Of a DNA stretch of 41,578 nucleotides, positions 1-41,578 are shown in pieces. A model generated the notes under the pieces. The model was not told the DNA's origin, searched no databases, and saw nothing but the letters and a program-made list of their open reading frames with translations. Origin of the DNA: an archaeon (lineage in GTDB: Archaea; Thermoproteota; Nitrososphaeria; Nitrososphaerales; Gagatemarchaeaceae); assembly GCA_021800855.1 (NCBI GenBank), contig JAJYYP010000007.1, positions 1 to 41,578 of the forward strand, written 5' to 3'. Every line of letters begins with the position of its first letter. Within the stretch, counting starts at the first letter, position 1. A program made the translations under genes and the position numbers.

Positions 1-225
1 CTCGCGAAGGAGCTCGCCACAGCGGCATCCCTCGACGGGGAACGCGCCATCTTCATAGGGCGGAAGGACAGAGACTCCTTCACGCAGCTCCTGCAGCGCT
101 ACCTCAAAGACGGCGTGATATGCCCCGTCTGCGGCAGCCCAGACACACACCTGGACAAGGAGAAGCGGATGTGGTTCATGGTCTGCGAGGCGTGCGGGGC
201 CAGGTCGGTCGCCAAGGTTGCGTAG
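1..225 (+). CDS. Translation initiation factor aIF2 beta, C-terminal part (truncated by window start)
   Basis: Frame 1 reads ...AIFIGRKDRDSFTQLLQRYLKDGVICPVCGSPDTHLDKEKRMWFMVCEACGARSVAKVA*, the C-terminal zinc ribbon (CxxC...CxxC) of aIF2-beta. Confidence 0.88.
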   Translation, partial: LAKELATAASLDGERAIFIGRKDRDSFTQLLQRYLKDGVICPVCGSPDTHLDKEKRMWFMVCEACGARSVAKVA

Positions 226-228
226 AGA

Positions 229-540
229 TTGGCGGAAAAGGGGTTCTCAGTCAGGACCGCGGAGTACAGGGGTTCGATACTTGTCAACATATGCGACGAA
301 GAGCTGGTGGGGAGGATCGTCTCAGAAGGGGAACTGACGGTGCATCTCTCCAAGGACTTCTACTCTGGCGAGGTGGTCAGCAGCGGCGAGGCGCTAAGGC
401 TGATCAGGACGTGCTCCATAGTGAACCTCGCCGGCTCCAGGTCAGTGTCGCTGGCCGTCAGCAACAAGTTCGGCGCACCGGAGGCCATACGGGAAATCCA
501 GGACGTTCCCTTCCTTATGATCTACAAGTTCTCGGGCTAG
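229..540 (+). CDS. DUF424 family archaeal protein
   Basis: TTG start; [32 protein letters not shown]... resembles DUF424; directly follows aIF2-beta. Confidence 0.7.
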
Positions 541-1625
541 CTGAGGGTTCCGAGCTTCCTTAGCTGCTCTCTCTGTTGCTCGGTCAGCTTCCTCGGGACT
601 TCAACGCGGACGACCACGTACTGGTTCCCGTAGCCACCTCGCCATCCCCCGAACTTCGGGAGCCCTTTGTCCTTGATGGTAAACCTCTCGCCTGGTTGGG
701 TGCCGTGAGGTATCGCAAGTTTGACGTCGCCATGCAGCGTCGGGACGGTGAGCTCGGCCCCGAGCATGGCGTCCACCACGCCTATCTTCACCTCCATGAA
801 GACGTTGCTGGGGTCGTCTTCCCCCCTCCTGAATATCCTGTGGGATGCGACGTTCACCACGACGTAGAGGTCTCCCGGCGGGCTCCCCCTCTCCCCGGCG
901 TTCCCCTCGCCCCTGAGCCGGAGCGTGTACCCGTCTTCGATCCCGCCGGGGATCCTGACGCGGATCCTCCTGGTTCTCTCCGTTGTCCCGCGGCCTCTGC
1001 AGTCCCTGCAGGGGCTGTCCACAGTATACCCCCTCCCTCCGCACTTGCTGCAGGTGGTGACCCTGACTAGGCGCGCGAAGCCTGCCGACTGAACCTTCTG
1101 GACCTGCCCCGTCCCGCCGCAGGTGGCGCACTGGCGGGGCGACGTCCCTGGCCTGGCGCCGCTCCCATCGCAGGTAGCGCACACTTCGTTTCGGGGGACC
1201 TCGATCTCCCTCTCGGTGTCGCTGACTATGTCCTCCAGGTTCAGCTCCAGATGATAGGTCAGGTCCTCGCCCCGGCTCTGCTGCCGCGCCGTCCCTCCGC
1301 CGAAGAACTGTGCAAAGATGTCGTCGAAGCCTCCAAACCCTCCCCCGCGGAAGAACTCCCCGAAGTCGGCCCCCCTGAAGATGTCTTCCTGGCTGTATCT
1401 CTGATACACACCCTCCCGCCCGAAGGAGTCGTACTGCCTGCGCTTCTCGTCGTCTGAAAGCACGGCGTACGCCTCTGATATCTCCTTGAAGCGCGCCTCT
1501 GCGTCGGGGGACTTGTTCCTGTCAGGGTGGAACTGGAGTGCGAGCTTCCTGTAGGCGTCCTTGATCTGGTCCTTGGTAGCCCCCCTCTGGACGCCGAGCA
1601 CCTCGTAGTAGTCCTTCGTGGCCAC
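537..1625 (-). CDS. dnaJ: Chaperone DnaJ (Hsp40) with J domain (HPD) and CxxCxGxG zinc repeats
   Basis: [66 protein letters not shown] repeats. Confidence 0.97.
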
Positions 1626-1637
1626 GGAGGCTATCCC

Positions 1638-3491
1638 CTACTTTCCTTCGTCCACAACTCTGTAGTCGGCGTCGCCGACTTTCTGGTCGCCGCCCTTGCC
1701 ACCAGGAGGGGCCCCCTGTTGCTGTTTCTGAGCCTGCTGCTGATAGACCGAGGCCCCTACCTCCTGGAGGACCCTCTTCAGCGCCTCGCTCTTCTCCCTG
1801 ATCGCTCCGGTGTCCTGCCCACCGACCGCCTTCCTGAGGTCCTGAGCCGCCGCGTCTATCCTGTCCATGCTCGCCCTGTCGACCTTCCCTTCCAGGTCCT
1901 TCTTCGTCCTCTCTGCCGTATAGAGCACCGAGTCCGCGTCGTTCCTGACTTCCGCATCTTCCCTCTTCTTCCTGTCCTGGTCGGCGAAGGTCTCAGCCTC
2001 CTTGATGAGCCTCTCCTTCTCTTCCTTTGACAGCTTGGTCGAAGCGGTTATCGTAATCTTGTTCTCCTTCCCAGTCCCGATGTCCTTAGCCCCTACGGTG
2101 AGGATGCCGTTGGCGTCGATGTCGAATGTCACCTCGATCTGCGGGACCCCCCTAGGCGCAGGTGGTATCCCTGTCAGGTTGAACATACCGAGGGACACGT
2201 TGTCTGCCGCCATGCTCCTCTCTCCCTGGACGACGTGGATGGTCACAGCGGTCTGGAAGTCCGCCGCAGTCGTGAAAGTCTTGCTCCGCTTGGTCGGAAT
2301 CGTGGCATTCTTCTCTATCAGATGCTCGGTGATCCCTCCGAGGGTCTCAACGCCCAGGGAGAGCGGCGTCACGTCCAATAGAAGTATGTCCTTTATCTCT
2401 CCTGCCAAGACAGCTCCTTGTATCGCCGCCCCGATGGCCACTGCTTCCATCGGGTCGACCCCCCTCTCGGCCTGCTTCCTGGCAACGTCCTCGACGAACT
2501 TGCGGACAAGCGGCATCCTGGTCATGCCGCCTATCAGTATCACCTTGTCCACCTGCTCGGGGGTGAGCTTGGCGTCGTTGATCACCCTTCGTATCGTGTC
2601 TTCCGTCTTTGCGACAATGGGCCTGGCGACCTCCTCCAGCTTGGTCCTGGTCAGCGTGTAGTGAAGGTTCTTCGGGCCCGAGGCGTCGCTGGCTATGAAC
2701 GGGAGGTCCACATCGGTCGACATCAGGTTGGAGAGCTGAATCTTTGCCTGCTCTGCCCCCTCCTTCAGCCTCGCCATTGCGGTCTTGTCTGTGGTCAGGT
2801 CTATCCCTGTCTTCGAACGGAAGTCGTCGAGGAGGACCTGGATGATGGCCTTGTCCACGTCTGTCCCCCCGGTCTGCGTGTCCCCGGAAGTGGCGAGGAC
2901 CTGGAACACCCCCTTTCCGAACTCCATGATTGTCGCGTCGTGGGTCCCTCCCCCGAAGCTGAAGACGAGGATCTTCATCTCCTTCTCGGACTTGTCGAGG
3001 CCGTATGCGAGCGATGCGGCGGTAGGCTCGTTGATTATCCTGACCACCTCGAGGCCCGCTATCTCGCCCGCGTCCTTGGTCGCCTGACGCTGGTTATCGT
3101 TGAAATGGGCTGGTACCGTGATAACTGCCTTCTTCACGGGATAGCCCAGGAACACTTCAGCATCGTGTTTGATCTTCTGGAGAATATAGGAGCTGAGCTG
3201 CTCTGGCGAATAGTCCTTCCCTGATAGGTTGACCCGGTAGTCCGTCCCCATCTTCCTCTTGATTTCGAAGACCGTCCCGTCGGGGTTGGTCACCACCTGG
3301 CGCCTTGCCGGCTCTCCTACCAAGAGCTGCCCGTCTTTGGTGTAGGCTACCACGGATGGAAACATCTTGCCTGCAGGGGTCGCCCCTTCGGCGCTCGGAA
3401 TCACCACCGGCCTCCCTGCTTCTACCACCGCCGCCGCGGAGTTCGTTGTCCCCAGGTCTATCCCTATGATCTTCTCCCTGGCGCCGCTCAT
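1638..3491 (-). CDS. dnaK: Chaperone DnaK (Hsp70)
   Basis: [48 protein letters not shown]. Confidence 0.97.
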
Positions 3492-4066
3492 CAGACTTCC
3501 TCCTCCCGGGCTGTTTTACGCGCCAATTCAACTTTTACCATGCTCGGCCTCAGAAGCTGACCCCTGAATGTGTATCCCGTCCTCAGGTCCTCGACCACCC
3601 GGTCAGGCCCCTCCCCCTCGCCCTGCGCCTTCTCCACCGCCTCGTGAACGGCTGGGTCGAAAGGCTTCCCCAAGGCGTCGATGGGCTCGACCCCCACCGA
3701 CTGAAGTGCGGCGCGGAGGTTCCGCCTGACCATCCTTATCCCTTCAAGCAGCTCCTTGTTTGCAGACCCTTCCGCGTGCTTCAGGGCAAGTTCCAGCTCG
3801 TCGGCCACTACGAGGAGCTTCGAGACCAGCCCCTTCGCTAGCGACTCACCTGCCTCCTTCATCTCTTTCTCTGCCCTCTTCCTGTAGTTCTCCAGGTCTG
3901 CCTGGGAGTATCGCAGGCGTGTCATCAGTTCTTCGTTCCGCTTCTTCTCTTCTGCGAGCTGCTTCTTGAGCGCCTCCAGTTGGTCCTCTGCGTCCTTCTC
4001 TGTTTCTTCGAACTCCGACAACCCCAGCTCAACACTCCCGTGAGAAATCGGCGCTTTTCGATTCAT
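3491..4066 (-). CDS. grpE: Nucleotide exchange factor GrpE (ORF open to 4090; ATG at 4066 or a later start likely)
   Basis: [22 protein letters not shown]..., C-terminal [17 protein letters not shown]; upstream of dnaK. Confidence 0.93.
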
Positions 4067-4068
4067 AC

Positions 4069-4079
4069 GTATAAATTTT
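4069..4079 (+). promoter_or_regulatory. TATA-like box for RIO1, in the divergent grpE/RIO1 gap
   Basis: gtataaatttt located ~20-30 nt before ATG 4093/GTG 4099. Confidence 0.45.
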
Positions 4080-4092
4080 GATTGATTCATGG

Positions 4093-4872
4093 ATGGGCGT
4101 GGCCGATGAAGACGAAAGCGATAAGATGAGGGAGAGGCTCCTGCGGCTCGAGCGCGAGAACAGGTACCTGAGGAGAGACTCCGACGATAAGAAGGTGCTG
4201 GAGGAGGTCTTCGACAGGTCCACGATGCTGGCCGTCGAGGAGCTGATAGCTAGGAAGGACATTCGCGAGCTCCGCGGGGTGATGAGCGCAGGAAAGGAGG
4301 CCAGGGTCTACCTCGGGGAAGACAGGGCGGGCAGGGCGGTCGCGGTGAAAATCTATCTCACGTCTGCCTCTGACTTCAGGAAGCGCATGGGCTACATCGC
4401 AGGGGACAGGCGGTTCGGCAAGCTCCCCGCCGGTTCGAGGGAAACCATCTACCTCTGGACTAGGAAGGAGTTCAAGAACCTCCAGCTCGCCCAGCGAGCG
4501 GGGATCCGCGTCCCCGCGCCCTTCGCTTTCTTGAAGAACATACTCGTGATGGAGTACATCGGGAACCCCCCCGAACCAGCCCCCACCTTCTCGGAGGCGG
4601 AGGTCGGCGAAGAGGAGTACACGTGGACGCTCAGGACCATCCGCGCTCTCTGGAACGACGCCGGCCTGGTCCACGCCGACCTATCGGAGTTCAACGTGTT
4701 CAGGGCTGAGGGGGGCCCGGTCCTCTTCGACATGGGGTCCGCGGTCCTCTCGTCACACCCACAAGCTCAGGAGTTCCTTAAGAGAGACGTATACAATATG
4801 GTCAGGTTCTTTAGGAAGAGGGGGATAGGCGGGAAGGAAGTAGATGAGTGGATGAAGGTGATCTTATCATGA
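4093..4872 (+). CDS. RIO1-type serine protein kinase
   Basis: MSAGKEARVYLG...AVKIYLTSASDFRKR...LVHADLSEFNVF...LFDMGSAV. Confidence 0.93.
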   Translation: MGVADEDESDKMRERLLRLERENRYLRRDSDDKKVLEEVFDRSTMLAVEELIARKDIRELRGVMSAGKEARVYLGEDRAGRAVAVKIYLTSASDFRKRMGYIAGDRRFGKLPAGSRETIYLWTRKEFKNLQLAQRAGIRVPAPFAFLKNILVMEYIGNPPEPAPTFSEAEVGEEEYTWTLRTIRALWNDAGLVHADLSEFNVFRAEGGPVLFDMGSAVLSSHPQAQEFLKRDVYNMVRFFRKRGIGGKEVDEWMKVILS

Positions 4873-5468
4873 GCTTTGAGCAGGTGGTACGGATCCCAGT
4901 CGACAGGGTGGGCGCGGTCATAGGGAAGGAAGGGGCGACGAAGAGGTACCTCGAGAGCGAGATGAGCGTCACCCTGCAGGTGGACGGCAAGGAGGGGCTG
5001 GTCCTTCTGAAGTCAGAGTCAGCTGTGGGGGCCGACCCTTTCTCAGCGACCAGGGTCATCGAAGCGATAGGGCGCGGGTTCTCGCCTCAGAAGGCGTGCA
5101 GGCTGTTAGACGAGGGGACTGCCCTGGAGGTGATAGACCTCCGCGGCTATGCAGGGAGGAGCGCGAAGTCTCTCGAGAGGATAAGGGGGAGGGTGATAGG
5201 CCTGAAGGGGAAGTCACGCCGGGTAATCGAGGAGCTGACGTCATGCAGCCTGTCCGTGTACGGCAGGACGGTGGCCATAATCGGCGAATCAGGCGAGGTC
5301 CAACTGGCCTCAGACGCTGTGAAGTCCCTGGCCTCGGGGAGCCAGCACAAGACCGTGTACAACACGCTCCAGAGGGCAAGAACGAGGAAGAAGATGGAGA
5401 GGATGTTCCTATGGGAAGGCACTTCGCCGGAGACCTTGGAGGAAAAACTCCGGAAGATTGAGCACTAG
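4869..5468 (+). CDS. KH-domain protein, Pno1/Dim2-like archaeal rRNA-processing factor
   Basis: Two KH-like segments (VPVDRVGAVIGKEGATKRYLE; IRGRVIGLKGKSRRVIEELTS); ATG overlaps the RIO1 stop, a common archaeal pair. Confidence 0.88.
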   Translation: MSFEQVVRIPVDRVGAVIGKEGATKRYLESEMSVTLQVDGKEGLVLLKSESAVGADPFSATRVIEAIGRGFSPQKACRLLDEGTALEVIDLRGYAGRSAKSLERIRGRVIGLKGKSRRVIEELTSCSLSVYGRTVAIIGESGEVQLASDAVKSLASGSQHKTVYNTLQRARTRKKMERMFLWEGTSPETLEEKLRKIEH

Positions 5469-5600
5469 CATATATCCGGTTCAGGTCGATACCTGCGGGC
5501 GGGCCCTTTGGGAATGGGTAGGACCAGCTAGATTGAAACTATCACTTGCGAATCGACGACTGGAGAAGCAGCAGAGCAGAGACTATGGGGGTGATGACTA

Positions 5601-7224
5601 CTGAGTAGCAAGGCCACATTCGCGGAGATTTCGCCCTCAGAGTTCTTTCTACCGTAACCGCGACCTGGCCGGGTTCACAAACCCCGCGCGTGCCCTCTAC
5701 ATGGCCATCAGGGAACTTGTCGAGAACTCCCTAGACTCCACTGAGATGATTGGGACTCCGCCGGACATCTACGTCAGGATAACCGCCGAGGACCCTAATC
5801 TGTCGCTCCCAGACCCGAAGCCCTACAAACTCACCGTGGTCGACAACGGCACCGGGGTGGCGCCACAGCACGTCCCAAGCGCCTTCGGGAAGGTCTTCTA
5901 TGGGTCCAAGTACGTCCTGCGGCAGTCGCGTGGGATGTTCGGCCTAGGGGGGACCATGGCTATCCTCTACGGCCAGATCACCACCAACAAGCCTGTGATG
6001 ATCACGACCTCCCCCGACGGGAAGCGCAAGTACGGCTTCCAGATGATGATAGACATAGGGGAGAACAGACCCACAGTCCTGAAGCGATTCAACAGCGAGG
6101 CCAACGGCTCGACGGGGACCAGGGTGGACATCGTCCTCGAAGGCGACTATCTCCGCGCGTCCCAGAAGATAGGAGACTACTTCAAACAGACAGCGCTGGT
6201 GGCCAGCTACGCGAACCTGACGTTCGTCGACCCCACCGGCCAGATAACGTACTACGAAAGGGCGACCACATCGATGCCTTCCCCTCCCAAGGAGACGCTG
6301 CCGCATCCCTACGGCGTAGACGTCGAGGCATTCAAGCGGATAGTGAAGGTGTCTGAGGAGCACGACATGAAGACGTTCATGGTCACCCACTTCCACAGGG
6401 TGGGGGACAGAATAGCGACGAAGTTCCTTGAGTTCGCTGGAGTGAGCCCGAAACTTCCGCCGAAAAGGCTCAGCACAAACCAGATAGTCGCCGTGGTGGA
6501 CGCTCTACAGCGCTTCCCAGACTTCCTCCAGCCCGATGCCGCGGTGCTCTCGCCCATAGGCGAGGAGATACTCATGGCGGGGATAGCCAAGGAGCTCCAG
6601 CCCGAGTTCTCCACCGTTGTCATGAGGCCCCCCTCGTCGTACTCCGGCTTCCCTTTCTTGGTCGAGGTAGGGGTCGCTTACGGAGGGAAGATACTACAGC
6701 CAGGGGTCAAGCTCTTCAGGTTCGCGAACAGGATTCCGCTCCTATATGACGAGAGCTCAGACGTCAGCTTCGAGGTACTCAACGAGGAGGTTGACTGGCG
6801 AAGGTATCATGTCCCTGCCGACGCCCCCATCGGGGTGATAACGCACATTGCGAGTACCCGGATTCCTTACAAGACAGTCGGCAAGGAGTACATAGCTGAC
6901 AGGCCGGAGATTCAGAGGGAGATCAGGAACGCGGTGAGGGAGGCTCTGCGTAGGCTCGGCATCTTCCTGTCCCGCAAAGGGAGCATGGAAGCGGTCCAGA
7001 AGAAGATGAATATCTATGGGAAGTACCTCCCCCTGATTGCCCAGTTCTCAACCGAGCTGGCGGGGAAGAAATCGCTCCCGAAGTACAGGCAGCTCATAGG
7101 CAGGGAGTCCGACGCAGACGAGACTAATGAAGCCGGGATGCCAGAGGGGGGACCGGCGGGAGAAGCGGAGGGAGAAGATGTCAACCAAGAAGAGAGTAAA
7201 GAGGCAGTCGACAGGTTCAGCTGA
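5601..7224 (+). CDS. top6B: DNA topoisomerase VI subunit B; N-terminus disrupted by a 1-nt frame change near 5646-5649
   Basis: ALYMAIRELVENSLDSTEM, VVDNGTGVAPQHVPSAFGKVFYGSKY, RGMFGLGGTMAILYGQ; upstream FAEISPSEFF (frame 0) joins YRNRDLAGFTNPARA (frame 1). Confidence 0.93.
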
Positions 7225-9874
7225 GACGAGGCAGAACGCCGTTCAAGGGCTCCTGCACGAGCTGGGGGCGAGCATCTACACCGACTTGGACGAGGGTCGT
7301 TTCCCAAGCCTGACCCTGGCCAGCCGGTCGGTACGGAACATAGTATACGACAAGAAGCTGCAGCAGTTCGTCCTCGGCGCGACCACGGTGAAGAAGTCGT
7401 CAGGGAACATCAAACATATCCGTCCGTTCACTCAGCTGGTATGGCTCGCCTATTTCGCCAAGAAGCTGGTGGACGAGAAACGCACCTCGACGCTCAGGGA
7501 CGTGTTCTACTCTGCCCAGGCGTTCAACGTCGAGTTCCAGGACCAGGCCGAGTCTGACGAGCTGATCACCGACTTGGAGGTCCTGATGCAGATGGCGAGG
7601 GAGGGGATGAACATCTACCCCGAAGAGAGGAGCGCTATCTTCGGGAACATGACAATAGAGTATACCGTCCCGGGTTACGAGGGGAAGACCGCTGACCTCT
7701 CCGCGAACCCTGACGGGGTGATGATCGGACCGGCACTCACCACCGCTGAGTTCAGGGACACCGACGCGGAGGTCGTCCTGGCTATAGAGAAGGGCGGGCT
7801 TTTCACAAGGTTCATCGAGGAGAGGGTGCACCTGAAGTACAAGGCGATACTCATCAATACGGCAGGGCAACCCCCGAGGTCCACGCGGTTCCTCATCAGG
7901 CGGCTGAACCAGGAGCTCGGCCTCCCCGTCGGGATTCTCTGTGACGCTGACCCTTGGGGGGCCCACATAGCCATGGTGATAAAGTCAGGATCGGTGCAAA
8001 GGGATGAACCCATAGTGGTGAAGGATTCGAAAGGCAGGGTCCGCATCACCAAAATCGGGGAGTTCGTAGACGAATGCATCGCTAACTACGGCTACTACTA
8101 TGATTCCAATGGGAACGAGGTATGTGGTGCCATCCCGTTCGAAACACTCAGCGTCGACTCTGACCATAGGGTGCGCTTCAAGCCCATGTCGGCGGCAATC
8201 CGCCATCGCCATACCGGGCCGCTCTATCGGCTCTCAACTTCAAGCGGCAGGTCAGTCGTCGTGACACCTAACCATAGCGTCTTCGTATTGAGGGAGGGGC
8301 GGTTACAGGCAGTCCCGACGACCGAATTGACCACAGGGGACCTCTTGGTGATAGAAAGGGGCGCTTCTATCCAAAGGAGCCAGCCGGTGGCCGTCGACTC
8401 CATCCAGGAACTTCTGGCGCTCTCTAAGGAAGTTCCGATCCCTAAGCTACTCGTCCACATCCAAGATGGGCTTTCAAGATCCCGAAGCCGGAGAAGCCTC
8501 GAGGCCTTCGGGCAAGGAGTAAAGCAGCCTAAATCGAGCAGGCACCTCAACAGGTCGTTCGTCAGCTCTATGAGCGGCAGCGCGCCCGACATGTTGCCTG
8601 CTCGGATATGGCTCACCAAGGAGCTGGCCCGCCTCTTCGGATACTACATTTCAGGGGGAAGGATAGTGAAGGAGAACGGGGTCCCGACGGCTGTCGAGCT
8701 CTCGTTCGGACAGCACGAACTTGAGGTAGTCGACGATGCTGAGGCCTGCATCCGGGTGGCGTTTCCCCACGCTACCGTCAAAAGGATTGCCGACTTCCCG
8801 AGGAAAGGGGTAACCCTGCGGTATGGGGGCACCCCCACCGCATTGCTCTTCCTGAGGCTATGCGGAACTGGTTTCGCGCTTAAACGGATCCCCACGGTGA
8901 TGCTTTCTGCCAGAAGGGTGCATGTCTTAGAGTTCCTCAAAGGGTGTTTTGGCGACGGATACATCACAAATTCGGGGGGGTTGGTCTGGAAGATGAAGAA
9001 CCCAGATCTGATGTCAGACCTGGCCTACCTCATGGCCCAGAACGGCATTGCCTGTTCCATAGGAGGCGACAATGCCTCCCTAATCGTGTCGGGGGTCTCA
9101 GAGGTGCAAAAACTGGTCTCAACCGTACTCCACGACGACGATAGTGCTGCCATCGTTTCGCACATAGCATCGACCAGCCATAGCTCATACGCTATGCCCA
9201 AGGCCTTCCCCATAGTTTCCAGCGAGGTTGTCAATCTGAAGCGTGAGGTCGGAAAGCACGTACGGCACGATGCGAATTCCAGGAACTTGTACAGGATGAT
9301 ATGCGACGCGACCCGGTCTGGCAAGGAGCGCGGCACGGATAGGGATAACCTGTCTTCGGTTCTGCTGCATCTGCTTTCGTGCCAGTCCAGCTCCCTGGGT
9401 CCAGAAGGGGGCAAGTTGGTGAGGAGCCTTCAGGGGCTGGTCAAAGGGGATGTCGGCTTCGACCCCATCGTCAGCATCCAGCGGACACCTCCGGTAGACG
9501 AATACGTCTACGACGTCTCAGTCCCAGGGGTGGAACGCTTCATCGGAGGGCATTCCGGAATCCTCCTACACAACTCAGCTAACGCGGCCCACCTCCGGGA
9601 GCTGACCACCCCGAACTCGAAGTGGCTCGGGGTGTACGCTAGCGACATCCAGAAGTACAAACTACCATCGGACAAGCTGACAGAAGTCGACATCAAGCGG
9701 CTCTACGAGCTGAAGTCCGACCCGAGGTACACTGAGAAGATGTGGCACGACGAGCTCGAGACCTTCCTCAAGTACAAACGGAAGAGCGAGCAGGAGGCTT
9801 TCGCTAGGTACGGCCTCAGCTACATAGTGGACACCTATCTCCCTGAGAAGCTGGAGGCGATGAAGAGCACCTGA
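7178..9874 (+). CDS. top6A: DNA topoisomerase VI subunit A (Spo11-like) containing an intein
   Basis: N-extein STLRDVFYSAQAF and Toprim GILCDADPWGAHIAMVIKSG; C-extein SANAAHLRELTTPNSKWLGVYASDIQKYKLP; ATG 7178 overlaps top6B end. Confidence 0.95.
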   Translation: MSTKKRVKRQSTGSAETRQNAVQGLLHELGASIYTDLDEGRFPSLTLASRSVRNIVYDKKLQQFVLGATTVKKSSGNIKHIRPFTQLVWLAYFAKKLVDEKRTSTLRDVFYSAQAFNVEFQDQAESDELITDLEVLMQMAREGMNIYPEERSAIFGNMTIEYTVPGYEGKTADLSANPDGVMIGPALTTAEFRDTDAEVVLAIEKGGLFTRFIEERVHLKYKAILINTAGQPPRSTRFLIRRLNQELGLPVGILCDADPWGAHIAMVIKSGSVQRDEPIVVKDSKGRVRITKIGEFVDECIANYGYYYDSNGNEVCGAIPFETLSVDSDHRVRFKPMSAAIRHRHTGPLYRLSTSSGRSVVVTPNHSVFVLREGRLQAVPTTELTTGDLLVIERGASIQRSQPVAVDSIQELLALSKEVPIPKLLVHIQDGLSRSRSRRSLEAFGQGVKQPKSSRHLNRSFVSSMSGSAPDMLPARIWLTKELARLFGYYISGGRIVKENGVPTAVELSFGQHELEVVDDAEACIRVAFPHATVKRIADFPRKGVTLRYGGTPTALLFLRLCGTGFALKRIPTVMLSARRVHVLEFLKGCFGDGYITNSGGLVWKMKNPDLMSDLAYLMAQNGIACSIGGDNASLIVSGVSEVQKLVSTVLHDDDSAAIVSHIASTSHSSYAMPKAFPIVSSEVVNLKREVGKHVRHDANSRNLYRMICDATRSGKERGTDRDNLSSVLLHLLSCQSSSLGPEGGKLVRSLQGLVKGDVGFDPIVSIQRTPPVDEYVYDVSVPGVERFIGGHSGILLHNSANAAHLRELTTPNSKWLGVYASDIQKYKLPSDKLTEVDIKRLYELKSDPRYTEKMWHDELETFLKYKRKSEQEAFARYGLSYIVDTYLPEKLEAMKST
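7991..9574 (+). mobile_element. Intein in Topo VI subunit A (about 528 aa, Ser1...HN|Ser+1), with LAGLIDADG-like region
   Basis: KSG|SVQRDEPIVV start, block B-like GRSVVVTPNHSVFVL, DOD-like LARLFGYYISGGRI and VLEFLKGCFGDGYI, terminal VYDVSVPGVERFIGGHSGILLHN|S. Confidence 0.93.
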
Positions 9875-9931
9875 CATGCTTCAGGAACGAGGAATCGCTA
9901 AAATACCCTCCCCCTCCGCCTGAAAAGGCCG

Positions 9932-10141
9932 ATGACGTTCGAAGCAGAACAGTCCAGGGTTGACGCGCTGGTAAGGCTCATGGGCGTCATCGTGTTGGTC
10001 TTCGGCATCCTCCTGCTATACTACACCTACGCCAACGCAGGGGTGGCCGGCCAGGCCGCGGAGATAGTCACCATCAACTACTCTCTCGGCTTCATCCTCT
10101 CCGCAGTGGGCGTCGTCGCGACGTTCGCGAAGTTCAAGTGA
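9932..10141 (+). CDS. Small predicted two-TM membrane protein, unknown
   Basis: 69 aa ORF with two hydrophobic stretches; TATA-like gctaaaatacc ~30 nt upstream of ATG. Confidence 0.6.
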   Translation: MTFEAEQSRVDALVRLMGVIVLVFGILLLYYTYANAGVAGQAAEIVTINYSLGFILSAVGVVATFAKFK

Positions 10142-10147
10142 GATAGC

Positions 10148-11188
10148 TTGCCCATCAAGGTGGCGCTGACCGGGATAGGGAACTCCGCCTCCGTGCTGGT
10201 CCAGGGCCTGAGGTTCTATTCAGGAGACGAAAAGAAGGGGCTCTGGCACCCGAACGTTGCCGGGTTCAAGCCCAGGGACATACAGATAGTCGCCGCCTTC
10301 GACATCGACTCGAGGAAGGTGGGGCTGGAGCTCTCCAAGGCGGCGTTCGCCCCTCCCAACGTGGCCAAAAGGTATGTCTCGCTCCCTCGGAGCAAGGTCA
10401 CAGTCAGGGGCGGGATTTCGAGGGGAGACGTCGCACCGCACCTCAGCGGGGTGAAGCTGGAACGTACGAGCTCGGACGACGTGTCCAAGGCGCTCGAAGA
10501 CTCCGGGGCTGACCTCCTGGTCAACATGATATCTTCGGGGTGCACCGCCTCGACCGAGGAATACGCGAGGGCCGCCATGCGAGCCGGATGCGGGTTCATC
10601 AACTGTACACCGGCCCTTGTCCTGAAGAACAACAAGCTGGTCGCGGACTTCCAGAAGGCCAAGCTCCCTCTCGTGGGTGACGACCTCATGAGCCAGTTCG
10701 GCGGGACCATATTCCACAAGGGCCTCCTAGGCCTCATGGTGAAGCGGGGGATCAAGATCTCGAAGAGCTACCAGCTCGATGTGGGCGGCGGCTCAGAGAC
10801 TATGAACACCATAGACGAGGGAATCAAGATGGCCAAGAGGGAGGTGAAGACCTCTTCCGTCGCCGAGGAGGTCCCATACAAGTTCGAGACGATCGCGGGG
10901 ACCACCGACTACGTCGACTACATGGGCAACGACAGGACAAGCTACTTCTGGTTCACAGGGAGCACCTTCTTGGACAGCGGTGTGACAGTCGACGTGTACC
11001 TCCGCTCCTCGGACGGGGCCAACGGAGGGAACGTCCTCCTTGACGTCATAAGGGCGACATACAGGTGCATGAAGGTGGGGAAGCTTGGGACTGTAGGGGA
11101 GATCTGTGCCTACGGGTTCAAGTCACCGCCACGGCCTACGCGCTTCGAGGAAGCGTTCACGAAGTTCGCCGCCCTCTACGTCCGCTGA
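10148..11188 (+). CDS. Inositol-1(3)-phosphate synthase family protein
   Basis: IKVALTGIGNSASVLVQGLRFY...; GLLGLMVKRGIKISKSYQLDVGGGSETMN; DYVDYMGNDRTSYFW. Confidence 0.9.
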   Translation: MPIKVALTGIGNSASVLVQGLRFYSGDEKKGLWHPNVAGFKPRDIQIVAAFDIDSRKVGLELSKAAFAPPNVAKRYVSLPRSKVTVRGGISRGDVAPHLSGVKLERTSSDDVSKALEDSGADLLVNMISSGCTASTEEYARAAMRAGCGFINCTPALVLKNNKLVADFQKAKLPLVGDDLMSQFGGTIFHKGLLGLMVKRGIKISKSYQLDVGGGSETMNTIDEGIKMAKREVKTSSVAEEVPYKFETIAGTTDYVDYMGNDRTSYFWFTGSTFLDSGVTVDVYLRSSDGANGGNVLLDVIRATYRCMKVGKLGTVGEICAYGFKSPPRPTRFEEAFTKFAALYVR

Positions 11189-11205
11189 AGCGCTTCGGCG
11201 CCATG

Positions 11206-12207
11206 CTACAATGCCTCCGCCTCAGACTCGAGCTCATGGAGCCCTGCTGGGTCCCCGAACAGGAGGAGCGTGTCGTCCTCCTTGATTGTCAGCCCGGGGT
11301 CGAACACGTTCTGGATGAGCTCTCCGCCTCTCACCAGGCCGATTACGTGGGCGAGCCTGGTCAGGTCTGGCAGCTTCTTTCCGACCAGCTTTGACGCCTT
11401 GAACACCGAGAACTGTGCGATCTCCTTCGTCCCGACCTTCTCTGAGAACACTATCCCCACCAGGTCTCGGGTGACCGCCGAGAGGGCGAGCAGGTGCCCT
11501 ACTGACACGGACGAAGGGACGACCACGTCGGCGCCGGCGTTCTTGGCTGTCCCAGTCAGCTGCTCGTCGTGAACAACTGAGACTATCCTTATGTCTGGCC
11601 TCAGCCTCCGCGCGCTCAGCATCGTGAGGATGTTCTCCGAGTCCCTTTCATGGGTCGCGATGAGCGTCGATGCCTCGTCGATACCAGCCTCTTTGAGGGC
11701 GGCCATCTGCCTGTTCTCCTGCTGCAGCACCACCCTCACCTTCTTCTTCGCAAGGACGTCGCGGATTGCGGGGTCGTGGGTTATCACCACGTAGTCCACC
11801 CCGATTTCATCAAGCTTGTCGGCCACGTATCTTCCGACGTTGGCGTATCCGAATATTATGGTGTGTCTTTTCATCCTCTTGATGAGGCTCTTCTCAGCCT
11901 CGCCTCTGGCGAGGTCCCCGTTGACCACCGCGTTCACTGTCGCCTGCAACAGCGACGCGGCAGCCCCCACGGAGACAACGATCATCACTATCAATAGCAC
12001 CTCCTCCGCCGGATTGATGGTGTAGAAGTTGCCGTTGTTGGGGACGTAAATCCCTATGGTGGTGATGGTCGAAACGGACGCGAGGAGCGCCCCCAGGGGC
12101 GGGAGCCCGTTGTAGTAGGCGAACACCGCAGCCCCGAGGCCGAACATTCCTCCGAGTATGATCAGCTGCCTGTAGAGCGCCTTGAGGAGGTACATGGGCG
12201 CGTACAT
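11206..12207 (-). CDS. Potassium channel-like protein with TrkA-N/TrkA-C (RCK) domains
   Basis: Hydrophobic N-terminus with pore-like LLASVSTITTIGIYVP, then HTIIFGYANVGRYVADKL Rossmann fold and C-terminal RCK-C. Confidence 0.85.
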   Translation of the reverse strand: MYAPMYLLKALYRQLIILGGMFGLGAAVFAYYNGLPPLGALLASVSTITTIGIYVPNNGNFYTINPAEEVLLIVMIVVSVGAAASLLQATVNAVVNGDLARGEAEKSLIKRMKRHTIIFGYANVGRYVADKLDEIGVDYVVITHDPAIRDVLAKKKVRVVLQQENRQMAALKEAGIDEASTLIATHERDSENILTMLSARRLRPDIRIVSVVHDEQLTGTAKNAGADVVVPSSVSVGHLLALSAVTRDLVGIVFSEKVGTKEIAQFSVFKASKLVGKKLPDLTRLAHVIGLVRGGELIQNVFDPGLTIKEDDTLLLFGDPAGLHELESEAEAL

Positions 12208-12334
12208 CGACTGGTAGAAGAGGAACCCGAGCGTCCTGGTGCGCCTCCGACCACTTCTGGCACCAGAACGCCTGTATGGGGTGGAATCTTGCGTGGGTCC
12301 GGGCTGGCACGGTATGATTTTACGGTTTTCGTAT

Positions 12335-12785
12335 GGCTGTCCGCCTCAAGCGCCGCCCTGGCGGAGGAAGCCCTGGGTGAAACCGGTGCGGAACATAGGA
12401 CGCAGAGGCCAGACGGGTCGTTCACGAAGGGTCCGCTCTGCGCTCACTAACTGGCGGCGATTGTCGACTCTGACTGGTACACCATGCTAGAAATGGACCC
12501 GAACTCGGTTCGAGTCCCGGATTTTGGATGCACCATGGAGGTCATGGCCGGTCATCCAGGCTTTCGGTATGTGAGCACCACCCTGTTTCAATCACCGACA
12601 ACCAGTCTGGGAGGGACCTTCAGCTGGGGGGCTGATTTCTGGGGCGCGGGTCCCGTGGGGCCCGCACTTGAACGGGTTCAAACCCGTTACATTAGATGCA
12701 AGAATTGCATCAGTCGGCGTGGCCGACCTGTTCTGGAGGGGGTGCTACAGGCACCTGATGGACGAGGACGAGAACTTCTCGTCCT
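12335..12785. ncRNA. Candidate highly structured non-coding RNA (family unknown)
   Basis: Many perfect stems, e.g. 12340-12345/12360-12365, 12401-12407/12436-12442, nested 12525-12530/12553-12558 with 12533-12537/12543-12547, 12646-12654/12657-12665, 12671-12678/12681-12688, 12695-12701/12705-12711, 12713-12718/12722-12727, 12765-12774/12776-12785; no convincing CDS. Confidence 0.5.
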
Positions 12786-13016
12786 GAATAGAGAACATAT
12801 CCAGGGGGAGCTAGATACGCCGAGGTCACCCTGAGGCGGATGGGCATGCCCTGCGTGATATATGGCGAGAACCACGGGTACCTGGCGCACACGCTCATGG
12901 GGGAGGCTGGAGCGCAATGGATTATACGTGAGGCCAACGAGCGTCAGAGGGCGAGTTATGTCGAATGCCTTCTATCAAAATTCTTTTGTAGAGCGACCCT
13001 GTCCTATGCCAAGTTC

Positions 13017-13610
13017 TTGAGCGAACAGTGGGATGAGGCATACCGAACAGGGCAGTATCGAAACTGGGATTTCGGCGCTGCGTCACAGGAGGTCGCGACC
13101 ATTGCGGCGTTTGGACTCTTCCCTCGAAATGGAACGATCTTAGACGCTGGCTGCGGCTCCGGCTCTGACGCAGTCTTCTTGGCTACCCTCGGCTTCCGAG
13201 TCAAAGCCCTGGATGCCAGCTCGGTTGCGTTGGACTTGGTAAAAGGAAAGGCCGCGAAGGCGGGTGTGAGAGTCGAGGCTATTCATGCTGACGCCACGAA
13301 GATGCCGATTGATGATGCAAGCATAGATTTCGCGCTCGATAGGGGATTGCTCCACAACCTGAACGACAACGACGGCGTGGCCTACGGAAGGGAACTCGCA
13401 AGGGTGCTTAAGCAGGGTGCCGGGCTTCTACTTCGGGGGGCTCGAATCAGTTATAATGGAAACTTCAATCCAATCACTGTAGAACGCCTGAGAGCGACGT
13501 TTACTGAAAGCCAGTTTTCAATCGGCCCGTTAATCCCCATCACGATGGTCTCTGGCGCTGACAAGGACCCAACACTCGATGGCGTCATCGTGCGAATTCA
13601 GCGCAGATAG
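13017..13610 (+). CDS. Class I SAM-dependent methyltransferase
   Basis: TILDAGCGSGSDAVFLATLGFRVKALDASSVAL; likely TTG start MSEQWDEAYRTGQY (ORF is open back to 12840). Confidence 0.85.
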   Translation: MSEQWDEAYRTGQYRNWDFGAASQEVATIAAFGLFPRNGTILDAGCGSGSDAVFLATLGFRVKALDASSVALDLVKGKAAKAGVRVEAIHADATKMPIDDASIDFALDRGLLHNLNDNDGVAYGRELARVLKQGAGLLLRGARISYNGNFNPITVERLRATFTESQFSIGPLIPITMVSGADKDPTLDGVIVRIQRR

Positions 13611-13681
13611 GTCGACGCACATATCACAGCTACCTCCAGGGAAGGATCACCTCATCCTCTCCGGGGTCGGGCACCGCTCTC

Positions 13682-13698
13682 ACCCGAATAATTCGGGT
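13682..13698. terminator. Perfect inverted repeat between convergent methyltransferase and tRNA-Asn
   Basis: acccgaat-a-attcgggt; downstream of both genes. Confidence 0.35.
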
Positions 13699-13722
13699 AC
13701 AGATTTAACACGGTAAAGTCAG

Positions 13723-13830
13723 CGGCGACGGTCGGACTCGAACCGACGACCAATTGGTCTCTGCCTGGCGAGCTAACAGCCAATTGCTCTACCACGCTGC
13801 CCAGTCTCTGGACTTCTGAGCTACGTCGCC
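13723..13830 (-). tRNA. tRNA-Asn(GTT) with canonical 37/38 intron (13759-13773, 15 nt) and a D-loop insertion (about 13798-13816, 19 nt)
   Basis: Acceptor ggcgacg/cgtcgcc with G73; T arm gtcgg-TTCGAGT-ccgac; anticodon stem attgg/ccaat, mature loop CTGTTAA; D arm becomes TAGCTCAGCGTGGTAGAGC after removal. Confidence 0.9.
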
Positions 13831-13947
13831 GCACCCGGTCCGTTCCGAGATGCGCTCAAAAACATTCTTAGTGTGAAGGCGGTGTTTGACGAGACCAAGG
13901 TCCACGGCTCCTGAGAATAGAAATGAGTATTCTGAGGAACTTTTCGG

Positions 13948-14301
13948 TCACTCGTTGAATACTACGCGATACCTCTCAGGGACAAGGTCATGAATCAGTG
14001 CTTGACGAGGTCTCAATTTCTGACCCGGTTCCTTAAATTCAAGAAAGTATACTGTATTGTCTTTCACGCCTATTCTGTCACATACAACCAACAGCGAGAA
14101 TACCGTCCAACCCATCCTCCTTAGCTCATTGGCAACATTCTCTTCATTGGCAATCTGCTGGAGTCTTCTCCTCCTCTGAGTTTCCGAGTCATGAGAAAGG
14201 CCTTCGAGTTCCTTTGCCCGAATCGACCTCAGTTCCGGGTGAAGGATCGGAGCGTTACGCCTTCCTCTGCTTCTTTCCTCTGCAGTGAACTGATGTCCCA
14301 C
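13948..14301 (-). CDS. Orphan PD-(D/E)XK / VRR-NUC-like nuclease domain protein
   Basis: ELRRMGWTVFSLLVVCDRIGVKDNTVYFLEFKEPGQKLRPRQALIHDLVPERYRVVFNE (D...ExK with following Q/H). Confidence 0.6.
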   Translation of the reverse strand: MGHQFTAEERSRGRRNAPILHPELRSIRAKELEGLSHDSETQRRRRLQQIANEENVANELRRMGWTVFSLLVVCDRIGVKDNTVYFLEFKEPGQKLRPRQALIHDLVPERYRVVFNE

Positions 14302-14423
14302 AATATAATGCAGCGGAAGCCGGCTAGATAACCTGAAACCTATGACTGCCGCCTATGCCTGACTCGTTTCCGAAAGTAATCCCAGGAATGTTGTTTATAC
14401 CCTAGATTGATTGGCCGAAGCTT

Positions 14424-14891
14424 GTGCAGATGTCCGCCTCTGAAAAGGACAGAAAGGACGTCGAGTCAGTCATCCGGGCTTTCTTCGAGGCAGGCAAGAA
14501 CAAGGACCTGACCTCCCTGGCTGACTTTCACTCGTCGAGAGAGGCGTTCTCGAAATTCGACGAAAACCCGCCTTATGCCCGGCAGAACTCTGACGAGGCC
14601 TTCGTTTACGAGCAGGCCGCCTTCGCCAACATATCTGATTACAGGTACTCCATAGACGACTTGAGAATCGACATGTTCGGGGACGCGTCGGTCGCCACCT
14701 TTTATCTGACCTATGGCGGGATGTTCGTCAACGACTATTCCTTCGAAGGCTCCCCCGTCAGCGGCCGGGCCAGGGTCACTATGGTGCTGGTGAAGACCGC
14801 CAGGGGGTGGAGAATCGCCCACGAGCACCTGAGCCGGTACCCAGACTGGGTCGTGCCGGGACCAGACCAGCGACCCCGGACCAAGGGTTAA
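14424..14891 (+). CDS. SnoaL/NTF2-like fold protein (ketosteroid isomerase-like)
   Basis: VIRAFFEAGKNKDLTSLADFHS...GRARVTMVLVKTARGWRIAHEHLSRYP. Confidence 0.75.
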   Translation: MQMSASEKDRKDVESVIRAFFEAGKNKDLTSLADFHSSREAFSKFDENPPYARQNSDEAFVYEQAAFANISDYRYSIDDLRIDMFGDASVATFYLTYGGMFVNDYSFEGSPVSGRARVTMVLVKTARGWRIAHEHLSRYPDWVVPGPDQRPRTKG

Positions 14892-14918
14892 CTAGCAGCC
14901 GTCAGGCCTGCCTGGCAG

Positions 14919-15218
14919 TTGTCCCTCGACCTGTACGACGTGTGGTACTTCGTGATGGGCTTCCTGATGGCCAACGGCGTGCCGCACTTCGTGTTCGGTA
15001 GGGCCGGTAAAATCTTCCGCAGCCCCTTCGGCCAGCGTTCGCCTCCGAAGACCAACGTGGCGTGGGGGGCCGCCAACTTCGCCCTGGCGACCGTCATAGG
15101 CCTGGCCTTGGCATACCTGGGGCTCTACGACTCCTACTCCATTGTCTTGCTCCTGCTGGGGTTCTGGCTCATGGTCCTGAACTTCGGCTTATCTATCAAG
15201 AGGTTCCTGAACGATTAG
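14919..15218 (+). CDS. Small membrane protein, unknown
   Basis: 99 aa with three hydrophobic segments; TTG start. Confidence 0.6.
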   Translation: MSLDLYDVWYFVMGFLMANGVPHFVFGRAGKIFRSPFGQRSPPKTNVAWGAANFALATVIGLALAYLGLYDSYSIVLLLLGFWLMVLNFGLSIKRFLND

Positions 15219-15231
15219 GGGCGAAGAAGGA

Positions 15232-15337
15232 TGGGCCCGGCCAGATTTGAACTGGCGACCGACCGGTCTCTCCGAGCGGCTCTTATGAGCCGGTCGCTCT
15301 AACCGAACTCCCCGCAGACGCTCTGAGCTACGGGCCC
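15232..15337 (-). tRNA. tRNA with CAT anticodon (elongator Met or Ile2) with anticodon-loop intron (16 nt) and D-loop insertion (about 15308-15322, 15 nt)
   Basis: Acceptor gggcccg/cgggccc, A73; T arm gccag-TTCAAAT-ctggc; anticodon stem accgg/ccggt around ctcataagagccgctcggagaga; D arm becomes TAGCTCAGTTCGGTTAGAGC after removal. Confidence 0.9.
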
Positions 15338-15420
15338 ACTTTCGCGGCTCCTCTAACGCCACCTTTAAGCGCCGCGGCCAAACCTAAATAACCCCCAAGG
15401 CGGTCTAAAACCCCGTAGCA

Positions 15421-15717
15421 GTGAGCAAGGACCAAGACGAGGGTTTCGACGATATCCTAGCCGAACTCGACCGTGAAGAGGCGCGCGTGAAGATCAGGAT
15501 GGAGATGAGACGCTTCGGCAAGCCTACGACGGTGATTGAGGGGATCAAAATGAGCGAGAAGGATCTCCACGGGCTGAATTCGAGGATGAAGAAGGCTCTG
15601 GCTACCGGGGGGACTGTGAAGGATGGCATAATGATACTTCAGGGAGACCACAGAGAGACCGCGGCGAAGATGCTCAAGGAGAACGGATTCTCTGAAAGCT
15701 CCATCGAAGTAATCTGA
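15421..15717 (+). CDS. Translation initiation factor aIF1 / SUI1 homolog
   Basis: IRMEMRRFGKPTTVIEGIKMSEKDLHGLNSRMKKALATGGTVKDGIMILQGDHRETAAKMLKENGF. Confidence 0.95.
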   Translation: MSKDQDEGFDDILAELDREEARVKIRMEMRRFGKPTTVIEGIKMSEKDLHGLNSRMKKALATGGTVKDGIMILQGDHRETAAKMLKENGFSESSIEVI

Positions 15718-15739
15718 CATTCCCCTGTCTGACTGTTCA

Positions 15740-15751
15740 AGCTTTTAAAGG
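15740..15751 (+). promoter_or_regulatory. Putative TATA box of the complex I operon
   Basis: agcttttaaagg about 30-40 nt before ATG 15781. Confidence 0.4.
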
Positions 15752-15780
15752 GTAAACTTGGCCGCGGAAGTTAGAAGTCC

Positions 15781-16950
15781 ATGTCGAAGCCGATTGTGAC
15801 CTTCGAAGGCTTCGTAAAACGGGTTATCGTCGTAGTAATCTTCCTGCTGTTGATCCTGGCCGTGGTCGGACTTCCAGTATACTATGTGGTGGGCTCCTAC
15901 CTGCACCTTCCGGTCGACTTCCTCAGGATAGCCAGCAACCCGGCCTTGGTCTTCGCATTTGCCCTTCACCTCCTCTCCATCGAGCCTTTCAAGACCGTCT
16001 TCGCCTTGGTCGTCTTCCCTGGCTTCTCGTTCGTCGCAATCTACGGTACCATCTTCATGGGGTGGGTCGAAAGGAAGATGACCGCAAAGATCCAGCTGAG
16101 GACAGGGCCGATGTATGCTGGGAAGGTCGAAGGGATCCTCCAGAACGTGGCCGACTTTCTCAAGCTCGCGTTCAAGGAGATGCTAATCCCCAACGGCGTG
16201 GACAAGGCGACGTTCGTGGCCGTCCCGCTCGCTCTAATGGCGGTGGCCGGAGCCCTCGTATCCCTCCTTCCGCTTTCCCCCACGGTATTCATCGCCAATC
16301 CTCCTGTGGGGGCAATCCTCGCCTTCGCCATCCTTGGGTTCACCCCCCTGGCGGTACTAGTCGCCGGATGGGCCAGCAACAGCAAGTTCCCCTTCCTGGG
16401 CGGACTGAGAGCGCTTCACCAGCTTGTAGCATACGAGATACCAATGATTCTCTCCCTGGTCGGGGTGGTGGTCCTGGCAGGCTCGCTGAACCTCATGGAC
16501 ATAGTCACCGCCCAGGCAGGGCTCTGGAACATCATCCCGGAGTTCCTGGCGGCGGTGGTCTTCTACATAGGGGCCCTGGCGGAGCTCGAACGGATACCGT
16601 TCGACCTGCCGGAGGCGGACAGCGAACTCGTGGCAGGTTGGCAGACGGAGTACTCGAGCATGCTCTTCGGTAGCTTCCAGTTGGCCAACTTCACGAGGAT
16701 GTACGTCATGGCCGGCCTTTTCACCACGTTCTTCCTCGGAGGCTGGCTGGGACCCGCTCCCGTCCCTCCAGTTGCCTGGTTCTTGATCAAGGTCACCATC
16801 GTCGACGTCTTCCTGATGCTCCCACGCAGCATAATGCCCAGGCTCAGAATCGACATGCTGCTCAGGGCGGGGTGGGTGAAGCTCCTCGCAGTCTCCTTCG
16901 CCAACATCTTCCTCACGATGGTCCTGGTCTCCCTCGGGGTGGTCCACTAG
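15781..16950 (+). CDS. nuoH: NADH-quinone oxidoreductase-like subunit H
   Basis: GWVERKMTAKIQLRTGPMYAG, SKFPFLGGLRALHQLVAYEIPM, ELERIPFDLPEADSELVAG. Confidence 0.96.
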   Translation: MSKPIVTFEGFVKRVIVVVIFLLLILAVVGLPVYYVVGSYLHLPVDFLRIASNPALVFAFALHLLSIEPFKTVFALVVFPGFSFVAIYGTIFMGWVERKMTAKIQLRTGPMYAGKVEGILQNVADFLKLAFKEMLIPNGVDKATFVAVPLALMAVAGALVSLLPLSPTVFIANPPVGAILAFAILGFTPLAVLVAGWASNSKFPFLGGLRALHQLVAYEIPMILSLVGVVVLAGSLNLMDIVTAQAGLWNIIPEFLAAVVFYIGALAELERIPFDLPEADSELVAGWQTEYSSMLFGSFQLANFTRMYVMAGLFTTFFLGGWLGPAPVPPVAWFLIKVTIVDVFLMLPRSIMPRLRIDMLLRAGWVKLLAVSFANIFLTMVLVSLGVVH

Positions 16951-18566
16951 TGGGGACTTTGGGCTACATCAAGGGGGTGCTAGTGGCGACCTGGTCTGGG
17001 GTGAGGCACTTCTTCCATCCCAGGATGACACTGCGCTATCCCGAACAGAAGCAGGACCTCGAGGGGCAAGGATACAGATACGACGCCAGGCAGGGGGTCG
17101 GGCTCCCCGGGTTCAAGGGGAGGCACATACTCAGGTTCGAGAAGTGCACCGGCTGCCAGCTCTGCGCGATAGCCTGTGACGGGGTCGCCGTTGCGATTGA
17201 CATGCAGAAGGTCGAGAAGGGGAAGCCACAGAACAAGAAGGAGATCTGGCCTGCCGTCGACTACGGTAGGTGCGTCCCGCCCTCCACCCCAATCATCACG
17301 ATAGACGGCGTCAAGCCGATGTCTGAAATTCGGGTGGGGGACAAGGTGCTCACCCACACCGGAAGGTTCAGGAAGGTCACTAGGCTGTTCAGCCGATTGT
17401 ACACCGGAAAGCTCTACACGTTCAAGACGCTGGGCAATTACGAGCCGCTGACTACGACTGAAGACCATCCCATACTTACTTACGGAGAGAATGGCATCTC
17501 ATGGGTCTTCGCCAACCAAATTGAACATCGAACATATCTTACTAGGCCCGTCATCGCCGAAGAGATGCCGCTCAACGAAATTCGCTTCACCTACGAGCTC
17601 TACCATCCTGCTGGCAGAGGGGGGTCTTTCACAGCAGAACTAGCCACGCTTCAGAGTACCCCTGAATTGATGAGGTTGATCGGTTACTATCTTGCGGAGG
17701 GCGCCTCTGACAGTTACCGGGTGTCATTCGACATCCATAACGAAGAATGTCTTAGAGACGACATCATCACTTGTATTTCGAAGGTTTTCGGGGAGAACGT
17801 CTCCCTGCAGCCTGACCCAGACTCCCTGGGTTTGAAGCTCGTCGTGGAATCGGTGCGCGTCGCTTCGTTCTTCTCTCAATTCGGCCGCGATAGCGAAGAC
17901 AAACAAGTTCGTTGGTGGATGGTTCTTCTGCCTGGAGAGAACATCAAGGAAATCATCAAAGGAGAATTCTTAGGTGACGGCCATTATTCAGACAGGTGTC
18001 ATCATCTCAAGACTGCGATGCATTCCGACCGCTTCACTATCCGGACAACGTCGAAGACGCTGGCTTTGCAAATACACCTCATGCTAGCCAGAGTCGGAAT
18101 ACTCTCCTCCATAAGCGCACAGAAACAGAAGGGCCGGAAGTCGTGCTATTCCGTGAGTGTCCACACGCCATACGTCAGGAAGATGGGAGAACTCGTAGGA
18201 GTCTCCACCCGGAGCGACGGAGTTTCCCACGACTACGTCCATCTCAGGGATGGCATGATCGTAACTCCCGTGACCAAGATCCAAGTTCAGGAAGTGAAGG
18301 ATTACCTCGTGCAGAACATCGAGGTCGAAGAGGACAACAGTTATGTCGCTGCAAACATTGCGGTCCATAACTGCGTCTTCTGCGGATTGTGTGTAGACGC
18401 CTGTCCTTTTGATGCGTTGGATATGACCAACGACTACGAGCTGGCCGCGTACGACAAGATGGGGCTGAAGTACACGCCGGACATGCTCGCCGTCCCACCG
18501 AAGCTTGAGGGGAAGAAGTACAAGGTGAAGTTCGACACCGAAAAGGGGGTGGTCACCTACGACTGA
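16950..18566 (+). CDS. nuoI: NADH-quinone oxidoreductase-like subunit I (two 4Fe-4S), interrupted by an intein
   Basis: GTG start overlapping nuoH stop; CTGCQLCAIAC (cluster 1) before intein and CVFCGLCVDACPFDAL (cluster 2) after it. Confidence 0.95.
   Translation: MGTLGYIKGVLVATWSGVRHFFHPRMTLRYPEQKQDLEGQGYRYDARQGVGLPGFKGRHILRFEKCTGCQLCAIACDGVAVAIDMQKVEKGKPQNKKEIWPAVDYGRCVPPSTPIITIDGVKPMSEIRVGDKVLTHTGRFRKVTRLFSRLYTGKLYTFKTLGNYEPLTTTEDHPILTYGENGISWVFANQIEHRTYLTRPVIAEEMPLNEIRFTYELYHPAGRGGSFTAELATLQSTPELMRLIGYYLAEGASDSYRVSFDIHNEECLRDDIITCISKVFGENVSLQPDPDSLGLKLVVESVRVASFFSQFGRDSEDKQVRWWMVLLPGENIKEIIKGEFLGDGHYSDRCHHLKTAMHSDRFTIRTTSKTLALQIHLMLARVGILSSISAQKQKGRKSCYSVSVHTPYVRKMGELVGVSTRSDGVSHDYVHLRDGMIVTPVTKIQVQEVKDYLVQNIEVEEDNSYVAANIAVHNCVFCGLCVDACPFDALDMTNDYELAAYDKMGLKYTPDMLAVPPKLEGKKYKVKFDTEKGVVTYD
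17271..18371 (+). mobile_element. Intein in NuoI (367 aa, Cys1...HN|Cys+1) with LAGLIDADG endonuclease motifs
   Basis: YGR|CVPPSTPIITIDGVKPMSEIRVGDKVLTHTGRFRKV; block B YEPLTTTEDHPIL; DOD motifs LMRLIGYYLAEGAS and IKEIIKGEFLGDGHY; end VEEDNSYVAANIAVHN|C. Confidence 0.97.
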
Positions 18567-18582
18567 CGCGGTCTTCCTGGCC

Positions 18583-19065
18583 ATGGCGGTCGTCACAGTC
18601 GGCGGGGCGATAGTGTCTCTGGAAGCAAAGGAGCTCGTCTACGGCGCCATCGGCCTCGCTGGCTCGCTGTTCGGGGTGGCCACGCTCTTCTTCCTACTAA
18701 ACGCCCCCTATGTGGCAGTGTTCCAGCTCGCGGTCTACATAGGGGCCGTGGCGGTCCTCATCCTGTTCACGGTGATGCTGGTGAGGCAGGAAGGCTGGGC
18801 CAAGGAGGTCAGGCCGAAGTCGACGATGTCCGTGGCCGGGGTGATCGCAGCGGTGGCGGTGATACTCACCCTGACGTTCGCCGTCCTGGCAACCGACCTC
18901 TCGAGATACACCGTAGTCGCCAACACCGCGACCTATGTCGACGTGGGCAGGCTCATCTCGACTGGCTACGCGCCCGTCCTGGAGGTGCTCGCCCTGGTCC
19001 TTGCCGCGTCCATCGTGGGCGCGCTTGCCCTCTCCAGGGTCGATAGGGAGGGGGACCCCAGCTGA
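18583..19065 (+). CDS. nuoJ: NADH-quinone oxidoreductase-like subunit J
   Basis: LLNAPYVAVFQLAVYIGAVAVLILFTVML. Confidence 0.93.
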   Translation: MAVVTVGGAIVSLEAKELVYGAIGLAGSLFGVATLFFLLNAPYVAVFQLAVYIGAVAVLILFTVMLVRQEGWAKEVRPKSTMSVAGVIAAVAVILTLTFAVLATDLSRYTVVANTATYVDVGRLISTGYAPVLEVLALVLAASIVGALALSRVDREGDPS

Positions 19066-19082
19066 ACTCACTCTCAGACTTC

Positions 19083-19379
19083 GTGGTCGTCTCCGCCCTC
19101 CTCTTCGGCATAGGGGTCTACGGGCTGGTGACCAAACGGAACGCGATGAGGCTCCTCTTCGCAGTCGAGCTGATGATAAACGCTGCGAACCTCAACTTCG
19201 TGGCATTCAACCAGTACCTGCCGTACCAGGAGGCTAGCAACGCCGTAGGGCAGACCGTCGTCCTCTTCTCGATTGCCCTGGCCGCCGCCGAGGCCGCGGT
19301 GATACTGGCCATAGTAATCGTAGCGTACAGGTTGCACAACGACATCGACATGAGCGAGATGAAGACCCTGGAGGGATAG
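19083..19379 (+). CDS. nuoK: NADH-quinone oxidoreductase-like subunit K
   Basis: GVYGLVTKRNAMRLLFAVELMINAANLNFVAF...AAAEAAVILAIVI. Confidence 0.93.
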   Translation: MVVSALLFGIGVYGLVTKRNAMRLLFAVELMINAANLNFVAFNQYLPYQEASNAVGQTVVLFSIALAAAEAAVILAIVIVAYRLHNDIDMSEMKTLEG

Positions 19380-19440
19380 CGGTGGCGCGACACTTCGAGG
19401 ACACCGGTCCAGGGCCTAACGCTGAGACTCGATAGGAGGG

Positions 19441-20949
19441 TTGACAGTGGAATACATCCTTCTCCAGACAGTGGCGGTGCCACTCGTGGCCGCCCCTGTC
19501 GTCCTCCTCCTCGGAAGGAAGCTCGGCCGTCACGTCGGCTGGATAGCGTTCGCGTCCCTCGTCTACACCACCTCGTTGCTCGCCTACCTCGCATCATCCC
19601 TGTTCAACGGGGGGGCAAGCGTGGCGGAGTCCTACACCTGGGCTCCGGTGTCGGGGCTGGTCTTCGGGTTCCTCGGGGACAACCTGAGTATCCCCGTGGC
19701 CCTGACGATGAACCTCATCGTCACTGCCACATCAGTCTATTCGATGGGGTACATGAAGCACCGGCTGGAGGCGATGTACGGGGAGGAGAGGAAGGGGCAG
19801 TATTCCCTCTACTTCCTCAACTTCATGCTCCTGGACGCCGGGCTGATAGGCATCTCGCTGTCCACAAACCTCCTGGAGCTGTACATGTTCCTCGAACTCA
19901 TGCTGATACCTTCTGCGTTCATGATGGCGCTCTTCGGGTACGTCAACAGAGAGCGCGTCGCCATCATGTATTTCCTCTGGAACCACCTCGGCGCCTTCAT
20001 CTTCCTCGCCGGCATCGTCGTCGTCTACACCGCAACTGGGAGCTTCCAGATATCGGCCCTCTCCACCATCCCGCTGGGGACCGTAGCCTACTGGGCCGTC
20101 GGCCTCATCCTCGTCGGGTGGCTCATCAAGATGGCGGTGTTCGGTGTCCACATGTGGCTCCCATACGCGCACGCAGAGCACCCGACCTCCTTCGCCCCCA
20201 TAATGGCAACCATCGTGGCGGTGGGGAACTACGTCGTGGTGAGGCTGCTGGTCGAAGGGATGCCTGCGGCCTTCCTCCCGTTCTCCTTCCCTCTGATGGT
20301 GATCGCACTGGTCACCATGGTGTTCGGCGGAGCCATGACCATGGTCCAGAACGACGTGAAGTACGTCTACGCATGGTCCACCATCAGCCAGAACGCGTAC
20401 TCGCTCCTGGGCATCGGGAGCCTCACCCTCCTCGGCGTGTCCGGGGGCGTGTTCTACTTCCTCAACCACATCATAGGAAAGACTATCCTCTTCTGCGTCG
20501 CAGGGATACTGGTCTCGCAGGTGGGGACCAGAGACATCCGCAAGATGGGTGGCCTGGCATCCAAGATGCCGCTCACAGCGGCCCTGGCTCTCATAGGGAC
20601 GATGGTGATCTCTGCCGTCCCTCCCACCGGTGGCTTCCAGGCCGAGTGGATACTGTTCGAGGGGGTCTTCGCCCGGGGCACGACAGGTGGCCTCGCTTGG
20701 AACTTCGTCGTCGCCATCGGAGGGCTCGCCGCGACCATCCTGACCGTGGCGTACACCTTCTGGCCGATACGCAAGATATTCTTCGGGCCCCTCGGCGCCG
20801 AGCTGCAAGGCGTCAAGGAGGCACCGCTGATCATGACCCTCCCCATCTTGTTCCTCGCCTTCCTCGCCATCGTCATAGGCATCTACCCTGACCTCCTCTT
20901 CAGGTCACTCTACCACTTCGCCAGCGGCATCGGGCTAGGAGTCCGCTGA
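19441..20949 (+). CDS. nuoM: NADH-quinone oxidoreductase-like subunit M (copy 1)
   Basis: LLELYMFLELMLIPSAFMMALFG, KMAVFGVHMWLPYAHAEHPTSFAPIMA, VKYVYAWSTISQNAY. Confidence 0.92.
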   Translation: MTVEYILLQTVAVPLVAAPVVLLLGRKLGRHVGWIAFASLVYTTSLLAYLASSLFNGGASVAESYTWAPVSGLVFGFLGDNLSIPVALTMNLIVTATSVYSMGYMKHRLEAMYGEERKGQYSLYFLNFMLLDAGLIGISLSTNLLELYMFLELMLIPSAFMMALFGYVNRERVAIMYFLWNHLGAFIFLAGIVVVYTATGSFQISALSTIPLGTVAYWAVGLILVGWLIKMAVFGVHMWLPYAHAEHPTSFAPIMATIVAVGNYVVVRLLVEGMPAAFLPFSFPLMVIALVTMVFGGAMTMVQNDVKYVYAWSTISQNAYSLLGIGSLTLLGVSGGVFYFLNHIIGKTILFCVAGILVSQVGTRDIRKMGGLASKMPLTAALALIGTMVISAVPPTGGFQAEWILFEGVFARGTTGGLAWNFVVAIGGLAATILTVAYTFWPIRKIFFGPLGAELQGVKEAPLIMTLPILFLAFLAIVIGIYPDLLFRSLYHFASGIGLGVR

Positions 20950-20951
20950 GC

Positions 20952-23093
20952 ATGGCTGCCGTCCCACTGCCGTCATATTTCGTCTGGCTAATCTTCATCC
21001 TCCCCTACGTGGGGACTGTGGCGGCGCCTCTGACAGGGAAGGGACGCGTCAGGGACGCAGTCGCGGTGCTCTTCCCCCTGCTTTCGGCCCTCTTCGCGCT
21101 AGACCTCCTGATCCCTGTGATCCGCGGCGACACAATATCGCTCGTCAACTCCATCATCCCGGCCTCCGTCCCTTGGATCCCGGAACTCGGCATCAGCTTC
21201 GGGGTCCTCTCCGACCCATATACGGTCATCATAGCGAACCTCGTCGCGTGGATCAGCTTCCTGGTGATGCTATACAGCGTGGACTACATGAAAGGAGACC
21301 GCGGGCTCACGCGATACTGGTTCTTCATGAACTTCTTCATAGGGAGCATGCAGCTCATCGTACTGTCGAACAACCTCCTGGGGCTCTTCATCGGGTGGGA
21401 GGGGGTGGGGCTTTGCAGTTACGCGCTCATCGGCTACTACTATCACGACGAGACTGAGAACTGGGTCGGGACGCCTGGGTCGACAGCGCTGGGGGAGGAG
21501 CAGGCATATCCTCCGTCTCACGCGGGGATGAAGGCATTCGTCATGACGAGGGTGGGGGACCTGGCCATGCTCGCCGGGATTCTCATCCTCTTCGTCTTCT
21601 CAGGGACCTTCAACTATCACGACCTGGCCACCTCCACCGGGTGGGCCACCGCCCTCGCGGCCTCGGGCCTCCTGGTCCCGGTCGCCCTCCTCATCTTCGG
21701 CGGGGCGGTAGGCAAGTCGGCCCAGTTCCCTCTCCAGGAGTGGCTCCCTGACGCCATGGCAGGTCCCGCCCCTGTGTCGGCGCTGATACACGCCGCGACC
21801 ATGGTAAACGCCGGGGTCGTACTCGTCGCCCGCATAGGCCCGATATTCTATTTCGCCCTCGCTTCCAACCCCGCCCTGATCCAGCCGTTCTTCATGGTGG
21901 TGGCCTGGATCGGGGCGTTCACCGCCTTCATGGCGGCCACCCAGGCCATGGTGGGCTTCGAACTGAAGAAGCTGCTCGCATACTCGACGGTGTCACAGAT
22001 AGGCTACATGATGCTGGCACTCGGCCTAGCCGGCCTGTCGACGAACTTCGCAGAAGGGCTGTCGGCCGGCTTGTTCCAGCTGATGAGCCACGCCATCTTC
22101 AAGGCGGCCCTCTTCCTGATGGCAGGATTCCTCATCCACCTCACCGGGACGAAGTACATCAACGAGATGGGCGGGCTGAAGGACAAGCTGAAGATCACAT
22201 TCTCCATCTTCCTCATAGCCGCGGCCGCTCTCTCCGGCATCCCTCCCCTCAGCGGGTTCTGGTCGAAGGACGCCATCCTGGCCACCGCCTGGGGGGCGGG
22301 GCAGTACGGTCTCTTCATCGTCGGATCGGCGACGGCGGGGCTCACGGCCTTCTACGCCTTCAGGATGCTCGGACTGGTGTTCTATGGCATCAGGGCAAAA
22401 CCTGGCGGCGGGGATACGGGGCACGAGCCGAGGGAACCGTCCCCGCTGAGCTGGGTTCCGTACTCCGTCCTCGGCGTCGGGACTGTCGTCATAGGGATCC
22501 TGGGGTTCTTCAACCTCGGTAACTTCCTGCAGGCTTCAGCCATCACGTACATCTACTCCCTCTTCTCCGGAGCATCGTTCTCAACCCTCAGTCCGACATC
22601 TCCGTTCAACTACACCTCCTCCCTGATTACTATCGGCTTTGTCATCATGGGGCTGTTCTTCTCGATTCAGCTGTACGTGAGGCGGAAGCTCCCTCCATCG
22701 CGAATCGTCGGGGGGTCGAAGCTTGCCGGGGGGGTCCACAGGTTCCTCGAGAACCGCTGGTACATCAACGCCGTCTACTACAAGGTCTTCGTCAACGCCC
22801 CCCTGAGGGCGTCCTACTGGGCCTTCGACAACCTCGAAGTAGGGGGCCTGGAGAGGGTGAACGACGGGGCCAGGGCGCTCGCCATGTGGTTCTCGGCGGG
22901 GGGAAACTGGTTCGACAGGAACGTGATTGACCTGGTCTCAAACGGCGCCGCGGGTTCCGGTCAGCGGCTCTCCAGGGCCTTCCGCAGGCTGCAGACGGGG
23001 GTCCTCGAGCAGTACGCCCTCGTCCTTGCCGTGGGCCTCATCATACTCCTGCTGCTCTTCCTGCTGCTGTCGGGGGTGCGCCTGCTGATATGA
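20952..23093 (+). CDS. nuoL: NADH-quinone oxidoreductase-like subunit L
   Basis: NLLGLFIGWEGVGLCSYALIGYYY, GKSAQFPLQEWLPDAMAGPAPVSALIHAATMVNAGV, KKLLAYSTVSQIGYMMLALG. Confidence 0.95.
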   Translation: MAAVPLPSYFVWLIFILPYVGTVAAPLTGKGRVRDAVAVLFPLLSALFALDLLIPVIRGDTISLVNSIIPASVPWIPELGISFGVLSDPYTVIIANLVAWISFLVMLYSVDYMKGDRGLTRYWFFMNFFIGSMQLIVLSNNLLGLFIGWEGVGLCSYALIGYYYHDETENWVGTPGSTALGEEQAYPPSHAGMKAFVMTRVGDLAMLAGILILFVFSGTFNYHDLATSTGWATALAASGLLVPVALLIFGGAVGKSAQFPLQEWLPDAMAGPAPVSALIHAATMVNAGVVLVARIGPIFYFALASNPALIQPFFMVVAWIGAFTAFMAATQAMVGFELKKLLAYSTVSQIGYMMLALGLAGLSTNFAEGLSAGLFQLMSHAIFKAALFLMAGFLIHLTGTKYINEMGGLKDKLKITFSIFLIAAAALSGIPPLSGFWSKDAILATAWGAGQYGLFIVGSATAGLTAFYAFRMLGLVFYGIRAKPGGGDTGHEPREPSPLSWVPYSVLGVGTVVIGILGFFNLGNFLQASAITYIYSLFSGASFSTLSPTSPFNYTSSLITIGFVIMGLFFSIQLYVRRKLPPSRIVGGSKLAGGVHRFLENRWYINAVYYKVFVNAPLRASYWAFDNLEVGGLERVNDGARALAMWFSAGGNWFDRNVIDLVSNGAAGSGQRLSRAFRRLQTGVLEQYALVLAVGLIILLLLFLLLSGVRLLI

Positions 23094-24586
23094 TGCCAGT
23101 GCTATCGATACTACTGTTTCTCCCCATAGCGGCGTCCGTCCCGGCCTACCTCATTCTCAGATGGCGCAAGTCGGCGGGGTTGTGGTTCACCCTCGCCGTG
23201 GCCCTGGCTGAGCTCGTCATCGCGCTGTACGTCTTCTACTTCGTCTATGCCAACTTTTCCGGCCTGGGCCACTCGGGACTCGGGGCGTATGCCTTGGCTG
23301 AGCAGTACAGCTGGGTGAGCGTGGCGTCCTTCGGGGTGAACTATCTGGTTGGTGTGGACGGGCTTAGCTCTCCTCTGGTGCTGGCGACCGCCCTACTGAC
23401 GGTCTTCGCGGTGATCGGATCGAGGAGGCTGATAGACCGGTCGGAGCCAGCATACTATTCGCTCATCCTCCTCTTCGAAGGGGCGATCATCGGCGTCTTC
23501 CTGTCCTTGAACCTCATACTGTTCTACTTCTTCTGGGACCTGGTCATGATTCCCATGTTCTTCCTGATCGGGATCTGGGGAGGAGACAGGCGCAAGTACG
23601 CAGCAATGAAATTCATGATATTCATCTTCACCGGGAGCATGATCCTCCTCCTAGCCCTGATGGCGGCTTACATGGGGGTCAGCCCTACGACCTTCGACAT
23701 CCCGAGCCTGGCGGGACGGATCCCTGCTTCCATCCAGTATCTGCCGCTGTTAGCGTCTTTCATCGGCTTCGGCATCAAGCTCCCTGTCTTCCCGCTCCAC
23801 AGCTGGCTTCCGGACGCCTACACCCAGGCGCCCGCCCCTGTCGCGGTGCTCCTCGCAGGGGTGCAGTCTGCCATGGGAGGGTACGGGATCATCAGGATCA
23901 GCATCGGGCTCTTCCCGCAGGCCGCTGAGCAGTGGGCTTGGGCATTCATGACAGTAGGGATAGTGACTATGTTCTACGGCGCAGCCGTCGCCATACTCTC
24001 CAAGAACCTGAGGTCGATGTTCGCCTACACGAGCATCGCGGGGATGGGCTTCGTCGTCCTTGGCTCCTTCGCGTCCGTCGCGTCGGGGAGCATCATAGGG
24101 ATGCAAGGGGCCATACTCGAGATGTTCGTGCACGCCTTTACAGCCGGGTCCCTCTTCATGCTCGCTGGCTACATACAGAAGGGGCTCGGCACCACGGACA
24201 TCTCTCTGATGAACGGCCTGCGGAGCGTGATCCCGCGGGCGGGGACGCTCCTGGTCTTTGCATGCGTAGCGGCTATGGCGCTCCCTCCCTTCGGGAGCTT
24301 CGTAGCCGAGGTTCTGGTGATTGTGGGTGGGATCCATGCCACCCCCTACGCCGCAGTCGCCATACTCGTCCCGGTGATTATAGGAGGGTACATGCTGTGG
24401 ATGATCAAGCGTGCCGTGCTGTCGCCGCCGACCCCGGGGGCTGCGGGGGGGGACATGCACGGGGTGGACGCGGCAGTCCTGGGCCTCTATTTCGTGCCGT
24501 TGATCATCATGCTGTTCTTCTCCATCCTCGTGCTGGGGCCCTCGGCCCCGGTCGTGCAGCACCTGCTCCAGCTGGTGAGCCACTAG
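23090..24586 (+). CDS. nuoM: NADH-quinone oxidoreductase-like subunit M (copy 2)
   Basis: LILFYFFWDLVMIPMFFLIGIWGG, KLPVFPLHSWLPDAYTQAPAPVAVLLAGVQSAMGGYG. Confidence 0.93.
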   Translation: MMPVLSILLFLPIAASVPAYLILRWRKSAGLWFTLAVALAELVIALYVFYFVYANFSGLGHSGLGAYALAEQYSWVSVASFGVNYLVGVDGLSSPLVLATALLTVFAVIGSRRLIDRSEPAYYSLILLFEGAIIGVFLSLNLILFYFFWDLVMIPMFFLIGIWGGDRRKYAAMKFMIFIFTGSMILLLALMAAYMGVSPTTFDIPSLAGRIPASIQYLPLLASFIGFGIKLPVFPLHSWLPDAYTQAPAPVAVLLAGVQSAMGGYGIIRISIGLFPQAAEQWAWAFMTVGIVTMFYGAAVAILSKNLRSMFAYTSIAGMGFVVLGSFASVASGSIIGMQGAILEMFVHAFTAGSLFMLAGYIQKGLGTTDISLMNGLRSVIPRAGTLLVFACVAAMALPPFGSFVAEVLVIVGGIHATPYAAVAILVPVIIGGYMLWMIKRAVLSPPTPGAAGGDMHGVDAAVLGLYFVPLIIMLFFSILVLGPSAPVVQHLLQLVSH

Positions 24587-24587
24587 G

Positions 24588-26060
24588 ATGGAGTTCATAC
24601 TAGCAGCCGTCGTCGCGCTGAGCGCGGCCGCCCTGGGTTCCCCCCTCCTGCAGGCGGCGGGGCGCAGGCTCAAGGCGAGCGCCTACGCGTCCATAGCAGC
24701 CCTGGTGGTCGCCATAGCGATGGTGGCCGCGAACACTGCGTACGGAGGGAGCGTCTCCTACTTCGGCCGCCTGCTCGTCTCGGACGTCCTGGGGGACCTG
24801 TTCGCCCTCGTCGTCCTCTCGGTGTCGCTCGCTGTGGCAGTCGTCTCGGTGTACTCTTCCCACAGTTCCCAGAACATGCCGTCCTACTATTCGCTCCTGT
24901 TGTTCTCCGCGCTGGGGATGCTGCTACTCTCTTACTCCGCCGACCTGCTCATGCTGTTCGTCGCCTGGGAGCTGATGAGCCTGCCCACCTACGTCCTGGC
25001 GGGCTTTGACAAGAAGAGGGCGGAATCCAACGAGGCAGCAGCGAAGTACGCCATCCTCGGCGCCCTGTCGTCGGCCATTATCCTCTACGCGATTAGCCTG
25101 ACCTATGGCGTGACCGGCACCACCCAGATTTCAGGGGTCGTGGCCAAGATGGCTTCCGAGCCCTTCAACCCGCTCTTCAGCGTCGCCATCCTCCTCTTCA
25201 TCGTAGGGTTTGGGTTCAAGATGTCGATAGTCCCGTTCCACATGTGGGTCCCAGACGCCTACGAGGGGGCTCCCCCGGCAGTCGCCACGCTGTTCGCGAC
25301 GGCGACCAAGAAGGCGGGGTTCGTGGCAGCCATCAGGGTGGTTCTGGCGATAGCTACGGTCTACGCCCTGGCGCCTAACTCGGTCTTCACGTTGGCCAAC
25401 GTCTTTGCGGTTCTCGCCGTCGTCACCATGACCCTAGGGAACGTCGCCGCACTGACGCAGAAGAGCATGACCAGGCTCCTCGCCTACTCAAGCATCGCCC
25501 AGGCTGGATACATCCTCGTGGGCTTCGCCATCTTCGCCTACAGCCAGCAGACGGGCCTGTACACCTACAACGCAGTGCTCGGGATGACCGGTTCCCTGTT
25601 CCACATAGTCAACCACGCGATAATGAAGGGGGCCGCCTTCCTTGCGGCGACGCTGGTGCTCATCCAGCTGAAGAGGAGCGACCTAGACATCTACAACGGC
25701 CTTGCGAAGAGGATGCCCATCACGGCGTTCACCCTCGCCATCTCCTTCCTCGCTCTCGGGGGGATTCCCCCGCTGAACGGCTTCTGGAGCAAGCTCCTCT
25801 TGTTCCTGTCCGTCATCAACACCCCGCTCGCCTGGGTCGCAGTCGCTGCGATACTAAACAGCGCATTCAGCCTCGGCTACTACTTCTGGGTCATCAAGAG
25901 GATGTACCTAGACCAGGGCGAGAGCACGGAGAGGGTGAACGAGCCCTTCGGCTTCGTCGTCATCTTCGCTGTGCTGGTCGGGCTGATGATTGGAATAGGC
26001 CTCTTCCCCCAGCAGTTCATCGCCTTCGCACACGCAGCGGCCTCAAGTCTATTCACGTAG
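24588..26060 (+). CDS. nuoN: NADH-quinone oxidoreductase-like subunit N
   Basis: LLMLFVAWELMSLPTYVLAGFDKKRAESNEAAAKYAILGALSSAI, SIVPFHMWVPDAYEGAPPAVATLFATATKKAGF. Confidence 0.94.
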   Translation: MEFILAAVVALSAAALGSPLLQAAGRRLKASAYASIAALVVAIAMVAANTAYGGSVSYFGRLLVSDVLGDLFALVVLSVSLAVAVVSVYSSHSSQNMPSYYSLLLFSALGMLLLSYSADLLMLFVAWELMSLPTYVLAGFDKKRAESNEAAAKYAILGALSSAIILYAISLTYGVTGTTQISGVVAKMASEPFNPLFSVAILLFIVGFGFKMSIVPFHMWVPDAYEGAPPAVATLFATATKKAGFVAAIRVVLAIATVYALAPNSVFTLANVFAVLAVVTMTLGNVAALTQKSMTRLLAYSSIAQAGYILVGFAIFAYSQQTGLYTYNAVLGMTGSLFHIVNHAIMKGAAFLAATLVLIQLKRSDLDIYNGLAKRMPITAFTLAISFLALGGIPPLNGFWSKLLLFLSVINTPLAWVAVAAILNSAFSLGYYFWVIKRMYLDQGESTERVNEPFGFVVIFAVLVGLMIGIGLFPQQFIAFAHAAASSLFT

Positions 26061-26130
26061 CAGAGGGAGCGTCTTCGGTGTGGGGACCAGGTGGTCTTTG
26101 GCCGTCTCTGACCCGGAGGACATCAGATAT

Positions 26131-26140
26131 GCATAAATAC
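26131..26140 (+). promoter_or_regulatory. Putative TATA box of the ATP synthase operon
   Basis: gcataaatac ~40 nt before ATG 26176 in the nuoN-atpK gap. Confidence 0.45.
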
Positions 26141-26175
26141 GGTTCGTGAAGGGAACCGAAAACCAGAATCAAGAC

Positions 26176-26400
26176 ATGGCAGTAGTCAGCCCGGAGCTCG
26201 CAATCGCAGCTGCCATAGTTATGGCCGGAGGGCTCATCGGGACGGGACTCGCCCAGCAGGGGATCGGGGCCGCGGGGATGGGTATCATCGCCGAAAAGCC
26301 AGAAAAGTTCGGGCAGGTCCTCTTCTTCTTCGTGATCCCTGAGACGCTGTGGATTATCGGGTTCGTCCTCGGGATCATCCTGCTGCTCAACATCCTATAG
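26176..26400 (+). CDS. atpK: A/V-type ATP synthase subunit K (proteolipid)
   Basis: AAAIVMAGGLIGTGLAQQGIGAAGMGIIAEKPEKFGQVLFFFVIPETLWIIGFV; c-ring hairpin with PET carboxylate. Confidence 0.93.
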   Translation: MAVVSPELAIAAAIVMAGGLIGTGLAQQGIGAAGMGIIAEKPEKFGQVLFFFVIPETLWIIGFVLGIILLLNIL

Positions 26401-26409
26401 GCGACTGGG

Positions 26410-26967
26410 TTGGCCGCCGAAGCGCTGCTCGGTGAGGTCGAGGAGAAGTGCAGGATGACAATCAAAGCGCTGGAGTCGGAGTACCTGGCTAAGAAGGAAG
26501 AAGTCGCCAGGAGGGCTGCGGAGCAGAAGTCCTACATCCAGGAGACAGGGAGGAAGGAGGCCGAGGCGGCCGCGCAGAGAGAGAAAGCCAGGATTGAAGG
26601 CGCGGCAAAGCTCCAGGCCAAGAAGATGATCTTCGAAGCGACGGAGAAGGGGCTCGAGTCCAACCTCGCCGCCCTCAGGCAGGTCCTCGCGGACTACGCG
26701 GAATCGAAAGACTACCAGAACATGCTCGCGAAGATGGCGTCCTACGCGGAGAAAAAGCTCGGCGCCCCGATAGGCGTAGAGTGCCGCCCCTCCGACGCGG
26801 CCGCCCTGAAGAAGCTGGGCGCGAAGGTGACCTCCTCTGACCTCTCTTCAATCGGTGGATTCAGGGCGGCGAGCAAGGACGGTAACCTCGCACTCGACTT
26901 GACCTTCGAGGAGCTCCTCCGGACCCACGATGAGGACGTGCGCGCGGCCATCCTGGGGACTGAGTAA
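26410..26967 (+). CDS. atpE: A/V-type ATP synthase subunit E
   Basis: Charged coiled coil N-term and GGFRAASKDGNLALDLTFEELLR C-term; operon position. Confidence 0.9.
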   Translation: MAAEALLGEVEEKCRMTIKALESEYLAKKEEVARRAAEQKSYIQETGRKEAEAAAQREKARIEGAAKLQAKKMIFEATEKGLESNLAALRQVLADYAESKDYQNMLAKMASYAEKKLGAPIGVECRPSDAAALKKLGAKVTSSDLSSIGGFRAASKDGNLALDLTFEELLRTHDEDVRAAILGTE

Positions 26968-26973
26968 CGCACC

Positions 26974-28038
26974 TTGCAGTCCTCGTACGGCGCGAGCTTC
27001 GGCACGGTGAAAGTGCTCTCCCTCGGCCTCCTGACCAAAGCGCAGCTCGAAGATCTGGCCAGGGCAAAGGACGTCGACGAGATAGCCCAGAGGCTGGAGT
27101 CGACTTGGTACGGCCCCGACATCGAGGCGGCGCAGGCCGCCTACAAGGCCCCGGAGTCGATAGAGATAGCCGTCAACAAGCACCTGGTCTACGTGAACAG
27201 GGCGGCCCTCCAGGCCGCGCCGGTCTTCGGAAAGAACGCCCTGACGGCCTATCTTGCCAAGTGGGACATAGAGAACATCGAGCTGATAATAGCGGCGAAG
27301 AGCCTGGGGCGGACGCTCGAGCAGACCGAGGCCTTCCTGGTCTCATCGCGAAACGTCCCGGTTGGCATCTCGACCAGCACCATACCTCTGAGCGAGCTCC
27401 ACTCTCTCCTGCAGCAGCCCGACGTCGAAGCAGTGATTAACTCTCTCCTGAAGTACGGATACGGCGCCGTCCTCCTGCAGCAGCTCGGAGAGTTCCGAAA
27501 GTCGGGGGACCTCGGCGTATTCACTGTCGTGCTTCAGAATCTTTACTACTCTAGGCTGTTCCAGGAGCTCAGGTTCCTCCAGGGGGACGAGGGCGTCCTC
27601 AGGGAGTACATGCGGACGGAAGTGACGAAGAGGAACGTACTCGCCCTCCTGAGGGCGAAGGAAGCAGGGATCAGCAGAGAGGTCTTCTCCAAGCATGTCA
27701 TCGAGGGAGGACTGCTCTCCGCAGCCGGGGTGCTTGACGCTTACTCCTCCCCCGAACCTACCGAGATTGCGAAGAGGCTTGAGCCGTGGTTGGACATCGG
27801 TGAGCCACTCGAAAGGTACGCACAGGACCACGACCTTACGGCGTTCGAGGTGGCATTGGACCACCTGATGGTAAGGAGGTACATCCCCAAGTTCAAGAGC
27901 CTCGCGATATCACTCACCTCAGTCTTCGCCTTCGTGCTCCAGGCTGAGTTCGAAAGGTCGAACATCAGGAGGATAACCTACGCCAAGCAGTACGGCATGA
28001 CCGAAGAATACATAAAGTCAACAATTCTCTCCGGGTGA
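26974..28038 (+). CDS. atpC: A/V-type ATP synthase subunit C
   Basis: V-ATPase C/d-type protein between E and F; LLTKAQLEDLARAKDVDEIAQRLESTWYGPDI. Confidence 0.9.
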   Translation: MQSSYGASFGTVKVLSLGLLTKAQLEDLARAKDVDEIAQRLESTWYGPDIEAAQAAYKAPESIEIAVNKHLVYVNRAALQAAPVFGKNALTAYLAKWDIENIELIIAAKSLGRTLEQTEAFLVSSRNVPVGISTSTIPLSELHSLLQQPDVEAVINSLLKYGYGAVLLQQLGEFRKSGDLGVFTVVLQNLYYSRLFQELRFLQGDEGVLREYMRTEVTKRNVLALLRAKEAGISREVFSKHVIEGGLLSAAGVLDAYSSPEPTEIAKRLEPWLDIGEPLERYAQDHDLTAFEVALDHLMVRRYIPKFKSLAISLTSVFAFVLQAEFERSNIRRITYAKQYGMTEEYIKSTILSG

Positions 28039-28391
28039 AGAATTTGAGTGGAAAGCAAACTGCCCAGCCTGGCAAGATAGCCGTGGTAGGGGACCGGGAA
28101 CTTGTCCTCGGCTACCGCATACTCGGGGTGGAAGACGCCTTCGTAGCTACCAAAGAGGACGCCCAGAAGATCCTCATGGACCTTTTCAACTCCAACGGCT
28201 ACGGCCTCATTGTGGCCGGGGACGAAGTCAGGAAGGCACTCTCCCCTGCGGCCAGGGAGAAGCTCGACTCGTCGATAATACCCCTCGTCGTCTTCATGCC
28301 GCCGGTCGGATCCGCAGCACCCCAGGAGGAGTCCCTCTTTAAGCTGGCCAGGCGCGTGCTGGGGGTGGACATCAGAGGGAGCGCGCAATGA
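28035..28391 (+). CDS. atpF: A/V-type ATP synthase subunit F
   Basis: KIAVVGDRELVLGYRILGVEDAFVATKEDA. Confidence 0.92.
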   Translation: MKNLSGKQTAQPGKIAVVGDRELVLGYRILGVEDAFVATKEDAQKILMDLFNSNGYGLIVAGDEVRKALSPAAREKLDSSIIPLVVFMPPVGSAAPQEESLFKLARRVLGVDIRGSAQ

Positions 28392-30154
28392 AGAACGGAA
28401 CCATCAACAGGGTCACGGGGCCTGTGGTTACGGCGGAGGGGCTGGAAGGCGCAAAGATGTTCGACGTGGTCCGGGTCGGCGAGCTCGGGCTCGTCGGCGA
28501 GGTCATCAAACTCAAGGGCACGACTGCCATACTCCAGATTTACGAGGACACCACAGGGGTGAGGCCAGGCGACAAGGTGGTCAACACGGGGCAGGCGCTC
28601 TCCGTGGAACTCGGCCCCGGCCTACTCACCTCGATCTACGACGGCATCCAAAGGCCGCTCAACGTCCTCAGGGAGCAGAGCGGGGACTTCATCAGCAGGG
28701 GGCTCGTCATACCCGCCCTGGACGAGAAGAAGAAGTGGGAGTTCGTCCCCTCGAAGAAGAAGGGTGACAAGGTCACCCAGGGCGAGGTAATCGGAACCGT
28801 CCAGGAGACGCAGCTCATCTCCCACAAGATAATGGTGCCGCCGGGGGTCTCCGGCGAGCTCAAAGAGATCAAAGAAGGTAAGTTCACCATCAGAGAGGTG
28901 GTCGCCAGGGTCGCTACGTCCGCCGGAGACGTAGACGTCTTCCTCGCCACCAAATGGAAGGTCAGGACCCCGCGGCCGATAGCGAGGAAGCTCCCTCCAG
29001 ACACCCCTCTCCTCACCGGACAGAGGGTCTTTGACACCTTCTTCCCGGTAGCAAAAGGAGGGACCGCTGCCATCCCCGGCCCCTTCGGGAGCGGCAAGAC
29101 CGTTTCTCAACAGCAGCTCGCGAAGTGGAGCGACAGCAGAATAATCATCTACGTGGGCTGCGGAGAGCGGGGGAACGAGATGACCGAGGTCCTGGCGACA
29201 TTCCCTGAACTCGAGGACCCAAGGTCCAAGAGGCCCCTCATGGAGAGGACGATCCTCGTAGCTAACACATCTAACATGCCTGTCGCAGCCAGGGAAGCGA
29301 GCATCTACACCGGGATAACGCTGGCGGAGTACTACAGGGACATGGGGTACGACGTCGCCCTCATGGCCGACAGCACGTCAAGGTGGGCCGAGGCCCTCAG
29401 GGAGATTTCAGGGAGGCTCGAAGAGATGCCAGGAGAAGAGGGGTATCCGGCGTACCTCGGCAGCAGGCTAGCTGAGTTCTATGAGCGTTCAGGCAAGGTC
29501 ATAGCGCTGGGGCCCGACGGCAGGGTCGGATCGGTCACAGTGGTGGGTGCAGTCTCCCCGCCCGGTGGGGACTTCTCCGAGCCTGTCTCACAAAACACGC
29601 TCAGGGTGACGAGGGTCTTCTGGGCTCTCGACGCAAGCCTTGCCTCGAGGAGGCACTTCCCGTCCATCAACTGGCTGACAAGCTACTCTCTCTACTCCGA
29701 CGACCTGAAGGGTTGGTACCAGGAGAACGTGGCGAAGGAGTGGCCGGAGATGCGCGCCGAGGCGCTGGGCATCCTCCAGAAAGAGGCAGAACTTAACGAC
29801 ATCGTCCAGCTCGTGGGCTATGACGCCCTCCCTGAGTCAGAGAAGGGGGCCATGGACGTCGCGAAGAGCATCCGCGAAGACTACCTGCAGCAGAGCGCTT
29901 ATGACGCGGTCGACACGTACACCTCCGTGAAGAAGCAGTACCTGATGTTGAACACCATCCTCACCTTCGGAAGGAAGGAGGCGGACGCCATCAAGGCCGG
30001 CGCCCAAGCGTCACAGGTGTCTTCTCTCCCCGTCAAGGTAAAGATTGGGAGAATAAAGTGGACCCCTGAGGACCAGGTGGACGACTTCGTCAAAGGGGTG
30101 ATGGCCGAGATGGAACAGCAGTTCGGCACCCTGATCCAGGAGGTCAAGGTCTGA
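28388..30154 (+). CDS. atpA: A/V-type ATP synthase catalytic subunit A
   Basis: [39 protein letters not shown]. Confidence 0.98.
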
Positions 30155-30155
30155 G

Positions 30156-31544
30156 GTGACCGACCTGGTCTCATACAAGACTGTCTCACAGGTTGCAGGC
30201 CCGCTGCTCTTCGTGGAGAAGGTAGAGCACGCGGCGTACGGCGAGATGGTGGAGGTGACCAACGCCCTCGGGGAGAGAGTCCGCGGACAGGTCCTCGACG
30301 CTGGCGCGGGCCTGGCCGTCGTCCAGGTCTTCGGCTCGACCCTCGGGCTGAGCACCACGGGCACTTCGGTCAGGTTTCTCGGCGAGACAGCAAGGATTTC
30401 TGTTTCAGACGAGATGCTCGGAAGGGTATTCTCCGGCCTCGGGAACCCGCGCGACTCTGGTCCAGCCATCGTCTCGAAGACCAAGGTGGAGATTGTCGGC
30501 TCTGCCATGAACCCCTACAGCAGGGAAGAGCCCTCGGAGTTCATCCAGACTGGGATTTCCACCATAGACGGCATGAACACGCTCGTCCGGGGGCAGAAGC
30601 TGCCGCTCTTCTCTGCCGCAGGCCTCCCGCACAACCTGCTGGCGGCTCAGATCGCGAGGCAGGCCAAGGTCCTCAACTCCTCGGAGAACTTCTCCGTGGT
30701 CTTCGCGGCGATGGGCATCACCAGCGAGGAGGCGAACTTCTTCATCAGGCAGTTCGAAGAAACCGGAGCCCTGGAGAGGACCGTCCTGTTCCTCAACCTC
30801 TCTTCTGACCCCTCGATGGAGCGGATCCTCACGCCGAGGCTCGCGCTCACGACGGCTGAATATCTGGCCTACGAGAGGGAGAGCCACGTCCTGGTCATTC
30901 TCACAGACATGACCAACTACTGCGAGTCGCTCAGGGAGATCGCCGCGGCTCGGAGTGAGGTCCCCGGCAGACGAGGCTACCCGGGTTACACCTATACGGA
31001 CCTAGCGACACTCTACGAGAGAGCGGGCAAGATAAAGGGGCGCAAGGGTTCAATCACGCAGATTCCTATCCTCACCATGCCCGCGGACGACAAGACTCAC
31101 CCGATCCCCGACCTCACAGGGTACATCACCGAGGGGCAGATTTACGTCAGCAGGGACCTTGACAGGTCTGGGGTCTACCCGCCCATCGACGTCCTCGAGT
31201 CGCTCTCCAGGCTGATGAACCAGGGGATTGGCCCCAACAGGACGAGGGAGGATCACAGGGGGATGGCGGACCAGCTCTACGCTTCATACGCCCAGGGGAA
31301 GGACGTGCGCGCTCTCTCGGCCATCGTCGGCGAGGAGGCTCTCAGCGAGACGGACAGGAAGTTCCTGAAGGTCGCTGAGCGGTTCGAGCAGATGTTCGTC
31401 AAGCAGGGCGTATACGAGGACAGGAGCATCGAACAGACCCTCGACATCGGTTGGCAGGTCATCGAACCCCTCTCTGACACGGATATCAAGAGGATAAAGC
31501 CAGAGCTCGTCGAAAAGTATCGGAAGAGAACTACGGCCCAATAG
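30156..31544 (+). CDS. atpB: A/V-type ATP synthase subunit B
   Basis: [57 protein letters not shown]. Confidence 0.98.
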
Positions 31545-31553
31545 GGCTGGTGT

Positions 31554-32210
31554 ATGGGAACGATGCCCGTCGCGATCAACATCAAGCCGACGAGGATGGA
31601 GTACCTCCGGACGATGCGGAGGATTGCCGTCTCCCGCAAGGGGCTGAAGCTTCTCAAGCTCAAGAGGTCCGCCCTGATACTCGAGTTCTTCAACCTGAGC
31701 AAGACGTTGGCGGACATGAGGAGCGGCCTGCAGGCCAAGCTGCTCAAGGGATACGAAGGAATCCACGCGACTGAGATGTTCGTAGGCCCGCTCAGACTCG
31801 AGTACGAGTCCATGCGGATCCCGCGGATTCACGAGTTGACCCTCAAGAGCAAGAACGTGATGGGCGTCAGGATCCCAGAGATCACCTCGCAGGTCTCGGG
31901 GAGCGCCGGCCAGGAATATCTCCTAGAGATCCCAGCGGCGGTGAGCCAGGCGATAAAATCTTTCGAGAGCCTCCACCAGATGGTCCTGGATGTGGCGGAG
32001 AAGGAGACCGCCCTGAGGAAGCTCCTGATGGAGATAGAGAAGGTCAAGAGGAGGTCGAACGCCATAGAGAACGTCCTCATCCCACGGCTCCAGGCCAACG
32101 CGCGGTACATCAAGTTCAGGTTCGACGAGATGGAGAGGGAAAGTTTCACAAAGCTCAAGACTGTGAAGAGGAAACTCGCAGAGAGGGAAGAGGAGGAAGC
32201 AAGCGCATGA
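31554..32210 (+). CDS. atpD: A/V-type ATP synthase subunit D
   Basis: TRMEYLRTMRRIAVSRKGLKLLKLKRSALILEFF...RRSNAIENVLIPRLQANARYIKFRFDEMERESFTKLKTVKRKL. Confidence 0.95.
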   Translation: MGTMPVAINIKPTRMEYLRTMRRIAVSRKGLKLLKLKRSALILEFFNLSKTLADMRSGLQAKLLKGYEGIHATEMFVGPLRLEYESMRIPRIHELTLKSKNVMGVRIPEITSQVSGSAGQEYLLEIPAAVSQAIKSFESLHQMVLDVAEKETALRKLLMEIEKVKRRSNAIENVLIPRLQANARYIKFRFDEMERESFTKLKTVKRKLAEREEEEASA

Positions 32211-32401
32211 GTGAAGAACCCAAGAAGCCAAGACGGCTCTTGGGCATCCCGCCCTTCTACTGGGCCGCTCCGCCGAGGCCCCGTCGAAGAGGATTCTCCA
32301 ACGGGCAGCAGAAGCGCTTCTACCTCGTCATGACAGCGCTCAAGGTCGCGAAGGTCGTGGCTATCGCTGCCGTCGCTCTGATGATAATAGGGGTGCTCTA
32401 G
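32207..32401 (+). CDS. 64-aa single-TM protein of unknown function inside the ATP synthase operon
   Basis: ATG overlaps atpD stop; Pro/Arg-rich N-term RLLGIPPFYWAAPPRPRRRGF then TM LKVAKVVAIAAVALMIIGVL. Confidence 0.7.
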   Translation: MSEEPKKPRRLLGIPPFYWAAPPRPRRRGFSNGQQKRFYLVMTALKVAKVVAIAAVALMIIGVL

Positions 32402-32426
32402 GACGTCCACAAACTACACGGACCTA

Positions 32427-32735
32427 TTGAAGAAGATCAAAGAGGCCGAGGAGGCGAGCAACCGTGAGATAGCCGAGAAGAGTAAGGCTTTGGAGGCGGA
32501 GCTCCTCAAACTCGAGAGGGAGACGGACAAGGCCATCGCAGACGCCAAAGTCGCTGCTGACGCCTACGTCGCAGCCGAGACAGAAAAAGCCAGGCGCGCA
32601 GCCCAGGACAGGGCTGGCGCCATCCTCACGGCCACCAGGAGGGAAGCCGACGCCCTCTCGGCGAAGTTGCTGAGCGAGAAGCGGCTCCGAGAGATTGTCG
32701 ACGAAGTGCTGTTCTCAGATTTCAAGGGCGAATAG
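32427..32735 (+). CDS. A/V-type ATP synthase subunit H (peripheral stalk coiled coil)
   Basis: KIKEAEEASNREIAEKSKALEAELLKLERETDKAIADAK...; position before subunit I. Confidence 0.85.
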   Translation: MKKIKEAEEASNREIAEKSKALEAELLKLERETDKAIADAKVAADAYVAAETEKARRAAQDRAGAILTATRREADALSAKLLSEKRLREIVDEVLFSDFKGE

Positions 32736-32737
32736 AT

Positions 32738-34789
32738 TTGCTGAAGCCGGCCGCGATGCAGAGGGTAGGGGTGGTGGGGCCACGCGAAGAGAGGCAGCAG
32801 GTGGTCTCGCTTCTTCACGACCTGGGGGTCGTCCAAATCGAGCCGCTCTCAGAGGGAGCGGCAGCCCTCCTCCGCGCCGACGCCGAAGCCGCGGCCTCAA
32901 AGGAGGTCTCCGAAGAACTGCTGCGAATCCGGTCGCTGATGTCGGCCCTCCCAAGGGGAGCCGCGACTGGGAAGAGGGGTTTCTCCTCCACCGAGGAAGT
33001 GATGGAAGTCTCCAAGTCTATCAAGATAGACGACGAGGTGGCCTCCCTCAAGCAGGCGGAGGAGCGCCTGAAGTCGAAGATAGATGAACTCAAATCCCGG
33101 ACCACGCTTGTCAGGAACCTCGACTTCATCGACGCAGACCTCGGGGTCCTCGACCTCGAGAGCGCGGCTTCATTCTTCGCCAGCCTTCCGGCGGACGGCT
33201 TCGCCCAGCTTTCAAACGGCCTCTCCTCTATCCAGGGTGTGATGATCCAGTCTGCCGGCGCCGACCCCGTGCGTGTGGTGGTCGTCGTCCCCAGGGATGC
33301 CCTCGAGAAGTTCGGCTCCATAGTTCAGGCAGCCAACATCAGGCTGGAACGCATCCCACCGATGGCAGGCACCGCCTCACAGATACTGGACTCACTCGAA
33401 GCGGCCAGGTCCCAGGCGGAGTCCGAGCTTGCGAAGGTCACCGAAGGGCTCCTGGCGCTGTCGGAGAGGTACTATGGCACCCTCTCCTCAGTCGAAGAAC
33501 AGCTCCACATCGAGGCGAGAATCTATGAGGTCATAAACCAGTTCGGGTTCACCGAGAGCAGTTTCGTGATGGAAGGGTGGGTCCCCCGGAGGAGCGTGCC
33601 AGCCCTCAGGGACGCCCTCGCACGCCACAGCGGGTCGACCATTGTCTTCGACCTCCCTAGCGACAGCAGGCCCCCTACGCTGATGGAGACTCCGAAGAGG
33701 CTCAGGTTCTTCGAGTCCTTCGTAAGGTTCTATTCGCTCCCACAGTCCAACGAGTTCGACCCTACAGTGATATTCGCGTTCACCTTCCCTATATTCTTCG
33801 GGCTAATGCTCGGCGACGTCGGCTACGGTCTGGTGATCCTGGGGGTGTCGCTCTGGATAATAAAGCGCGTCGAGCACCCCGGGGGGAAGACGCTGGTCCC
33901 GGCCGGCCTGAGGCGTTTCGCCCGGAACATCTTCAAGCCGACCCAGTTCCGGAAGCTGGCGATGGCCATGGTCCCAGGCTCGATCATGGGGATCATCTTC
34001 GGGTTCATGTTCAACGCTTACTTCGGGTTCCACTTCAACCAATACCTTTACGCATACCTGAACTCTGCGCTCAAGCTCAACTTTCCCAGGAGCCTCACCA
34101 CCAACGGCGCAATCCTGGACCCGATATCTTCCCAGGGCCTCAAGACGTTGCTCCTGATCAGCGGCTACGTCGGGCTCTTCGAGGTCTCGCTGGGGCTGGT
34201 GATGGGGATGGTCAACAAGTACTGGGAGGGTGAGACACGCCACATCTATGGCAAGCTCGGCTGGCTGTTCGAGGCCTGGGGCATCGTGCTCATCGGCCTG
34301 ACGGTCCTCCACCACGGGGACATCGACCCCGCCTCAAACCCGCTCGCAGGGGGGTACATCGGGCTCGTGGTGGCAGGGATGGCGCTCATCGCATACGGCG
34401 AAGGTGGGCAGGCGCTCATCGAGCTCCCGTCCATCGTCAGCCACATACTCTCTTACACCAGGCTTGTCGGGATACTGCTCGCTTCAGTCGCCCTCGCTCT
34501 TGTGGTGGACACCCTCTTCCTTGGCGATGTAGCCAGCGGGCCGGCCTACGCTGTCATGGGAGTGGTCATACTTGTGACGGGGCAGCTGTTCAACCTTGTG
34601 CTCGCCCTCTTCGAACCAGGCATCCAGGGGGCCAGGCTCATCTACGTGGAGTTCTTCTCGAAGTTCTATCACGGCCAGGGAATGATGTTCACCCCTTTCA
34701 GGGGGAGGCGGACCTACACCATGGGCAGGATGGAGATGGCTGCGGAGGGTCAGGCCGTCCGAGCGGAGCCGATTCGAGTGCCTGTCTGA
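32738..34789 (+). CDS. atpI: A/V-type ATP synthase subunit I (a-subunit)
   Basis: VIFAFTFPIFFGLMLGDVGYGLVI, LPSIVSHILSYTRLVGILLASVALALVV, GARLIYVEFFSKFYHGQGMMFTPFRG. Confidence 0.96.
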   Translation: MLKPAAMQRVGVVGPREERQQVVSLLHDLGVVQIEPLSEGAAALLRADAEAAASKEVSEELLRIRSLMSALPRGAATGKRGFSSTEEVMEVSKSIKIDDEVASLKQAEERLKSKIDELKSRTTLVRNLDFIDADLGVLDLESAASFFASLPADGFAQLSNGLSSIQGVMIQSAGADPVRVVVVVPRDALEKFGSIVQAANIRLERIPPMAGTASQILDSLEAARSQAESELAKVTEGLLALSERYYGTLSSVEEQLHIEARIYEVINQFGFTESSFVMEGWVPRRSVPALRDALARHSGSTIVFDLPSDSRPPTLMETPKRLRFFESFVRFYSLPQSNEFDPTVIFAFTFPIFFGLMLGDVGYGLVILGVSLWIIKRVEHPGGKTLVPAGLRRFARNIFKPTQFRKLAMAMVPGSIMGIIFGFMFNAYFGFHFNQYLYAYLNSALKLNFPRSLTTNGAILDPISSQGLKTLLLISGYVGLFEVSLGLVMGMVNKYWEGETRHIYGKLGWLFEAWGIVLIGLTVLHHGDIDPASNPLAGGYIGLVVAGMALIAYGEGGQALIELPSIVSHILSYTRLVGILLASVALALVVDTLFLGDVASGPAYAVMGVVILVTGQLFNLVLALFEPGIQGARLIYVEFFSKFYHGQGMMFTPFRGRRTYTMGRMEMAAEGQAVRAEPIRVPV

Positions 34790-34820
34790 GTCTGGCTAGG
34801 CTGCACGGTCGTCAACCCAC

Positions 34821-34837
34821 GGAGGGGCTCTCCCTCC
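34821..34837. terminator. Hairpin between convergent atpI and GGPP synthase
   Basis: ggaggg-gctct-ccctcc in the 71-bp convergent gap. Confidence 0.4.
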
Positions 34838-34860
34838 TATCCACGCGAGCGGTTGCGAGC

Positions 34861-35727
34861 TCAGCGCTGGCGCCTGATTGAGAAGTCGGCCAGGTCCTCT
34901 AGCAGTACCGTGGCCTCATTCCGGGGGATGTGGATGAGCACACGTTTGGCCTCTTCTGCATAGGACTGGGCCTGGGCGGTCATCTTCCCGACCACCTCGC
35001 TCTCGCTGTGCGTCTTCAGCAGGCCTAGCGACACCTTGTCCTTTGACCTCCAGTCAAGCAGGTCGTCCTTGAGCTGGTAGGCGATCCCTATGCACCTGCC
35101 ATAGTCGGCCAGTGCTTGGACCTCCTTCTCGTCCCCGCCGGCGATCATTGCACCTAGTTTAGCCGAGGTCTCGAAGAGGGACGCAGTCTTTTCGGTGACT
35201 ATCCTGATGTACTCGTCCCAGGTGAGCTTGTAGATCTGGGGGTCGATGGTGAGCTCAGAGTACTCTCCCTCAGACATCTGGAGCGCTGCGCTGCTGACCT
35301 CCTCGGCGATTCTCTTGTCGTCGTATCTTGCCGCGATGGCGAGTATCATGGCAAAGACGAAGTCCGCGCTGAGGAGCGACGCGCTGTAACCGTACTTCAG
35401 GTGGAACGGGACCTTGTTCCTCCTGGCCTCTTCTTCGTCGATGACATCGTCATGAATGATCGACTCGGTATGCAGCAGCTCCACGGCCACCGCTGCCCCG
35501 AGGACCCTGTCGTCCTTGCAGCCAAGGGCCTCTGCAGACAGCATAAGCATCACGGGTCTCACCCGCTTCCCTCCCTCTATGGCATAGACAAGCGGATCGT
35601 AAAACCTCGAGTGGGTGTATCGTTTGAATTCGCGGACCAGCGCAGAGTCTGCCCGCAGTGCGTAGGACTTCATCCGCTCTTCCAGTGACTTGAGCGACAC
35701 GGCCCTGTCTCCCCCCACCCTCTCCAT
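34861..35727 (-). CDS. Polyprenyl (geranylgeranyl) diphosphate synthase
   Basis: YAIEGGKRVRPVMLMLSAEALG...LLHTESIIHDDVIDEEEARRNKVPFHLKYG...IAYQLKDDLLDW. Confidence 0.95.
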   Translation of the reverse strand: MERVGGDRAVSLKSLEERMKSYALRADSALVREFKRYTHSRFYDPLVYAIEGGKRVRPVMLMLSAEALGCKDDRVLGAAVAVELLHTESIIHDDVIDEEEARRNKVPFHLKYGYSASLLSADFVFAMILAIAARYDDKRIAEEVSSAALQMSEGEYSELTIDPQIYKLTWDEYIRIVTEKTASLFETSAKLGAMIAGGDEKEVQALADYGRCIGIAYQLKDDLLDWRSKDKVSLGLLKTHSESEVVGKMTAQAQSYAEEAKRVLIHIPRNEATVLLEDLADFSIRRQR

Positions 35728-35785
35728 GACAATAGCGAACGGATTAGGCTGGTTATATAATGAGTTCTCCTAATCACTCGGGGAG

Positions 35786-36493
35786 TTGCTTTCATTCAAG
35801 GCGAATCACCTGCTGGTCGGAAGCAAGCACATCCTGCCGCTGCCAAAGCTCAGTTCCCATCAGCTGAGGTTCCTAGCCAAAGAGATAGGGAAGAGAGGTT
35901 GCGTTGTAAGGCAGGGGGCGGGATCCGTCACGGCGACGTCTCAGGGCGCGACGGTGCACCTGGAGCAGGCGGGCTACTGCTGGTCTTCGACAGACCCGTG
36001 CGACCTGGTACTCCCCCTCGTCCCAGACCTTCTCTCATTCCCGAAGGAGCGAGTCTCTGCCAGGGCATTCAGCCAGATGTACTTCTCGTCCTTCCTTGTA
36101 GACGGGGTCCCTTCGGTCAAAGCCCGCCCTAGGCTGGAGGCGGCCTCAAACTGGGCGAAGCTCAGGGCCGCTGGTGATTGTGGTTTGACCCCGGACGAGC
36201 GCCTAGCGATTGCCAGACTGGTGAGCTCCGCTGACCTTGTCGGACCCCTGGTGACTGACTTTCCGATCGACGGGTCGTCCCCCATGGTCATCGGACGCAG
36301 GATGTATTACCGATCCGTTGTATCCGGTCCTGAGGCTGGGGCAGCTCTCAGGGAGGTCGGCAAGACGAAACGCAGGAACTGCTATGTCCCTCAAGACGGC
36401 GTCTTCAGGAACTTCGGACCTTCTCTCGCGATAGATTACTCGTCCGAAGTAGCCTTGGAGGCAGGAGAGTGGTGCTTCTTCAGGCCAGAATGA
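35786..36493 (+). CDS. Conserved-looking hypothetical protein, divergent from GGPP synthase
   Basis: 235 aa intact ORF, TTG start, shared TATA-containing divergent promoter (gttatataatga). Confidence 0.65.
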   Translation: MLSFKANHLLVGSKHILPLPKLSSHQLRFLAKEIGKRGCVVRQGAGSVTATSQGATVHLEQAGYCWSSTDPCDLVLPLVPDLLSFPKERVSARAFSQMYFSSFLVDGVPSVKARPRLEAASNWAKLRAAGDCGLTPDERLAIARLVSSADLVGPLVTDFPIDGSSPMVIGRRMYYRSVVSGPEAGAALREVGKTKRRNCYVPQDGVFRNFGPSLAIDYSSEVALEAGEWCFFRPE

Positions 36494-36529
36494 GAAAGCT
36501 CTAATTGCAGACCCGTCCGGCCCTGTTCA

Positions 36530-36639
36530 GCCCCGGTAGTACAGAGTCCGCAAGGGCGTAAAGCCCGGTCAAACACATAGTGTCGAGAGTATGCCGGCCT
36601 TTCGAGTCGGCGACCCGGGTTCGAATCCCGGCCGGGGCA
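36530..36639 (+). tRNA. tRNA-Glu(TTC) with two D-arm insertions (about 36546-36564, 19 nt; about 36574-36589, 16 nt) and no anticodon intron
   Basis: Acceptor gccccgg/ccggggc A73; anticodon stem ccggc-CTTTCGA-gtcgg; T arm ccggg-TTCGAAT-cccgg; D stem gtac/gtat with mature loop AGCCCGGTCAA after removing insertions. Confidence 0.87.
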
Positions 36640-36751
36640 TTAACTTTGCGGTATCACTTCCCCTCCCAGGGTTCCAATGAGGCGGGTATGATGTTCCAAT
36701 GCAGGCGCCTGCCTCGGCAAGGAGACAAGTCCTAATTCGTCCCCCATGCGC

Positions 36752-37182
36752 CACTTGACGAGATCACGAAGCGGACGGGCCTCAGGGACGAAGAGGAGGC
36801 TCTCTACCCGTGCGAGGGGCCGATCAGGATCGTCAGGGCGGACGACCCTGAGACATGGAAGAGCTACCTCTTCGCCACCAACATAGCCTGCAGACCGAAG
36901 AGGGTGCTGGAGCGCTACAAGAGGAGATGGGGCATCGAGAACTCATACAAGGAGCACAACGTCTTCCTAGCGAAGACGACCTCGAAGAACTACACCGTGA
37001 GGCTACTCTACTACGCCATCGCGATGTACATCTACAACGCCTGGTGCCTCTTCAACGCGCACACTCTGCGGGGGCGATGACGAAGAGGACATAGTCGCCC
37101 TCGAGGTGAAGATATCCATGCTCCTTACGTTGCTGGAGGCATCGCGATCGGGCCGTCCCATGGGGCTGAACGGCCATGGATG
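36752..37182 (+). pseudogene. C-terminal remnant of an IS4-type DDE transposase, frameshifted near 37070
   Basis: LERYKRRWGIENSYKEHNVFLAKTTSKNYTVRLLYYAIAMYIYNAWCLFNA, continuing in another frame as DDEEDIVALEVKISMLLTLLEASRSGRPMGLNGHG*; no N-terminal part. Confidence 0.8.
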
Positions 37183-37263
37183 ACACTCGTTCACATATAC
37201 TGCTACAGAACCCCTTGGTTATCAATCTTAAATAATCCCAAGCCAATTTTCGCCAGAGGCTAG

Positions 37264-38404
37264 ATGAAACCTACCCAGGGGATTCTGATGACCTCTATCG
37301 CGCTCACACTCGTGCTCAATTTTTCCTCGTTAGGAGCAACATATGGGGCTACGCAGGGCAGCACTTCCTCGGCCTCTTCACAGACTCTCCTCTCGCACAA
37401 GGTTGTGCAGAGCCGCTCGTCAATAGAAAATGAGTCAAGCCCAGCCAATCGCATTCTATCCAGGCGAGCTAATCGGCGAACCTCAAAGCGATGCAGCTTC
37501 GAGTTCCGAGGTAATTTATCAATCTACTTCAGGGCCGTTCCAAATCACCATGGCGAAGCTCGTTGTCTCCTTGACTAACCAGCAATCACTAACCGAACTG
37601 GTCCTTCTCGGAGGAAGCATGAATCAGAAGTACGCCCTCCAGGGAGGAACCATAATCATATTGGGTTCTGAGGGTGAATACTTGTCCGCCGAGACGGATG
37701 TCTATTATCAAAACGAAACCCTAGCACATGGAACGGTGGTGACCACCCAGGACCTGGTCTACCAGACGTCTCCTCAAACCCTGACCCAGCATCTCACGAA
37801 CCTAATCAGAGTCGTCAGCGCCCTTGAACGGACATACGGATCTGAAGGGTATCCCAACGTCGCCTCTGCGTATTCCCAAATGGTGGCGCTTTTGAGCGCG
37901 ATGCGCCAAAGCGTGCCTACGAACTACGATGATATCATAGGAATACCCCGCGCCGTCTTTCAAGTCCACATAGTTCCCGACCAGCCAGTAGCCTGCGGGA
38001 CTTCGGGAAATCTGTTGGCTGGCACAAGCTCTGGTACTGCTGACGCTGCAATAGGTGGAAGCTTCACCAGCTACGAGCCCGAGTTTTGCGAGCTAGGGCA
38101 GAGCGCTTATCTCTATTTCTCTGGCACTGCGGAGGTGACCGAGTACGGAATAGTCTACGTCAATTTCTCCCCAGAGAGCGCCAACACTGGCGACCTATCT
38201 GTGACCAGCGGATATTGCAGTGGGAGTGGGGTGGGAAAGATTACGGGAGACGTCGTGTCCTGGGCCCTTGTAGGGTTATGCTACGCCAGCGTGACTGCCA
38301 CGAGCTTAACCTTCACTGTCAGTTCGTGTACATTATCAGCCAGCGTTGCGGTGCAAGTCGGATCCAGCTTCAATTCGGATTCAGGAAACGTAAACTACTG
38401 CTGA
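37264..38404 (+). pseudogene. Putative secreted/cell-surface protein split by a frameshift near 37430
   Basis: Signal-peptide-like MKPTQGILMTSIALTLVLNFSSLGATYGATQG in one frame, long secreted-like body (37430-38404, Ser/Thr/Gly/Cys-rich) in the next frame; TATA-like cttaaataatc upstream. Confidence 0.6.
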
Positions 38405-38405
38405 A

Positions 38406-38912
38406 ATGAACGAAAAATTCCTAGTAAATTCAGGTGAACAGGAGGATATGTTAAGTGCAGGTAAGGTCGCAGCGGTGGCAGCGGCCATGGGGCTTCTCGC
38501 GCAACTCTTGTACCATTTTTGGCCAGTGTACTTGATGACTGCATCGCCGCCTTCAGCTTTCGTATATGTCTCCCTGACGTTACAGGTCTTGAGTGCTGTC
38601 CCATTCTCGGTCCTGGCAATCGTGATGTACCGATGGGCGCGCTCGGTTGATCTAAGCGCCCAGTATCATCGTGCTTCCATCGGCCTCTTTGTGGGGGGAG
38701 TAGTCGGAGGAGAAGTAGGGGCATTCCTGGGCACTATCTTGATTGCCGGAGGTACTTGGACTGGTCCCAGCAGCGCATCAATCCCTGACCTGTTGCTCTT
38801 CTCGTTCGAGGAGGTCGTTGGTGGAATCGGCTTGGGCCTAGCTACGTTCTTCCCTGGTTTCGCTGGATTCGTGTTCGGATCCTTGAGGAAGCCCCCGTCG
38901 CTACTAAACTGA
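38406..38912 (+). CDS. Predicted multi-TM membrane protein, unknown
   Basis: 168 aa with about four hydrophobic segments. Confidence 0.6.
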   Translation: MNEKFLVNSGEQEDMLSAGKVAAVAAAMGLLAQLLYHFWPVYLMTASPPSAFVYVSLTLQVLSAVPFSVLAIVMYRWARSVDLSAQYHRASIGLFVGGVVGGEVGAFLGTILIAGGTWTGPSSASIPDLLLFSFEEVVGGIGLGLATFFPGFAGFVFGSLRKPPSLLN

Positions 38913-38914
38913 GA

Positions 38915-39190
38915 TGCCTCTGCAGGCTTCTCGACCGTGCCGTTCCCCCGCACGACCTTCAGCTCCTTGATGGCCTTCGAGATCCTCTTGATGTCAACCT
39001 TGGTGGTGTCGACGAAAGGCTTCTGGAGCATGCCGACACGGACGTTCCTGAGATAGGCCATGTACTTGTACTCCCTCGAGGCGCTGATGTCCGGGAGGTC
39101 CTCGATGAATCCCTCTATCGTTCCACGGTCCTCCTCCGGCAGCCCCCTTCCCTTATCGGCGGTCATTTTCCTATAGCGCCCTGTTGACAA
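38915..39190 (-). pseudogene. N-terminal (core-binding/SAM-like) fragment of a tyrosine recombinase
   Basis: EEDRGTIEGFIEDLPDISASREYKYMAYLRNVRVGMLQKPFVDTTKVDIKRISKAIKEL; no catalytic domain follows. Confidence 0.6.
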
Positions 39191-39454
39191 TTTAAGCTCG
39201 GTTGCTCTCTGGGGAAGTGCACCCGTTTTTGGGGCACTTAACCCGCAGGGCCATTGCCCGGCTGGGGCAATCCAAGCACGAAATGGACTCCATTTGAGAT
39301 ACGGAGCCTGTTCCAGCCTTGACCCTCCCCACTCAGACTGATATGAAATTGTCCAGGCCGGGAAATCTATTCGTTTGACAGTATAAGCAAAGTGACGAAT
39401 GACGGAACAGACTTCGGTATCCTCCGAAGGTTTCCGCGTCGAATACGCGGTTCA

Positions 39455-39861
39455 TTACGCCTTGGTTTTGGAGACAATCTGTACTGGGTTGCCGGCAGGA
39501 TCAAGGACCCACGCCCCACGCACGGTCCCGACGAAGTCGTGCGGAGCGCTCAAGGGCTTGACACCCCTTCCAGTTAGGCTCGCGAAAGCCTTGTCCACGT
39601 TATCGGTCCATAAGACCACCTCGGCCCTTGGCGGACCTCCGCCCGTGTTGAAGCCGTGAATCTCCCCGACCGAGTCGCTCGTTCCGAACCCCAGGATCAG
39701 ATTTCCCAGTTGAGTTCGACCTTGACAGGGACCCCTTCCTTCGGAGTTCTGAATGTCTCCCTGAAGCCAAAGAAGTCTCGGTAGAACCCGGCAGATGCTC
39801 CTACGCCCTTGACGTAGAGGTTAATCTGAGGGTCGCGAAAGCTGGGTGTGAATCTGGCCAT
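39455..39861 (-). pseudogene. Glyoxalase/VOC superfamily protein, frameshifted
   Basis: MARFTPSFRDPQINLYVKGVGASAGFYRDFFGFRETFRTPKEGVPVKVEL then (other frame) GNLILGFGTSDSVGEIHGFNTGGGPPRAEVVLWTDNVDKAFASLTGRGVKPLSAPHDFVGTVRGAWVLDPAGNPVQIVSKTKA*. Confidence 0.8.
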
Positions 39862-39939
39862 CCCGTCCGGTCGAGCGGTACCCGGTTATGGGTCTTGACA
39901 TAATGCGCCGAGAGAGTGTGCTTGTCGATTCGGATGCAC

Positions 39940-40500
39940 CTAACCAGAAGCGCGATGTAGTGCTTCATCCAGCCAAACATTGTTGCTTACGCCCGTGGTG
40001 TTGAAGAGAACACTCACACCCCGCACTCCCGGCATCGTGCGTAATGACTCCACGTCCCTCTCCAAATCGGAAAGCCTCACGGCGTGTGAAGCCAGAGTCA
40101 ACAGGAACGGATTGACCGTCTTCATATCCCGCCACACTCTTGGCACAAGCTGCCTCACCCTGTCGTACATCTTCGGCTTGGAAATCCCAGGCTGCAATTG
40201 GACGAGCAGAAGATAGGGGAAGAGATCCTTGGCGTTGGACACGTCGACCTGGAGACCGAATCTCAAAGCCCCTTTTCTTCTCCAAGAATCGGAAGAACTC
40301 TCAAGAAAGATGCTTGCCCCGGCAGGCAGACTGTTCGAAAATTCCTCGATCAGCTCTGGGTCGTTCTCCAGCCTCTCCTCACGGAGGAGGACACCACTCT
40401 CGTCTTCCACGGCAACCTGGGAGGTTGCTTTGTGCACATCCATTGCAGTGTACATGCGCATGCTATCGTCTGGAGGATGGATAACCTTCCTTCGTCTCAC
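39940..40500 (-). pseudogene. Degenerate IS110-family transposase
   Basis: MYTAMDVHKATSQVAVEDESGVLLREERLENDPELIEEFSNSLPAGASIFLESSSDSWR then frame loss/deletion; later LERDVESLRTMPGVRGVSVLF. Confidence 0.75.
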
Positions 40501-40522
40501 ATACGACTAGGCTCTAAGGCCA

Positions 40523-40795
40523 GTGAATTACTTCACCGGAACAGTGAGTGCAACAATTAAAGCATCCAAAGGAAACCTTTGGGGCTTCACAGTAGCAAAT
40601 CCAAGCGGAGTGACAACAGGAATGAGACTTCTAAATTACCGGGCAGGACTTTCCAGTGCTACGGCAAGCATCATTTCCGAAATAGTGGTTCCTTCATTTG
40701 ATTTTAAACCTAGAGATTTTGCGAGACCAGTGTCCTTAGGCACGTTGATAGCAAGTGTCGTTGGAACTGTTCTGTACACAGTTCTCTACGAATGA
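40523..40795 (+). CDS. Hypothetical protein with C-terminal TM, in AT-rich DNA
   Basis: 90 aa ORF. Confidence 0.35.
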   Translation: MNYFTGTVSATIKASKGNLWGFTVANPSGVTTGMRLLNYRAGLSSATASIISEIVVPSFDFKPRDFARPVSLGTLIASVVGTVLYTVLYE

Positions 40796-40820
40796 CTTTA
40801 TACGGCTGAAGAAAACCCAC

Positions 40821-41578
40821 TCAGTGCTCTTTTTTAACAAATGATCTTAGATTCGGAGTGTCTTCCTTAAAGTCGAGTGCGAGATCTGCTCGTACTTCTT
40901 TAGTGAGCCTATCTTTGGGTATGGAACGAGATTTCAAGTAGGCATAGACATCAACGTGCGTCTTGTTGTCCTTCGGCGTGTAAATGTAAAGGAACTTGGA
41001 ACCAGTAATCGGACCCTTTAGCATCTCGAAAACATAGCCCAGAGGAGCAAGGTTGGTCATTTGAATTGTCTCTCCATTCCAGCGATTGTGTTTCTTACGT
41101 TCCTGAGACATGATGGACACGCCTTCAGAGACCGATTTGAATTTAAAATTTCGAGTTCTCTTTGCGTGAGCATTTTCGTGATCTTCTCCGCCTTCAAAGA
41201 AATACTTCCAAGTAACTCCTATGGGTGCGTCAAAAATACCGCCTACGTCCTTGAAAAAGACAGCACTCTCCTTTTTGTTGGCTTTCTTGCTCTTCATCGC
41301 ATAGTCTTTGATTGCTGGAGCATCATCACTATACTCTCCTTCTAGAAATTTCCTGACACTCTGCTCTAAATCGCTATCAGGGATTGTCTTGGACTGAAAG
41401 TCTCCAAATACATCTATCTGAGTCTTATTGTTTCCCTTAGGTGAGTAGAGATAGAACATCTTTGACCCAGCAAAAGCACCTTCGAGCCATTCAGTAGACA
41501 TGCCCAAAGGCGGGAAAACACTTTGCCGCATTGACTCTGCAATCCAGTTGCCATCGAAATCTCGTTCTGAGGAATAGA
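40821..41578 (-). CDS. Tandem-duplicated domain protein, unknown (5' end beyond window)
   Basis: Two similar halves: PPLGMSTEWLEGAFAGSKMFYLYSPKGNNKTQIDVFGDFQSKTIPDSDL and APLGYVFEMLKGPITGSKFLYIYTPKDNKTHVDVYAYLKSRSIPKDRL; reading frame open to window end. Confidence 0.6.
   Translation of the reverse strand, partial: YSSERDFDGNWIAESMRQSVFPPLGMSTEWLEGAFAGSKMFYLYSPKGNNKTQIDVFGDFQSKTIPDSDLEQSVRKFLEGEYSDDAPAIKDYAMKSKKANKKESAVFFKDVGGIFDAPIGVTWKYFFEGGEDHENAHAKRTRNFKFKSVSEGVSIMSQERKKHNRWNGETIQMTNLAPLGYVFEMLKGPITGSKFLYIYTPKDNKTHVDVYAYLKSRSIPKDRLTKEVRADLALDFKEDTPNLRSFVKKEH

Follow-up and report, generated by a model that had tools for sequence, protein, structure and literature searches.

The gene for NuoI, an iron–sulfur subunit of complex I, is interrupted in an uncultured archaeon of Thaumarchaeota/Nitrososphaerales type (family Gagatemarchaeaceae) by a 367-residue insert that, with high confidence, is a full-length class-1 intein carrying a LAGLIDADG homing endonuclease, predicted both to splice and to home. 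In the window (the whole 41,578-nucleotide stretch of contig JAJYYP010000007.1 that was analysed), the insert keeps the reading frame and separates Arg107 of NuoI from the first ligand cysteine of its second CxxCxxC motif, a position that we call site a (Table 1). The best-supported reading is that the intein homes, or did so until recently, and that splicing limits what it costs the host. The element is of a recognisable kind, and its host site is apparently undescribed in the open-access literature.

Table 1. Features of the interrupted nuoI gene and its neighbours (positions in the window; slashes here and in the text mark splice junctions).
Feature	Position	Strand	Basis
nuoH	15781–16950	+	Pfam NADHdh, 2.5e-94
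NuoI N-extein, 107 residues, GTG start, last residues DYGR	16950–17270	+	translation, NuoI profiles
First cluster motif CTGCQLCAIAC (C66, C69, C72, C76)	17145–17177	+	translation
Intein, 367 residues, site a, CVPPSTPI...IAVHN	17271–18371	+	translation, profiles, predicted fold
Catalytic Cys1, block A	17271–17273	+	invariant in 36 related inteins
Block B TxxH (T63, H66)	17457–17468	+	both invariant in 36 related inteins
LAGLIDADG motif 1, LIGYYLAEG, acidic E143	17676–17702	+	translation, alignment
LAGLIDADG motif 2, FLGDG (FLGDGH), acidic D236	17967–17981	+	translation, alignment
Block G, penultimate His366 and terminal Asn367, VHN/C with Cys at +1	18366–18371	+	translation, alignment
NuoI C-extein, 64 residues and stop, opens with the +1 Cys	18372–18566	+	translation
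Second cluster motif CVFCGLCVDAC (precursor C475, C478, C481, C485)	18372–18404	+	translation
Site b position, before the third ligand Cys	18389–18390	+	empty in the window, filled in relatives
nuoJ	18583–19065	+	NCBIfam
nuoK-like ORF	19083–19379	+	name from reading and position only
M-like subunit, nuoL, nuoM, nuoN	19441–26060	+	NCBIfam

The host is identified as NuoI by its two CxxCxxCxxxC motifs, with all eight cysteines present, and by its place in a complex I operon that is intact around the intein, in the order H-I-J-K(-like)-M'(M-like)-L-M-N. In translation, the nuoI reading frame runs from a GTG at 16950, which shares one base with the nuoH stop codon, to a stop ending at 18566. The cysteines of the first cluster motif are invariant among 27 NuoI sequences, and directly after the intein the C-extein resumes with CVFCGLCVDACP. 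Removal of the insert produces a single continuous NuoI match: TIGR01971, the best family for the host, scores 88.7 bits over two separate pieces with the insert and 100.3 bits over one piece without it, the joined score lying below the family cut-off of 113. Solved NuoI chains align across the junction of the joined exteins, and the intein-free nuoI genes of sister species are uninterrupted through the insertion site. The genome to which the window belongs, 91% complete, yielded no second, intein-free nuoI; the third match, on C63, is weak, 32 residues long and of ferredoxin type. With only one nuoI found, complex I, if used, must depend on splicing in this organism, although the genomes are apparently environmental assemblies, in which nuoI copy number is uncertain.

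The initial annotation, made from the letters alone, had placed an intein in NuoI directly before the second 4Fe-4S motif with a ligand cysteine at +1. Its boundaries are exact: the translation reads YGR/C...HN/C, and profiles, predicted fold and splice residues agree. The profile check that it had proposed returned Pfam LAGLIDADG_3 (PF14528) above cut-off (E = 8e-8), Pfam Intein_splicing under its curated cut-off of 35.8 bits (E = 6e-6) and NCBIfam intein_Nterm narrowly under its own (E = 1e-4). In an alignment of 36 related inteins, the terminal Asn367 is invariant, as are Cys1, T63 and H66. Both LAGLIDADG motifs do keep their acidic residues (E143 and D236), as had been claimed. At the block F position, Asn stands in place of the usual Asp (family consensus VxNLEV, n = 36, register set by eye), so splicing kinetics may be unusual. 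An AlphaFold2 model of the intein (pLDDT 91.3, pTM 0.89) had the TliVMA homing-endonuclease intein as its top Foldseek match (E = 2e-22), with PI-SceI and PI-PfuI also matched; the predicted fold thus agrees with the HINT fold of solved inteins. A chance open reading frame or a non-intein domain is ruled out by the fold, the splice residues and the existence of intein-free relatives.

On this anatomy, exteins and intein would be translated together as a precursor of 538 residues. Cys1 would attack the bond between Arg107 and Cys108, the N-extein would be transferred onto Cys+1, with which the ligands of the second 4Fe-4S motif begin, and cyclisation of Asn367 would release the intein to leave a normal NuoI of 171 residues, able to bind both clusters afterwards. 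The endonuclease would in turn cut intein-free copies of nuoI, and repair from an occupied copy would spread the element. The initial annotation had argued that assembly of the second cluster should require splicing. The +1 residue, Cys475 of the precursor, does stand first among the ligands of the second motif, but the claim named one cluster too few: in 2[4Fe-4S] ferredoxins the ligands are usually swapped, each cluster having three of its cysteines in one motif and drawing the fourth from the other. Both NuoI clusters, and not just the second, should therefore span the intein junction. We infer that splicing would have to precede cluster assembly. In a predicted model of a two-intein precursor from a relative (G032), both inteins are well folded and the extein halves are unfolded (pLDDT <50); this model, which has no intein-free control, is consistent with a need for splicing.

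The intein is widespread among close relatives. Of the 46 genomes in the family, 10 have no readable NuoI, and in 28 of the other 36 the protein carries one or more inteins, so the window copy is no singleton. Site a alone is occupied in 15 of the 36, a second site (b) alone in 8, both in 5 and neither in 8; one genome with 8% contamination (G009), in which an a+b copy stands beside an a-only copy, is counted as a. Site b lies six residues (18 bases) after site a, at CVFCGL/C...(S or H)N/CVDACP. Five precursors (L033, L039, L047, L048 and L054) hold two inteins separated by six extein residues (CVFCGL or CVFCAL), each intein preceding a cluster-ligand cysteine. Site b is also filled outside the family (G497), and in three genomes of another family (f79) a NuoI-like subunit has an intein at the equivalent place. 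Across 84,980 species genomes, a scan for the DNA pattern HN/C[VIM]xCG[LF]C, which is blind to inteins not ending in HN and to NuoI with CGMC, gave 22 matches, namely 20 NuoI inteins and 2 chance hits. All 20 are from archaeal metagenome-assembled genomes, 19 of them labelled Thaumarchaeota, Nitrososphaerota/Nitrososphaerales or plain 'archaeon' and one Aigarchaeota. In Aigarchaeota-type NuoI proteins (L030, L113), the two 4Fe-4S motifs are separated, besides the intein, by some 110 additional residues or more.

Extein and intein histories conflict, and by sequence comparison the NuoI intein behaves as a mobile element. Between genomes G000 and G014, exteins are 96% identical in residues and inteins 49%; between G018 and G013, the exteins are 85% identical and the inteins 94%. 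In the latter pair, the DNA of the intein matches at 95% of positions and that of neighbouring genes at 78–80%, with intermediate values in the adjoining flanks (93% over the first 60 bases on the 3' side, 88% over the last 60 on the 5' side). This profile is of the kind that recent horizontal transfer by homing, with co-conversion of the flanks, would be expected to leave, the endonuclease presumably having cut an empty site. Mapped onto the extein DNA tree, the four occupancy states (none, a, b, ab) require 14 changes, against a mean of 14.7 for shuffled labels, and 83 of 200 shuffles did equally well.

The closest relatives of the intein, from searches of the phylum and class, sit in other Fe–S proteins at cysteines whose ligand role at +1 we take from motifs and general knowledge rather than from their structures. 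They interrupt ABCE1/Rli1 (CIGCGI/C...HN/CVKKCP), the beta subunit of 2-oxoacid:ferredoxin oxidoreductase (OFOR; WCxG/C...HN/CGDFG), the scaffold IscU/NifU (NP[VI]/C...HN/CGDL) and a B12-type radical-SAM protein, at its third Cys; the intein in an AmmeMemoRadiSam enzyme of the window's own genome also belongs here. The first relatives outside Fe–S hosts are in S-adenosylmethionine synthetase, a Hel308-type helicase and topoisomerase I. Because ABCE1, OFOR beta, IscU and two radical-SAM proteins are all entered at [4Fe-4S]-ligand cysteines, the lineage may favour such residues. In a careful tree, the inteins of NuoI sites a and b, the NuoI-like subunit and ABCE1, all at Cys1 or Cys3 of a ferredoxin-type CxxCxxC, form one clade with support 100/99; a wider clade that adds the OFOR, IscU, radical-SAM, SAM-synthetase and helicase inteins has support 94/85.

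We compared sites in a set of 73 inteins at 45 sites, assembled from BLAST relatives and a Pfam PF14890 census of 300 phylum genomes, using for the counts the clade that contains the window intein in a larger quick tree. Within this clade 8 of 11 sites are Fe–S sites, compared with 3 of 34 among the rest (p = 1e-4), and 5 of 8 compared with 3 of 34 when NuoI-type hosts are excluded (p = 0.003), in a census that is biased to high PF14890 scores, where sites in the same host are non-independent and several tests were run. An Fe–S ligand site necessarily has Cys at +1, which makes a comparison among Cys+1 sites the fair control; there, with counts made by eye, the proportions are 8 of 10 against 3 of 10 (p = 0.035), or 5 of 7 against 3 of 10 excluding NuoI-type hosts (p = 0.12). 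A nearest-neighbour test of the Fe–S label gave P = 0.001 but is weakened by sampling: the Fe–S relatives were collected by their similarity to the window intein and the others through PF14890, and we therefore prefer the Fisher comparisons. The enrichment is a lead, and not as such shown.

Two explanations of this pattern compete. There is about an even chance that it involves no lineage preference, and that inteins with Cys at +1 settle at invariant cysteines, which in archaea are often Fe–S ligands. The shrinking of the excess among Cys+1 sites fits this account, as does the presence of other intein branches at Fe–S cysteines (in Tes, NuoB and CdhA); the unrestricted counts and the 100/99 clade at ferredoxin-type motifs speak against it. 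The second explanation, possible but one that we hold only tentatively, is that a single archaeal lineage has specialised on [4Fe-4S]-cysteine codons, its endonuclease tolerating CxxCxxC sequences and jumping among unrelated Fe–S genes (NuoI, ABCE1 and others), with cluster chemistry perhaps gating splicing, chiefly at sites with a cysteine at -3. A viral source was also considered and rejected, as relatives on viral contigs or in phages are about 21–30% identical over long stretches, at sites that, where read, are not recognisable as Fe–S. Five loci on viral contigs (L266, L286, L289, L302 and L340) carry related phage inteins at a common site, VSMG/C...(H or K)N/C followed by CxxC, perhaps zinc-binding.

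The initial annotation had further speculated that the intein is a redox- or metal-sensitive switch on respiration. In such a switch, oxidation, iron or zinc at Cys1 or Cys+1 would restrain NuoI maturation. In the MoaA redox trap, an extein cysteine at -3 forms a CxxC with Cys1. Precedents exist in the Pyrococcus abyssi MoaA intein, where splicing is blocked once an N-extein Cys pairs with Cys1 in a disulfide (PMC10663303), and in the mycobacterial DnaBi1 intein, where an internal disulfide has the same effect (PMC6195587). The +1 residue of the NuoI intein is itself a metal ligand, and site b of relatives has the extein Cys at -3, as do the ABCE1, OFOR and radical-SAM sites. Against a switch, the N-extein Cys at -3 is absent from the window's site a, where Tyr-Gly-Arg precedes Cys1, making this the site at which a switch is least likely; the catalytic Cys1 is the only invariant cysteine across 36 aligned inteins; and sister species have no intein at all, occupancy being random on the extein tree, unlike that expected of a selected switch. 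No observation positively supports or needs the idea, which we consider very unlikely and which the scattered occupancy in close relatives does not favour.

Returning to the homing intein, purifying selection acts on both partners. Pairwise dN/dS is 0.04–0.14 for exteins, which are thus under strong purifying selection, 0.06–0.32 for inteins and 0.05–0.42 for the endonuclease region, which is also constrained. The listed intein copies of relatives are open frames with no internal stops, and the endonuclease acids are kept in nearly all single-site copies, the exception at site a being FK2b78 (E to A). That splicing has been lost, leaving NuoI and hence complex I non-functional in the lineage, is scarcely credible: the block F change from Asp to Asn would fit, but the catalytic residues are invariant in 36 inteins, inteins and exteins are constrained, the copies listed have no stops and the surrounding operon is intact. 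Copies of 172–182 residues that lack the endonuclease (L039, L048 and L054) occur at site a only alongside an occupied site b, in 3 of 5 double against 0 of 12–13 single genotypes (p about 0.012–0.015, the genotypes being few and related), and the domain was lost at site a at least twice independently. Decay driven by double occupancy was set aside on account of these few and related genotypes. The short site-a inteins are good candidates for splicing studies.

Like the VMA-type archaeal inteins TliVMA and PhoVMA, and like PI-SceI and PI-PfuI, the NuoI intein holds a LAGLIDADG endonuclease inside a splicing domain, but it is 13–18% identical to them and occupies another host protein and site. 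The haloarchaeal MCM-a and MCM-d inteins (PMC10643990) resemble the NuoI inteins in that they occupy neighbouring sites of a single gene, are patchily distributed, are often transferred and include some copies without endonuclease; the NuoI sites differ in being 18 bases apart, both within one 4Fe-4S motif. With the P. abyssi MoaA intein, the NuoI intein shares an archaeal oxidoreductase host and a cysteine-rich site, and site b of NuoI relatives also has an extein Cys at -3, whereas site a of the window has no such Cys. Tes, SufB and RtcB inteins also have archaeal Fe–S or metal proteins as hosts, and in Tes, as at NuoI site b, the insertion precedes the third cluster-motif Cys, but these inteins fall on separate branches in trees.

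Some NCBIfam models, for Tes and for proteins related to RtcB, include an intein; none of the matches shown is such a model for NuoI. In open-access full text, we found no paper that contains both 'intein' and 'NuoI', nor, in the open-access literature, any NuoI intein described under related terms; in the open-access papers found by these searches, respiratory complex I has no role as an intein host. The initial annotation had called NuoI an unfamiliar host, and this holds for the open-access papers searched and the NCBIfam matches shown, but within its own archaeal family the intein is common, with a core Fe–S subunit interrupted in most members at two sites within one cluster motif. Naturally occurring versions with no intein, with one, with two and without the endonuclease offer material to test the interdependence of splicing and Fe–S assembly, the double ones also being a test bed for the splicing of inteins six residues apart. 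With the NuoI set it can further be tested whether homing endonucleases pass from one gene to an unrelated one when the two have a short coding motif in common.

Other inteins were seen along the way. The window holds a second one at 7994–9577, of 528 residues with Ser at +1 (Intein_splicing 4e-18), in topoisomerase VI subunit A (ORF 7127–9874). Further inteins in the same 1.45 Mb genome (L001, L003, L007 and L008) interrupt a GlmS-like protein, the AmmeMemoRadiSam enzyme, a RadA-like protein and a Hel308-type helicase, the GlmS-like, RadA-like and Hel308-type names having been read by eye. In another genome (G633), CdhA, the CO dehydrogenase alpha subunit, carries a mini-intein (L136) at CDLCCL/C...QN/CTFGKC, probably an Fe–S ligand site, that ends in Gln-Asn instead of His-Asn. 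A NuoB intein (L235, in G512) at AMGA/C...HN/CAISGG precedes what is by motif a ligand of the N2 cluster, and its closest match in the set is a SufB intein, at 155 bits.
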